A stretch of DNA of 56,773 bases. It comes from Pirellulaceae bacterium (GTDB lineage Bacteria > Planctomycetota > Planctomycetia > Pirellulales > Pirellulaceae). The translations under genes were made by a program, and so were the position numbers. The stretch lies in assembly GCA_022448315.1 (NCBI GenBank), contig JAKVCA010000036.1, positions 1-56,773 on the forward strand. Reading direction: 5' to 3'. Below, one piece after another: positions 1-56,773 of the stretch. Position 1 is the first letter of the stretch. Each line of letters starts with the position of its first letter. The notes beneath the pieces are model-generated. The model was not told where the DNA came from, did not search any database, and was given only the letters and a program-made list of their open reading frames with translations.

Positions 1-79
1 CCATCGCATCAATAAGCCCCGGAGTCGCCGTGCGAGACCCATCAGGGGCGACAAGGAGTTGCGTCCCGTCGGCCGAACG

Positions 80-2170
80 CTACCAGATACGAACCCGCGA
101 CTCAGGTTGGATGAACATGGGGCTTCCCTGGGGGACCTCGAAAGCGTCGTAGAAGACGTCCATGTTCGACACGATCCCATTGGCTCGATACTGGCTCGGT
201 GAGTGTGGATCGACGATCAGCCGACGGCGAAGTTCCTCAGGTCGATACTTTCGCCGCCAGATCTGCCCCCAACCGTAGAAGAAACGCTGGTCGCCCGTCA
301 TCTTGTCGATGGTGGGGGCAGCCTCTTCGCCAAGCGACAGGCGGTAGGCCGTGTGGGCGACATTCAACCCACCGAGGTCACCAATGTTTTCTCCAAGGGT
401 GAGATCACCGTTAACATAACCACCCGCGATTGGGCTGTACTTGCCATACTGCTCTGTCAATTTCGCGGCTCGTTTGTCGAATTCGTTTCGATCTTCGACC
501 GTCCACCAATTTCTCAGATTTCCGTCTCCGTCGTACTTGCTCCCCTTGTCGTCGAAACCGTGGCTCAACTCATGGCCGATGACCGCCCCAATCGCGCCGT
601 AGTTGACCGCATCATCTGCTTTCAGGTCAAAAAAGGGAGGCTGAAGGATGGCGGCAGGAAAGACGATTTCGTTCATGAGCGGATTGTAATAGGCATTGAC
701 CGTTTGAGGCGTCATATGCCATTCCCCACGGTCAATCGGCTTCCCGAGTTTGTCCACCATCTCCTCATATTCGAATTCGGCGTAACGCATCATGTTTCCG
801 AAGAGATCGTCAGGAGAAATGGACAGCTCGCTGTAGTTTTTCCATTCGTCAGGGTAGCCAATTTTTGTGGAAATTTTTGACAGCTTCTCGAGCGCCTGGG
901 TTTTTGTGCCGGTCCCCATCCAGTCGAGGTTTCTGATGCGAACTTCAAAGGCCTTTTTCAGATTGTTGACCAACTCCTGCATTCGCTGTTTCGCTTCAGG
1001 TGTAAACCGTTCCTTAACGTATAGTTTCCCCAGCAGTTCACCGAGCACCATGTTGGACGCGTCGATCCCACGCTTCCATCGGGGCTTCTGCTCCGGAATA
1101 CCCGAGAGGGCCTGACTGTAAAATTTAAAGTGAAGTTTATCGAAAGCCTCACTCATGATGGGTGCGGCGGTGTCAACCACTCGATAAGCGTAGTAATCCT
1201 TCCAGGTGTCGAGAGGAATCTCAGCGAACAGGGAATCGAACGCCTCGAGGTAGGAAGGTTGGCGAACAACAAAGACATGCTGCTCTGTAATGCCCGCTTC
1301 GTTCATGAATTTTGAAAATGGGAAATGCTCAAGCGTCCCCTCCAGTTGCTCGCGTGTCAGCGGGTTGTAACCCTTGACCGGATCTCGAGCGTCGACTTTG
1401 GTCCAGTGGTTTTCCGCGATTCGGGTTTCCACATCCAGAATGCGTTTGGCAGCGTCGGCTGGCTCCGCGTAATCTGCCTCTTCGAGAAGTTGTTCGACGT
1501 AGGCAAGGAACTTGGCCCGCGTCTCAACAAATTTCGGGTCGTTACTGAGGTAGTAGTCACGGTCAGGCATGCTGAGGCCAGATTGCGAGACGTAGACCGT
1601 GTACTGGGATGAGTTTTTCGCATCCGGGCTGACGTAATGGCCAAAGGGGTTGCCAATGCCTTGCCGGGCAGCATCAGCCATGATCGACAGCAGCTCGTCT
1701 TTATTTTTAAGATTCGTAATCCGTTGCAGATGCGACCTGATAGGTGCGGTTCCGAGTTGCTGCAGCAGTTCTGTATTCATGTAGGCAGCGTAAAAGTCAC
1801 CCACTTTCTGTTCGTCGGATCCCGCGGCCTTCGATTCCATCTCGGCGGTGTCTTCCACCAGTTGCCTCAGAACCTCTTCGGCATCATCGGCCAGACCGGA
1901 AAACGAACCATAGTTCGAGCGGTCGCTGGGAATCACCGTGCGTTCAAGCCAACTTCCGTTCACGTGGAGATAAAAATCTTCGCCGACTGGAGTTGAATCA
2001 TCGAAATTCTCCCGGGCCACGCCGCTCTTAAGTTCGCTGTCTTCCGCCACAGTTGGACCGACCACGCTAAGCATCAAAGTGACGCCGATGATTAAGTGGA
2101 ACCACAAGCGAGCATTGCTGGCATTCGCTGCCGGTTCGCCTGGGAAGTCACGCGTCACGATGATCTTCAT
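80..2170 (-). CDS. Secreted M13 family zinc metallopeptidase (neprilysin/PepO-like)
   Basis: Predicted zinc endopeptidase or oligopeptidase that cleaves peptides outside the cytoplasm. The zinc motif HELSH is at residues 533-537 and the third ligand is Glu594 in GENIGD, both in the order and spacing of family M13. The NAYYNP motif that lines the M13 active site lies upstream of it. Length is 696 residues from the chosen start, normal for the family. A hydrophobic stretch near residues 26-40 ending before AEDSE looks like a signal peptide or membrane anchor. The frame stays open 56 codons further upstream, but the ATG at 2170 is preceded by AAGGAGG at good spacing, so I chose it. The gene stands alone and is divergent from the DUF1549 gene. 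Confidence 0.93.
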   Translation of the reverse strand: MKIIVTRDFPGEPAANASNARLWFHLIIGVTLMLSVVGPTVAEDSELKSGVARENFDDSTPVGEDFYLHVNGSWLERTVIPSDRSNYGSFSGLADDAEEVLRQLVEDTAEMESKAAGSDEQKVGDFYAAYMNTELLQQLGTAPIRSHLQRITNLKNKDELLSIMADAARQGIGNPFGHYVSPDAKNSSQYTVYVSQSGLSMPDRDYYLSNDPKFVETRAKFLAYVEQLLEEADYAEPADAAKRILDVETRIAENHWTKVDARDPVKGYNPLTREQLEGTLEHFPFSKFMNEAGITEQHVFVVRQPSYLEAFDSLFAEIPLDTWKDYYAYRVVDTAAPIMSEAFDKLHFKFYSQALSGIPEQKPRWKRGIDASNMVLGELLGKLYVKERFTPEAKQRMQELVNNLKKAFEVRIRNLDWMGTGTKTQALEKLSKISTKIGYPDEWKNYSELSISPDDLFGNMMRYAEFEYEEMVDKLGKPIDRGEWHMTPQTVNAYYNPLMNEIVFPAAILQPPFFDLKADDAVNYGAIGAVIGHELSHGFDDKGSKYDGDGNLRNWWTVEDRNEFDKRAAKLTEQYGKYSPIAGGYVNGDLTLGENIGDLGGLNVAHTAYRLSLGEEAAPTIDKMTGDQRFFYGWGQIWRRKYRPEELRRRLIVDPHSPSQYRANGIVSNMDVFYDAFEVPQGSPMFIQPESRVRIW

Positions 2171-2587
2171 CCCAAAATCCTCCTTAAAAAGCGAATACAA
2201 TGACAAGACGGCAACTTTGGGTCGACCGGATGCATCCGCAGATGTACCGAGGGGAAATCCAAATATCGGGATCATAGCGACCCAAACCGGGCATGGACAG
2301 ATAAGGAATGGACGTTCAGGCGACCTCGGATGCTCCATAAGCTATTTTAATACGGAGGTCAGGAGATTAGACTCACGCGAAGTCAAGTGGGCCCAGCGTT
2401 TGGCAAATCGGCACCCTACCGAGCATGGATTTGCTTGCAATCGGCCGAAAGTGACGTGATAATCAACCATGCCGGAGGAACCGGCACCGTCAACAAACCG
2501 TAAGGTCAACGGCTCTTCCCGCCTTGCAACCGAGCCCAGCCACGACCCGCCCAAAAACCCACCTTCCAATCGAGTAAGGGATCGCTC
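2171..2587. other. Divergent intergenic region
   Basis: This 417-base gap separates the divergent M13 peptidase and DUF1549/DUF1553 genes, so promoters of both must lie here. The peptidase ribosome binding site is at its left end. I see no further gene, repeat or convincing operator. Confidence 0.5.
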
Positions 2588-5080
2588 ATGAGACACGCCC
2601 ATGTATGGTGGAACACCGCAGCAATCTTGATCGTCGCGTCTGTGGCTGGAAACGTGTTCGGCTTCCAGCAAGAGCCTCCAGGGCTGGGAGATCCCGGAAC
2701 GCTCCAAGGTGTGATTCTTTCTGCGGGTACGGGTGAGGGCAATGTGCTTCGGCTCGCTGGCAAAGACGCCGGTGCTCAACTTGTTGTGACCGGCCAATAC
2801 GATTCTGGTCAGGAGCGTGATCTCACGCGCGAAGCGGCGTTTGAGGTTGTTCCCCCCGAGGTGGCTCTTGTTGATTCGGAGGGTTATGTTCGGCCAACGG
2901 GCGAAGGGACAGCGGTCATTACAGCAGCACATCCTGCAGGCCACACGGCCAAGGTGACGGTCGAAGTAACCGGCATCATCCAGGATCCTGCCGTAAACTT
3001 TCCCAATCAGATTGTGCCGATCTTTACGAAGCATGGGTGCAACGGGGGTGGATGTCATGGCAAGTCGGGAGGTCAAAATGGCTTCCGACTCTCTTTGTTG
3101 GGATTTGAGCCCACCGAAGATTACGAATATCTGGTCAAGGAAGGACGAGGGCGACGCACGTTTCCCGCCGCGCCCGAGTTGAGCTTGCTTATCACGAAGG
3201 CGACGGCTGAAGTTCCCCACGGTGGCGGCGCTCGTATCGAGATTGACTCGCCTCCATATCGCTTGCTTCATCGTTGGATTGAGCAGGGGATGCCCTACGG
3301 AGATGACGAAGATCCAACGGTGGTTGGGATTGACGTCTATCCAAAAGAGCGAGTGATGGGCCGAGAAAGCCACCAGCAAATGTTTGTGCTCGCGCACTAC
3401 AGCGATGGCTCCGTCGAAGATGTGACTCGCATGACCTCGTTTGAATCCAACGATACCGAAATGGCCGAAGTGACGGTCGAAGGCTTGGTGACCACCGGAA
3501 AACTTGCCGGTTCGGTTGCCATCATGTGTCGCTACCAGGGGCACGTCGACGTCTTTCGAACCACGGTTCCTCTCGGTTTGCCGGTCGAAAACCTCCCCGT
3601 GGTGGCCAACTACATCGATCAGCAGGTATTCGACAAGTTGACTCGACTCGGCTTGCCCTCCTCGCAAATCTGTGACGATGCAACGTTCTTACGCCGAGTC
3701 ACGATCGACATCGCAGGGCGGCTTCCGACCGCAGAGGAATCCGTCGCTTTTCTCAACGAACAGAGCCCACAGAAAAGGACCATGCTCGTGGATCGGTTGC
3801 TCGACAGCACCGACTACGCGGACTATTTCGCAAATAAGTGGTCTGCCATTCTGAGGAACAAACGCAACAACGATAACGACAAATTGGCGACTTATTCATT
3901 CCACGATTGGATTCGTCAGGGTTTCATCGACAACAAGCCTTACGATCAGTTCGTCCGAGAGATTGTGACGGCGAGTGGTGAGATCGGTGTGAACCCGCCT
4001 GTGGCTTGGTATCGGGAAGTCAAGGATCTTTCAGCTCAGGTTGAAGATACAGCCCAGCTCTTTCTCGGATTGAGAATTCAGTGCGCACGTTGCCATCATC
4101 ATCCGTTTGAAACGTGGAGCCAGCAGGATTACTACGGATTCGCCGCCTTCTACTCACAGGTGGGCCAAAAGAAAGGTGCGGCAGGGAAAAACCGGGTCTT
4201 CGCCCGACGTGTGGTTGCTCAAACGCCGAATCCAAAGACGGGGCAGCAGGTCCTTGCAACCGGACTTGGTTCACCTGCAGCGGAATTGCGACCTGAGGAT
4301 GACGCGCGGCATGCGTTGGCAGACTGGATGTCCGCTCCTGAAAACCCGTTCTTCGCGAAAGCCCTCGTCAATCGTTACTGGAAACACTTCTTCAGCCGCG
4401 GATTGGTCGATCCCGAAGATGATATGAGGGTGACCAACCCCGCATCCAATCCCGCTTTGCTCGACGCCCTCGCCGGCGACTTTCAGCAAAGTGGATTCGA
4501 TCTTAAGCACCTGATTCGACAGATTTGCACCTCGAGCACGTATCAACTCAGTGCGTTGCCGAACGAGTGGAACGAAGATGATAAACAGAACTTCTCGCGT
4601 TACTATCCAAAACGACTTAACGCGGAAGTGCTTTTGGATGCCGTCAACCAACTCACGGGAACCCAGACCGCATTCGGCGGAGTGCCCGCTGGAACTCGCG
4701 CCGTCGCGTTACCGGATAATGGTTTTGGTAGCTACTTCCTGACCGTCTTCGGGCGACCCGAGTCCAGTAGCGCCTGCGAATGTGAGCGGACGGGCGATGC
4801 CAACCTCGCTCAGAGTCTCCATTTGCTGAACTCAGGAGAGATTCAAGGCAAGCTGACCGCTGGCCAGGGACGCGCTTCGCAGTTGGCGACCAACCAGGAC
4901 GTCGACCATGTCGAAAAAATTCGCCAGCTTTATTTGGTCGCGTTTTCGCGTTATCCCGACCAAGAGGAAATGAATATCGCCCTGCAGCACATCGATAGGT
5001 TCAAAGAGGACCCCAAGCGAGCCTACGAGGATATCTGCTGGGCACTTTTGAATACCAAAGAATTCATGTTTAACCACTAA
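2588..5080 (+). CDS. Secreted DUF1549/DUF1553 protein with Ig-like domain and cytochrome-like motifs
   Basis: Large exported protein of the planctomycete DUF1549/DUF1553 type, whose biochemical function is not established. An N-terminal signal peptide (about residues 1-25, ending at VFG-FQQ) is followed by a bacterial Ig-like (Big_2) segment around residues 40-110. A haem-type site CNGGGCH is at residues 151-157; its Cys-X4-Cys-His spacing differs from the standard CxxCH. A second motif, CARCH at 499-503, is standard. DUF1549 spans roughly 340-545 and DUF1553 roughly 590-815, with the typical NRYWKHFFSRGLV stretch. It is the first gene of a same-strand set with the PPC protein and the cytochrome-WD40 protein, an arrangement common in this phylum. 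In relatives such genes often sit beside a DUF1501 gene, which is absent here. Haem binding is inferred from the motifs only. Confidence 0.9.
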   Translation: MRHAHVWWNTAAILIVASVAGNVFGFQQEPPGLGDPGTLQGVILSAGTGEGNVLRLAGKDAGAQLVVTGQYDSGQERDLTREAAFEVVPPEVALVDSEGYVRPTGEGTAVITAAHPAGHTAKVTVEVTGIIQDPAVNFPNQIVPIFTKHGCNGGGCHGKSGGQNGFRLSLLGFEPTEDYEYLVKEGRGRRTFPAAPELSLLITKATAEVPHGGGARIEIDSPPYRLLHRWIEQGMPYGDDEDPTVVGIDVYPKERVMGRESHQQMFVLAHYSDGSVEDVTRMTSFESNDTEMAEVTVEGLVTTGKLAGSVAIMCRYQGHVDVFRTTVPLGLPVENLPVVANYIDQQVFDKLTRLGLPSSQICDDATFLRRVTIDIAGRLPTAEESVAFLNEQSPQKRTMLVDRLLDSTDYADYFANKWSAILRNKRNNDNDKLATYSFHDWIRQGFIDNKPYDQFVREIVTASGEIGVNPPVAWYREVKDLSAQVEDTAQLFLGLRIQCARCHHHPFETWSQQDYYGFAAFYSQVGQKKGAAGKNRVFARRVVAQTPNPKTGQQVLATGLGSPAAELRPEDDARHALADWMSAPENPFFAKALVNRYWKHFFSRGLVDPEDDMRVTNPASNPALLDALAGDFQQSGFDLKHLIRQICTSSTYQLSALPNEWNEDDKQNFSRYYPKRLNAEVLLDAVNQLTGTQTAFGGVPAGTRAVALPDNGFGSYFLTVFGRPESSSACECERTGDANLAQSLHLLNSGEIQGKLTAGQGRASQLATNQDVDHVEKIRQLYLVAFSRYPDQEEMNIALQHIDRFKEDPKRAYEDICWALLNTKEFMFNH

Positions 5081-5521
5081 CTCGCAAGGTTCTCCTTGGG
5101 TGAGGACTGCCTTCAGGTGGGACTCGCTTGTGGCAAACCTTACGGGAAAAATGCGAATGCCCACGCCGTGATCCAAGCGATCAGCGGCGTTGGCCTTGCG
5201 GCGAGTGAAGTGGGGGCGGTTGTCCCGTTGATCGAGACAAGTTCTCGGTCTGCACTGCCAACCCGCCGCAGGTCAGACGATTCCTGCGCCATTGGCGGTG
5301 GGGTTGAATCGGGTAATCCGCATTCAAAGCTGCAACGACCTGCCAACCTGCCCACCCCCGAATTGGATCTCAGGTAACCTGTGAGAACTGCAACTGGCGG
5401 AAAACCCGCCCTGATGCGGTGAACGGCGTTTCTGATCCTTGTTGTTCGACGTTCCCCAGGACCCCGAAGGACGTCGAGATGAGATCTTTGAACGAAGACC
5501 TAATCCCAACGGATCGAATTC
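5081..5521. other. 441-base gap inside the secreted gene set
   Basis: The stretch lies between two same-strand genes. Short open frames exist on both strands but none has a recognisable product, a good ribosome binding site or a signal peptide. No T-rich terminator hairpin was found. It may hold a promoter for the PPC gene. Confidence 0.4.
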
Positions 5522-8500
5522 ATGACCAAGACGAGAGTTTCGCCCATGCGACGTGACAGACTTGGAATCATCGCTTTCTCAATCTTGATGATCGTTTCGG
5601 GTTTACCCTCGGTGGTTTTCGCGCAGCTGCCAGCGCCTCGACTGGACTGGGTTTACCCCCCTGGCGGGCAGGCAGCTTCCAGTATTGAGGTCACGGTGGG
5701 CGGAGCAGATCTTGATGAGTTGTCCGCGCTGCAATTTGATCACCCAGGAATCGTGGCCCGTCCGAAAATGACGGAAGCGAGCGAGTTTGTTCCTGCGACG
5801 GCCGTGGCAAATGCTTTCCTTGTCGACATTGCTGCGGATGTTCCGGCAGGGCTTTACGAAGCGAGGGTCAGTGGACGATTCGGGGCGTCCAATACAAAAC
5901 GTTTTGCGGTAGGTCCTTGGGCCAACGTGACCGAGGCAACGAGCAACAAGTCTTTGGAGGCTGCCCAGTCGATCAACCTCGGGACGGTGGTGAACGGTCG
6001 GGCTGAAGCGAATACACGGGACTATTTCAAGCTGAATCTGACGGCAGGTCAGAGGATCACGATTGAAGCATTGACCGATGCGATCGGTTCGAGAATGGCT
6101 GCGACGCTCGAGTTGTTGGACCTTGACGGAAAAGAGCTCCGCAAAGTTCGAGGCACGAGCGGGTTTCGCAGCGTCATTGACTTTACGGCTCCCGAGGATG
6201 GGGTCTATGTCGTTTCAATCTACGATTTCCTTTTTCGAGGCAGTGCCGATTATTTCTATCGGCTTGCGATACACGGCGGGCCGAGCATCGAGTGGCTGGA
6301 ACCCGCTGTGGTTTCCGAGGGCGTAGAATCTCAATTGCAAGTCGTCGGACATCATCTCGGTGACGACGCGAAACCTCTGGGTATTCAACTCAACGGACAA
6401 CCTCTTGAGCACACCCTGACCTCGATTGCGTCGCCCGTTTCGGACCCCAATGGCTATGCAGAATGGTTGCTGCCAGTTTCCGGTTACCCGTTGAAAGTGG
6501 TGCCGTTTTCCATTGCCAATGGAGCGGGGTCCTCCTATCCCGTCCCTCTGGTGGTCACTTCACTCCCGGTCGAGATGGAAACGGAGAAGGATCGCGAGCC
6601 GACGGAAACGCCGCAGGTGATTCAAGTTCCTTGCGTGGTAAGCGGTCGATTTGCTGACCCGAACGATGCGGATCTTTACGAATTCAAAGCCACGGCAGGT
6701 CAGGTGCTCTGGATCGAACTTTTTGCTCATCGACTGGGCATGCCGGTTGATGGATTCATTGTCTGCCAGCAGGTCATCACCAAAGAAGATGGCACGATCG
6801 AATATAAAAAACTTCATGATGTGGATGATCCGGGAGATCGCAATGGGTTGATTGGCAGTGACTTTGATCTCTCGACAGACGACCCGGGTTTTCGATTACA
6901 GGTACCCGCGGACGGAACCTACCGACTCGTATTAACAGATCAATTCGGGGGGACCCGCGATGATCCACGAGTTCGTTACCTGTTGCGAATCCGTCCCGAG
7001 TCTCCCGGTCTGGATTTGATCGTTGAACCGGCTCTCGGCCGCCCCGGCAACGGAAACCAGGCGATCATAGGGACGGTCTCCTTGCGGCCCAATGGAACTG
7101 AAAAAATGGTGGTGAGAGTCTTGCGGCAGGATGGATTTACTGGCGCCGTCAAATTGGCTGTGAAGGGCTTGCCTCCCGGAGTGACCGCCGCGCCGTTGAC
7201 GATTCCGCCTCAGCTAGGCACCGGAACGCTGGTGCTTCACGCCGGACCGGGCGTTGAAAACTGGCAAGGTGAGTTGCAGGTCGTTGGAACCTTCGAAAAC
7301 AACGGTCAAACTCAGGAGGTATTGGCCCGAGCCGGTACTTTGGTCTGGGGAACAGACAATCGCGGGGTGACCGCGACGGTTTCACGGATGACGCGACGTT
7401 TGCGAGGCAGCGTGACGACGGCCGAGACGGAGCCGGTCACGATTGGGCCAACCAACAGTGAGGGGCTGCAGACCGCCCGCGGAGCAACATTCGAAATTCC
7501 GGTCAAGATGGACCGGCGGCTGGACTTCAAAGCGGCTTTGGCCGTCAATGCCGTCGGCTTGCCCGGGGAAATCAAACCGGCGGGCCCCGTGCAGTTTGCA
7601 GAAAATGCGGGCGAGGGCAAGCTGGTTCTAAACTTGGGTAATAACAACATTCGTCCGGGAAATTACCGCGTGCTTTTGCAAGGTGATTTGAAATACAAGC
7701 AAGCAAGAAATCCAGAAGCGATCACCAAAGCGACCGAGCGACAGAAACAGATTGAAGCTTGGTCGGCGGAGTGGCAAACGAAAAAGGAAGCCGCGGCAAA
7801 AACCATGGCGGAACTGCCCGGCATGAAGGAACAGGTGACCGCACGCGTCGCTGATTCTTTGGCGAAGGCGGCGGAAAGCGATAATCAGTTGGTCACTCAG
7901 GCGACCGCGACGGCAAACGCCGGGACCCTGTTGGCCGAAGCGAGGACTCAACTGGCGGCGAACACAGAGGATGCAGCCCTGCAGAAAAAGGTTGAGCAGA
8001 CGCTCGCGAGTTTCGAATCCGCTTCAAGACTGATGGAAAAATCGCTGGAGGCTCGTGACGCTGCTAAGAAGCAGGTGACCACAGCTCAAGCGGAGATGGC
8101 GGCACTGATGGCCATGGCTGGTGAAGCTCAGGAAGTTTTAGCGGTCGCCGATCAAAAGATCGCGCAACTGGCAGAACTCAAGAAGCAGGCGGATACTCAG
8201 TTCGACGCCGTCAACAAGGCGAATCAACCGGTCGACCGCACGTATTCCGTGACTTCGCTCCCGATTGACTTCGTTGTCGAAGCCTCACCGATGACCCTCG
8301 GTGGTGATAATAGCGAAATCCAAGCAGGGACCGAAGGTGCGGTGAAGGTGCGTTTGAGTCGAAAGTACGGTTTCGCGGACGCCGTCCAATTGACCGCCAC
8401 ACCCGCGTCACCTGTCGCCGGTCTGACGATTGAGCCTGCCTCGATGCCTGGCGACCAGTCGGAGTCAGCGATCGTTGTGAAAACGACGCCTGAAACACCG

Positions 8501-8602
8501 GCGGGGGAATACCCCATCAATATCAAGTCGACCGCCAAATTCAACAATGTGGATGTTGAGTCGACCACGACAATTACCCTCAAAATTTTGCCTCGTGCGT
8601 GA
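5522..8602 (+). CDS. Large secreted protein with PPC domains and an inserted coiled coil
   Basis: Exported protein of 1026 residues. A signal peptide ends near VVFA-QLP (about residue 34). Around residues 140-255 and 365-500 are two pre-peptidase C-terminal (PPC) type beta-sandwich modules, recognised by stretches such as DYFKLNLTAGQRITIE and YEFKATAGQVLWIEL. Residues 510-710 look like further beta domains. Residues about 725-900 are a long Ala/Glu/Lys/Gln-rich helical region predicted to form a coiled coil, followed by a final beta domain. No catalytic motif is visible, so a structural or binding role is inferred. The stop lies 10 bases before the next start. An internal ATG at 5546 (MRRDRLG) gives an equally good signal peptide and may be the true start; neither has a strong ribosome binding site. 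Confidence 0.85.
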   Translation: MTKTRVSPMRRDRLGIIAFSILMIVSGLPSVVFAQLPAPRLDWVYPPGGQAASSIEVTVGGADLDELSALQFDHPGIVARPKMTEASEFVPATAVANAFLVDIAADVPAGLYEARVSGRFGASNTKRFAVGPWANVTEATSNKSLEAAQSINLGTVVNGRAEANTRDYFKLNLTAGQRITIEALTDAIGSRMAATLELLDLDGKELRKVRGTSGFRSVIDFTAPEDGVYVVSIYDFLFRGSADYFYRLAIHGGPSIEWLEPAVVSEGVESQLQVVGHHLGDDAKPLGIQLNGQPLEHTLTSIASPVSDPNGYAEWLLPVSGYPLKVVPFSIANGAGSSYPVPLVVTSLPVEMETEKDREPTETPQVIQVPCVVSGRFADPNDADLYEFKATAGQVLWIELFAHRLGMPVDGFIVCQQVITKEDGTIEYKKLHDVDDPGDRNGLIGSDFDLSTDDPGFRLQVPADGTYRLVLTDQFGGTRDDPRVRYLLRIRPESPGLDLIVEPALGRPGNGNQAIIGTVSLRPNGTEKMVVRVLRQDGFTGAVKLAVKGLPPGVTAAPLTIPPQLGTGTLVLHAGPGVENWQGELQVVGTFENNGQTQEVLARAGTLVWGTDNRGVTATVSRMTRRLRGSVTTAETEPVTIGPTNSEGLQTARGATFEIPVKMDRRLDFKAALAVNAVGLPGEIKPAGPVQFAENAGEGKLVLNLGNNNIRPGNYRVLLQGDLKYKQARNPEAITKATERQKQIEAWSAEWQTKKEAAAKTMAELPGMKEQVTARVADSLAKAAESDNQLVTQATATANAGTLLAEARTQLAANTEDAALQKKVEQTLASFESASRLMEKSLEARDAAKKQVTTAQAEMAALMAMAGEAQEVLAVADQKIAQLAELKKQADTQFDAVNKANQPVDRTYSVTSLPIDFVVEASPMTLGGDNSEIQAGTEGAVKVRLSRKYGFADAVQLTATPASPVAGLTIEPASMPGDQSESAIVVKTTPETPAGEYPINIKSTAKFNNVDVESTTTITLKILPRA

Positions 8603-8612
8603 GGTGAGGATC

Positions 8613-11600
8613 ATGAAAAAGAGATTTTTTACCTCCTGTTGGAGTTCACGCGATATGCGAAGTTTGTTGTCCCCCATGATTGCCCCGGTGTTCCTCGGCT
8701 TCCTTCTTTTTGCCACGCCTGCTCGACAATGTGGTGCTGACGAGATTCCGATCGCTGCGATCGACCATCAAGGTCCCGTGGACTTTCAGAAAGAAGTGCT
8801 TCCAATTCTTCGAAAGAATTGTTTGGCGTGCCACAACTCCACGGATGCCGAGGGGGATTTAATCCTTGAAACGCCTGAGGCCATGTTGACGGGGGGCGCT
8901 GAAGGACCCGCCATCGTGAAAGGCAATGGAGCGGAGAGCTACATGCTTCAGCTTGCGGCTCATCAGGTGGAACCGGTGATGCCCCCCGAAGACAACGGAG
9001 TCGAAGCGGGTAATCTCACCAGCGAAGAACTAGGCATTTTGAAGTTATGGATTGATCAGGGAGCTGAAGGCTCCGTAATGTCCGGTGCCGATGTCACATT
9101 TGAGCAACTCCCAGCAGGTATTAACCCGGTTTACGGTTTGGCTCTCTCCGATGACGGGCAGACCCTGGCGGCCAGCCGGGCGAATCAGATTTTTCTGTAT
9201 CACTTGCCCTCGCAACGTGAACTCGGGCGTCTGACCGATCCTGCGTTGATTGAACAGGGGATCTACCAGAACCCAGGTGTGGCTCATCTGGACCTCGTCC
9301 AGTCGATCGCGTTCAGTCCAGATCGAAATTGGCTCGCATCGGGAGGTTACCGCAATGTCAAACTATGGCGCCGACAGCCAATTGGTGTCGATAAGGACAT
9401 TGATCTCGGCGCACCGGTGCTTTCGTTTGCCGCGAGCCGTGATGGTGCGCGTATTGCAGCTCTTCTGCAGTCCGGCCAAATCAAAATGGTGGCGACAGAA
9501 ACCGGTGAGGTTGTGGGAGAACTTGGGCCGGTGCCGGACGCAAAGACACTGGCCTTGTCCACGGACGGTTCAATGCTGGCCGTCGCCAGCGAGAGTCGTC
9601 TCGAATGGTGGAATGTGAATGAGTCACCCACTCAGCAGGTTTCTGCGGAACTCGAGGGCGGCGTCCGCCAATTGGAGTGGTTCCAGGCAGGTTCTCAACT
9701 GGTGGTGGCCGGCAACGACCATGTTTTGCGACTCGTTGAAGCGATGCCCGCGGAAGGTGATCAACCTGCTGCATTCAACATCAAGCAGACATTCACTGGA
9801 CATCAAGCCGAAGTTACTGCGGTGCGAACCTGGGCCGAAGGTGGCGGTTTGGCCAGTTCTGATGCAAGTGGGCAGATCATACGTTGGAATCTTGAGAATG
9901 CGTCGCCCCTCCAAAAAATGGATCATGGGGCACCTGTTCGAAGCCTTGCGGTCGCCGCGGATCAGCAGCGTTTGATGAGCTTTGGTGATACGCAGACGTC
10001 ACGCTGTTGGAACCTTGAGAACGGCAAGGCTGTTCTGCAGAAGGACGGCGATTTTCAACTGGATGTAGTGGCTCAACATGCGAAGTTTGGTGGAGATCTT
10101 TCCAACCGACTTGTCGAATTGGCGAAACAGGATCTCGATGCGGCTCAAAAGCAGAAAACCGCCGAGGAAGAAAATGAGAAGAAGGCCAAGGAGGCGTTGA
10201 CGAAATCCACCGAGGATCAGACTGCGAAGAAAAAAGCGGCGGATGATACCGGCAAGGCCAAAGCGGACGCGGATGCCGTTTTGGTGGCGAGTCAGTCCAA
10301 ACTCAAGGAGTTGGAGACAGGCATTGCTGCGGCGGAGAAAACGAGAGTGGAGAGTGAAGCTCGCGAGAAAGAACTTGCCGCATCCACCACTCAAATGGAA
10401 AAAGAACTTGCGGACAAGATGGCCATGTTGACCAAGTTGAAGGAAGAGCTTGTCTCAACTCAAAAAATGCGTCAGGAGGCTGTTGCGAAGAAGCAGGAAC
10501 TCGAGAAGACCATGCCGACGGTCCAGCAGGAAGTGAAGACGTCGGAGGAACAGGCGAAAAAGGCGGGTGAAGCGGCACAGAAGGCTTCCGATGAGTTGGT
10601 CGCTTCGGATCGGGCTTTGATGGGGGCCAAACGGACAGCGGAACGAGCTGCCGAATCCGTGGCTAGGGCCACCGAGCAGATTCCTGTCCGGGAAAAACAG
10701 GTTGCAGCGGCAGAAGAAGTTCAAAAGGAGCGACAGGCCGAGGCAACGGAGGCCCAAAGTGCATTCCAGCAACAACGTGCGGCTTACACTGCAGCACGCT
10801 TCTTGCCCGAAACCCATGTTGCTCTGACACTGACCGGCGCCAAGTTGACCGCATGGTCCATAAGCACGGGCGTCCCGATGTTCAGTGAGGCACTACCCAA
10901 CGAATGTTTGCCGCAGGTTGTCAGCGACGCTCAAGGGTATGCTTGGCTGGCGAGCGACAAACGCTTGCACCGCGTTCGGGTGACTGAAGGCTGGTCCCTG
11001 GCTCGGACGATAGGCAGCGTCAAAGGCGAATCGCCTTTCAGTGATCGTGTGACGGCACTGGACTTTTCGCCTGATGGTCAAACGTTGGCGGCAGGTGGAG
11101 GCGTCCCTTCTCGGAGCGGAGAAATTCTATTGCTCAACGTGGAGGATGGTCGTGTCCTTAGTAAGGTTGCGGATCCCCATTCCGACGTCGTCCTTTGTCT
11201 CCGCTTCTCACCGGATGGAGAATCCCTTGCGAGTGCGGCGACGGATCGGTTCATGAAAACGTTTGAAGTGGCGACAGGCAAACTGATTCGTGGTTTTGAA
11301 GGCCACACTCATCACGTGCAGGGAGTGGCTTGGAGCGCTGATGGTCGAACTCTCGCAACGAGTGGATCGGATCAGGTCATTAAGGTCTGGAATGCGTTGA
11401 CCGGCGATCAGCTGAGAACCATTCAGGGCTTCGGCAAAGAACTCACAGGCGTTTCGTTTCTGGGGCTGAGTCGGGAAGTCGCGGCATCGGGAGGCGATCG
11501 CCAGGTCTATCTGAAAAATGTTGACAATGGTGGCAACGTACGTCAGATGGGCGGTTTTCCGGATTACGTTTACTGTGTTGATGCTTCGTTCGACGGCAAC

Positions 11601-11693
11601 ATCATCGTTGGTGCAGGCCAAGACAGCGTTGTGAGGGTCTGGCAGAGAGACGGCAAGGTCGTGGTTGAGTTTGCACCGCCAACAACACCGTAG
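8613..11693 (+). CDS. Secreted cytochrome-WD40 propeller protein split by a coiled coil
   Basis: Protein of 1026 residues with a signal peptide, then a planctomycete cytochrome C domain with CLACH at residues 70-74 preceded by the typical DFQKEVLPILRKNC stretch, then WD40-like repeats. The repeats fall in two blocks, about residues 150-485 and 735-1020, separated by about 230 residues of Lys/Glu/Ala-rich sequence (495-725) that should form a long coiled coil. The clearest WD repeats are in the second block, for example LRFSPDGESLASAATD and VAWSADGRTLATSGSD. The frame is open from 8547, inside the previous gene, but GAGGTGAGG just before ATG 8613 marks the start. Only 10 bases separate it from the PPC gene, so the two are probably co-translated. 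The function is unknown; electron transfer or surface scaffolding are possible. Confidence 0.9.
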   Translation: MKKRFFTSCWSSRDMRSLLSPMIAPVFLGFLLFATPARQCGADEIPIAAIDHQGPVDFQKEVLPILRKNCLACHNSTDAEGDLILETPEAMLTGGAEGPAIVKGNGAESYMLQLAAHQVEPVMPPEDNGVEAGNLTSEELGILKLWIDQGAEGSVMSGADVTFEQLPAGINPVYGLALSDDGQTLAASRANQIFLYHLPSQRELGRLTDPALIEQGIYQNPGVAHLDLVQSIAFSPDRNWLASGGYRNVKLWRRQPIGVDKDIDLGAPVLSFAASRDGARIAALLQSGQIKMVATETGEVVGELGPVPDAKTLALSTDGSMLAVASESRLEWWNVNESPTQQVSAELEGGVRQLEWFQAGSQLVVAGNDHVLRLVEAMPAEGDQPAAFNIKQTFTGHQAEVTAVRTWAEGGGLASSDASGQIIRWNLENASPLQKMDHGAPVRSLAVAADQQRLMSFGDTQTSRCWNLENGKAVLQKDGDFQLDVVAQHAKFGGDLSNRLVELAKQDLDAAQKQKTAEEENEKKAKEALTKSTEDQTAKKKAADDTGKAKADADAVLVASQSKLKELETGIAAAEKTRVESEAREKELAASTTQMEKELADKMAMLTKLKEELVSTQKMRQEAVAKKQELEKTMPTVQQEVKTSEEQAKKAGEAAQKASDELVASDRALMGAKRTAERAAESVARATEQIPVREKQVAAAEEVQKERQAEATEAQSAFQQQRAAYTAARFLPETHVALTLTGAKLTAWSISTGVPMFSEALPNECLPQVVSDAQGYAWLASDKRLHRVRVTEGWSLARTIGSVKGESPFSDRVTALDFSPDGQTLAAGGGVPSRSGEILLLNVEDGRVLSKVADPHSDVVLCLRFSPDGESLASAATDRFMKTFEVATGKLIRGFEGHTHHVQGVAWSADGRTLATSGSDQVIKVWNALTGDQLRTIQGFGKELTGVSFLGLSREVAASGGDRQVYLKNVDNGGNVRQMGGFPDYVYCVDASFDGNIIVGAGQDSVVRVWQRDGKVVVEFAPPTTP

Positions 11694-12015
11694 GTGCTCC
11701 CCTACCCTTTCAGATTCTAGTAAGGTCTGCGCCCCCGGTGAGCATCGAGAGAATCTTTGTGGGCAGCTTCCCGGATTCTGAATCTGGGAAGCTGGTTGCC
11801 TCTCGGATTTTTATCTCTCACGCTGTGCACAGGACGTGGCGACGAAACGTGATCACGCGCAATTTGTGATTGGAGTCCCAACCTCCTTCGCTTCCCGTCA
11901 GGGTTCCTGATGCCCGCCTTGCGGGAGCCCGTGAGGAACGTTCTGATAGAGACTAACGAAAACCGGTGATCCTCAGACCGGTCATCTTGAGCTTGTGTTT
12001 TCAGGAATGATCATC
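11694..12015. other. Intergenic region with terminator-like hairpin
   Basis: This gap separates the secreted set from the signalling operon. It holds the hairpin at 11764-11794. A second weaker inverted repeat around 11905-11940 has a GTTCCT/AGGAAC outer arm and a CCCGC/GCGGG inner arm. Promoters of the FHA-PP2C gene should lie in its right half. Confidence 0.5.
11764..11814 (+). terminator. Candidate terminator hairpin after the cytochrome-WD40 gene
   Basis: The arms CAGCTTCCC and GGGAAGCTG (11764-11772 and 11786-11794) pair perfectly, and the inner GATTC/GAATC pair extends the stem. A T-rich ATTTTTAT stretch follows only after about 14 bases, so it is not a textbook intrinsic terminator. 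It lies 70 bases after the stop codon. Confidence 0.5.
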
Positions 12016-13707
12016 ATGAGTCGATTGATTTTTCTCGACGATCCCCAACGAGCCGCCTTGGAACTCCCCGAGGGCGAATCCACGTTGGGTCGGCGGCCGA
12101 CCAATGATATCCAGATGAATCACGAAACCGTCTCTGGCAGGCATGCATCGTTTTCTGTTGCCAACGATTGCATTCGTGTGACGGATCTGGAAAGCACGAA
12201 TGGGACGTTCGTCAATGGCCAGATGATTCGGGAGACGGTTGAGCTCAAGCACCAGGATATCGTCAAGTTCGGCGAAGCGCACGTTCGTGTGGAAGCACCC
12301 GCGATGGCGAGGGAGGCAACGCGAGATAATCCTTTGCTTGCTCAAAGTCGTCCTGCGCCGCGCATGCCAGACGCGTTTGACGTCATGACTGATGATCACG
12401 CGACAATCACAGGGATGCTCGACTGCGATGGGAATCGTATGGGGTCGGTCAACACCAATCCGGAAGCGAAACTCCGAGCGGTTCTCGATATCAGCAGTCG
12501 TCTTTCTGGGGCCCACGGCCTCAATGAGGTCCTGCCGGCCATCCTCGACTCTCTTTTCGGGATTTTCCGGCTTGCGGATCGAGGGTGTATCCTGCTTAAG
12601 CATGAGGAGTCGGGCGAGATGGTGGCCCGTGCGATGAAACATCGAAATCCAAAAGAGGATGCAACGATTCGGTTGAGTCGGACGATCACCCGTCACGTTC
12701 TGGAGACAAAAAAGGGCGTGATCTCGGCGGACGCCGCCAGTGACTCCAATTTCAGTGGTGGAGAGTCCATCGTGGACTTGAAGATTCACTCCATGATGTG
12801 CGTTCCGATGCTGTCTCAGGAAAACGAGGTTGTTGGGATGATCAGCATTGACACCCAAAGCCTGGCGGGACAATTTCAGGAATCGGATCTCGACATCTTG
12901 ATTAGCGTCGCGGGGCAAGCGGCTCAGGCCTATGAAAATGCAAGGCTTTTGGACTCGTATCTTCAAAAGCAGAAGCAAGACAACGAGATGAATATCGCTC
13001 ATGGGGTGCAGAAGGCTTTATTGCCTCAATCGCTGCCTCAGAGTGAAGGCTACCAGTTTTTCGCTTCGTATGATGCAGCTCAGGCAGTGGGTGGAGATTA
13101 CTACGACGCGATGGTTTTGCCTGAGGGTAAGATCTGTTTTTCATTTGGTGACGTGGCAGGAAAAGGGGTTCCTGGTGCGTTGATCATGTCCAGGATGAAC
13201 AGCTGCGTGCGAAGTACGATGAAGCACGTTTATGATGTTGAAACGGCCATCAATGCCATCAACGATCACATGTGTGACTCGGCTGTCGAGGGGCGATTCG
13301 TCACGTATGTCCTCGCGATTCTTGATCCAGAATCCGGCGCAATCTGTATCTCTAACGCGGGTCATATGCCTCCTGTGATCCGTCGTGCCGATGGATCGCT
13401 GGAGACTTTTGACGATGAGGACCTCGTTGGACCTCCCATCGGTGTCGTGGATGGTTATCCTTACGAAATTGAAGGAAAAACGCTTGAAAAGGGCGACCTG
13501 ATGGTTCTGGTGACCGATGGCGTCGACGAAGCGATGGATCCTGACGGTAATTTTTACACGGCAGAGCGGATGCTCGAATTCGTCCGAATGGGCCCCGCCA
13601 CGGCAGAAGAAATGGCAACGTCTCTTTTGGCGGACGTTCGTAGTCACGCCAATGGTCGACCGCAGAATGATGACATCACCATCATGGTCCTTGGTCGAAA
13701 CCCCTAG
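12016..13707 (+). CDS. FHA-GAF-PP2C (SpoIIE/RsbU-type) serine phosphatase
   Basis: Cytoplasmic signalling protein of 563 residues. Residues 1-95 form an FHA phosphothreonine-binding domain, shown by TLGRRPTNDIQM, SGRHASF and STNGTFVNG. Residues about 150-310 are a GAF sensor domain. Residues about 330-560 are a PP2C-type phosphatase of the SpoIIE/RsbU group, with the metal-binding motifs GGDYYDAM, FGDVAGKG, TDGVDEA and NDDITIMV all present, so it should be active. Family members dephosphorylate anti-sigma-factor antagonists or similar regulators. An AGGA ten bases before ATG 12016 supports this start; in-frame codons at 11995 and 12007 are alternatives. It leads a four-gene run in which the next gene also begins with an FHA domain. 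Confidence 0.93.
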   Translation: MSRLIFLDDPQRAALELPEGESTLGRRPTNDIQMNHETVSGRHASFSVANDCIRVTDLESTNGTFVNGQMIRETVELKHQDIVKFGEAHVRVEAPAMAREATRDNPLLAQSRPAPRMPDAFDVMTDDHATITGMLDCDGNRMGSVNTNPEAKLRAVLDISSRLSGAHGLNEVLPAILDSLFGIFRLADRGCILLKHEESGEMVARAMKHRNPKEDATIRLSRTITRHVLETKKGVISADAASDSNFSGGESIVDLKIHSMMCVPMLSQENEVVGMISIDTQSLAGQFQESDLDILISVAGQAAQAYENARLLDSYLQKQKQDNEMNIAHGVQKALLPQSLPQSEGYQFFASYDAAQAVGGDYYDAMVLPEGKICFSFGDVAGKGVPGALIMSRMNSCVRSTMKHVYDVETAINAINDHMCDSAVEGRFVTYVLAILDPESGAICISNAGHMPPVIRRADGSLETFDDEDLVGPPIGVVDGYPYEIEGKTLEKGDLMVLVTDGVDEAMDPDGNFYTAERMLEFVRMGPATAEEMATSLLADVRSHANGRPQNDDITIMVLGRNP

Positions 13708-13771
13708 CCTTTCCGGCAGGCATCTCATGAAACGCTCAAATGCCTGATCGCCGTTTTTCGGAACAGAGTTT

Positions 13772-15547
13772 ATGGCCGATCTTATAGCACAGGGTTCCGA
13801 ACGAGATCAGCGTTGGCGACGTGAACTCGGTGTGAACGAGACTATTTCCATCGGTCGGTCTCAGGGTTGGGAAACGCCTTGGGATAGAGCCATCTCTCAA
13901 AAACATGTTTCTTTGCACTGGGATGGTCACGTTCTGAGCGTCGAACGAATCGAATCGGCGAGGAATCCCATCTTTTTTCGGGGGACGGAAGTCGACTCGT
14001 TCGAGTGCCGCGCAGGACAATTTTTCGTGATTGGACAAACCACGTTTACGTTGTCTGACGAGGCCATTGAGGTCACGCTCTCTCGTGCGACGCCACAGAA
14101 ACAGACGCAATTCAGCGCCCTCGATCTGAAACGCGCGAAATTTCGTGATGTCGACATGCGGATGGATCTATTGGGGCAGCTTCCTGATTTGATCGACTAT
14201 GCCGTCGATCACTCGGAATTGTTCCAGCGTCTCGCAAACGTGTTGTTGGCGGGAGCCGTCTGTGCGGACGCCGTAGGAATTGTCAGTCTCGAAGATCTGC
14301 CTGACAACGATCAGCAGGTATCTGTTTTCAAATGGGATCGACGGCGTGTTACCGGCAAGCCGTTCCTGCCCAGTCAAAAGTTGATTTCGCAAGCCGTCCA
14401 GGTGTCCGAAACGGTCCTTTATGAATGGGATGCAAGTCGCGGGCAAAACGAAGTGATCACAATGGCGGAGGACTCGACCTGGGCGGTGGCATGCCCGGTG
14501 GTCGGGCGAGATACCAAAGGCTGGTGTCTGTATTTGACAGGGACCGATAAAGGGCCAGAAACCGGAAGATCAGACGGCACACTGCCTCAACTGCAGGATG
14601 ATATTAAATTCACGGAGATGGTCGCCTCCGTCTTGTCCAAACTCATGAAGTTGCGGACTTTGCAAAAAGACCGCACGACACTGACCCAGTTTTTTTCACC
14701 CTTGGTTCTCGAAGCTGTGGCCGGTCGCGATCCCGAGCAGGTTTTGCAACCCCGCCAGACGGATGGACCGGTTCTGTTTTGTGACCTTCGTGGTTTTTCG
14801 CGTCAAACGGAAGAACTGGCCGACGACCTGATGGGATTACTGCAACGGGTGAGTCACGTTCTGGGAGTCTCGACCCAAGCGATACTTGCACATGGCGGGG
14901 TTGTGGGTGACTTTCATGGGGATGCCACCATGGGATTCTGGGGCTGGCCCGTTCATCGTGGCGATGAAATTGAGCACGTATGTCGTGCTGCGTTGGACAT
15001 CAGGCGACGTCTTGTTGAATTGCGGGAAAGCGGCGACTCACGTTTGGATCAATTTCAAATGGGACTTGGGATCGCGTTCGGCTCGATCGTGGCGGGCAAA
15101 ATTGGAACCAAAGATCAGGTGAAGGTGACAGCGATTGGCCCCGCGGTGAACCTCGCGGCCCGGCTTGAGTCGCTCACGCGGCAACTCAAAGCTTCGATCT
15201 TGATCGACGCGGAAACATCGCGGTATGTGAGGGAATATTTGCCTCCGGAGGTGGCCCGGGTGCGCCGCCTGGCGGTGGTCAAGCCCTACGGTCTGAGGGA
15301 GCCGGCGGAGGTGAGTGAGTTGTTGCCTCCTCATGGACCCGACTGTGAGATGCCCGATGAGCAGCTTAGGGCTTTTGATGAAGCCTGGGATTGCATGGTG
15401 GCAGGTGAATGGAATGCGGCATTTGAGTGTCTCCACCAGGTCCCGTCGGACGATCGGGCCAAGGATTTTCTTACGGTTTATATTGCACAGCATGATCGGA
15501 CGCCGCCCGCGGACTGGGAGGGGTTTATTCCGATTGCCCGAAAATAG
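13772..15547 (+). CDS. FHA-class III nucleotidyl cyclase with altered substrate-specifying residues
   Basis: Cytoplasmic protein of 591 residues. An FHA-like domain (residues about 10-95, with SIGRSQGWE and ISQKHVSLHW) is followed by a GAF-like region (about 130-290) and a class III adenylate/guanylate cyclase domain (about 325-490). Metal-binding aspartates are present at 338 (FCDLRGFS) and 384 (HGDATMGFWG), and the transition-state Asn460 and Arg464 are present in AVNLAARLE. The residues that normally read the base are changed: the usual Lys of the DKF-GD motif is Asp380, and the usual Asp before the VNLA motif is Pro457. It may use another substrate, work only as a heteromer, or be a receptor-like pseudocyclase. 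It follows the FHA-PP2C gene by 64 bases and its stop overlaps a possible GTG start of the Nudix gene. Confidence 0.9.
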   Translation: MADLIAQGSERDQRWRRELGVNETISIGRSQGWETPWDRAISQKHVSLHWDGHVLSVERIESARNPIFFRGTEVDSFECRAGQFFVIGQTTFTLSDEAIEVTLSRATPQKQTQFSALDLKRAKFRDVDMRMDLLGQLPDLIDYAVDHSELFQRLANVLLAGAVCADAVGIVSLEDLPDNDQQVSVFKWDRRRVTGKPFLPSQKLISQAVQVSETVLYEWDASRGQNEVITMAEDSTWAVACPVVGRDTKGWCLYLTGTDKGPETGRSDGTLPQLQDDIKFTEMVASVLSKLMKLRTLQKDRTTLTQFFSPLVLEAVAGRDPEQVLQPRQTDGPVLFCDLRGFSRQTEELADDLMGLLQRVSHVLGVSTQAILAHGGVVGDFHGDATMGFWGWPVHRGDEIEHVCRAALDIRRRLVELRESGDSRLDQFQMGLGIAFGSIVAGKIGTKDQVKVTAIGPAVNLAARLESLTRQLKASILIDAETSRYVREYLPPEVARVRRLAVVKPYGLREPAEVSELLPPHGPDCEMPDEQLRAFDEAWDCMVAGEWNAAFECLHQVPSDDRAKDFLTVYIAQHDRTPPADWEGFIPIARK

Positions 15548-15606
15548 TGATTCGGGCTTCATCTCGTCAGCCTTCGATCAAAATGAGTTTCAATTGGGGT
15601 CAAAAT

Positions 15607-16170
15607 ATGGGCGAGTCGTTTCAACATGGACCTTGGAGAGTTCTTCAGCGGAAGGCCGTTTACCAGGATCCCTGGTTAAAAGTGGAACGCGATGATGTCA
15701 TTCGTCCGGATGGTGAATCGGGAACCTATTGCGTCGCGTATCTGAAGCCAGGTGTCTGCGTGGTTGCGATTGATCATCATCAGCAAATCTCTCTCACTTC
15801 AGAGTTTCACTACGGCGTAGGTCGAATTACGCTGGAAGCGGTCAGCGGTGGGATTGAGCCAGGGGACACTCCTATGGAAACCGCGCGGCGGGAGCTTCTC
15901 GAAGAGGTCGGGCTGACCGCGCGGACATGGATCGCCTTGGGTGTCGTGGATCCTTTCACGGCCAATGTCGTTTCACCAACCCGACTTTATTTAGCCATGG
16001 GACTCACTCAGGGTGAGGCTCAGCCTGAGGGAACCGAAGTGATTGAATCTGTCCAGATGCCTCTGAAAAAGGCGATTGACATGGTCATGCGTTCCGAAAT
16101 CACTCATGCACCTTCGTGTGAAGCGATCCTCAGGGCCGGCATGCACCTCGGAGTATTTCGATGGTCCTAG
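15607..16170 (+). CDS. Nudix hydrolase, ADP-ribose pyrophosphatase-like
   Basis: Hydrolyses nucleoside diphosphates linked to another group; ADP-ribose is the likeliest substrate by overall layout. The Nudix box is clear: GG then EPGDTPMETARRELLEEVGL, with the REXXEE metal-binding core. The N-terminal RVLQRKAVYQDPWLKVERD segment resembles the beta strands that start ADP-ribose pyrophosphatases. The frame is open back to a GTG overlapping the cyclase stop (15547) and contains an ATG at 15583; I chose ATG 15607, which has a GGGG eight bases upstream, but the choice is uncertain. The end overlaps the start of the next gene by 10 bases. Confidence 0.88.
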   Translation: MGESFQHGPWRVLQRKAVYQDPWLKVERDDVIRPDGESGTYCVAYLKPGVCVVAIDHHQQISLTSEFHYGVGRITLEAVSGGIEPGDTPMETARRELLEEVGLTARTWIALGVVDPFTANVVSPTRLYLAMGLTQGEAQPEGTEVIESVQMPLKKAIDMVMRSEITHAPSCEAILRAGMHLGVFRWS

Positions 16171-17537
16171 GCGATTCGATCAGACATGCGGCAATGTTTG
16201 TTCTGGGGCTTCTTGCGTTTGTTGGCGGGGCTTCGGGAGCAGAGACGGATCTGAATGCCGCGCTTCAGCAGGCTCTCGAGGGGCGAGGTCATCTGGGCAA
16301 ATTGTTGGAGCATGTTCCCGAGCGGACAATCCAAACCACCGAATCGGCGACACGACTGGTTTCGCTTCTTGAAAAAACGTCACTGGAAGATCTGCTCGTC
16401 GAAGTGGAAGGCGTCTCTCAACTGGATATCGTGATCACCCTGTTTCAAGAGGCGCAAGATGCGGCCGCGATCGGGATATTGACGCGGCAGGGAATACCTC
16501 ACTTGTACCGGTTGAGCAATGAGCTTCAGCCTCAATTGTCGAAATCATCGGAACGGGAGTTTCTGTTTTTGCTACAAGTTTTCGCAGGGTATAAAACGCG
16601 GGCAGGATCTTTAAGAGTCTTGCGAGCGGCTCGAGAAGGAGTGCTCGAAGACCACCCGCTTTGGCCCTACGTCTTTGACCCTTTCTTATTTGATCACAAC
16701 GACGCGGTCCGTATCCTGCAGGAGTTGACCAAAGATCTTCCGCAAGGGCAGATCGGTCGCGGTGTTCTGGACTGCGCCAACGCGTTGCTTGCGGAAGGCG
16801 GGGGTTTCGAACATCCTTTCGATCAGGATTCGGGCGTTGATCGCCTCGCGTCATGGTTGAATGGATCTGGGGATGACGATGTCTCAGAAATTCAAAGCGC
16901 GGTCGCTGCATTACCCTTCCTGAAACACGCCAAACGCGCCGAGTTGCTTGAAGTCGCATTTCATCATCCGCATCCTCTGGTCAAGGCAGAGGCGGGTTGG
17001 GCTCTTGAACGCCTTGGCGACTCACGAGGAAGAAATTTGCTTCTTCGGATCTCAAAAGACGTCAGATATAGTTGGATCGCGCGACGCTATCTCAAAGAAC
17101 TTGGGCAAAGCAAGTCGATTCCGAAAGAAGTGCTCACCCCTGCATTTCTGGCTCGGGCTGATCTCTGCCAGTTCCTTTCTCATCCGGCCGAAAATGGGAG
17201 GCCCCCTGACCAGGTTAAGATCCTTGACGCTCGTTCGATCCAGTGGCCACCGACGCGTCGCAAGGAAAATGTCTGGTTGATCCAGGTCATCGATGATGCG
17301 GAAAGTCCGGGAGGGCCAGCTTATAAGGGGATTGCTTTTGTCGGTCCGCGAATCTCCTATCAGCCGGAAATGCTGAAAGATGTGACCGAGATTGAGCAAA
17401 TGTATGGAGCTTACTGCGCATGGGAGTTGGCCCAAAATGCCGACCCCCGAATTGCGGGTCAACCGACACCGGAGAAGGGTTGGTTATTGATTAAGTCGGC
17501 CAATCCAAAGTGGCGTCGCTTGAAACGAAGCCCCTAA
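16161..17537 (+). CDS. Secreted HEAT-repeat-like protein of unknown function
   Basis: Protein of 458 residues with a signal peptide (MFVLGLLAFVGGASGA, cut near residue 27). No family is recognised with certainty. The middle and second half are helical, and the segment around residues 265-315 (HPHPLVKAEAGWALERLGD) reads like HEAT/PBS-lyase repeats. The C-terminal 130 residues are a mixed region with no known motif. Its ATG lies inside the Nudix gene, GGAG is seven bases upstream, and the overlap implies translational coupling. That links an exported protein to a cytoplasmic signalling operon. Confidence 0.8.
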   Translation: MVLGDSIRHAAMFVLGLLAFVGGASGAETDLNAALQQALEGRGHLGKLLEHVPERTIQTTESATRLVSLLEKTSLEDLLVEVEGVSQLDIVITLFQEAQDAAAIGILTRQGIPHLYRLSNELQPQLSKSSEREFLFLLQVFAGYKTRAGSLRVLRAAREGVLEDHPLWPYVFDPFLFDHNDAVRILQELTKDLPQGQIGRGVLDCANALLAEGGGFEHPFDQDSGVDRLASWLNGSGDDDVSEIQSAVAALPFLKHAKRAELLEVAFHHPHPLVKAEAGWALERLGDSRGRNLLLRISKDVRYSWIARRYLKELGQSKSIPKEVLTPAFLARADLCQFLSHPAENGRPPDQVKILDARSIQWPPTRRKENVWLIQVIDDAESPGGPAYKGIAFVGPRISYQPEMLKDVTEIEQMYGAYCAWELAQNADPRIAGQPTPEKGWLLIKSANPKWRRLKRSP

Positions 17538-17542
17538 CCGCG

Positions 17543-17576
17543 GCGGCTGGTGTTGGTTGGATGCCGGCCGCTTTGT
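17543..17576 (+). terminator. Candidate terminator of the signalling operon
   Basis: A stem GCGGCTGG/CCGGCCGC (one G-U pair) with a 13-base loop starts a few bases after the HEAT-protein stop and is followed by TTTGTTG. The T tract is weak, so termination efficiency is doubtful. Confidence 0.4.
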
Positions 17577-17758
17577 TGCGCCGGATTTGAACTGGCCACA
17601 TGTCTTCAGGACGATACAATGCGGTTTAAACGATCTGGAAAAGCGACCTTTGGGGAAGGGCAATTCGCAGGCGAGAGAGTTCTTGAATGTCGTAGTGAAG
17701 TGTCTCTCGACGGAAAATAGATTTTGCTCCGACGTTTTTGAGGAGAGGGAAACCACGC

Positions 17759-20560
17759 GTGAAATCCAATGACGGTCGACTGAAATCCGTGAAGGAATCG
17801 GAGTTGCTTCCGTTTGTGTTCGGTTTGGTTGTCTTTTTCATGGCTTCGGTGCAATTAGAGGCTCAAGAGAGTACCACGGAGGAAGACTCCACGGAGCAAG
17901 AGGCCTTCTTCGAAAATAAGATTCGGCCGCTGCTTGCCCAGAAATGCGCTGAATGTCATGGCGTTGAAAAACAGGAAAGTGATTTTCGGGTCGATAACCG
18001 AGCGTCCATTTTTGCAGGTGGAGCGTCTGGACTGAAAGCCATTGTTCCAGGTAAGCCTGCTGAGAGTCTCTTGATGATTGCCGTGATGGGCGAGGGGGAC
18101 TACTCGATGCCTCCTGAGACGCCTCTTTCCGCCGTTGAAATAAGGCAATTGCGAGAGTGGATTCTGCGCGGTGCCTACTGGCCCTCGACTGGAGCAACTG
18201 CCGAACCATTAACGGCCTCGGAAAAGATGGTCAAACATCGTCGGGAGCACTGGGCGCTCCAACCCCTGTTGCGACAAGCGGCCCCATCGGATTTGCAAGA
18301 TTCCTGGTCACGTTCTCCGGTCGATCGATGGGTGCATGAGCGTCTTAAGAAGGCCTCGATCGAACCGTCATCGGACATCGAACCCGCAAGGCTGATTCGC
18401 CGACTGAAGCTCGATATTCTTGGGATTCCACCAAGCTACGATGAGGTTCAGGAGTTCGTCAGTGACGCTCGCCCCGATGCCTTTGAACGCTGGATCGATC
18501 GTTTTCTCGCGTCGCCCGCGTATGGTGAACGCTGGGGCCGACATTGGCTAGATGTGGCTCGATACGCGGACACTCGTGGCTACGCGTTCAATCGTGACCG
18601 ACGTTATCCGTACGCGTACACCTACCGGGATTACGTGATCCAGGCGTTGAATGAGGACTTGCCATACGACCGCTTCGTGGTGGAGCAACTTGCGGCGGAT
18701 CAAGTGGAACTGGGAGGTGAAAAATGGCGGTTGGCGGCACTCGGCTTCTTGACCGTTGGCCGGAAGTTCAACAACGCTCACGACGACATCGATGACAAGA
18801 TTGATGTTGTGACGCGTGGTTTGATGGGACTGACCGTAGCTTGTGCACGGTGCCACGATCATAAATACGACGCGATCCCAACCGAAGACTACTATTCCCT
18901 ATACGGTGTCTTCGCAAGCAGTGAAGAACCCGCGGACTTGCCGCTGATCGCAGACGAAGAATCGATTGCACGCAATCAGGGATGGTTCGACGAGCTCTCG
19001 AAACTCAGAGAAGATATCGAAAGCTACACGGATCAAAGGCATGCTGAGACTGAAGAGCATGCGCGGACTCGAGTCTACGAATATTTGGTTGCAGCCGTCT
19101 ACAATTTGCCAGACGACCAAAAGTCGGCTTTCCCGGAAATCGATCTGGAGGTGAACCAGATCAAAGTCCAACTGCGAGACCGCTGGCGCAATTGGGGAAC
19201 GGCACAGGCGAAATCCGGCGGGGCTCTGGGGCAGATCGTGAAGGGTCTGATGGGACTGGGAGACCAGGATGCCGAAGACCAGGTCAAGGCCTTGAAAGAA
19301 TCCTGGTTCTCCGGAGAGCTTCTTGCAGATTTTCCAAAGCTGCATGAAGCGTTCTCGACCAGACCGTGGACCAATCGTGGTGAGGGACTAAGAATTCTTG
19401 GAGATGTGATCGAGGAGTCGATCATTGCGGCCTCGACCGAGACGGAAGATGCTGAGGTGCAAACATTGGCAAAAATCGTGACAGGCGAGCAAGGCCTTGG
19501 ACGTTTCAATCGAGGCAAAACCAACGAATTCCTGAATCGCGCCGATCGGGACCACCTCGCCAAACTCAACTCCAAGATTACGGCACATCAAACCGCGGCC
19601 CCAGCCGAGTTGGGAAGGGCAATGGTTGTGCGTGATCGTGCGAACCCGGTCAACCCCGTGGTCTTCATTCGTGGGAATCCACGGCGTCGAGGGGAAACGG
19701 TCCCCCGGCATTTCGTGGAAGTTCTGACGGGGAAGGATCGGTCAGCCTTCGAACGTGGCAGCGGGCGACTTGAACTTGCTCAGGCGATTGTGGACGGTGA
19801 CAATACGCTCACCTCTCGAGTGATTGTGAATCGTATCTGGATGCACCACTTTCGTGATCCACTGGTGCCAACTCCCAGTGACTTTGGGATCCGTTGCAAG
19901 GAACCGATTCAACGCGTGTTGCTGGATCATCTGGCTGTGGAACTGCAACGCAACGACTGGTCGCTTAAAGAGCTTCACCGAGACATTCTTATGGCGAGTG
20001 TCTATCGACAAGCAAGTCGTCGTCGCGAAGACGCGATGGTCGTTGATCCGGAAAATCGACTGATGTGGAAACAGAATCGCCGCAGGTTGGGGTTTGAGGC
20101 GACACGTGACTCTCTCCTCTTCGTCAGCGAGCAACTCGCAATGTTGCGAGGCGGCAAGCCGGTGGACATATTTAATCAAGTCGATTCACCGCGCAGAAGC
20201 GTCTACGCCTTCATCGATCGGCAGGATCTACCCGGCCTGCTACGCTCTTTTGATTTTGCGAGTCCCGACCAGCATTCTCCTGCCCGTCCCCGAACCGTGG
20301 TTCCTCAGCAGGCTCTGTATCTGATGAATTCAGAATTCATTCTCAACCGCGCGAAAGAGGTGGCTCAACGTTGTCATCTGACGTCAGAGACGCCTCCCGA
20401 AGAGGGAATCGTCAGGGTCTTTCGGCAAATCCTCGCAAGGGACCCCGACGAAGCGGAGATGACCGCGTTGAAGACACTGTTGGAGAGTGGGGGATCGCCG
20501 AAGTGGGAGAGCGTGGCCCAAGTCATTCTCGAAACCAATGAATTTGTCTATGTCGATTGA
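17759..20560 (+). CDS. Secreted cytochrome-DUF1549-DUF1553 protein
   Basis: Exported protein of 933 residues and the second DUF1549/DUF1553 member in the window. A hydrophobic signal segment (LLPFVFGLVVFFMASVQLEA) ends near residue 36. A planctomycete cytochrome C domain follows with CAECH at 63-67, preceded by FFENKIRPLLAQK. DUF1549 spans roughly 180-395 and carries a second motif, CARCHDHKYD, at 362-371. DUF1553 spans roughly 630-900 with the NRIWMHHF and PSDFG signatures. Between them, about residues 400-620 form a long helical insert. It lacks the Ig-like domain of the protein at 2588. I chose GTG 17759 because AGAGGG lies nine bases upstream; the frame also runs back to a TTG at 17738. 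Function is unknown for the family. Confidence 0.9.
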   Translation: MKSNDGRLKSVKESELLPFVFGLVVFFMASVQLEAQESTTEEDSTEQEAFFENKIRPLLAQKCAECHGVEKQESDFRVDNRASIFAGGASGLKAIVPGKPAESLLMIAVMGEGDYSMPPETPLSAVEIRQLREWILRGAYWPSTGATAEPLTASEKMVKHRREHWALQPLLRQAAPSDLQDSWSRSPVDRWVHERLKKASIEPSSDIEPARLIRRLKLDILGIPPSYDEVQEFVSDARPDAFERWIDRFLASPAYGERWGRHWLDVARYADTRGYAFNRDRRYPYAYTYRDYVIQALNEDLPYDRFVVEQLAADQVELGGEKWRLAALGFLTVGRKFNNAHDDIDDKIDVVTRGLMGLTVACARCHDHKYDAIPTEDYYSLYGVFASSEEPADLPLIADEESIARNQGWFDELSKLREDIESYTDQRHAETEEHARTRVYEYLVAAVYNLPDDQKSAFPEIDLEVNQIKVQLRDRWRNWGTAQAKSGGALGQIVKGLMGLGDQDAEDQVKALKESWFSGELLADFPKLHEAFSTRPWTNRGEGLRILGDVIEESIIAASTETEDAEVQTLAKIVTGEQGLGRFNRGKTNEFLNRADRDHLAKLNSKITAHQTAAPAELGRAMVVRDRANPVNPVVFIRGNPRRRGETVPRHFVEVLTGKDRSAFERGSGRLELAQAIVDGDNTLTSRVIVNRIWMHHFRDPLVPTPSDFGIRCKEPIQRVLLDHLAVELQRNDWSLKELHRDILMASVYRQASRRREDAMVVDPENRLMWKQNRRRLGFEATRDSLLFVSEQLAMLRGGKPVDIFNQVDSPRRSVYAFIDRQDLPGLLRSFDFASPDQHSPARPRTVVPQQALYLMNSEFILNRAKEVAQRCHLTSETPPEEGIVRVFRQILARDPDEAEMTALKTLLESGGSPKWESVAQVILETNEFVYVD

Positions 20561-20685
20561 CCGGATACCGGGCTAGGATCGCGGTGGGATGCCTTATGAC
20601 GCCAGGCATAAAAGACCCTCAACGAACCTTGCTCGATCTTTCGCTCATCGACTCGGTCGAAAGTCGACGCTTTTCGGCGCATCAA

Positions 20686-21429
20686 TCATTGAGGAATCAG
20701 TATGGTTTGGCCGATCGGGAGAATGTCCGGTCGGGCGAGGATGCCTCGATTTTGGTCAAACAACTCTCCAGCCCGATTGGCATCTCCGAGGAACCGTTTG
20801 GCAATGGACTCCAGTGTATCCCGATCCCGTATTCGATAGGGACGTGGTGGGATTTGAACGGTCACCTCTTGATGACGCGCCTGGATGGGCCTTCGATGAT
20901 TTTGAACCGGCCTGGGCTGACTCTGCGCGAGGTCTTGTAGGCGTTTGGGAAGAACCTGTGCGGTTTGTTCTTCCTGCGCTTGAAGGAAGGAGGGTTCAGA
21001 CCTTTCGGATTTGACGAGAGGTTCGTAAGCCGCGGGAATGGTTGGGGGAGAAATCGCTCCCCGGGATGGAAGTGGCTGGGGAACGTCGACCAAGATGCTG
21101 TCAACGGTTTCCGGAGCCGCTTGCCCTGCAAAGGGTACCGAGGGTGGAAGATACGCATCGTCTGCGATGGCTCCCCCCCGGATGTCACTGACGCGTGCAA
21201 AAGGAGTTGAGGTCTGAGCGGAATTCGCCTCGCCCATGTCCGCAGACGGAGGGACAGATCTCCGAAACGGGATCGCGGTGAGGCAGCCAATGCCGGCAAT
21301 GGCTACAAACCAGATCAATCTTTGTGGCGATGAGTTCTCGTATTCGGTGATGTCGCGAGAATTGGACATGGAAACCCATTCATCAAGAGACGCTACGGAC
21401 GTGAATCTCAAACTCGACGTCCGATCCAT
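20686..21429 (-). CDS. Membrane-anchored LysM domain protein
   Basis: Protein of 247 residues. One transmembrane segment lies near residues 38-57 (LIWFVAIAGIGCLTAIPF), followed by a long Pro/Ser/Ala-rich stretch of about 135 residues that should be disordered. A C-terminal LysM domain (about 193-247) is shown by YRIRDRDTLESIAKRFLGD and the closing PIGQTILIPQ. LysM domains bind peptidoglycan or other N-acetylglucosamine polymers, so the protein probably reaches from the inner membrane into the cell wall. An internal ATG at 21369 is an alternative start; neither has a clear ribosome binding site. It lies downstream of uppP on the same strand, which fits a cell-envelope role. Confidence 0.85.
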   Translation of the reverse strand: MDRTSSLRFTSVASLDEWVSMSNSRDITEYENSSPQRLIWFVAIAGIGCLTAIPFRRSVPPSADMGEANSAQTSTPFARVSDIRGGAIADDAYLPPSVPFAGQAAPETVDSILVDVPQPLPSRGAISPPTIPAAYEPLVKSERSEPSFLQAQEEQTAQVLPKRLQDLAQSQPRPVQNHRRPIQARHQEVTVQIPPRPYRIRDRDTLESIAKRFLGDANRAGELFDQNRGILARPDILPIGQTILIPQ

Positions 21430-21450
21430 CTCCGTCGCGCTATGACCTTC

Positions 21451-21468
21451 CCACGTTCGAAAACGTGG
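21451..21468. promoter_or_regulatory. Short perfect inverted repeat before the LysM gene
   Basis: CCACGTT and AACGTGG (21451-21457 and 21462-21468) flank the four bases CGAA. It lies about 20 bases upstream of the LysM protein start and could be an operator or leader hairpin. It may also be chance. Confidence 0.3.
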
Positions 21469-21571
21469 TTCGCTAGAAACATAGCGCCCGGTTTACGTCG
21501 GGGGGCACCATTTGGCAATTCCATCGGGCGTTTCATTAAACCGAAACCGTCCTGTGTCGACTAGTGAAACT

Positions 21572-22336
21572 TTAAGGCCAAGGACGAAGCAGGGCCATGA
21601 CGATTCCAAAGGGAATGCACCAAAATGCAAACCAATGAAGTCTTCTTTGTGTGACCCATCGGTGCAGCCATGCCAATGCAAAGACACCGACGATCGCGGC
21701 GATTACCGTACCGATTATTTGCTCTACGGTGACTGGGGCAGCCGCTCCTGTTAGGAAGTCTTTACAGCCGAGAACCATCGCTCCGAGGATGGCTGGGATA
21801 GCGAGTAGAAAAGAGAACGTTGTAGCTTGATCGCGTCGAAGGCCAAGGGAAAGTCCCGCGGCAATGGTCAGTCCACTTCGGGAAAGACCCGGCAACAAGG
21901 CGAAGGATTGGAACAGGCCGATGAGCAGTGTTTTGCGAAAGGTGAGATGACGATACGTTCCCTCACCGTCGGGGCGGCGATTTGACCACCAGACCACCAG
22001 TCCGGTTACAGGAAGCAAGCAGGCCGCGACCAGAGGTTTCTCCAGGACCTCCTCGAAAGAGAGTTTGATGGCGATTCCGATCATCGCCGCAGGGAGGGTG
22101 CCCACAATGAGCAAGAGCATGACTCTTCGGTCTTGTCGGAGCAGATCTAGGATTTTTCGATGGTAAAAGATCAGGATCGAGGCCAAGGTTCCGCCGTGCA
22201 GGAGAATGTTGTAGGTGGAGTTTGGCGGTTGTCCCAAAACCGCTTCTGCAATCACCAGATGTCCGCTCGAGCTGATTGGAAGAAACTCGGCGATGCCTTG
22301 GATCAATGGCAAGACGATTATTTCAAGCCAGTTCAT
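21572..22336 (-). CDS. uppP: Undecaprenyl-diphosphatase UppP (BacA family)
   Basis: Integral membrane phosphatase that converts undecaprenyl diphosphate to undecaprenyl phosphate and so recycles the lipid carrier for cell-wall and surface-polymer synthesis. Both family signatures are present: QGIAEFLPISSSGHLVIAEA near the N terminus and LPGLSRSGLTIAAGLSLG in the middle, which together form the active site. The 254 residues and several hydrophobic helices match the usual size (about 260-280). AGGGTAGGG upstream of ATG 22336 supports the start. The LysM gene follows on the same strand after a 142-base gap. Confidence 0.97.
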   Translation of the reverse strand: MNWLEIIVLPLIQGIAEFLPISSSGHLVIAEAVLGQPPNSTYNILLHGGTLASILIFYHRKILDLLRQDRRVMLLLIVGTLPAAMIGIAIKLSFEEVLEKPLVAACLLPVTGLVVWWSNRRPDGEGTYRHLTFRKTLLIGLFQSFALLPGLSRSGLTIAAGLSLGLRRDQATTFSFLLAIPAILGAMVLGCKDFLTGAAAPVTVEQIIGTVIAAIVGVFALAWLHRWVTQRRLHWFAFWCIPFGIVMALLRPWP

Positions 22337-22808
22337 GCCCTACCCTAACACTTCAGGGGGAAAAGCCCTCGGTTTCACGCCGCTTCGATCGGTCCACATC
22401 GAGGAACCCGCGAAACGGGTCGCAAACCGCCTACAATCTCGGGTTTCGAATTCGCATCCAAATGTCACCATTTAATCCATGATAATCGCAACCTGACGGT
22501 CGCAAACGACTTCATCCGAATTGGGGTGTAAACGGCGGTTTTCGCCCCTTGCCCGCCGAAATATCCCGCCGATCTTCCGGATTAGGTCCGGATCAACTCC
22601 TACGCGAGACGGCCCAAATACAGTACATTACGTGGCACGGTGGTATTCGAGTTCACGACTCCCTGTGAATGGCCAAGCGGCACCGGATCCCTCCAACGAC
22701 TGACCCACCGCTTTGACTCGCTGGCCGACGGCATTCTACCCCGTTGAGGCGATGATCCATCAGCTTGACCCGAGTGTTCTGGGTCAACATTCGTGATTAA
22801 GGACAAGC
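22337..22808. other. Divergent region between uppP and leuC
   Basis: This 472-base gap must hold promoters for both uppP and leuCD. No gene, T-box or leader peptide rich in leucine codons was recognised. A short hairpin lies just before leuC (22765-22787). Confidence 0.5.
22765..22787 (+). promoter_or_regulatory. Hairpin just upstream of leuC
   Basis: TTGACCC and GGGTCAA pair perfectly around a nine-base loop, ending about 20 bases before the leuC ATG and about 10 bases before its AAGGA ribosome binding site. It could modulate translation or be a protein-binding site. There is no T tract, so it is not a terminator. Confidence 0.3.
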
Positions 22809-24224
22809 ATGACAGGCTCGAATCCAAAGACGCTCTTTGAAAAAATCTGGGACGACCATGTGGTCCATGAGGAGCCCGGAAAGCAATCCATCATTTACAT
22901 CGATCTGCATCTGGTTCATGAAGTGACCAGTCCTCAGGCCTTCGAGGGCCTGCGCCTGGCGGGTCGCAAAGTTCGACAGCCGGGAAGGACGGTGGCAACT
23001 CCGGACCACAACGTTCCGACGTCGGATCGAAGTTTGCCCATTGCGGACGAGATTTCCCGAAAACAGGTGGATACGCTGCGAGCGAATTGCGAGGAATTCG
23101 GTGTCCAACTCTACGACCTGAATGACCCGAGGCAGGGAATTGTACACGTGATCGGGCCCGAGCTTGGGCTAACCCAACCGGGGATGACGATCGTCTGTGG
23201 CGATAGCCACACGGCGACCCACGGAGCCTTCGGTGCTCTCGCATTTGGCATTGGCACCAGCGAAGTCGAACACGTGCTTGCCACTCAGACTCTATTGCAA
23301 TCCAAGCCGAAGACCTTTGAGTTGCGAGTCGATGGGACACTTGAAAAGGGTGTGACGGCCAAGGATCTGATTCTCTACTTGATCGGCCAGTTAACGACCG
23401 CGGGAGGCACCGGATACGTTTTAGAGTACGCGGGAGAGGCGATTCGCTCGTTGACGATGGAAGAACGCATGACCGTCTGTAACATGTCGATTGAGGCGGG
23501 TGCGCGAGCCGGGATGATTGCGGCGGATGAGACCACGTTTGAATACATTCGGGGGCGGGAATTTGCACCGAAAAACTTCGAACAAGCGGGACAGCAGTGG
23601 CAGAAATATCACACGGATGAAGGGGCGATCTTCGATCGCAGTCAAGTGTACCGAGCAGAAGACATCTCACCGCAGATCACCTGGGGGACAAACCCTGGCC
23701 AAGTTCTCAGCGTGACCGAACAAGTGCCATCGCTCGAAAGCTGTGAGGATGAGACGGAGCGAAAGAGTGCGGCTCAGGCCCTCGAATACATGGGGTTGAA
23801 GTCTGGGCAGGCGATGCAAGAGGTGGCCGTGGATCGAGTCTTTATCGGTTCCTGCACGAACGCACGCATCGAAGATCTTCGGGCTGCCGCAGCGGTGGCC
23901 AAGGGGCACCGCGTCGATGGGGCGGTCAACGCCATGGTGGTTCCGGGAAGCGGGCAGGTCAAAAAGCAGGCTGAGGAGGAAGGTCTGGATAAGATCTTTA
24001 CCGAAGCCGGCTTCGATTGGCGACAGGCGGGATGCAGCATGTGTCTGGCAATGAATCCCGACAAGCTGGCACCGGGTGAACGGTGCGCTTCCACGAGCAA
24101 CCGTAATTTTGAAGGCCGACAGGGCAAAGGCGGGCGTACCCATCTGGTGTCGCCAGAGATGGCCGCTGCAGCCGCCATTGAAGGTCGGTTTACAGACATT
24201 CGCGATTGGAATTACTTGAACTAG
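22809..24224 (+). CDS. leuC: 3-isopropylmalate dehydratase large subunit
   Basis: Large subunit of isopropylmalate isomerase, which converts 2-isopropylmalate to 3-isopropylmalate in leucine synthesis; it works as a heterodimer with LeuD and needs a 4Fe-4S cluster. The three cluster ligands are Cys349 ([11 protein letters not shown]), Cys409 and Cys412 ([11 protein letters not shown]). The 471 residues match the usual length and the aconitase-type motifs [20 protein letters not shown] and [10 protein letters not shown] are intact. AAGGA precedes the ATG. leuD follows after 60 bases. Confidence 0.98.
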
Positions 24225-24284
24225 GATCAGGTCCTTTGCAGGGGTGATCACAAATCCACGTCGTGCGACTGAATTGGAAATTCT

Positions 24285-24878
24285 ATGAGAGCATTTACGG
24301 AACATACCGGTGTTGTCGCGGCCATGGATCGCGCGAACGTTGATACCGATCAGATTATTCCGAAGCAGTTTCTGAAGAGAATCGAGAGAACAGGTTTCGG
24401 GCAATTCCTGTTTTTCGATTGGCGTTTTCATGAAGATGGCTCGGACAACGAGGGTTTCGAACTCAACGGACCTCGATATTCGGGCGCTTCAGTGTTATTA
24501 GCGCGCCGTAATTTTGGCAGCGGATCGAGTCGTGAGCATGCGGTTTGGGCACTCGATGACTATGGCTTCCGGGTCGTCATCGCGCCCTCCTTCGCGGATA
24601 TTTTCTTCAACAACTGTTTCAAGAATGGTGTGCTTCCCATCCCGGTTTCCGAGGAGGTGGCGGATGAGTTGTTTGCGCGGGTGGCGGATCGACCGGGGTA
24701 CCAACTCACGGTGGACCTAGCCAATCAGGAAATCAAAGATGAAGACGGGCTGTCCGTTCCATTTGAAATTGATCCTTTCCGCAAGGAATGCCTGCTGGCC
24801 GGCTTGGATGATATCGGGACTACCCTGCAACATGAAGATCGAATCGCAGCATTCGAGGCGGCCCGTTTGACCACCTGA
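24285..24878 (+). CDS. leuD: 3-isopropylmalate dehydratase small subunit
   Basis: Small (swivel-domain) subunit that partners LeuC. Clear family motifs are [19 protein letters not shown] near the N terminus, [16 protein letters not shown], and [19 protein letters not shown]. The 197 residues are normal. It ends with an EAARLTT tail. A GGA before ATG 24285 is a weak ribosome binding site; co-transcription with leuC is expected from the 60-base spacing. Confidence 0.98.
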
Positions 24879-25018
24879 TTTCAATCTTCAAGTCCCGGGC
24901 TGCACGCACCGGGAAACCTGAAACAATTTGAGGTCCTGAATCAATTTGAGATTTAGACCACCACCCTCTGGGTCTGAGTACATCGAAGCCCATGGTGTTG
25001 AGAAGAAGGAGAAAGTGG

Positions 25019-26029
25019 ATGTTTAATCGCGGTTTTGCCGTTTTGGCTGTTGTCCTACTCGCCGTAGGAACTCTGTCAGCTGAGGAAATCCTCGACCTGA
25101 AGGTGCCTGCAGGCTTGAAACCACTCAAAATTCCTGCCGACAACCCACTCACCGAGGCCAAGGTGGAATTGGGAAAACAACTCTATTTTGACCCCCGCCT
25201 GTCCGGCAACAACGAGGTAAGCTGCGCCAGTTGTCATGACCCAAAACATGGGTGGGCCGATTCCAAGGACCGATCGGTGGGCGTCCCGGGAGAACGCCTT
25301 GGACGTCACTCACCCACCATCATCAACGCGGGTTATCAACGTTTCCAGTTCTGGGATGGCCGCGCTGGTTCCCTCGAAGAGCAGGCATTGGGTCCAATTC
25401 AAAGTCCCGCCGAGATGAATATGAACTTGGACACGCTCACTAAGAAACTCAATGCAATCCCAGGCTATCGGAACCAGTTTAAGCAGGTTTTCGGTACCGA
25501 GGTGACCGCAGAGAACATTGGAAAAGCGATCGCCAGCTTCGAGAGGACGGTGCTCTCGGGCAACGCGGCTTACGACCGGTACAAGGCCGGTGATGAAGCG
25601 GCACTGTCCGAAGGTGCACTGCGAGGAAGAAAGTTGTTCTTCGGAAAAGCTAATTGCTCGGCTTGCCACGCCGGTTCAAATTTCACCGACAACGGATTTC
25701 ACAATATTGGTGTGGGGATTGACTTGGCGGAACCGGATGTCGGCAGACAATCCATCTCCAAGCTGTCTGGGGATCGAGGGTCTTTCAAGACACCAACGCT
25801 GAGAGACGTCGACCGTACCGCACCCTATATGCACGACGGCAGCATGGCGACGCTGGAAGACGTTATCGAACACTACAGCAAAGGTGGAATCGATAATCCA
25901 CAACTGGACGAGGAGATCTTCAAGCTTGATCTGACGGATCAGGAAAAGAAGGACCTGGTCCTGTTCTTGAAAGAGGGACTTGCAAGTCAGAATTATCCCA
26001 TGGTCGAAGTTCCGACGTTGCCCGAATAG
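25019..26029 (+). CDS. Exported di-haem cytochrome c peroxidase family protein (CcpA/MauG-like)
   Basis: Periplasmic di-haem protein of 336 residues. A signal peptide (FAVLAVVLLAVGTLSA) ends near residue 22. The two c-type haem sites are CASCH at 69-73 and CSACH at 213-217, with family stretches LGKQLYFDPRLSGNNEVSC, SFERTVLSGNAAYDR and FKTPTLRDVDRTAPYMHDG. Classical members reduce hydrogen peroxide using cytochrome electrons; MauG-type members oxidise protein residues. AAGGAG lies nine bases before ATG 25019, which favours it over an in-frame ATG at 24992. A secreted propeller protein follows after 56 bases and the two share a terminator. Confidence 0.95.
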   Translation: MFNRGFAVLAVVLLAVGTLSAEEILDLKVPAGLKPLKIPADNPLTEAKVELGKQLYFDPRLSGNNEVSCASCHDPKHGWADSKDRSVGVPGERLGRHSPTIINAGYQRFQFWDGRAGSLEEQALGPIQSPAEMNMNLDTLTKKLNAIPGYRNQFKQVFGTEVTAENIGKAIASFERTVLSGNAAYDRYKAGDEAALSEGALRGRKLFFGKANCSACHAGSNFTDNGFHNIGVGIDLAEPDVGRQSISKLSGDRGSFKTPTLRDVDRTAPYMHDGSMATLEDVIEHYSKGGIDNPQLDEEIFKLDLTDQEKKDLVLFLKEGLASQNYPMVEVPTLPE

Positions 26030-26085
26030 GCCGACGTGGAGAAAATAGTTCACTCAAAATTGGTCTTTTATAGAGAGTATGGTCC

Positions 26086-27090
26086 ATGAACAAAATTAAG
26101 TGGATGGGTGTCGTCCTGGCACTCTTGGTCTCGAGTACCTGCGTCACTGCTGCTGAGTTCGAGGTTGTTTCCGAGGGGCTCTACAATCCCTGCGGAGTTG
26201 CTGTCCAGCCAGAAACAGGACACGTATTTGTGGCAGACAGTGGAAATTTGAAGGTCGTTCGTATCGTCGATGGAAAACCACAGGACGTGATTGTGGACTT
26301 CGGTACGGATGTTTACGGAAAAGGTCCGAAGTATCAGGTCGGGCCTTTGGGGATAGCCTTTTTGGACACCAATACTTTGGTCGTCGGAGGCGGAGGCTCT
26401 CCTGATGGCGAGGAGAAGCTTTATGCATTCACCGTTCCTGCCGTTGGGGAACCAGCGATCAAGGCCAGCGAAGCAAACTCGGCCATGAATCTTGCCCCAG
26501 GAGACGAAATCAAAGGCGAAGGAAATTTCTACGCCTTGGCGGTGACCAACGACGCGGTTTACGTGACCTGCAACGGAGACGACACCAAAGGTTGGGTTTC
26601 CAAAGCGACTCGGGATGGGAATAAGCTGGCCTCCTTCGAACGATACTTGGCGACCAAAGAGGCCGTTGAGGTTGACGCTCCAGTAGGGATTACGGTGAGT
26701 CCAGACGGTCATCTCGTGGTTGGGCAGATGGGTGAAATCACCGTTCCCGAGGATGGTTTGGTGACCTTCTACCGTCCCAATGACGGTAAGATGTTGGCAA
26801 ATTTTCCAATCGGTTTAAGTGACATCACGGGCCTCGCTTATAGCCCCGGGGGCCAGCTTTACGCGATCGATTTCTGCTGGAACGACACCACAAAAGGGGG
26901 CCTCTTTCAACTGATTCGCGATGAGAATGACGCCGCGGTGGCAAAACCCCAGAAGGTTTCCGAACTCGATAAACCGACGGCCATGGCGTTCGATGCCGAA
27001 GGAAACCTCTACGTGACGGTTGTGGGTAGCGGTGAGGGAGAAGACACCTCAGCGGCCGGCAAACTCTTAAAAATTACTGGCTTGAAGTAA
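26086..27090 (+). CDS. Secreted beta-propeller (NHL/SMP-30-like) protein
   Basis: Exported protein of 334 residues with a signal peptide ending at VTAA-EFEV (about residue 23). The rest reads as a six-bladed propeller of NHL or SMP-30 type: repeated units such as LYNPCGVAVQPETGHVFVAD, DAPVGITVSPDGHLVVG and DKPTAMAFDAEGNLYVTVVG. No metal-binding residues can be assigned confidently, so an enzymatic role is unproven. It lies 56 bases after the di-haem peroxidase and is followed by a strong terminator, so both form one transcription unit. Confidence 0.85.
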   Translation: MNKIKWMGVVLALLVSSTCVTAAEFEVVSEGLYNPCGVAVQPETGHVFVADSGNLKVVRIVDGKPQDVIVDFGTDVYGKGPKYQVGPLGIAFLDTNTLVVGGGGSPDGEEKLYAFTVPAVGEPAIKASEANSAMNLAPGDEIKGEGNFYALAVTNDAVYVTCNGDDTKGWVSKATRDGNKLASFERYLATKEAVEVDAPVGITVSPDGHLVVGQMGEITVPEDGLVTFYRPNDGKMLANFPIGLSDITGLAYSPGGQLYAIDFCWNDTTKGGLFQLIRDENDAAVAKPQKVSELDKPTAMAFDAEGNLYVTVVGSGEGEDTSAAGKLLKITGLK

Positions 27091-27112
27091 GGATGGATCG
27101 AAATTTGATCAC

Positions 27113-27145
27113 AAGGGCGTCGTGGAAGCACGACGCCCTTTTTTT
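27113..27145 (+). terminator. Strong intrinsic terminator of the peroxidase-propeller unit
   Basis: AAGGGCGTCGT and ACGACGCCCTT pair perfectly (11 base pairs) around a six-base loop and run straight into a T tract. It begins 22 bases after the propeller stop codon. Confidence 0.93.
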
Positions 27146-27692
27146 GTGTCCTTCGTTTTGAAGGGCCAATTTTTCGTCCATCCGGGCTAGAGAGTCGACT
27201 GAGTGGAATGCGACTCCACTTTCGACGGATCTCTCCAAACGGAGAGACTGGATCGCGGTGAAGCCAACTCATGGGACGATCCTGGTTCCCCTCTTCGCCT
27301 TCTATCCGTATTTCAATCGCTTCTCGACGGAGATCGTTCTCCACTGAAGCGGCGAGGCTCTTTTGGGGGGTGCTCATCTGGGCGTATGTTCACCCTCAGA
27401 GGGCGTGATGCCTCCTGGCAGGTTTCGTAAGTGATTATTGAATATAGGTTTATGAACGGAAGGTCCGTGGTTTTGGGCGGCAAAAAATACCCCGTTCCAA
27501 TTTTAACGATCAGGAAGATAGGTCCCATTTTTTCGAATTGTGTCGAAAAGCCTCATGAGGGGGATTATCGGCGGACGATGGATTCTACGACCTGTAATAA
27601 GATTCGCGTTCGTTTCGCGCTTGCTGGACATGCCGGCATGCGAGGCGTTACGTGTTTGTACCGGTGAATCTGCACCACCGCGGGAGAGTTCG
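27146..27692. other. Long gene-free region with several hairpins before the beta-helix gene
   Basis: No convincing gene is present; the open frames are short and unlike known proteins. The region holds two tandem hairpins (27194-27247), a stem-loop at 27318-27351 with CGCTT/AAGCG outer and GGAGA/TCTCC inner arms, and a TTTTCGA/TCGAAAA repeat at 27530-27549. It may be a long untranslated leader or hold a small RNA. Confidence 0.4.
27194..27247 (+). other. Two tandem hairpins
   Basis: The first has an outer GTCGA/TCGAC and inner AGTGGA/TCCACT stem (27194-27226). The second is TCTCTCC/GGAGAGA around the loop AAAC (27230-27247). They lie about 450 bases before the beta-helix gene. No T tract follows. 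Confidence 0.35.
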
Positions 27693-30600
27693 ATGAAGAC
27701 GTTTTTGAGTCTTTTCAGCCTTGGAGTTGCCATCGTTGGGCTTGTGTCGGCGCCAGTTGCCGCACAAAGTGCACCTCAGGGTTACCCGTCCTTAATGCAA
27801 GGCGGCGAAGCGACAGCAGCCCCTTTCCAGACTCAGGTTCCGGTCGGCTGGCCGGGAAATGTCTGGATCGAGGGAAATCTTGCTGATCGAGGTTTGGGCT
27901 ACAAAGGGTCGTACATGACCGTTGGTGGCAAATCGAGGTTGTTCGAAGACTTCCTCGGTGGCCGTTGGGTGTCCCAGGTTCAGGGCAATATGGCGTTGGA
28001 GAGCGGTAGCTTCTTCAGCAACGTCGGCCTTGAGCGGGTATTCACCGTTGAGGCCGCCAATTCAGACGTCTTCTTTGGCGTCTGGTGGGACTACGACGAC
28101 GACCAGCAAGGCTCATTCGGGCATACGTTCAACCAGATTGGTGTGAGCGGCGGAATCAAATCGGAACTTTATGACGTCTATGCGAACGGTTATCTGCCAA
28201 GTGGATCCACGAGTTACACTCAGGGGGATATCACCGGAAGCTCAGTCTTTTTCGCGAACAGCGTTGTCACCCAAGCCGGCATCGATTCGGCTCTCGAAGG
28301 ATTCGACTTCCACATCGTCAGCCGTCCCCAGCAACTTGCATTCATGAATACCTACGTGGATGTCGGTGGTTACGCTTACGGTTCCGACGTCGTCGACACC
28401 TTTGCGGGGTTCAGTCTCGGTGGCGGTATTCAAACGCTGCGAGGCATGGGGCTTGGAATTCAGGTGAATCATGACAGTCGCTTCGAGTGGACGGGAGCTC
28501 TACAAGTGGCTTGGGAGTTTGGTGCTCGGGGAGCCCGAACGGAATACTCGCCACTTGGCCGTGACCTCGAGCCAACTCGACGAAATGACCATATTGTCCG
28601 CTTCCAGCAGGAAACGTTGTTGGCCCTCGACCCAGATACTGGTGACGACTATGTGGTCTTCCACGTGGACAATGAGGCGGACGCAGGAGGCGACGGGTCG
28701 ATCGAACGTCCATTCCAGACGCTCGCAGAGGCTCAAGCCGCTTCAGGAAATGAAAACATTATCTATGTTCATCAAGGTGATGGAACAACCACAGGAATGG
28801 ATCAGGGGATTGTTCTCAAGGACGGCCAACTCCTGTTAGGCGACGGTATTGTGCATACCATACCTGAGTTGAGACTCGGATCCTTCGACATCTTCAATAC
28901 GGTGAACGGTCTTGCACCGCAAATCACCAGCCTCGCCGGCGATGGTGTCACACTCGCCAGCCGAAACACCGTCCGTAACTTCGATATCAACGCGGCCGGA
29001 ACGAATCTAATCAGCGGTATCCATGGTCAGGGAACGGCACTAAATCCTCTCGAAAATGGAATCATCGAGCAGGTGACCGTACGTGGCAACCCAATTCTTA
29101 ACGGAATCAACCTCAACTTCATAACGGGTGAATGGGATATCCGTCGGAACGATATCAGCACCGCTGGGAATCACGGCATTGGCGTTGACAACGTCTCGGG
29201 AGAGACATCGGTCCTGAGGATGTTCAACAACACGATTACGACCAGTACCGAAGATGGTATTCATGTCGAAGACTACCAGGGCGAACGATTTGTTTTCCGT
29301 GGTAACGTACTGACAGAGAACATCGGAGATGGTCTGGAGCTGTTGCGATACACTGGACCGGATGCAGAATGGTTTATCGATAATCACATCAGCGACGGCA
29401 ACGTCGGGGCTGGTATCGCGATCGACGGTGCGAATGGCTCAGTGCTAATAACGGAAAGTATTGTCAACGATAACTCGACAAGTGGCATAACACTTCGAGA
29501 CGTCAACAACACGCAGGATGTGAACGCCACTCTGATCGACACCGTCTTGATGTCAAACAACGGCAACGGTTTGATCAACGATTTGAATACTGGTTTCCAA
29601 GAACTTAATATCACGAACTCCATTATCAATGCGAATGGCTTAGGCTTATTGGCGACATCAACCGGGCTTGGGACCACACTGGAGCTGAACGTCGTCGACA
29701 ATTTCTCCATCAGCAACAACTTGAGTGATGCCATTCGAGGAGTGGTCGAGGAAGGTGCAACGTTACGCTTCCTGTTGGAGAATGATCCCGCGGCCCCGCT
29801 GATCATGGACGGCAATGCGGTTCAATCCGGCTTGGGAGTTTCACTGTTTGCTCAGGGAACTGGAGTGACCAGCACACTGAACGCCATTATTCGCGGTGTC
29901 GACATCACCAATAATGGTGATGGAATTCCGGGTGGTATCTTCGTCAGTGCCATCGACAACTCGGTCAGTCAAGTATTCATCGAAGATGTGACGATCAGCG
30001 GTCCGGCATTCTCCGTCCGCTCTTTCTACAACACCAGTAATACCTTGATCAATACTTTGGTTGTCAATCGAACAACCGCTGGGTCGTTTAACAACACGGT
30101 TCTCGGTCAAACACGCCTGGACATGGTTGCGACCGACCTCCTTGCGACTGGGCAAACGGCTCAGGGACTCTTCAGTGTTGACGCTGCAGGAGACACCTTG
30201 ACGAGACTCTTCCTCGTCGATTCCGAGTTTAGCGGAAATGGTGCGGGTGAAGGTGTGAGAGTGTCTGGTCAGGGGGATGCTCAGATTCTCGCTACTGTGA
30301 TTGGTGTCCGTGCGGACAACAATGGTAGGGGAGCTGCTGCCGGCGAAAGTTCGGATAACCTGACACCGACTTTCCCAACGGGTGTTAATCCTGATCCCGA
30401 AGACGATGACTTTACTTCCCCCGACTTTGACGGGTGGCATGGTTTCAACTTCAATGCTCAAGGCAATGCAAACCTCGGTTTGACCTTGCTTAACAATGAT
30501 GCTCACGGAAACTTTGAGCATGGTTTAGCGATGTACACGCTGGGCAACGGTAACATCGATACGGTGATTACTGGCAATCGTTTCTCACTCAATGACGTTG

Positions 30601-30899
30601 GGGAAGATGGTGACGATGACTTTGGTGGTGCACCACCAGAGCAAAACAGTGAAGATGTGGCAATCACCAACTTCGGCACGACGATCTGTGCGTCTCTCAG
30701 TACCAACTTTTTCTCCACGACGAACAGTGCAGTGTTGACCAATACACTGGGTCCGGCAAACTTCGTGGTGGAACTTGACGGTGTCTCGAACCAGCAGCCT
30801 CCGACGCTCATCAACGTGTCGCTGGCTCCTTATGGAACCGTTTGTCAGCCCAACATCGATTTGCTAGACGCTGTGTTCACCGGTGCAGGTTTCCCTTAA
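27693..30899 (+). CDS. Large surface protein: inverse-autotransporter-like barrel plus beta-helix repeats
   Basis: Exported protein of 1068 residues. A signal peptide ends at PVAA-QSAP (about residue 24). Residues about 45-270 consist of alternating strands rich in Gly and aromatic residues (for example VWIEGNLADRGLGYKGSYM, TVEAANSDVFFGVWWDYDDD) that resemble a planctomycete inverse-autotransporter-type outer-membrane barrel. After a linker with DDYVVFHVDNEADAGGDGS come about 700 residues of Asn/Asp/Gly-rich repeats (NGIIEQVTVRGNP, GNHGIGVDNVSG type) typical of right-handed parallel beta-helices. The expected picture is a barrel holding a long surface passenger; a role in adhesion or polymer binding is inference. 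I chose ATG 27693 because GGGAGAG lies just upstream and it starts the signal peptide, although the frame is open from 27540. The terminator at 30935 closes it. Confidence 0.85.
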   Translation: MKTFLSLFSLGVAIVGLVSAPVAAQSAPQGYPSLMQGGEATAAPFQTQVPVGWPGNVWIEGNLADRGLGYKGSYMTVGGKSRLFEDFLGGRWVSQVQGNMALESGSFFSNVGLERVFTVEAANSDVFFGVWWDYDDDQQGSFGHTFNQIGVSGGIKSELYDVYANGYLPSGSTSYTQGDITGSSVFFANSVVTQAGIDSALEGFDFHIVSRPQQLAFMNTYVDVGGYAYGSDVVDTFAGFSLGGGIQTLRGMGLGIQVNHDSRFEWTGALQVAWEFGARGARTEYSPLGRDLEPTRRNDHIVRFQQETLLALDPDTGDDYVVFHVDNEADAGGDGSIERPFQTLAEAQAASGNENIIYVHQGDGTTTGMDQGIVLKDGQLLLGDGIVHTIPELRLGSFDIFNTVNGLAPQITSLAGDGVTLASRNTVRNFDINAAGTNLISGIHGQGTALNPLENGIIEQVTVRGNPILNGINLNFITGEWDIRRNDISTAGNHGIGVDNVSGETSVLRMFNNTITTSTEDGIHVEDYQGERFVFRGNVLTENIGDGLELLRYTGPDAEWFIDNHISDGNVGAGIAIDGANGSVLITESIVNDNSTSGITLRDVNNTQDVNATLIDTVLMSNNGNGLINDLNTGFQELNITNSIINANGLGLLATSTGLGTTLELNVVDNFSISNNLSDAIRGVVEEGATLRFLLENDPAAPLIMDGNAVQSGLGVSLFAQGTGVTSTLNAIIRGVDITNNGDGIPGGIFVSAIDNSVSQVFIEDVTISGPAFSVRSFYNTSNTLINTLVVNRTTAGSFNNTVLGQTRLDMVATDLLATGQTAQGLFSVDAAGDTLTRLFLVDSEFSGNGAGEGVRVSGQGDAQILATVIGVRADNNGRGAAAGESSDNLTPTFPTGVNPDPEDDDFTSPDFDGWHGFNFNAQGNANLGLTLLNNDAHGNFEHGLAMYTLGNGNIDTVITGNRFSLNDVGEDGDDDFGGAPPEQNSEDVAITNFGTTICASLSTNFFSTTNSAVLTNTLGPANFVVELDGVSNQQPPTLINVSLAPYGTVCQPNIDLLDAVFTGAGFP

Positions 30900-30934
30900 T
30901 CGGGACGTGTGAGCAAGCTTGAAAATCGAGAATT

Positions 30935-30961
30935 AAACCCGGGCTTCGGCCCGGGTTTTTT
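30935..30961 (+). terminator. Intrinsic terminator after the beta-helix gene
   Basis: AAACCCGGGC pairs with GCCCGGGTTT around a TTCG tetraloop and continues into a run of T. It lies 36 bases after the stop codon. Confidence 0.93.
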
Positions 30962-31313
30962 CATGCGCGGAGTCCGGCGGTTGATGGATGCTAAGGTTTA
31001 ACTCTCGACTTGATCGAGAGTTGGACAATGGCTTTCGCAATCCGTGTCAGTACATCGTATAAGGAAGTTTTTTCACCAGAAGTGGCAACCGAGTCACGTT
31101 GCCTTGGTTCGAGGTGCCTGCCGCAGTGGCAGGAAGTTGGAAGCAGTGTAACTGGGCGATAGAACAGACATTCGTGTTACGAGCGTGAGTTGCAGTATTT
31201 TCAATAGAATCCGTACAGTACTCTCAATTCACTGGCCGAAAACCACTAACAGGGACTGTATTAGACCGGAGTGGTCCTTACGCACGCCGTTTCACCTTTA
31301 TCGGCCGAGAAGC
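30962..31313. other. Gap between terminator and BBP7 gene
   Basis: This 352-base gap follows a strong terminator, so the BBP7 gene must have its own promoter here. The BBP7 frame is open from 31185 but that part does not look like a signal peptide. Nothing else was recognised. Confidence 0.5.
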
Positions 31314-33401
31314 ATGAAACTGTCCTTCATCAGGCAACCTGCATTTACGCTGACCACTGCGACCCTCTCGGCGTCGCTGGTGGTCGCGTTGGCGGCTGCA
31401 GGTGATAAGATTCCGGTGGTAAGCACCAGTCAATCTCCCAAGGTCGGATCTGTTCGGCTGGTGGTTGGCAGTACTGAACCGAAGCGGGTCGCGGTTTTCG
31501 AAGGTAACGGTCAACTGCCGGACGATTTGATCTCTCGACTGCCTGGCCTTAAAGCCCGCTCCAAGGTTGAAGCTGGAAGTAACAACGGGCAGTTGTCGAA
31601 GGGACGGGCTCCTCTCAATCCCGAAACTTCAGACGAAAATGACGATCCACCCATTGTCCTCGTTCCGGTCATATCCGTCGAACCGTCCGGTAAGGTCTCG
31701 TCCGTTTCACCCGAGGTGAAAATTTCACCGCTTCCCGAAGTCATTCCGACTGATCCCCATCTACCGTCAGAGGTGGAAACGGACCGCGGGGTACCCGTGG
31801 CGCGGCCTGCCGTTATGGCGTCGTCGGCAAAGAAGCCAGGATCCAGCGTCGCCCTAGTGGCATTGCCTGTTGAAGGGGGAGAACTGGAGGATTCTGACGA
31901 GCCATCACCGGTCGAACCGCCTTCTGACGAAGAGTTGAGCGAGGAAATGTTTGCGGGTGAACCTTCAGCTGACTCCGAGACCGTCACCGAAGTACCGCGA
32001 GTCAAGAAGTTGGCCGTTCGGATTCAACCGACGGCGCCAACGGTAAGAAACTGGCAATCCTCGGTCCCAAGTGGTTCAGGGGGAGCACTTGCTCGAGTCA
32101 TTGTGGTTCCTCCGACAACGACGCCGGTGGTCGAGCCCTATCAAATGGATCAAGAGCAGGGTTCCGGCAATGGTTCGGAGTTTCTCGGCCTTTCCTATAA
32201 CTCAAATAAGTCGGAACAAAACTCGGGTGGAACTTCCAGTTCCACGCCGGAAACCTCGGTGGCGGCCGAATCTTCCCGTCGGAAACGTGAACCGGTTCCA
32301 GCGGCAGAAACTTTTGAGGAAGACTCGCTGAACGGGGGATTTGTCAATCTGAGGCCAATCGGAGATGAATCCGGCGTGGAATCAGTTTCCACCTTTCCTC
32401 TACTGGGGCATATTCCGACGCTTTCTGGTTCAGGTGATATGATCCGGCATCCCGCAACGGTCGAGGATGGTGAGGTCATTCTCGATGGCGAACTGACGCC
32501 AATCGCGGAGGAGATGCCGACTATCAACGAGTGCTGTCGGGGGTGTCCCCAACGGACTTACGTGGTGGCGGAGGGGTTGATGTTCCGTCGAGAAGGCGAA
32601 CAAACTCAGTTGACGAGCGGATTCAAACTTGATGGGTTTGGCTTCAAAGAGGGAATGCGATTCACTCTTGGCCGTCGTAACGACTGTCTCACGGGTTGGG
32701 AAGCCACCTACTCAGGCGTGGAACCGTGGTTCGCCTACCAATCTGCAACGAGTGCTGATGGAAATCTTCAAGCGGCATTTCGACCGGGCAGGGGCTTCAA
32801 TCACGGGAATCTTGATACCTTCTATGGTGCCAATTATCAGGAGCAATTGTACCGATCAGAGTTGCACAACATAGAACTCAATCGGACCCATTGGGGGTGG
32901 GATGTACTCGCGCATAGCATCGGTCTCCGGTACCTTATCTTGAACGAGGATATGCGGTTCACTTCTCTCAAAGGCTCGGACAGGGCCGATCTGGAGATCG
33001 AGACGAACAACCATCTGATCGGTCCGCAGATTGGGTCAGAGTTCTTTTATGACCTTGGCGGCAAGTTATGCTTCTCTTCCCGGTTTCGAGCAGGTGCCTT
33101 CGCGAACGTCAACGATGGCGCGGTGCAATATACGTCTGAAAATTCGCCGCTTTCATCTTTCGTCAACACCGACCAGAATGTCGGCTTTGCAGCCCTCGGC
33201 GATCTTCAGTTCAACGCATTTTATAAGCTCGGACCACGTACTCGCCTGCGGGCAGGGTATGAGATGTGGTACGCCTGGGGGCTTGCAACAGCCAAAGGGA
33301 ACTTGGGGCCCGCCGTTGGACCCTCGATGGGCGCGAATATGGACGATACGAGTGATGTCCTGTTTCACGGCCTGAGCTTTGGCTTTGAAATGGTCCGCTA
33401 A
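31314..33401 (+). CDS. BBP7-family outer-membrane beta-barrel protein with long disordered region
   Basis: Protein of 695 residues. The N-terminal hydrophobic segment (TTATLSASLVVALAAAG) acts as signal peptide. Residues about 45-370 are rich in Pro, Ser, Glu and Asp and should be disordered. The C-terminal 320 residues match the planctomycete putative beta-barrel porin-7 (BBP7) family: it opens with a cysteine pair and YVVAEGLMFRREGEQ, continues with amphipathic strands such as LAHSIGLRYLILNEDMRF and GPQIGSEFFYDLGGKLCF, and closes with LFHGLSFGFEMVR, a typical barrel end with a terminal aromatic. The ATG at 31314 directly precedes the signal segment. The function is unknown; a porin or surface anchor is inferred. 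Confidence 0.88.
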   Translation: MKLSFIRQPAFTLTTATLSASLVVALAAAGDKIPVVSTSQSPKVGSVRLVVGSTEPKRVAVFEGNGQLPDDLISRLPGLKARSKVEAGSNNGQLSKGRAPLNPETSDENDDPPIVLVPVISVEPSGKVSSVSPEVKISPLPEVIPTDPHLPSEVETDRGVPVARPAVMASSAKKPGSSVALVALPVEGGELEDSDEPSPVEPPSDEELSEEMFAGEPSADSETVTEVPRVKKLAVRIQPTAPTVRNWQSSVPSGSGGALARVIVVPPTTTPVVEPYQMDQEQGSGNGSEFLGLSYNSNKSEQNSGGTSSSTPETSVAAESSRRKREPVPAAETFEEDSLNGGFVNLRPIGDESGVESVSTFPLLGHIPTLSGSGDMIRHPATVEDGEVILDGELTPIAEEMPTINECCRGCPQRTYVVAEGLMFRREGEQTQLTSGFKLDGFGFKEGMRFTLGRRNDCLTGWEATYSGVEPWFAYQSATSADGNLQAAFRPGRGFNHGNLDTFYGANYQEQLYRSELHNIELNRTHWGWDVLAHSIGLRYLILNEDMRFTSLKGSDRADLEIETNNHLIGPQIGSEFFYDLGGKLCFSSRFRAGAFANVNDGAVQYTSENSPLSSFVNTDQNVGFAALGDLQFNAFYKLGPRTRLRAGYEMWYAWGLATAKGNLGPAVGPSMGANMDDTSDVLFHGLSFGFEMVR

Positions 33402-33477
33402 CCCGTCAGACAGACGAATTTGCGAGGATCGGCCGCGCAAACGGAGGGTGTCTCTGACTTCACGTCGGTCAAGCGGG

Positions 33478-33509
33478 GGCTAGACCGTACCGCGAGGCTT
33501 CGTCTAGCC
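33478..33509. other. Inverted repeat at the bioB/BBP7 convergent junction
   Basis: GGCTAGAC and GTCTAGCC (eight perfect pairs, 16-base loop) overlap the bioB stop codon. It may help end transcription from either side, but no T tract is present. Confidence 0.3.
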
Positions 33510-34535
33510 GCAAGAGACTTCGTCGTGCCTCGTCACCTCGAAGCCCAGATCTTCGATCATTCGATAATCTTCGTCGGGTGCCTGCCCGTCGGTTGTCAGA
33601 TAGTCGCCCACAAATACCGAATTTGCCGCGTAGAGCCCAAGGGGTTGCAAACTTCTCAGGTGAACTTCGCGACCGCCTGCGATTCGCAATTCACGATCGG
33701 GGTTGACCAATCGGAACATCGCGAGCGCCTTCAGGCAATAGTTCGGTGTAAGTTCACTCCGCTGCTCGAGCGGGGTTCCCTCGATCGGGATCAGGAAGTT
33801 GAGGGGAATCGACTCGACCTCAAGGTCCCTCAACGCCATCGCCATCTCAACGAGGTGCTCATTCTGTTCACCCATGCCGATGATGCCGCCGCTGCAAAGC
33901 TCCATACCCGCTCGTCGGACAGAGTGTAGCGTTTCGACCCGATCTGCGAAGGTATGGGTCGTGCAGATATCTCCGTAGTGAGATTCGCCCGTATTCAAGT
34001 TGTGATTCACTCGATCGACGCCAGCCACCTTGAGTCGATTCGCTTGATCGTCGTCAAGCAGGCCCAGACAGGCGCAGATCTTCAGGTCATATTTTTCCTT
34101 AATTTCGGGAACGATCGTTTCCACGGCTTTCATCTCTCGCTCGTTCGGCCCTCGAGCAGAGATGACGATACAATAAGTCTTGGCCTTTTGTTCTGACGCC
34201 AGCTTTGCGCCTTCCAGTAACTTATCTCGGCTCAGAATGTTGTACTTCGGAATCTCGGCCGAAGAGATCTTGGACTGCGAACAGTAGTGACAGTCCTCCG
34301 GACAAAGGCCGCTTTTCGCGTTCATTAGGAAATAGAGTTGAACGGTCTTCCCGAAGTATTGCCGGCGGACTCGGAAGGCAGCTCCAAGAATTTCCAAAAG
34401 ATCGTCGTCCGGGGCCGAAAGGACTGACATCGCCTGGTCCTGGGTCAAGGGATCGCCGGCGAGGACCTGATCGGCCAACGCATTCCATGAATGACCCGCG
34501 GATGGAGAATTTGCAGGGATGACGGGGGAGCTCAT
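33504..34535 (-). CDS. bioB: Biotin synthase
   Basis: Radical SAM enzyme that inserts sulfur into dethiobiotin, the last step of biotin synthesis. The 4Fe-4S motif is CPEDCHYC (Cys-X3-Cys-X2-Cys), followed by SQS as in BioB. Other family marks are YCIVISARGPNEREM, VNHNLNTGESHYGDICTTH, CSGGIIGMGE and NFLIPIEGTPLEQ. Length is 343 residues from ATG 34535; a TTG at 34553 could add six residues, but GAAGGT lies upstream of the ATG. It stands alone without other bio genes nearby, which is common in this phylum. Confidence 0.97.
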   Translation of the reverse strand: MSSPVIPANSPSAGHSWNALADQVLAGDPLTQDQAMSVLSAPDDDLLEILGAAFRVRRQYFGKTVQLYFLMNAKSGLCPEDCHYCSQSKISSAEIPKYNILSRDKLLEGAKLASEQKAKTYCIVISARGPNEREMKAVETIVPEIKEKYDLKICACLGLLDDDQANRLKVAGVDRVNHNLNTGESHYGDICTTHTFADRVETLHSVRRAGMELCSGGIIGMGEQNEHLVEMAMALRDLEVESIPLNFLIPIEGTPLEQRSELTPNYCLKALAMFRLVNPDRELRIAGGREVHLRSLQPLGLYAANSVFVGDYLTTDGQAPDEDYRMIEDLGFEVTRHDEVSCG

Positions 34536-34806
34536 GCCAGTATTGACCTTCAATGAATGTGGGTGAACTTCGGAGATAGGAATTGGTTCCGGAGGGTTAG
34601 ATTCGTGCTTGGTGAGTTCTCAGCATTTACCCGGTCCGCTTTGACCAGGCTTTGTGGGAATCTCGACGCCCAGATGATAACATGGGCCCGAGGCCTTGGT
34701 CGACTCCGGGGCGAAGCGGTTGCCACGTTTTTCTGGCTTCTCCCCAGTAAAATGAGGCTACGGACGCTGGGTCGTTCCCTTTTGATTCGCGACGGGATTG
34801 GTTTTC

Positions 34807-35391
34807 ATGCAAGCTTTGGTTCAATTGGGACCGTTTGGTCGGGTCGGTCGATTTTCGACTCCGCCCGCGATGATCGTTCGCCGTGGCGTTTCGGTGATCT
34901 GTCGAACGGAACGCGGCTTGGAAGTCGGAGAGGTGTTGGTTTCGATGCAAACACCTGAGACGTCCGAAGACCTTAATGATGGTCGACTACTTCGCACCAT
35001 GAGCGATCAGGATCGGCTCCTTTGGGAACGGATTCAACGGAATCGGGATCGTGCGTTTCGAGCATGTGACGCGTTGCTGAAGGAAAACAACGTTACCGCG
35101 ACGCTTGTCGATGTTGAGTCCCTGTTCGACGGCGGAACGCTCTACTTCTACTTCCTGGGTGAAATTGATCCCGAAGTTGAACAAATGACGGCCGAACTTG
35201 CCGAGGCTTACGAATCGAAGGTTCAGTTTCGGAGGTTTTCAGAGCGTCTCGCGGAAGGTTGCGGCCCCGGTTGCGGGACGGAGGACAAATCGGGTTGCAG
35301 TACCGGAGGTTGCGGTGGTTGTGGATCCGAAGGAGGCTGTCAGACAGCAGGGCTTAAAAAGCGGGCAGCATCCCGGCAAGCGATGCATTGA
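34807..35391 (+). CDS. PSP1 domain protein with Cys/Gly-rich tail
   Basis: Protein of 194 residues. The N-terminal strand region and the PSP1 C-terminal region (about 60-148, with ATLVDVESLFDGGTLYFYFL and VQFRRFSERL) match the PSP1/YaaT family, whose members act in regulatory complexes such as the RNase Y-associated Y-complex of Bacillus. The tail (residues 152-178) has six cysteines in a Gly-rich context (CGPGC, GCSTGGCGGC, GGC), a plausible metal-binding or disulfide segment in place of the usual short Cys-rich end of YaaT. ATG 34807 is four codons after another possible start at 34798. It is divergent from bioB. Confidence 0.85.
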   Translation: MQALVQLGPFGRVGRFSTPPAMIVRRGVSVICRTERGLEVGEVLVSMQTPETSEDLNDGRLLRTMSDQDRLLWERIQRNRDRAFRACDALLKENNVTATLVDVESLFDGGTLYFYFLGEIDPEVEQMTAELAEAYESKVQFRRFSERLAEGCGPGCGTEDKSGCSTGGCGGCGSEGGCQTAGLKKRAASRQAMH

Positions 35392-35440
35392 TCGAGCTTG
35401 CAGCAAGATCACATGCGCTATGGACTCGAGCGACGGAGAT

Positions 35441-35788
35441 TCAGGGATTTGCTGAAAGCGTTGCTCTCAATAGGCACTCGGTCGCCTCGCGGCCCGTCAT
35501 TCCCAGGGTAATGCCAAAGTCTTTCGCGGCTGGCGTCATGTCTACGATCTTCGCATCGTAGAGGTCCTCGGGAGTGACTAACGGTTGCTCTGGAGTTCCC
35601 TTGGCGATGGCAATCGCTTGGCCGAATTCGCCCGCGGTTTTGACATCATAGATGCCGCAACCCACGATCCCAGCTTCAGTGAGAATTGTGCAATATTGCC
35701 CGCCTCTCCAACGATGGCTGAAACCGGTTGCAATACCGTTTTCAAATTGCAACGGAGTGGTGACGGTCAGTGGGAGTGTTTCACTCAT
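35441..35788 (-). CDS. DUF1805 domain protein
   Basis: Small cytoplasmic protein of 115 residues that matches the DUF1805 (YunC-like) family along its whole length: GGQYCTILTEAGIVGCGIYD, EFGQAIAIAKGTPEQPLVTP, DAKIVDMTPAAKDFGI and GMTGREATECLL. Its biochemical role is unknown. The frame is open to 35974, but the extra 62 residues do not resemble the family, so I chose ATG 35788 (MSETLPLTV). It converges on the PSP1 gene with a 49-base gap. Confidence 0.85.
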   Translation of the reverse strand: MSETLPLTVTTPLQFENGIATGFSHRWRGGQYCTILTEAGIVGCGIYDVKTAGEFGQAIAIAKGTPEQPLVTPEDLYDAKIVDMTPAAKDFGITLGMTGREATECLLRATLSANP

Positions 35789-35906
35789 AATGTTGAACGA
35801 TGCCAATTGATGAAGAAGGATGGCCACGAGCGATTCATGACACGTGAGGGAATCTAAACAACGAGGCTGGTAGGGTGGATTGTCCCCGCTTGGGAGAGAT
35901 CCTGCG

Positions 35907-35918
35907 GGAATGCATTCC
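35907..35918. promoter_or_regulatory. 12-base perfect palindrome GGAATGCATTCC
   Basis: It lies about 120 bases upstream of the DUF1805 start, a position suited to an operator. No regulator can be named, and a palindrome this short can occur by chance. Confidence 0.25.
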
Positions 35919-36000
35919 GAAGCCCCATTTCTAAACGTCAAAAAATAATGCAGAGCCGATTCGAAAGCCACCACCCGCCTGGCATGTTGACGACGTTTTC

Positions 36001-36030
36001 AAAAAAACGCCTCGAAGTCCATGCTTGAGG
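36001..36030 (-). terminator. Terminator-like hairpin reading leftwards
   Basis: On the minus strand CCTCAAG pairs with CTTCGAGG (seven pairs and one bulge) and is followed by CG and seven Ts. On the plus strand four Ts follow instead. The nearest minus-strand gene ending to its right is the FtsQ-like gene 840 bases away, so the transcript it would stop is unclear. Confidence 0.4.
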
Positions 36031-36154
36031 TTTTCGATCCCGAGTACAGGCCGAGTCGAGCAGAAGCGGGTGTAAGGCCCCTCGTAGTGCACTTCAAATT
36101 GATGCGGCAACCCGCATCGGATTGCCTTTGCTTATCAGGTCGTCGCTTCTCTAT

Positions 36155-36242
36155 CCTTGCGAAACGTCCCAAATTACGGGTGGCCTGAAAACTATTCTCT
36201 CAGTCCTTGTTTTCGCCCTTGCGGGCTGCTAGGTTCGCAAGG
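36155..36242 (+). other. Possible multi-branched RNA structure upstream of csrA
   Basis: CCTTGCGAA (36155-36163) and TTCGCAAGG (36234-36242) can close a nine-pair helix around 70 bases. Inside, GGCCTGA/TCAGTCC (36182-36188 with 36200-36206, one mismatch) and GCCC/GGGC with a TTGC loop (36215-36226) can form two side hairpins. The strand is not known. It ends 170 bases before csrA. Confidence 0.25.
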
Positions 36243-36412
36243 TCAGGAATTCTGTACATAAATTGCATCAGTTGGCGGATCGTCTCGCCGCCTTGCAAAT
36301 CCGGGAGTGCAGAATGGCTTGGTTTTTACTTGAAGGTCCACGGGATGAATCCGATCGATCCCATCCCTCGAAAGCGATGAAGACCTGAAGGTAGGAAGCG
36401 GTAGGTGAACGC

Positions 36413-36607
36413 ATGCTGGTTTTAAGTCGAAAAGTCGGCGAAAGAATTTTGATCGGCCCGGACATCGCGGTCACCGTGGTGAGGGTCACCGGGGGTGGGG
36501 TGCGTCTCGGCATTGAAGCGCCACCGGAACTCCCGGTGGTTCGCGAAGAATTGGCTCAGGCAATTCAGGACGAACAGGGTCGTAAAGCCAACGTGAATCG
36601 CGGTTGA
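36413..36607 (+). CDS. csrA: Carbon storage regulator CsrA, RNA-binding translational regulator
   Basis: Homodimeric RNA-binding protein that binds GGA-containing hairpins in mRNA leaders and represses or activates translation. The 64 residues match the family throughout: MLVLSRKVGERILIG at the N terminus with Leu4, and the RNA-contacting Arg44 in VVREEL. The GGGVRLGIEAP core is typical. The leader has GGTAGGAAGCGGTAGGTG shortly before the ATG; its GGA close to the ribosome binding site could allow self-control, which is inference. The gene stands alone. Confidence 0.97.
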   Translation: MLVLSRKVGERILIGPDIAVTVVRVTGGGVRLGIEAPPELPVVREELAQAIQDEQGRKANVNRG

Positions 36608-36870
36608 TCGCCCTTTTCCCACCGCCTCTCGCTTCAGACGCTCCCTTTCGAAGCTCCGGAAGTATTCGACGTGGTCATCGCTCGCCCGACTGCGTTCGGC
36701 TCCCAGAAAATGATCCATCGCCGTGAGTCAGGCGATCCACCGGAGTTTCGTCACGCGATTGGCGAATTGCTTAGTGGCAAGAAGGCATACGATGGCTTCA
36801 CGATGGCTTCACGGTGGCACATCGGTTCAGGGTGGGTTTTGTGACGCACTCCATCGGAGTGAATTTCGGC

Positions 36871-37818
36871 TCAAAATTCGATTGCGGAAAGTGTCTTTGA
36901 GCTGGCCTTCATGACGTTGCCGTTTCGGACGTCGAAATCAAAGTCGTTCAAGTCGAACTGACGGCCCGGCAAAATCCAATCAGAGTGCGTGTTGGCATAT
37001 TCCAACAACGCGTCAAGTTTGGAGTCTGGTGTTGCCTCTCCCGAAACTTCCGCACCGGGGGCATGCCCCCAAAGGACGCGTCGGCAGATGTATCGATCCG
37101 CATTGACCAAGTGCAATTCGAACAGCGGTTCTTCGCCGATCTCTGACGTCGGCACCTGTTGAATTCGATAAACACCGAGTTCCGAAGCGTTATCCCGTAG
37201 GTAGTCGGCGAGTTGGGCGCCTTTTTGGACACGGGCATCTGGCCAAGGAGTACCGTGAACCAGTCCCTGCGTCACGGGATCAGGCACTGCTATCTTGATG
37301 TAGTTCCAGGTTTCCTTTTGAGAGAACTCATTTCCTGGAAGCAGGACGCCGTCCACGTCGACCGGTTGGAATCTTGGCGCGCCCTCGTATTGGATCTCGA
37401 CCATCGCAATCGGACGGCGGTACTCCACTTGAACTTGAACGCCTTGAGGCGATTTTCGGACTTCCACCACGTTTCTAACCCATGTCTGGACAGAAAACGC
37501 GTTGTTTACCTGCTCCACAAGTCCGCGGTCGAGCAGTGACTTTCCAGCGAGATCACCCGTACGAAATGCCGATCTGGCGACGTTGGTCTTAACCCAGGTG
37601 GGCTGTTGAGAGACATAAAGGTTATCGGCTGCAAGTTCAAAGCGGGGGTTCTCAACCAATGAGGATTCATTGCGTTCCCATGCTGCCCTGCCACCGACCG
37701 TCAGGGCTACCGCGATGCAAATCGCCCAGAAAGGGCGTTGTGTCAGGATTCGAGTTTTGCGTCCGCTGAGGACTGAACTCCATCTGCCGATCCCCGCTTT
37801 GGTCGCTTTCTTCGCCAT
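36871..37818 (-). CDS. FtsQ/DivIB-like membrane protein with POTRA-type domain
   Basis: Single-pass membrane protein of 315 residues. A short basic cytoplasmic segment is followed by one transmembrane helix (about residues 30-48, FWAICIAVALTVGG). The next region resembles the POTRA and beta domains of FtsQ: LLDRGLVEQVNNAFSVQTWV, then VRKSPQGVQVQVEYRRPIA and FQPVDVDGVLLP, matching the FtsQ pattern of a strand pair before a 'D-DG-V' loop. FtsQ links division proteins in the periplasm of most bacteria. GAGGAG eight bases before ATG 37818 fixes the start although the frame is open to 37941. No division genes flank it. The assignment rests on pattern reading and could be a related septum or wall protein. 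Confidence 0.7.
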   Translation of the reverse strand: MAKKATKAGIGRWSSVLSGRKTRILTQRPFWAICIAVALTVGGRAAWERNESSLVENPRFELAADNLYVSQQPTWVKTNVARSAFRTGDLAGKSLLDRGLVEQVNNAFSVQTWVRNVVEVRKSPQGVQVQVEYRRPIAMVEIQYEGAPRFQPVDVDGVLLPGNEFSQKETWNYIKIAVPDPVTQGLVHGTPWPDARVQKGAQLADYLRDNASELGVYRIQQVPTSEIGEEPLFELHLVNADRYICRRVLWGHAPGAEVSGEATPDSKLDALLEYANTHSDWILPGRQFDLNDFDFDVRNGNVMKASSKTLSAIEF

Positions 37819-38090
37819 CTCGATCACTCCTCGGTACACAACCCTGACATTTGAGCACAGGATTGCCGCTGGACTGGAACGCCACTCGTCGACCATCTTC
37901 GCCATCCTTGGGGGGGGCTCTTTTGGAATTCCACTTTGCACAGCAAATCAGGCGCATTCCTCAAGGCTTCACTGGGTGCTACGATCGTTTTGAGCGTTCA
38001 ACTGAATCTCGCCCTACGCGGCGGTCGGCGGAATCAGGAACACCGTTCCGACGACCGCACCGACGTTTGTTAACGGATAGACGAGGATCG

Positions 38091-38888
38091 ATGACCCAAC
38101 ACCGTACGCACTGGCAACTTCCGCCCGGGATTGAACCGGGGACGTGGGAGTACGCCAATCGCTCCTCGATCGCTGCGGACTATGACGAGTACTTTCGCGG
38201 GCACGGCCTGTTTGCTCTCGATGATGCATGTCTCGAGCGTTGGCTACCCATCCTTCCCACCAATTCCACGGAGGTGGTTGCTGATCTGGGGTGCGGAACA
38301 GGACGCGCGTTGGTTCCTCTCGTGGAGCGGGGGTACCGTGGTCTGGCGGTTGATCTTTCTCCCTGGATGCTTCAAAAGGTGCAGCAAAAATCGTCTGATG
38401 GCGAGATGTTGCCCTTATGTGCCAATCTTGTTGAGCTTGATGGACTCCGCGACGGTTGCGTCGATCACGCCCTCTGTCTTTTCAGTACCCTCGGCATGAT
38501 TAAAGGGAAGGCATGCCGTCAAAAAACTCTGGGACACATAGGGCGAATCCTTAAGCCTCGGGGCTTGTTCTTTCTCCACGTCCACAACGTTTGGTGCAAT
38601 CTTCTTTTTCCGGGTGGAGCCCGCTGGATGCTCGAGACCGTGTGCCGCTCTTTGTTTTCTCGGGAGCTTGAACTCGGCGACAAGTACTATCCTTATCGAG
38701 GCCTTAACAACATGTATTTGCATGTGTTCCGGCGGCGCGAGATTCTAAAGGCCCTGACCCGTGCCGGATTTCGGATTGTCGAAGCAACACCGTTGTCAGG
38801 GGACTTGGGCGGCCCGTTGCCACATCGTTGGTGGTGCGGTTTCCTGAGGGCCAGCGGCTGGTGGATCGTGGCCGAGAGACGACCCTGA
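38091..38888 (+). CDS. Class I SAM-dependent methyltransferase
   Basis: Cytoplasmic enzyme of 265 residues. The SAM-binding motif is VVADLGCGTGRALVPLVERG (about residues 60-80), followed by a second acidic strand end at LAVDLSPWML and the post-motif LFSTLGMIKG. The substrate is not evident; small molecules or lipids are possible. The region after residue 170 (FLHVHNVWCNLLFPGGARWM) resembles methyltransferase type 11/25 proteins. GAGGA just before ATG 38091 marks the start; the frame runs back to 37851 without other support. It is divergent from the FtsQ-like gene and converges on the TPR gene. Confidence 0.88.
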   Translation: MTQHRTHWQLPPGIEPGTWEYANRSSIAADYDEYFRGHGLFALDDACLERWLPILPTNSTEVVADLGCGTGRALVPLVERGYRGLAVDLSPWMLQKVQQKSSDGEMLPLCANLVELDGLRDGCVDHALCLFSTLGMIKGKACRQKTLGHIGRILKPRGLFFLHVHNVWCNLLFPGGARWMLETVCRSLFSRELELGDKYYPYRGLNNMYLHVFRRREILKALTRAGFRIVEATPLSGDLGGPLPHRWWCGFLRASGWWIVAERRP

Positions 38889-38959
38889 GCGAACGTGGAG
38901 CGGAGGGCTCAACTTTCTCGGGCACAAAAACATGGTTGGTAAAGCCCATGCAATCGCCG

Positions 38960-39289
38960 CTAGATGCCGGCCTCTCCGTGGCTCCCCAGATTCGAAAGCA
39001 GTTCCGCCATCTCTCCCGCCGCATGAGATTCGTTTTGGGCCCGGGCGATCTCAATGCCATCCCGCAGGACACGACGAGCTTCGTCAATATGATTCCGCTG
39101 AACCTGCTGTTGGGCGGCCATCAGAAAGGAGGGAACGTAGGGCGGTGTGTCATTCATCAAGCCACCAAAGAGTTCCAAAGCCCTTTCGACGTCACCTTCT
39201 TTGACCAGTTCCATGGCCAGACCGTAACGCAGAAAGGCGTCTTGAGGATCATCGACCAGCATCGCCTCAATTCGCTCTCTCCTTGACAT
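38960..39289 (-). CDS. Small TPR-like helical protein
   Basis: Protein of 109 residues made of about three tetratricopeptide-like helix pairs: DAFLRYGLAMELVKEGDVERA, PSFLMAAQQQVQRNHIDEAR and a last one ending in LLSNLG. TPR units mediate protein contacts; no partner is evident. AGGGGGC upstream of ATG 39289 supports this start over the one at 39307. It converges on the methyltransferase gene with a 71-base gap. Confidence 0.82.
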   Translation of the reverse strand: MSRRERIEAMLVDDPQDAFLRYGLAMELVKEGDVERALELFGGLMNDTPPYVPSFLMAAQQQVQRNHIDEARRVLRDGIEIARAQNESHAAGEMAELLSNLGSHGEAGI

Positions 39290-39661
39290 GAAACGCCCCC
39301 TGCACAATGAGATGTTGTTGAGTCTTCTCCGACGCCAACATTTTAGCGACTGGGTTACCTGATTGTCAGGGGCGAATTTGCAAAGGTCGATGGTGAGAGA
39401 CTTCAGATCGGTGACCGATTCGCGTTCGTCGCGTTGCGTCTCGTGGAGCGGTGTTTAAACTATTCACTCGGCACATCAATGGCCTTAAAGGTCTCGAATC
39501 GGTGTTCGGATTGATGTGCGTCCGGGGCAAAACGGAGGGACGAAGCGAATTGAAATCCGCTTTGGGCACGACCTCCGCAACCATGACTCAAGAGATGATG
39601 TCGTAATCCGTTTGGAACTGCCAAGGCGATTCCAGTGGGTTGAATTGGAGTAGAGGTAACG
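39290..39661. other. Divergent gap between TPR gene and isomerase-like gene
   Basis: This 372-base gap must hold both promoters. I saw no gene, repeat or hairpin worth naming. AGAGGT precedes the isomerase-like start. Confidence 0.45.
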
Positions 39662-41329
39662 ATGACTGCTTACGCCTTTCCTGAAGTGAAAAAAATCAAG
39701 CCAGCGAAGAACAAAGAGGTCCTTCTCGTTGCCAACGGTGACCTTCGTCTTTCGGCCAATCAGAATTGCTGGGCAGCGCAGCAGGAAATGGAGAAGTCGC
39801 TGACTGAGGCGGTGGCTGCATGTGGTTACCAGTTGAAGCGAGCCCACGCTTTTAAAAAACAGGAGGGACACGGATTCATTGGATCTCAGAAGGAGGGCAT
39901 GGATGTTTTCGCCCAACTGGATCCTGACGCACCACTGATTGTCGCCGAAGCGGTATGGCAATACTCCCATCACCTGCTTCATGGACTCATGACGCATCAG
40001 GGGCCGATTTTGACCGTCGCGAATTGGTCAGGAACATGGCCCGGTCTGGTCGGCATGTTGAATCTCAATGGCTCGCTTACCAAAGCGGGCGTCAAGTATT
40101 CAAGCTTGTGGAGTGAAGATTTCGGGCTGCCGAAATTCCAAGAGTCGCTGAAAAAGTGGTTGGAAACTGGACAGGTCCGGCACGCCACGCCCCACGTGCG
40201 TCGACTCTCCAAGGTCAAGGTCTCAAGAAACGAGGCGAAGTTAGGGCAGGCTTTGGCCGACCAATTGAAACGCGAAAAGGCCATTATGGGCGTGTTTGAT
40301 GAAGGCTGCATGGGAATGTTCAATGCCATCATCCCGGATCATCTGCTCAATCCTACCGGAGTATACAAAGAGCGATTGAGTCAATCCGCCCTCTATTATG
40401 AATCGACTCAGGTGACCGCTTCAGAAGCCGACGAAGTGCGGGCTTGGATGGAAAAAAGGGGGATGACGTTTGTCACCGGGAAGACGCACAAGAGGGACCT
40501 CACCGACAAACAGATTCAAACGCAATGCAAAATGTACGTTGCTGCGGTTCGAATCGCGGACGATTTTGGCTGTGCGACAATCGGTATTCAGTACCAACAG
40601 GGTCTGAAAGACTTGATGCCCGCCAGCGACCTCGTGGAAGGAACGCTCAACAACACTTCTCGACCCCCGGTAAAAAGTCGTGATGGCAAACGCTTGCTTT
40701 TTCGTGGGCAACCTGTTCCTCATTTCAATGAAGTGGATGAGTGCGCCGGGCTCGACGGTCTGATGACGTATCGTGTCCATAAGGCGATGGGGCAACCGGT
40801 TGAGAACACATTGCACGATCTTCGTTGGGGGGATAGTGATCCTACGGGAACAACTGACGACTACGTCTGGGTATTTCTGATCAGTGGTTCGGCGCCGCCC
40901 GCCCACTTCAAGGGAGGATGGAAGGGCGCGTCCAGCGAACGACAGCCCGCGATGTACTTTCCCAATGGTGGCGGAACTCTGAAAGGTATCTCGAAACCCG
41001 GAGAGATTGTCTGGTCCCGGATCTTTGTCGAATCCAATCGTTTAAAAATGGATTTGGGGCGAGCCGAAGCGATCGAATTGCCTCCGGAGGAGACCCAGCG
41101 GCGATGGGATGCGACGACGCCCCAGTGGCCCATCATGCACGCGGTAACCTACGGAGTCTCCCGTGATCAAATGATGGCCCGCCACAAAAGCAATCACATT
41201 CAGGTCGCCTACGCGAATTCACCCAAAGAGGCGGATCAGGCACTGATGGCCAAAGCAGCGATGGCGGAAGCCTTGGGGATGGAAGTCAGCATTTGCGGAA
41301 CACGCAAGGGAGGGACGGCCTGGGCGTAA
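39662..41329 (+). CDS. L-fucose isomerase-like protein
   Basis: Cytoplasmic protein of 555 residues with the layout of the L-fucose/L-arabinose isomerase superfamily. Supporting stretches are [58 protein letters not shown], and the C-terminal [20 protein letters not shown] that resembles the end of FucI with its metal-binding His. E. coli FucI has 591 residues. The exact sugar is unknown and some catalytic positions cannot be assigned by eye, so 'isomerase' is a family-level call. AGAGGTAACG precedes the ATG. It converges on an SMP-30-like gene, which may act in the same sugar route. Confidence 0.82.
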
Positions 41330-41385
41330 GACGCGAGGGTGGCTTCATCTCCCTTATGCCGTCGGGTGTCGTTTCCGTACGTGCC

Positions 41386-42342
41386 CTAAAGCTCCCAACG
41401 CGGCTGCTTACCGAGTTCGTCCACATCGATCTCTCCGACGAAAAGGCAACCCGCATTTGGATGCTCAGCCATCTTTTCCTCAGACATGTTTTCGGCGGCC
41501 GTGGTGAGCACCAGCTTGACCTCGCCGCCGATTCTGAGGAGTTGGGGGCAGGTGACTTGTGGTGATCCGGGGATTTCCCAGACGTGTTCAAGTTCCCCCG
41601 TGTTGAGGCAAAATTGTTTGGCGTGGCCCATTTCTGCCGACTCCGGGTTGAACATGGCGATGATGACCGCGTGTTTGCCAGGGACCTCGATCATCCCGTC
41701 AGGAAACGCAAGGTCTTCATTGAGGTCGAGCGACACCGTCGCGTCGGTCAATTCTCCAGTGTCCGTATCCAGCTCGTAACGCACCACTTTTTTCGTGGGC
41801 GTATCAATATCGAGGAGTTCGAAACGATCGCCTCCCAGCGGGTGGGTGACTTTTCCGTTGGAGCATAGTTGGTCGCTTCGGAGCGTGAAAAGTCGGCGGT
41901 CGGAAGCGCGAAGGAAATAGAGGCCAGCCTTGTGTTCCTCGAACGACGTGTCTTTGCAGCCGAAAACGACGCCGTCTCGGAGCAGCACACCGTCATTGAT
42001 GATGGTCCCTTGCGTATGCCCGTCGATATCCTCCGCAAGAACGTCCACCACGCCTTTTCGCAAATCATACAGGACGACCTGCCGTTCAAGTCCGACGACA
42101 AAAATCTGGTCATCGGTTGTCGGGAAGGCGAACCCCGGTCGACCCGGCAGCGGGTGCGATTCGTTTTTTCCCGTCGTCGTGTCGAGCAGGTTCAAGGCTC
42201 CCACCGTGCTCTCCGGTGAAAACTGGATTGAAACCCAGCTCAGTCGATCATTGCCGATCGAATAGGGCCCTTCGGGCAAGAAGCGGAGTTGCTCGTCAGA
42301 TGGGCGATAGAGGACTTCGGCAGTCGAGGTGTTCACGGCCAT
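41386..42342 (-). CDS. SMP-30/gluconolactonase-like propeller protein
   Basis: Cytoplasmic protein of 318 residues (no signal peptide) with the six-bladed propeller pattern of the SMP-30/gluconolactonase/LRE family: an early FLPEGPYSIGNDRLSWVSIQ, the middle INDGVLLRDGVVFGCKDTSF where members carry N-D-G metal-binding residues, and FPDGMIEVPGKHAVIIAMFN. Members open sugar lactones or act as calcium-binding proteins. The reaction here is unknown. AAGGA lies just before the ATG. Its end faces the isomerase-like gene across 56 bases. Confidence 0.85.
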   Translation of the reverse strand: MAVNTSTAEVLYRPSDEQLRFLPEGPYSIGNDRLSWVSIQFSPESTVGALNLLDTTTGKNESHPLPGRPGFAFPTTDDQIFVVGLERQVVLYDLRKGVVDVLAEDIDGHTQGTIINDGVLLRDGVVFGCKDTSFEEHKAGLYFLRASDRRLFTLRSDQLCSNGKVTHPLGGDRFELLDIDTPTKKVVRYELDTDTGELTDATVSLDLNEDLAFPDGMIEVPGKHAVIIAMFNPESAEMGHAKQFCLNTGELEHVWEIPGSPQVTCPQLLRIGGEVKLVLTTAAENMSEEKMAEHPNAGCLFVGEIDVDELGKQPRWEL

Positions 42343-42397
42343 GTTTCCTTACGAATCGGGGCGTTCAGATCGGATGGATTAGGATTCGAATAGAAAT

Positions 42398-42421
42398 AGC
42401 CCAGGCGTTTCCACCTGGGCT
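42398..42421 (-). terminator. Hairpin downstream of the TolC-like gene
   Basis: AGCCCAGG and CCTGGGCT pair perfectly around an eight-base loop. On the minus strand it is followed by ATTTCTATT, a weak T tract. It lies about 95 bases after the TolC-like stop and before the SMP-30-like start. Confidence 0.6.
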
Positions 42422-42513
42422 AACGGATCTCGACGCCAATCGAGAAATTGTTTTTAACGTTTTTTGGTTCAGCCGGGTAGTCGGTGGCCTGTCGGGTGGC
42501 CCGTGGTACGCCT

Positions 42514-44793
42514 CTAGTTTTCCGTTCTCAGGTCATTCGCAGGGGCGTATTCACCCCCCTGCTCTTCCCACGAAGCTTGCTGGACGAGGCGATCGGGTCG
42601 GGGAATGCTGTTTCGCCGCCTCAATGATTTCGGGAAAGGAAGCCGACTGGCCTGATCATCGAGTTCCAACTGCTGTGGCATGGGGATGGGAATTTCTGTT
42701 TCAAGGGGCATGGGTTCAATCAGTTCAAGGGCGGTTCCCGGTTCAACGTCAATCCCTTCCTGCATGAGCAGTCCTTCCGAATCGGTTTCCGGCATGGTCG
42801 TGTGGCTCACAACGCCAGGACGCGTATATCCGCGGTGCAGTGTTCTGGTCGCGGAGCGTCGTCGCGCGGTGTCGGCGGCATCCGAGTAGGCTTTGGCAGG
42901 CCATGGGCCTTCATCGAATTCGACGCCGCAGTATTCGAGCATGGTTCCCTTTCGGCGTTGCAGAAGTGCAATGCTCTTGTTGTATTCACAGAGTGAACGA
43001 TAGTAATCGATCTGTGACTGAGCTTTGCGTCGGCGAGCGTCCAGAACTCGGTCGATGGTCGTCTTGCCTTCTTTCCATCTAGCGTTCTGGATTCGTTCCT
43101 CTTCAGCACTGGCCACCCACCGATTGGCGTGGTCTTGGGCCAACTCATAATTGGTGTCCTTCGCTCGGAAGACCATGGCGAGTTCACGTTGAGCGTCGAG
43201 TTCCATGTCCTCGAGTCGAGCGTGTTCGCGGGCAAGTTTCAGTTGTGCATTACGAACATTGGCCAGTTCGCGTCGGAACCCGACAGGCATGCCAAATTCG
43301 AGTTGCAGGCTGAGTTCGTTGTAGTCAAAGTCTTCGAGTTGGTCGTAAGCCCGGGAGCCCCAGTTCGGGAACTCGGGGGAGGAACTGCTGCCACCTGCCA
43401 GTTTTTGACCCAAGCCGAGGACACGGTAGAGAGCCACCACGTCCATCTGAGGCAAGAGGCCGTTGCGAGCGTAGGCCAAAGCGAGGTCACGCTTTTTGAG
43501 TTCCCAACGTTCTTTGCGAAGTTCGGGACGACGTGTCAGTGCTTCGTCATAGATGTGCCACCAGTCATATTCGACGAGGACGGATGCAGGCTCGTCGACA
43601 GGGCGAACCATGCGTTTGTCGGAGTTGGCCAGTCCCATCAGCCAACGCAGGTTGGTTTCTGCATCCAGCAGGTCAGCGAGAGCCTGATTTTTCGCGGAAC
43701 GAAATGAAAAATACTGTTCTCGGGTCTGAGCTGCCTCGTTGGGCTCACCTTCGCCAGCCTGAAATTTATTATTGACGAGCGACCATGTGGCGAGGGCCGA
43801 GTCTTCGCCTTGCCGGGCGGCTTCGTACGCTCTGTAAGCACAGTGTAGGTCCCAGTAACGGATCTCCACATTACACAACATGTTTTGCAGGATGGCTTCC
43901 AGATCTGCAATTTCCTGGTCTGTTCCGATCCGAGCCATGATCACCGGAGTACGGTTGATCGCTGTCCCGCGTCCACGCAACAGGGGCTGCCGCGCTTCGG
44001 CTTCGACCGAAGCAGTCCACCAATTGTCGAACGCCTGAAATGCAGTGGGGTTACTGAAGAACGACGGGCGATTATTGCTGCTGAACGTATTGAGGTTGCG
44101 AATGGAGAAAGTGGTTCCAGCCGCGGACTTTTTGGAAAGTTGAGAATTGATCGAGATGGAGTCCTCGCGGCGAAGTGCGGGACTGAAATTGTCTGTGAAC
44201 AAACTGGGAACCGTGTTGGTCGGGGCGTCGATACGATCCCATCGTGCGACGGCCGAGAAGTTGGCATCGAACTCGGCGAGCGCCGCCTCAACACCCTGAG
44301 CTGCATCAAGGCCCGTGTTGGTCGTCAGACCTCCAGCGGTGGAGTTGATGCCCCGTCTCGGTCCTTGGTAGGCGAAACCAAGTGAACCCGGTTCACTTTC
44401 GCGGATCGCGACGTTGTAAGTCGTGCCGGCACCTGCCGGATTATTGACCAGTCCGTCAGCGCCCGGGGCAACACGATTTCCCTGCAGGCCAGGTGTGCCG
44501 TAGCCGCGAAGGATTTTGCTATTTTGCAGCGCAATGGTGACGCAATCTTCGAGTGATAGGTCCCAGAACTCGCCGAAATCGGGGTGACGCAAGGTGACCG
44601 GTTGGTGGTTCTCGGTCACCTCTTCAAGCGATTGGGCGTGCACATCGGGATATTCCACCTGTGTTGCACGATCGAGGTATTGGGAGAGATTGCTTCCCTC
44701 GCGAAGATAGATGGGCTGTTGAGGTTGGCAGCCAGCAATGATCAGGGTGACACTGACGATGGACGTCAGCGCCGCAAGGTGGCGTCGATTCAT
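42514..44793 (-). CDS. Large TolC-family outer-membrane lipoprotein
   Basis: Protein of 759 residues. The N terminus carries a lipobox (SVTLIIAGC, Cys at about residue 21), so a lipid-anchored form is expected. TolC-like repeats are seen in two halves, including FDANFSAVARWDRI and the long helices with ARQGEDSALATWSLVNNKFQ and ALADLLDAETNLRWLMGLAN, then LRKERWELKKRDLALAYARN and the second helical set ending in EYCGVEFDEGPWPAKAY. TolC-family channels export drugs, metals or proteins with an inner-membrane pump. At 759 residues it is much longer than the usual 430-500, with extra N-terminal sequence and a Pro-rich C-terminal tail. No pump or adaptor gene is nearby. Alternative starts exist at 44856 and 44871. 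Confidence 0.87.
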   Translation of the reverse strand: MNRRHLAALTSIVSVTLIIAGCQPQQPIYLREGSNLSQYLDRATQVEYPDVHAQSLEEVTENHQPVTLRHPDFGEFWDLSLEDCVTIALQNSKILRGYGTPGLQGNRVAPGADGLVNNPAGAGTTYNVAIRESEPGSLGFAYQGPRRGINSTAGGLTTNTGLDAAQGVEAALAEFDANFSAVARWDRIDAPTNTVPSLFTDNFSPALRREDSISINSQLSKKSAAGTTFSIRNLNTFSSNNRPSFFSNPTAFQAFDNWWTASVEAEARQPLLRGRGTAINRTPVIMARIGTDQEIADLEAILQNMLCNVEIRYWDLHCAYRAYEAARQGEDSALATWSLVNNKFQAGEGEPNEAAQTREQYFSFRSAKNQALADLLDAETNLRWLMGLANSDKRMVRPVDEPASVLVEYDWWHIYDEALTRRPELRKERWELKKRDLALAYARNGLLPQMDVVALYRVLGLGQKLAGGSSSSPEFPNWGSRAYDQLEDFDYNELSLQLEFGMPVGFRRELANVRNAQLKLAREHARLEDMELDAQRELAMVFRAKDTNYELAQDHANRWVASAEEERIQNARWKEGKTTIDRVLDARRRKAQSQIDYYRSLCEYNKSIALLQRRKGTMLEYCGVEFDEGPWPAKAYSDAADTARRRSATRTLHRGYTRPGVVSHTTMPETDSEGLLMQEGIDVEPGTALELIEPMPLETEIPIPMPQQLELDDQASRLPFPKSLRRRNSIPRPDRLVQQASWEEQGGEYAPANDLRTEN

Positions 44794-45192
44794 GGGTTGC
44801 TGATCCAGCAAACAAGTTTGGCGTCGAATCCGCGACAGGAGAGTGACGAAGTGCATGCACTCGAGCGTCAATCTCCTCTCAACAACCCCCCCTGCAATGG
44901 TTCCATCAGCGCATTCCTAGCGGTGTCAGAACCCTCGCTAGGAATCGTTATCGACGCCCCGTCTTACCGACTTTGCATAATCGGAAGAATTCAACTTTCT
45001 GCTAGCGGGGCGTTTGAGTGGCGAAAAATTCCCTGCTTACGCACAACGTGGTCAATGTTTCGGTGAGGCGAATCGCGCGAAATGGGCGGCATTCTCTGCG
45101 TCAGCGGACCGATTTGAGACTTTGGCAACGATTGGAAGATGAATCTACCGAATCATGCTGACGCCATATGGACTCAGCTGGATGAAGTTACG
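44794..45192. other. Gap upstream of the TolC-like gene with two inverted repeats
   Basis: No gene is recognised. ATTCCTAGCG/CGCTAGGAAT (44913-44922 and 44936-44945) is a perfect ten-pair repeat with a 13-base loop. ACGCCCCG/CGGGGCGT (44954-44961 and 45006-45013) forms an eight-pair repeat around a region with its own small CCGA/TCGG stem. They could be a leader structure or operator. Confidence 0.35.
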
Positions 45193-45669
45193 CTAGAGGC
45201 CCATCCCAAGGAAGCCGCCGGAACTGAGCGTCTCGTCTTCGAGTTGTTCCATTCTCTCCCGTGTTCGATCAAGATCGCCTGCTGCGATGTACCGATCAAA
45301 TTCAACCTTCACGGCTCGGTGGACCGTCGTCTCAAACCACCTTAGCGCAGGTTCAGTGAGCCAATCGCACGTCTCACCTACCATGTCGACGTCGAGTTCG
45401 ACGACCTGTGTCTTCATATCCTCAGCGTTGGTCAGGAGGGTCCCTTCGAATCGAAAATCGAGCATGCCCAACGATTCCGAGTTCGTCAGGTGAAACACGC
45501 AGCGGGCGTTATAGAGGTAGTAGGCGTTGTGGCGTCCATATCTCTTGATGGCCGCTTGAATGCGACCTACGAGTTCCTGAAATTTTGGAGAGCCCTCCGT
45601 GGGGCTCGACTCTTGAGGCAGACTCCGAAGAGGAAGGCAATCAAAGGTGATCTTGACGCAACTTTCCAT
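45193..45669 (-). CDS. Unrecognised protein, 158 residues
   Basis: I do not recognise a family. The protein has a mixed strand-helix pattern, no signal peptide or membrane segment, and a C-terminal helix with many charged residues (FDRYIAAGDLDRTRERMEQL) ending in SSGGFLGMGL. The segment YYLYNARCVFHLTNSESLG to LLTNAEDMKTQVVEL looks like a beta-sheet core. The frame is open back to 45762, but ATG 45669 has GGGGATG upstream. The coding pattern is clear and the opposite strand offers nothing better. It is divergent from the aminotransferase gene. Confidence 0.7.
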   Translation of the reverse strand: MESCVKITFDCLPLRSLPQESSPTEGSPKFQELVGRIQAAIKRYGRHNAYYLYNARCVFHLTNSESLGMLDFRFEGTLLTNAEDMKTQVVELDVDMVGETCDWLTEPALRWFETTVHRAVKVEFDRYIAAGDLDRTRERMEQLEDETLSSGGFLGMGL

Positions 45670-46135
45670 GAAAACATCCCCAGGACTTTTTCGATTCGCT
45701 TCGACGATCATCGTAGCCCTCTTTTCACGCGCGTGTCGACCCCACCCCACGTCATTCGCCAACCGTCTCGAGGTCGAAAAGCTTGCGATGCACCGATTTT
45801 AAACAGGGCCCATTTTTCATCTTCCTAGCGCGTTGAACCTGGTGAGGACCGATGAATATGGCGAGTTGCGAGTTTTTCTCCTCGCGTGGTGTGACATTCT
45901 GATTTTCGGTTACGTATTTGCCCCAGTTTTAACCGCTCGAACGACCAGCATCGGTTGACCCGTCATCCGAGTTTCTCCTATGGTACAGCGAGACCCCTGA
46001 GGATCGCTTTACTCGCTTCACCGGGCGAATCAAGAGGCTTTCTGGGGCGGGGCGATCCCGGGCACCCTTATTCAAAAACTTGTCCTCCCATTTGCATGTG
46101 CCGCCGGAATTCGGCAGATCACTACTAGGACTGTC
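45670..46135. other. Divergent region upstream of the aminotransferase
   Basis: This 466-base gap must hold promoters for both flanking genes. Nothing else was recognised; a minus-strand frame that begins inside the aminotransferase gene runs into it but looks like an antisense shadow. Confidence 0.45.
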
Positions 46136-47437
46136 ATGAACTCGTCGACTTCGTCTTCCGAAACCTCCTTGTCTGCGGAATCTGCTATCCGATTCAGCCA
46201 ACGGGGGTACGCTTCTGCGGATCAACCCATCAGTGTCTTGATGGCTCAGGCTCTCGCTCAACCCGATTTGATTTCGCTGGCCGCCGGTTTTGTGGATCAG
46301 ACGTCGCTCCCCGTGGAAATCGTGCGAGCGGCCTCGGAGAAACTCTTGAGCCAACCCGAGGTGGGTGCGGCGGCCTTGCAGTACGGGACCACGGCAGGCC
46401 ACTCTGGACTGCGGGATGTCATCTGTCAGCGGCTTGCGGAAGCAGACGGAATTTCCAGTGAAGGCCTCGCCGCTCGGTGCATGGTGACCGCTGGAAGTAA
46501 CCAACTGCTACATCTGGTTGCAGAGGCGATTCTCGATGAGGGTGATGTGGTTTTGTGTGCCGCGCCGACTTACCTGGTCTTCATGGGGACCTTGGCCGGC
46601 GTGCATGCAACGTCATGGAGCGTTGAAACGGACCACGAGGGGATGGTACCTGAGTCGATCGAGGCGACGCTCAGGCAATTCGAGGAGAAGGGGGAATTGC
46701 ACCGAGTCAAAGCAATCTACGGTGTCACCTACTTCGACAATCCCCAGGGAATCAGCACGACACCCGCCCGCCGAGCGGCAATCGTCGAGATTGCCAAGCG
46801 TTGGAGCAGAAAGCACAAGATTTACGTGATCGACGACACGGCCTATCGCGATTTGCGGTACGAAGAACAGGATGAGCCCAGCCTGCTCGCTTACGACGAC
46901 ATGGGCAGCCATGTCATTGAGACGGGTACTTTTTCCAAAAGTTTTTCGCCCGGTATTCGAGTTGGATGGGGCGTGATTCCTGCCGAATTGTTCAACGTTT
47001 TGGTGCAACTCAAAGGGAACATCGATTTTGGATCACCGAATTTCAGCCAGGCGCTCATGGCCGAAATCCTGACCTCAGGCGCTCATGAGCAACAGGTGGA
47101 AACGCTGAGGTCCGCTTACTGCGAGAAACGTGATGCCATGCTTGCGGCGCTGGAGGCTTCATTCGGTGGAAAGGATGAGGTCAGCTGGGTTCACCCCAAA
47201 GGCGGGTTATATGTCTGGCTTTCGTTGCCGGAAGCGGTAAAAACCGGGCCGAAAGGGCAACTTTTTGACGAAGCTATCCGAAGGGGCATGCTTTATGTCC
47301 CTGGGCAATACTGTTTCCCGGCCGAGGGAGTTCCCGGGAAGACAAATACCATCCGCTTGAGCTTTGGGGTGCAGTCGCCTGATCGTATCCATGAAGGCAT
47401 TGCATCTTTGGCCGCTGCTGTCGGAGCCATAATCTGA
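46136..47437 (+). CDS. PLP-dependent aminotransferase (fold type I, LysN/2-aminoadipate-like)
   Basis: Cytoplasmic enzyme of 433 residues. It transfers amino groups using pyridoxal phosphate; the catalytic lysine is in ETGTFSKSFSPGIRVGWG, the Asp that binds the cofactor nitrogen is in YVIDDTAYRDLRY, and the substrate-binding Arg is in TNTIRLSFG. The first part (YGTTAGHSGLRDVICQRLAE, TAGSNQLLHLVAEAIL) matches the 2-aminoadipate aminotransferase/MocR aminotransferase group. No DNA-binding domain is present, so it is the enzyme-only form. AGGA precedes the ATG. The lptF-like gene follows on the same strand after about 75 bases. Confidence 0.92.
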   Translation: MNSSTSSSETSLSAESAIRFSQRGYASADQPISVLMAQALAQPDLISLAAGFVDQTSLPVEIVRAASEKLLSQPEVGAAALQYGTTAGHSGLRDVICQRLAEADGISSEGLAARCMVTAGSNQLLHLVAEAILDEGDVVLCAAPTYLVFMGTLAGVHATSWSVETDHEGMVPESIEATLRQFEEKGELHRVKAIYGVTYFDNPQGISTTPARRAAIVEIAKRWSRKHKIYVIDDTAYRDLRYEEQDEPSLLAYDDMGSHVIETGTFSKSFSPGIRVGWGVIPAELFNVLVQLKGNIDFGSPNFSQALMAEILTSGAHEQQVETLRSAYCEKRDAMLAALEASFGGKDEVSWVHPKGGLYVWLSLPEAVKTGPKGQLFDEAIRRGMLYVPGQYCFPAEGVPGKTNTIRLSFGVQSPDRIHEGIASLAAAVGAII

Positions 47438-47510
47438 CCTCGCTTGAGGACTGGCCTCCAGCTATACTCTGGGCTGAGTGATGTTTCTGCCGGCAGGGAT
47501 GCTGAAGGCC

Positions 47511-48632
47511 ATGACAACCATCGATCGCTACATCTTGCGACTTTTTGGCAAAGTGCTACTGGTCTGCTTCGGCAGTCTGGCAGGGCTTTACATCGTGCTC
47601 GAGACGTTCAACAACCTTGAAGAGTTTCTTGAACTCGGCGAGAAGGGCGGCGGACTGGTCAAGGTGTTGCAAGGCTACTTCGCGCCAAGAATCTTCTCGT
47701 TATTCGATCGGACCAGCAGTCTGCTCGCTTTGCTAGCGGCCATCTTCACCTTGACCTGGCTCCAGAAAACCAATGAGTTGACGGCAATCATGGCGGGTGG
47801 GATCTCCCGATTCAGGGTGGTCAAGCCCTTGATCATCGCCGCGGTGACGGTGAGCGTGCTGGCGGTAATCAATCGCGAAGTTGTCATCCCCCAGTATGGA
47901 AAAAAGCTCGTTCGTAATGCTCAGAGTTGGGATGGTTCGAAGTCCGAGATCAATCCCCAGTACGACTACCAGACTGAGGTCTTCATGAGCGGCGGTCATC
48001 TGTTGCCGAACGAACAGATCATTGCAGAACCCGCGTTCCGGGTTCCTAGTTCCCGTCTAGGTAATCTTGTTGCTAAAACCGCCGTTTACCAACGGGCGAA
48101 CGAGAATCACCCCGCCGGTTACCTGTTCCAAAAAGTAATCGAGCCCAAAGAACTGGATCAACTCGGATCCATTTATCGAGGTGAGCAACTACTGGTCGCC
48201 CTCCCTTCAGATACGTCGTGGCTGGAAAAAGGGGAGGCTTTTCTCCCGAGTGAAGTCGACGTCAATCAACTGGAGGTGGGAGATGCCATGCAGCAGTACC
48301 AGACCACCCCCAACCTGATTGCACAAATCAGGAATCCGGGACTCGACTACGGTCCGAGTTTACGGAGGATCGCGCATACTCGGCTACTCCAGCCATTTTT
48401 GGACCTCAGTCTGTTTCTGATCGGAGTCCCGCTGGTGGTCTCGCGGGGTGACAAAAGCCTGTTCGTGGCCGCAGGAGCCTGTCTTGGCGTGTTGGTACTG
48501 TATTTTGGGATCACGTTTCTCGCCATGCATCTCGGCGATAGTGGAATCTTGAGACCGTATCGGGCCGCAATTTTCCCTCTTCTCGTGTTCGCGCCCTGGG
48601 CCGCATGGGTTTTACCCAGATTGAACCGCTAA
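47511..48632 (+). CDS. LptF/LptG-family permease
   Basis: Inner-membrane protein of 373 residues of the YjgP/YjgQ (LptF/LptG) family, part of the lipopolysaccharide export ABC transporter LptB2FG. Three transmembrane helices near the N terminus (LVCFGSLAGLYIVLETF, LLALLAAIFTLTWLQ and the PLIIAAVTVSVLAVI region) surround the typical NELTAIMAGGISRFRV stretch. A periplasmic beta-jellyroll follows, then three C-terminal helices. Planctomycetes are Gram-negative-like and make LPS, so the role fits. Only one of the two subunits lies here and I cannot decide between LptF and LptG. Start codons at 47478, 47499 and 47511 are possible. Confidence 0.9.
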   Translation: MTTIDRYILRLFGKVLLVCFGSLAGLYIVLETFNNLEEFLELGEKGGGLVKVLQGYFAPRIFSLFDRTSSLLALLAAIFTLTWLQKTNELTAIMAGGISRFRVVKPLIIAAVTVSVLAVINREVVIPQYGKKLVRNAQSWDGSKSEINPQYDYQTEVFMSGGHLLPNEQIIAEPAFRVPSSRLGNLVAKTAVYQRANENHPAGYLFQKVIEPKELDQLGSIYRGEQLLVALPSDTSWLEKGEAFLPSEVDVNQLEVGDAMQQYQTTPNLIAQIRNPGLDYGPSLRRIAHTRLLQPFLDLSLFLIGVPLVVSRGDKSLFVAAGACLGVLVLYFGITFLAMHLGDSGILRPYRAAIFPLLVFAPWAAWVLPRLNR

Positions 48633-48884
48633 AAATCATGGGGTGGGTGAAGGGAACGTAGAGACGACCGCCTTTCCACATCACTTAAATCACGTTATGA
48701 TCACGGGTTAATTCGCTTGATTCCTGCGGTCTCCGGCGAAGAGAAGACCCTTTTTCAGGGCAGGCGGTCCGACTTTCGCAATGGCCCTGCTCTTATTGCT
48801 CGGTGGATCGACATTCCAGAGGTTAGCATGCCCGGGTTCTGGTCCACTGGCCGTTCTCACATCACCGAATAGAAAAGCATATTC

Positions 48885-50540
48885 ATGGCCGAAAAGAAGA
48901 AAGATCATTGGGGATTTCTGGCGGACATTCTCGGTACCAAATCCTCCCGCAAAAAGGCCAACGAAGAGGCAATTGAGGAGGTCACGGACGCGGTGATCGA
49001 AGAAGTCGAGGCGACTTCGGCTGAGACTACACCTGAGACCGTGGATGCCGTGGCGGATGAGGCAGAGATCGAGGTCGCCGATACCGAGGTGAACACCGAA
49101 GAGGTGACGCCCGCGGCAGAGGCTCAGGAAGTGGCTGAGGCAGGCCAAGACGACTCGTCGGTGCCGCCTGCTGCGGATGAACCCATCCTGATGCCGGTTG
49201 AAGAAGAAACCTCGAGCAGCTGGGATGTCTTGGCAAACCAACTGGGAGTTGCTTCCAGCCAAACCGCAAAAAAGCCTAATCCGGTCAGCGATTGGGTCGG
49301 CCAGTCGACCGGTGGGAAAGCGGCGGAGACGATCGATACGGTTCGTGTTTTCGGGGAACCCGAAGAACGTCCCGAAGATAAAGTTGAAGCACGACAGAAG
49401 GAAGTGCTTTCCGAGATGTTCGTGCCTCAACAGGAGAGCTCTCCGAACGTTCTTGAGACCTCGGCGGAAGACGATCAGAATTCAGATTCCGATTCGGTCG
49501 CGGAGCAGGACGACTTTGAAGAAACGAAGGACACCACGTGGCTGGCCGAGTCTTTGGACGAAGATGAGGTCGTTTCGGTTTCCGACGAAGAGCCGCTCGA
49601 CGATGATGAAGCGATGGTCGAGGTCGAACAACTTGACGGCAATGACGATCGTCCGGAACGTCGCCGCCGCCGTCGTCGTCGGGGTCGAGATGACGGTCCT
49701 CGGGGACAGGAGCGGGTTGAGGTGAGTGACCGAGAGGATTCCGAATCCGACGCACCAGAAAGTCGCGAATCCAATCGGGAAGAACGAAGCCGTCCAGAGA
49801 GTCGCCGAGGGCGTCGACGAAGAGGCGAGAGTTCGCGAGGACGCGATGACCGTCGCGATGACCGTCGCGATGACCGTCGCGATGATCGGCGTGGCGATAG
49901 CCGTGATGACCTTGGTGACGACAGCCGTGACGATACCGAAAGCCGTGAAACGGGTCGCCGAGGTCGTGGTCGCAATGACGAGCGATCGGGTGAACGATCC
50001 GGTGAAAGATCGGATGGCCGCCGGGGACGCCGACGTAGAGATGACGATCGGGATGATGTGCATGTCGAGGAAGAACGTACAACCCGTTACCGTCAGGACG
50101 ATGAGGATGACGGCGAGGAGAATCGTGGAAGGGGCCGCGGCCGCGGGCGTGGTCGGGGCCGTGGACGAGGACGCCGCGCTGAAACCGTCGACGAACGGGA
50201 TGATCGTGACGAGCCCGTCGACGAGCTTTTTGAAGATGAAGACGACTTCGAGGATCGACCCGCTCGCTCGTCCCGATCGTCAACGAATAGCCGATCACGA
50301 AGGTCTTCGGATGATGATGGTGATGACGCTCAAAGCGGAAGACGTCGACGTCGACCCCGTCGCAGGGACGAGGCGACGGATGAGGACGAGGGTCGCTCAT
50401 CGCGGTCCGGAAAGCGGGTCGTGGTTCCAACATGGCTTGACGCGATCAGTTGCGTGGTGGAAACCAACATCAAAAACCATCAGAAAAACGAACGTCGGGG
50501 TGGTGGCCAGCGCGGACGCGGACGCGGTCGTAGAAACTAG
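48885..50540 (+). CDS. Arg/Asp-rich low-complexity protein with short Trp-Leu-Ala motifs
   Basis: Protein of 551 residues with no catalytic domain I recognise. It is acidic in the first half and alternates Arg/Asp/Gly blocks in the second, including DDRRDDRR tracts and GRGRGRGRG tracts, which suggests intrinsic disorder and nucleic-acid binding. Four short motifs around a Trp stand out: HWGFLADILG (near the start), SSWDVLANQLG (about 105-115), TTWLAESLDE, and PTWLDAISCVVETNIKNHQK near the C terminus. The last is the least repetitive part and may be a structured binding segment. No signal peptide is present. There is no strong ribosome binding site. An intrinsic terminator follows. A role in RNA handling is inference from composition, as Arg-rich disordered tails are common in RNA-degradation proteins. 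Confidence 0.75.
   Translation: MAEKKKDHWGFLADILGTKSSRKKANEEAIEEVTDAVIEEVEATSAETTPETVDAVADEAEIEVADTEVNTEEVTPAAEAQEVAEAGQDDSSVPPAADEPILMPVEEETSSSWDVLANQLGVASSQTAKKPNPVSDWVGQSTGGKAAETIDTVRVFGEPEERPEDKVEARQKEVLSEMFVPQQESSPNVLETSAEDDQNSDSDSVAEQDDFEETKDTTWLAESLDEDEVVSVSDEEPLDDDEAMVEVEQLDGNDDRPERRRRRRRRGRDDGPRGQERVEVSDREDSESDAPESRESNREERSRPESRRGRRRRGESSRGRDDRRDDRRDDRRDDRRGDSRDDLGDDSRDDTESRETGRRGRGRNDERSGERSGERSDGRRGRRRRDDDRDDVHVEEERTTRYRQDDEDDGEENRGRGRGRGRGRGRGRGRRAETVDERDDRDEPVDELFEDEDDFEDRPARSSRSSTNSRSRRSSDDDGDDAQSGRRRRRPRRRDEATDEDEGRSSRSGKRVVVPTWLDAISCVVETNIKNHQKNERRGGGQRGRGRGRRN
49843..49890 (+). repeat. Tandem 12-base repeat, four copies
   Basis: GCGATGACCGTC occurs three times exactly and once with changes, encoding a repeating Asp-Arg-Arg-Asp pattern. 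It lies inside the Arg/Asp-rich gene and is a likely site of copy-number change between strains. Confidence 0.9.
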
Positions 50541-50629
50541 AGGAACAAGGTGCCGCCCACATCGATTGCTATCACGCTTGAAGTGAGGACGGCGGAACTC
50601 GGGCGCAAGCCCATGAGCCTGAATTTAAG

Positions 50630-50663
50630 ACGTGGTGAGTGCTGCTCGCCGCGTTTTTTATTT
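50630..50663 (+). terminator. Intrinsic terminator after the Arg/Asp-rich gene
   Basis: ACGTGGTGAG pairs with CTCGCCGCGT over ten positions (two G-U pairs), with loop TGCTG, and runs into a T tract. It lies 90 bases after the stop codon. Confidence 0.82.
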
Positions 50664-50739
50664 GCTGGAGTCTCAGAATCAGGATTTCGGTGAGCCTTCA
50701 CTTTGACCTGCGATCGCCGCGGCGACCTTTGGGGCAACC

Positions 50740-51225
50740 TTACATCTTATCTCGTTGCCACACTGTTTCTGATACCACTTTGGCAATTCGTAGCGAGTAC
50801 TGTTCGTACCAGATTTTTTGACCGGTGGATTGAGCTTCAAGGTGTCGGGGGTCCTGTCCCCATTTGCGGATTGCATTCGGGGTGCGCCAATAGGAAATCG
50901 TGACGCCTCGACCGTCTGCATCAAGATAAGATTCCATTCCCAAAAACCCGTCTGATTCCTCTGCGAGTCGCGCCATGCGGTTGGCCATCTCCTCGTAAGA
51001 GATTGAGGCCTCTTCGCAGCGTGTTGTTGGGGTTCTTTGTGAGGAGAAAATGGCCGTGAAGTAAGGCGGTTTCAGGGGGGCATATCGGAAGACCTTGAGG
51101 GTACCACAGGAGAATGAATTGCCGGCGCCGAAGATTCGAAAACGCTTCGGATCGAGTGACCTTGTTTGTGGATCTTGGCGATGAATGAGTGCGGAAACCA
51201 CAGTGTCAACATTGATGCGAGACAT
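50740..51225 (-). CDS. Antibiotic-biosynthesis-monooxygenase-fold protein (YqjZ-like)
   Basis: Protein of 161 residues with a C-terminal dimeric alpha/beta-barrel domain of the ABM/YqjZ type. Key stretches are PPYFTAIFSSQRT, YEEMANRMARLAEESDGFLG, VTISYWRTPNAIRKWGQDP and AQSTGQKIWYEQYSLRIAKV. Members act as small oxygenases, haem-degrading or chaperone-like proteins; no cofactor is evident. The domain starts near residue 62, so the true start is uncertain; ATG 51225 has GGAG upstream, while the frame is open to 51267. It converges on the Arg/Asp-rich gene, whose terminator lies between them. Confidence 0.82.
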   Translation of the reverse strand: MSRINVDTVVSALIHRQDPQTRSLDPKRFRIFGAGNSFSCGTLKVFRYAPLKPPYFTAIFSSQRTPTTRCEEASISYEEMANRMARLAEESDGFLGMESYLDADGRGVTISYWRTPNAIRKWGQDPRHLEAQSTGQKIWYEQYSLRIAKVVSETVWQRDKM

Positions 51226-51418
51226 TGACTCCGTCGTTTCCTTGTGCGGGATGTAGTCCCTTAACACGACAGGCGTTAGATTGAGTTGCCGGGGCGAAGC
51301 CGCGGTGAAGGGAGTTGCTTGACGATCAATCGCAAGCGGTCCACGGAGTGGTGCATGAATACTTCATAAATACGGCATAAAAACGTCCTTCAAAAAGACT
51401 CACGCAGAGGGGGATGCG

Positions 51419-53560
51419 ATGAAATACGGAACACTCGTGCTTTTGGGGTTGATGATCATGGTGAACGTACATGAGGCAATGGGCCAAGGTTCTCCTTCGA
51501 CCTTGCCCGCAGTGGTCTATCCGGAAACTCGCAAAGTGGAGCAGGTGGACGATTACCATGGGACCAGAATTGCCGATCCCTACCGTTGGCTGGAAGATCC
51601 CGATAGTGAAAACACCGAGGCGTGGGTCGAATCGCAGAATGAAGTGACGCAGGCCTTCTTTGAGACGATCCAATCACGGGAGTCGATTCGGGAGCGACTC
51701 GGGGAACTTTGGAATTACGCCAAGTTTGGATTGCCGGAAAAACGAGCCGGTCGATACTTTTACGAAGCGAACGACGGTCTTCAAAATCAGGCTTTGCTGT
51801 ACGTGAGTGAGGGTCTCAATGCTAAAGGGAGGTTGTTGCTGGATCCCAACGAACTGGCAGAGGATGGAACGGTTGATCTCGCCAGTTGGGAAGTGAGTCC
51901 GAACGGCAAGCTTGTCGCCCTCGCGTTCGCTTCGGCCGGTTCCGATTGGCGCGAGTGGCGCGTGCTGGAGGTCGACTCAGGAGAGATGCTCGAGGATCAT
52001 GTTTTATGGAGCAAGTTTTCCGGCGCTTCGTGGGCCGAAGATAGCACCGGTTTTTATTACTCGAGGTACGCTGAACCGGGTGAGGGGGAAACGTTCACCG
52101 CGGCCAATTACTTTCACAAGGTGTATTATCACCAGGTCGGTACCACGCAGGCAGCAGACCGACTGATCTATGAGAGAAGTGACGAGAAGGAGTGGGGGTT
52201 CGATGCTCAGGTAACCGATGACGGTCGATATCTTGCCATGACCGTCTGGAAGGGAACGCTCAGCCAGAATCAGTTTTTCTATCTGGATCTGGAGGGATCC
52301 CGAGGAGTCGTCGAGTTGCTAACCGGTTTCGAGGCCGAGTATCTCTTTGTCGGGAATGAGGGCTCCCAGTTTTATTTTCTCACCGACCATCAAGCTCCGA
52401 TGCGACGACTGATCGCCATCGATGTTGAGCGGCCCAAACCTGAAAATTGGCAAGAGGTGGTGCCCGAAGCGGAGGTGGTGGCCCAAAGTGTCAACCTTGT
52501 CGGTTCCCACTTTTTGATTTCCTATCTGAAGGATGCTCAGTCGGTTGTCAAAGTTTACGGACTGGACGGAGGATGGATCCGCGACGTGGAGTTTCCTGGA
52601 ATCGGTTCGGCCAGTGGCTTTGCTGGGCGACCCGATGATCCCGAAACGTTTTACTCGTTTCAGAACTTCACCACGCCCTCAACGATTTTCCAGTACAACG
52701 CGGAGACGGGAAAGAGCCAAGTCTTCAAGCAAGCTGAAGTTGCCTTCGATCCGAGCCAGTTCGAAACCCGCCAAGTCTTTTATGAAAGTAAAGACGGGAC
52801 GCGAGTTCCGATGTTCATCACCGTCAAGAAGGGACTCAAGTTGGACGGTAACCGCCCTACCCTGCTCTATGGCTACGGTGGCTTTGACATTTCGATCACG
52901 CCAAGATTCTCGGTCACCAATCTAGCCTGGGTCGAACGTGGCGGTGTCTATGCGGTGGCGAATTTGCGTGGCGGCGGCGAATATGGTCGGGACTGGCATG
53001 AAGGAGGAATGCTCGACAAGAAGCAGAATGTTTTTGATGATTTCATTGCGGCAGCGGAGTGGTTGATCGATCACGATTATACGTGTCCCAAGAAGCTTGG
53101 GATTCACGGCCGAAGCAACGGCGGTTTGCTGGTGGGTGCGGTGATGTGTCAGCGGCCCGATCTTTTTGCCGCCGCCGTGCCAGGGGTCGGTGTGATGGAT
53201 ATGCTTCGTTTTCATCGCTTTACCATCGGGTACGCCTGGACGTCGGAATATGGTTGCAGCGATGACGCGGAGCAGTTCAAGACATTGGTGGCCTATTCGC
53301 CGGTGCATAATTTGAAATCGGAAACCCGCTACCCGGCGACCATGGTCATGACGGCTGACCATGATGACCGTGTGGTTCCGGCCCATAGCCACAAGTTTGC
53401 AGCCACGCTGCAGGATTGTCAGGCCGACGACGGCCCCCCCTGCTTGATCCGGATTGAAACGAGTGGAGGTCACGGTGCGGGAAAACCGACCGCCATGCAG
53501 ATCGCAGAGAGTACGGATTTACTCGCCTTCTTGAGCAAGGCTTTGGGGGTGGATGAGTGA
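51419..53560 (+). CDS. Prolyl oligopeptidase family serine peptidase (S9A)
   Basis: Exported enzyme of 713 residues that cleaves peptides after proline. A signal peptide ends at AMG-QGSP (about residue 22). The N-terminal part is a seven-bladed propeller of the S9A type, opening with YPETRKVEQVDDYHGTRIAD and DPYRWLEDPDS. The catalytic Ser is in GIHGRSNGGLLVGAV, the Asp in TADHDDRVVPAHS and the His in TSGGHGAGKPT, all in the right order. Size is normal for the family. GAGGGGG is just upstream of the ATG. The DUF1501 gene follows on the same strand with a 115-base gap from its chosen start. Confidence 0.96.
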   Translation: MKYGTLVLLGLMIMVNVHEAMGQGSPSTLPAVVYPETRKVEQVDDYHGTRIADPYRWLEDPDSENTEAWVESQNEVTQAFFETIQSRESIRERLGELWNYAKFGLPEKRAGRYFYEANDGLQNQALLYVSEGLNAKGRLLLDPNELAEDGTVDLASWEVSPNGKLVALAFASAGSDWREWRVLEVDSGEMLEDHVLWSKFSGASWAEDSTGFYYSRYAEPGEGETFTAANYFHKVYYHQVGTTQAADRLIYERSDEKEWGFDAQVTDDGRYLAMTVWKGTLSQNQFFYLDLEGSRGVVELLTGFEAEYLFVGNEGSQFYFLTDHQAPMRRLIAIDVERPKPENWQEVVPEAEVVAQSVNLVGSHFLISYLKDAQSVVKVYGLDGGWIRDVEFPGIGSASGFAGRPDDPETFYSFQNFTTPSTIFQYNAETGKSQVFKQAEVAFDPSQFETRQVFYESKDGTRVPMFITVKKGLKLDGNRPTLLYGYGGFDISITPRFSVTNLAWVERGGVYAVANLRGGGEYGRDWHEGGMLDKKQNVFDDFIAAAEWLIDHDYTCPKKLGIHGRSNGGLLVGAVMCQRPDLFAAAVPGVGVMDMLRFHRFTIGYAWTSEYGCSDDAEQFKTLVAYSPVHNLKSETRYPATMVMTADHDDRVVPAHSHKFAATLQDCQADDGPPCLIRIETSGGHGAGKPTAMQIAESTDLLAFLSKALGVDE

Positions 53561-53675
53561 GTTTGGGCCAGCATGCGAAGTCGATTTCTACTTTTGCATA
53601 CCATGGGTAGATGAATCGAGATGGACTGAAACTCATGCGTTTTGGAAGGGTGGTTTTAGCCATAGGACGCGAAAC

Positions 53676-55103
53676 ATGAGCAATACTTCCCAGAAACCTT
53701 CGGCGACGCTCTCGCGGCGTCAGGTTTTACAGGCCGGCGCGCTGGGCCTTGGCGGTCTGAGCATGGGGGATGCCTTCCGTCTCCAGGCTCAGGCGAATAC
53801 GGGAAGTACCGTGCGAACTGGGGCTGAAGCGGATCCCGCGGTGATTTTGATCTGGTTGCCTGGCGGGCCCCCACATATGGAGATGTATGATCTCAAGCCG
53901 GAAGCTCCCAGTGAATATCGAGGCCTGCTCAATCCCATTTCGACCAACGTCAGTGGTATCGAGATTGGCGAATGGTTGCCGATGCACGCGAAGTATGCGG
54001 ATCGCTACACCTTGATTCGCTCGGTCGCCCACAAGTTTGCCGATCATGGAGGTGGGCACAAACGCTTCCTCACCGGTCGGCAACCCGCGACTCCCGTTGG
54101 GTTTGTCAATGACGCTCCCGCGGTCAGTTCAATCGTGGCGAAAAAACTCGAAGGACGGGATCGTGGGGTACCCAACTACGTGACCGGAGCGAACCGAGGT
54201 CGAGATGGCATCGACGTGTACAGTTTCGGGAGCGCGTACCTTGGACACGAAACGCATCCTTTTGTGGTCTCGGGAGACCCAAGCGAAGAAGGGTTTCAGA
54301 TCAAGAATCTCGGGATCACGTCTGAGATGTCGAGCCGGATTCAGGATCGACTGAGTCTGATGCAGGGCTTTGATCGGATGAAACGGGACTTGGAAGAAGA
54401 TCGTCAACTCGGAGCGATGGACAAGTTCCACGAGCGGGCTTTTCGACTCTTGACCAGTCCGCAAACCCGAGAAGCGTTTGATTTGACGCGTGAGCCCGAG
54501 TCCCTGCGCGAACGTTACGGTCATCACGCGTGGGGCTACCGTGCCTTGATGGCTCGCCGCCTGGTTGAGGCGGGCGTGACCTTTGTCACGATGGTGATGG
54601 AGAACCCTTACCAGTCAGGCGTCGATTGGATCAAGAACGGGACCTACAACTGGGATTCCCATGCGGTGAATTGTCACCTTTTTGACGACCTGAAGGCGAG
54701 GCTTCCGATTTACGATCAAGCGGTCACGGCGTTGATCGAGGATCTTTACCAACGGGGGCTCGATCGCCGCGTGATGTTGATCGTGACGGGTGAGTTTGGG
54801 CGAACACCGAAGATCAATCATCAAGTGGGGACGCAGACCGGCGTGTCGCAACCGGGGCGGGATCACTGGCCGCAGGCGATGAGCATGCTGGTGTGCGGAG
54901 GCGGGATGCGAACCGGGCAGGTGGTAGGGTCCACCAACTCACGCGGTGAGCATCCTCAAGAGCGACCATTGACTCCGAATGATCTTTGGGCGACCGTTTA
55001 TCGACACCTGGGGATCGATTGGAATGAATCTTTCCTTGATCATGCGGGTCGACCGATGCCCATTCTTCCCTTTGGCGAACCGATCACCGAAATTTCAGGT
55101 TGA
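53676..55103 (+). CDS. Exported DUF1501 protein
   Basis: Protein of 475 residues of the DUF1501 (sulfatase-like fold) family common in planctomycetes. The N terminus has a twin-arginine export motif, SRRQVLQAGALGLGG, so folding before export is expected. DUF1501 marks include LIWLPGGPPHMEMYDLKPEA, YTLIRSVAHKFADHGGGHKR, LMARRLVEAGVTFVTMVMEN, TGEFGRTPKIN and DLWATVYRHLGIDWN. The reaction is not established. The frame is open to 53553, but ATG 53676 starts the signal peptide and has AGGACG upstream. Its end overlaps the convergent CHAD gene by about 20 bases. It is separate from both DUF1549 genes, although such proteins are often encoded side by side. Confidence 0.9.
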   Translation: MSNTSQKPSATLSRRQVLQAGALGLGGLSMGDAFRLQAQANTGSTVRTGAEADPAVILIWLPGGPPHMEMYDLKPEAPSEYRGLLNPISTNVSGIEIGEWLPMHAKYADRYTLIRSVAHKFADHGGGHKRFLTGRQPATPVGFVNDAPAVSSIVAKKLEGRDRGVPNYVTGANRGRDGIDVYSFGSAYLGHETHPFVVSGDPSEEGFQIKNLGITSEMSSRIQDRLSLMQGFDRMKRDLEEDRQLGAMDKFHERAFRLLTSPQTREAFDLTREPESLRERYGHHAWGYRALMARRLVEAGVTFVTMVMENPYQSGVDWIKNGTYNWDSHAVNCHLFDDLKARLPIYDQAVTALIEDLYQRGLDRRVMLIVTGEFGRTPKINHQVGTQTGVSQPGRDHWPQAMSMLVCGGGMRTGQVVGSTNSRGEHPQERPLTPNDLWATVYRHLGIDWNESFLDHAGRPMPILPFGEPITEISG

Positions 55104-56034
55104 TGTCAAAAGGTGCTGGCTGCACCGGACTGAGTTGGGTTTGAATCAAGCTTCGAGTGTTGGCGTAGAACTTGAGACGACGTTCAGGATTCCAGAATTC
55201 GATCCATCGCTCGAAAGCCAACTTGAGCATTCTCTTCTCTCGCCGCAACTGTTTTTTCAGTCCCTTTTTCTCTTGCGAGAGAATGGCGATTGCGGTCGCA
55301 TGGTCATTGATCGCACCGAGATGATTTTGGATCCGCTTGAGTTCTTTCAGGACCTCGGTGGTCGGCTTCTTGGGCAGGTCGGGTCTTGCCCATTCGAGCG
55401 TGTACCGCAGTTGTTTGGCCTGAATTCGATAATCATGAAGGGCGTTCAGATCGCGAATGGGTCGACGTCCACGATTTTCGAAGCGTTCTAGGGCATTTCG
55501 TACGGAAGGGATGTGGGTCGTTTTTTCGCGGGCCTGTTTCTTCGGCAGGGCTTTGGAACGAAGACGTTTCGAGAGGCGTTTGAGTTGCTTGCTCCACGGA
55601 GAGCCCTTCTTCCAGCGACCTTGCAGGCGGAGAAGTTTCTTTTGAGCTTTGCGACGTTGGGTGCGGAGTTGTTTCAGCAGGGACTTGTCACCCTGAGGCT
55701 GAGGTTGCTGACGTTCGATGAGAACGTCGAGATCGCGAGCCTGTCCGGCGGTTTTACGGATGAGTTTCAATCGTCGTTTCCATCGCCGATGATCTTTCCG
55801 TCGCACCGAGTCCGAAAACAGGTCGAGCGCTGCCGAGGCGCGTCGCGTTGCGACACGCAATTGATGGACGGATCGTTGGGGCGAGTCGACGGGACGATCG
55901 AGTTGTCGCAGATGTTGCTTGACGAGTTGCAAAGACTGGGCGATCGCGTCTGAGCCGGTGGGCAGCGAAGCGGAGCGTGGGTCGAGCTGGAAATCGCGAG
56001 GTGGCATCCGTTCTCGGCCTTGGCGTGGAGACAT
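55084..56034 (-). CDS. CHAD domain protein
   Basis: Cytoplasmic helical protein of 316 residues. CHAD domains bind polyphosphate, often beside CYTH phosphatases. The family signs are the opening helix with HQLRVATRRASAALDLF, the QARDLDVLIERQQ helix, and the NALHDYRIQAKQLRYTLEW stretch, with many conserved Arg, Lys and His residues that suit an anionic polymer. Strong basic content (runs of KR and RKAQKKLLRL) supports this. ATG 56007 is an alternative start. The 3' end overlaps the convergent DUF1501 gene. Confidence 0.9.
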   Translation of the reverse strand: MSPRQGRERMPPRDFQLDPRSASLPTGSDAIAQSLQLVKQHLRQLDRPVDSPQRSVHQLRVATRRASAALDLFSDSVRRKDHRRWKRRLKLIRKTAGQARDLDVLIERQQPQPQGDKSLLKQLRTQRRKAQKKLLRLQGRWKKGSPWSKQLKRLSKRLRSKALPKKQAREKTTHIPSVRNALERFENRGRRPIRDLNALHDYRIQAKQLRYTLEWARPDLPKKPTTEVLKELKRIQNHLGAINDHATAIAILSQEKKGLKKQLRREKRMLKLAFERWIEFWNPERRLKFYANTRSLIQTQLSPVQPAPFDINLKFR

Positions 56035-56375
56035 CGGGCTGTGGACTCATTGAGCATGAGGGGAGGTGCCTGGTCCCCGATTTTGAGTCCACGGTATCTC
56101 GAACGGGTGCAATTCTCCAGTAAAAAACGTGAGTGTTGTTCCTCGAGAATTTCTGGGCCAGCGGTAGGAGGCCGGCTTGAGGGCCGCGTCGTCTGGTGGA
56201 TTCGAGTCTGGAGATGGGTCGCCGGTACGCGTGCGGATCGCGAACGTGGTCGGTCCAAGATAGATAAGCTGGGGAAATCTGTTCTGGAGGATCCATCACC
56301 CCTTTACTTTCGGCCGTTTTCTGCCGATATTCTTGACTTCTAGCGGGATTGTCGGGTTGGAGATCTTGCGAGAGG
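56035..56375. other. Gap between CHAD gene and tRNA gene
   Basis: These 341 bases must hold the CHAD and tRNA promoters. I saw no gene, repeat or phage remnant. The left side looks like ordinary backbone. Confidence 0.45.
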
Positions 56376-56449
56376 GGCGGCATAGCTCAGCTGGTTAGAG
56401 CAGCGGAATCATAATCCGCGTGTCGGGGGTTCGAGTCCCTCTGCCGCTA
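56376..56449 (+). tRNA. tRNA with CAT anticodon (elongator Met, or Ile2)
   Basis: A full 74-base cloverleaf can be drawn: acceptor GGCGGCA/TGCCGCT (first pair G-U), D arm GCTC/GAGC, anticodon arm GCGGA/TCCGC with loop ATCATAA (anticodon CAT at 56410-56412), T arm GGGGG/CCCTC with TTCGAGT. The CCA end is not encoded. The acceptor pairs fully, unlike initiator tRNA, so it is elongator methionine or the lysidine-modified isoleucine tRNA; the sequence alone cannot settle which. The 3' half is also the end of the opposite-strand integrase gene. Confidence 0.93.
56409..56449. mobile_element. Likely attachment-site core at the tRNA 3' end
   Basis: The last 41 bases of the tRNA gene are also the final codons of the integrase (QIAAEGLEPPTRGL) with its stop codon over the anticodon loop. 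Such overlap is the usual mark of an attachment site used by a tyrosine recombinase. The exact core and the second copy lie outside the window. Confidence 0.75.
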
Positions 56450-56773
56450 TTTGACGGTTTGGCATAACGTCGCAAATATTCGCATACCCCGGAAAAACCG
56501 GGGTTTTTTCATGCGCTAAGGGAATCGCTTGCGACGCCTTACCACCCCCTGCGTGCATGTGCTGCGCCGCTTTTTGCGCCACCTTGTCCCTCGAGGTTTC
56601 TAATGGCTCGCATGCGGCGACCAAGGCTCTCTCGAAATCAGCGTCGGTGGTCATCAGGTAATGCTTCATGGCAACCTGAGTCGTATTTCCCAGCCAGTTC
56701 GTCACCACATGGATCGGGTGATGCTGCATGAGCTCGGTTTCCCGGCTCGCTCGCAGATTCTGGAAAAGCTTGG
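56409..56773 (-). CDS. Tyrosine recombinase (phage-type integrase), C-terminal part
   Basis: Partial gene: the frame runs off the right edge and only the last 120 or so residues are visible. NLRASRETELM holds the second catalytic Arg, NWLGN supplies the Trp that takes the place of the second His, and AMKHYLM contains the nucleophilic Tyr. Then follow about 80 residues without known motifs, ending in AAEGLEPPTRGL, a C-terminal tail typical of integrases whose gene ends inside a tRNA gene. An ATG at 56729 is internal, not the start. The element it belongs to lies to the right. Confidence 0.9.
   Translation of the reverse strand, partial: KLFQNLRASRETELMQHHPIHVVTNWLGNTTQVAMKHYLMTTDADFERALVAACEPLETSRDKVAQKAAQHMHAGGGKASQAIPLAHEKTPVFPGYANICDVMPNRQIAAEGLEPPTRGL
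56486..56509 (+). terminator. Intrinsic terminator of the tRNA gene, inside the integrase frame
   Basis: CCCCGG and CCGGGG pair around AAAAA and run into six Ts, 37 bases after the tRNA end. The same bases encode the EKTPVFPGYA stretch of the integrase on the other strand. Confidence 0.88.

Follow-up and report, generated by a model that had tools for sequence, protein, structure and literature searches.

The window that was analysed, a stretch of 56,773 nucleotides, corresponds to the entire contig C57 in an assembly of a Pirellulaceae bacterium (G000) that comprises 126 contigs and 5.03 Mb. It ends with a tRNA gene into which an integrase gene runs on the opposite strand. This arrangement raises the question of where the chromosome ends and a mobile element begins, and whether the last codons of the integrase belong to the element or to its host. 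The tRNA gene with a CAT anticodon that had been annotated at the end of the window was verified as a single gene by ARAGORN and Rfam. It is intact, and on the basis of sequence features we take it to encode an elongator tRNA-Met. Downstream of its 3′-end the contig continues for 324 bp and then stops inside the integrase gene, the 5′-part of which is lost. The TGA stop codon of the integrase indeed lies over the anticodon loop, at tRNA index 34–36. It had also been stated that the last 13 residues are encoded by the complement of the tRNA; this holds fully for 12 codons of the tail IAAEGLEPPTRGL, whereas the 13th codon from the end (Ile, 56448–56450) has two of its three bases within the tRNA. 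The features are compiled in Table 1.

Table 1. Features at the right end of the window, with predicted features marked as such.
Feature	Position	Strand	Basis
tRNA gene, CAT anticodon, integration target	56376..56449	+	ARAGORN, Rfam
Tyrosine integrase, C-terminal 120 codons	56409..56771	-	open frame, homology to relatives
Integrase TGA stop, antisense to the anticodon loop	56409..56411	-	sequence; location on the host side of the exchange predicted from relatives
Last six integrase codons (PPTRGL), predicted to be host-encoded	56412..56429	-	inferred from the repeats of relatives
Predicted attachment core (T-loop to tRNA 3′-end)	56430..56449	+	homology to G065, G047, G067, G093, G018
Terminator-like hairpin and T run, within the integrase gene in antisense	56486..56504	+	sequence

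On the chromosomal side the neighbour of the tRNA gene encodes a CHAD-domain protein (55087–56034). DNA resembling positions 54006–55085 of the window also precedes the same tRNA in G017. In the assemblies G000, G007, G014, G017, G032 and G068 the 3′-side of the tRNA-Met gene lies at most 500 bp from a contig end.

By itself the 120-aa fragment did not match any Pfam family, and the frame is called an integrase because it is homologous to genes of relatives. Matches were found in 77 of 98 relatives, the best two by E-value having identities of 57% and 54%, and the gene of the relative with 54% identity matches PF00589 above the cut-off. In a tree of short integrase pieces, the inner branches of which were weak, the window was joined to L023 at 0.72 and belonged to a group of 18 members recovered at 0.92. 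The search for other tyrosine recombinases in the same assembly yielded two PF00589 matches (C56 and C37), neither of them at a contig end.

In other genomes, integrases related to that of the window also terminate in a tRNA-Met of this kind (L063, L064, L065, L067, L095), and thus the annotated left boundary of an element integrated in the tRNA gene at the end of the window is supported. A far end of the element was not found in this assembly, in which the contig ends inside the integrase gene: neither the 23-mer of the tRNA 3′-half nor the 20-bp core had a second copy in the 5.03 Mb when up to three mismatches were allowed, and a model of the C-terminal domain described below had no match. 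The cargo that had been expected past the end of the window is likewise missing from the assembly. A second tRNA 3′-end, as the initial annotation had anticipated for an integrated element, is thus missing from an assembly that cuts the element at the contig end, but an empty site does exist for a sister element. This is a 16.0-kb element at the tRNA-Glu of G076, which has an unoccupied counterpart in G092 of the same genus; the rebuilt G076 junction aligned with G092 contiguously over 1656 bp (76%), without an integrase match. For the tRNA-Val element of G093 an empty site was sought in G077, where the flank was not found.

The truncated gene and the absence of a far end from the assembly would also fit a dead integrase remnant instead of an element, and such remnants do exist in relatives, e.g., as a second copy in G018. 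Yet the frame is open over all 120 codons and can be aligned with those of the relatives along its full length, and the contig of G017 likewise ends just past this tRNA, in an integrase. Contig breaks at this position, as observed in the window and in G017, are expected when cells with and without the element are mixed. It is thus unlikely that the window ends in a remnant.

The ends of integrase genes were surveyed in a sample of 88 distinct integrases, which came from relatives, two named genome records and one viral contig and represent a part of all matches. A stop codon was present within the stretch examined in 86 cases, and in 55 of these 86 closed frames it was located inside an antisense tRNA, which is more than expected by chance. 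The 55 cases comprised twelve tRNA identities and all three reading frames, the frame counts being biased toward one frame because about half of the sample had been chosen for a match reaching the tail of the window integrase. Six further integrases ended near a tRNA, and two of them read through the whole tRNA. When the 55 tails were sorted by simple patterns, 37 belonged to GxEP, 13 to RTx and three to DSN, while two were unclear. Of the 55 stop codons, 53 lay to the host side of the T-loop region, as calculated from the survey (exceptions L013 and L026).

The position of the exchange was deduced from direct repeats in the relatives. The core repeats beside family integrases with a called tRNA started at index 53–62 and reached the tRNA 3′-end. 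Their lengths were 14–25 bp, the shortest being that of L245 (14 bp), with the exception of one repeat of 44 bp in L158, which is longer because it extends beyond the tRNA. G065, which has the same tRNA-Met as the window, carries a 24-bp repeat (index 55–78) with copies 16.9 kb apart, and G047, which has the integrase nearest to that of the window, a 25-bp repeat (index 54–78) with a spacing of 6.7 kb. The respective values were 22 bp, index 54–75 and 9.8 kb for G093, and 23 bp, index 55–77 and 12.8 kb for G018; further family cores at tRNAs for Glu, Ala, Leu, Ile, Gln and Val also started at index 53–62. The element's own C-terminal exon was found at the other end, 2.6–20.9 kb away. Because the exchanged block begins at the T-loop, the stop codon and about the last six residues of the integrated integrase are host DNA. 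By homology, the last six residues and the stop codon of the window integrase would be host-encoded, and the far end of its element would carry the original exon. The core of the window may possibly begin one base earlier than listed in Table 1 and extend a few bases beyond the tRNA.

This differs from the initial annotation, according to which the exchange takes place at the anticodon loop, so that the tRNA 3′-half belongs entirely to the element and the same 41 bases restore the tRNA and complete the integrase, the end of which would be equal in both forms. Displaced fragments from index 29–33, which are present in G081, G073, G020 and G030, agree with such an exchange, and anticodon-centred sites are described as generally common in the part of the Islander report concerned (PMC4383910). 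In the window, however, the 41-base repeat could not be confirmed, as the assembly has no second copy and the contig ends shortly after the tRNA, and the repeats of the relatives start at index 53–62 and not at 34, including that of G065 at the same tRNA-Met. Among the relatives of the window's integrase family a repeat starting at the anticodon loop was not encountered, and the integrase of G081, where a 44-bp repeat starts at index 33, is of a different type without a match to that of the window. The completion of the integrase by element DNA is likewise unsupported, because in the relatives the exchange starts at the T-loop and the tail and stop are host DNA. An exchange at the anticodon loop is thus improbable for the window, and the T-loop is preferred as its starting point. 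Fragments from index 33 had been considered as the family repeat and were dropped, as shorter repeats flank the true family integrases; G020:C133 was also dropped as a comparison locus, its genes looking proteobacterial by eye. The G081 locus (L057, G081:C42, 6517–14028), a 7.5-kb element located at tRNA-Met, encodes this other tyrosine integrase and a family A DNA polymerase and carries the 44-bp repeat; a match to the domain described below lies beside it. In L062 (G073:C178, 7238–7277) a solitary 5′-half of a tRNA-Met (index 1–40) is followed by unrelated DNA.

What the exchange removes from the integrase became apparent at the far ends of the elements. In the integrated form in the relatives, the integrase body crosses the core into the host tRNA, the antisense strand of which provides a short tail and a stop codon, while a C-terminal domain, separated from an integrase body, remains at the element's far end. 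This domain, here named AWP, consists of a linker (SGAESGA) and a helical hairpin that bears the motif DxDLaxvvxAWPxLxxxxRaxILxIV. At 13 junctions that had been found without a domain model, ten of the joined tails shared the domain in frame. The other three did not: in G047 the domain is out of frame and the integrase itself is broken, in G072 it is out of frame with stops, and in G065, at the same tRNA-Met, the core repeat is present but a match to the AWP domain was not obtained. The ten tails were used to build the AWP model, which matched in 57 of the 98 relatives; 39 of the 41 matched frames in the fetched loci had no detected integrase body. Over 64 regions, 14 integrase/domain pairs with a core repeat were found, and 12 of these were in frame without a stop, the same ten tails from which the model was built being among them. 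The model added two in-frame pairs (L159+244 and L245), so that of the four core pairs outside model building two were in frame and two were not. G018 was judged from its earlier junction, as the automated pairing had taken a neighbouring out-of-frame repeat. Several further matches gave different results: in L172 the domain is in frame, but the repeat is not the core, in L151 a non-core repeat is out of frame, and for L162 and the second match in L184 no repeat of 12 bp was found.

In Pfam no fitting family was found for the AWP domain, one member reaching an E-value of 0.08 to DUF4031. Among 44 AWP sequences the differences at codon positions 1, 2 and 3 were 0.49, 0.40 and 0.60, respectively, and the lower degree of change at position 2 indicates that the domain is a protein feature. 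To judge by eye, some of the linker is present in two reading frames and so resembles a signal at the level of the DNA. AWP matches also close frames outside this integrase family (L229 1–310; L230 8391–9857; L234 2024–3547), and thus the domain may occur more widely.

Genes in which the integrase body and the domain are still joined were found in viral contigs. Among 35 viral contigs carrying this integrase, eight, which represent five distinct proteins, contained the body and the domain in one open gene without a tRNA at that place, while the remaining 27 had no fused domain match. The L257 gene contains the tRNA-Glu core 53–73 (20/21), and that of L259, in which the domain match is weak (E 2e-3), the tRNA-Val core 54–74 (21/21). 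Twelve viral loci were tested for a core; L254, L260, L273 and L263 had none, and in L266 and L268 it comprised only 13 bp. Also among the viral contigs, one integrase ended in a tRNA-Val at index 34 and another read through a whole tRNA-Ser. It is not proven that the viral contigs with fused genes represent free genomes. In G067 a second integrase, the N-terminal part of which looks broken, lies head-to-tail at the far core and reads via the core into the domain of the first element. This fused frame was unmatched in phage and plasmid collections, and its own peptides were unmatched in the viral contigs. When viral contigs were scanned with the tRNA-Met core pattern, none of the 80 matches listed was accompanied by a family integrase or the domain. 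Fused frames are also carried by L228 and L229, and in L243 a fused stretch was recognised by eye. L228 and L229 had been considered as circular forms, which was rejected in the absence of a terminal overlap and in view of their other genes, which by eye look chromosomal.

Taken together, the tRNA-Met of the window is probably occupied by an element of a Planctomycetes tyrosine integrase family, with the core from the T-loop to the tRNA 3′-end inside the integrase gene, so that integration swaps the C-terminus. A location of the core within the integrase frame was observed in relatives as well as two viral contigs, and the swap in relatives, with 12 of 14 pairs in frame; for the window both are predicted from this homology. 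Apparently, the C-terminal swap is spread widely in the family. In a circular or free element, the frame would continue through the core into the AWP domain, yielding a longer protein, and this full-length protein would be the integrating form.

The loss of the domain might change, redirect or lower the activity of the integrase and help the element to stay integrated, in analogy to the Myxococcus phage Mx8. In Mx8, attP is located in the integrase gene, and integration turns an end of 112 residues into one of 13 residues, and the resulting protein is less active (PMC4701971). The altered integrase is reported to be less active or to have a changed specificity (PMC6070905, PMC4701971), and the arrangement was described as a molecular switch (PMC6070905). 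It is tempting to speculate, as a tentative extension, that the whole Planctomycetes integrase family has a detachable C-terminal domain that is removed by integration, with a host tRNA of any identity serving as terminal exon, so that the free form integrates and the integrated form stays. A serious rival, somewhat doubtful but clearly possible, accepts the swap but grants it no function: attP within the gene would simply be compact packing, and the AWP domain would be dispensable. Several members without a detected domain (G065 and the 27 viral loci) are in line with this, as is the AlphaFold model of L257, in which the integrase fold is predicted with confidence and the catalytic fold appears complete without the domain. 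A long unstructured stretch (364–461) separates this fold from two predicted helices (463–474 and 477–492; block pLDDT 65–87). In contrast, a dispensable domain would not be expected to recur in frame whichever of the three antisense frames of the tRNA is used, or to change less at codon position 2.

The junction has further features at the DNA level. The hairpin listed in Table 1 probably terminates the tRNA transcript. Terminator-like hairpins were present at nine of 60 tRNA–integrase junctions of relatives versus eight of 1200 control pieces, and in view of this excess the elements may supply the tRNA with a new terminator. On the integrase side, a GC-rich motif at 56551–56567 encodes AAQ..AQ in the protein, and repeats resembling it are present near the far end of L172, L169 being also concerned. 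Perhaps these GC-rich motifs are arm-type integrase sites.

Comparison with known systems delimits what is new. In its layout the family resembles Mx8 in that attP lies inside the integrase gene and the C-terminus is replaced on integration. It differs in that it comprises many elements of another phylum, uses tRNAs of at least twelve identities in three antisense frames, and shares a C-terminal domain that has no Pfam match. Like the islands treated by Islander, the elements have a tyrosine integrase, a restored tRNA and a displaced 3′-fragment at the far end (PMC4383910), but here the integrase gene spans the core. Streptococcal ICEs in rumA differ by their serine integrase and a protein-coding target. 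In the integration-dependent immunity of mycobacteriophages, integration truncates a phage protein with attP inside its gene; the protein concerned is the repressor, unlike the integrase here. According to PMC4701971, very few elements are known in which the attachment site lies inside the integrase gene, and the Islander report notes genes crossing attP only for some integrases, e.g., those of Mx8 and SSV (PMC4383910). A search of the literature outside subscription papers yielded no report of such an arrangement for Planctomycetes. Integrases that cross attP are thus already known, and what is apparently new is their recurrence across a Planctomycetes family.

For the element of the window, the T-loop replaces the anticodon loop as the predicted boundary. 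The layout also explains odd annotations, i.e., protein tails derived from the antisense strand of tRNAs (GLEPPT, RTHNP, DSN) and short domain frames without a body. As it recurs in a common Planctomycetes integrase family, it offers natural replicates across tRNA genes and reading frames, and with so many of them the switching of an integrase by integration becomes directly testable.
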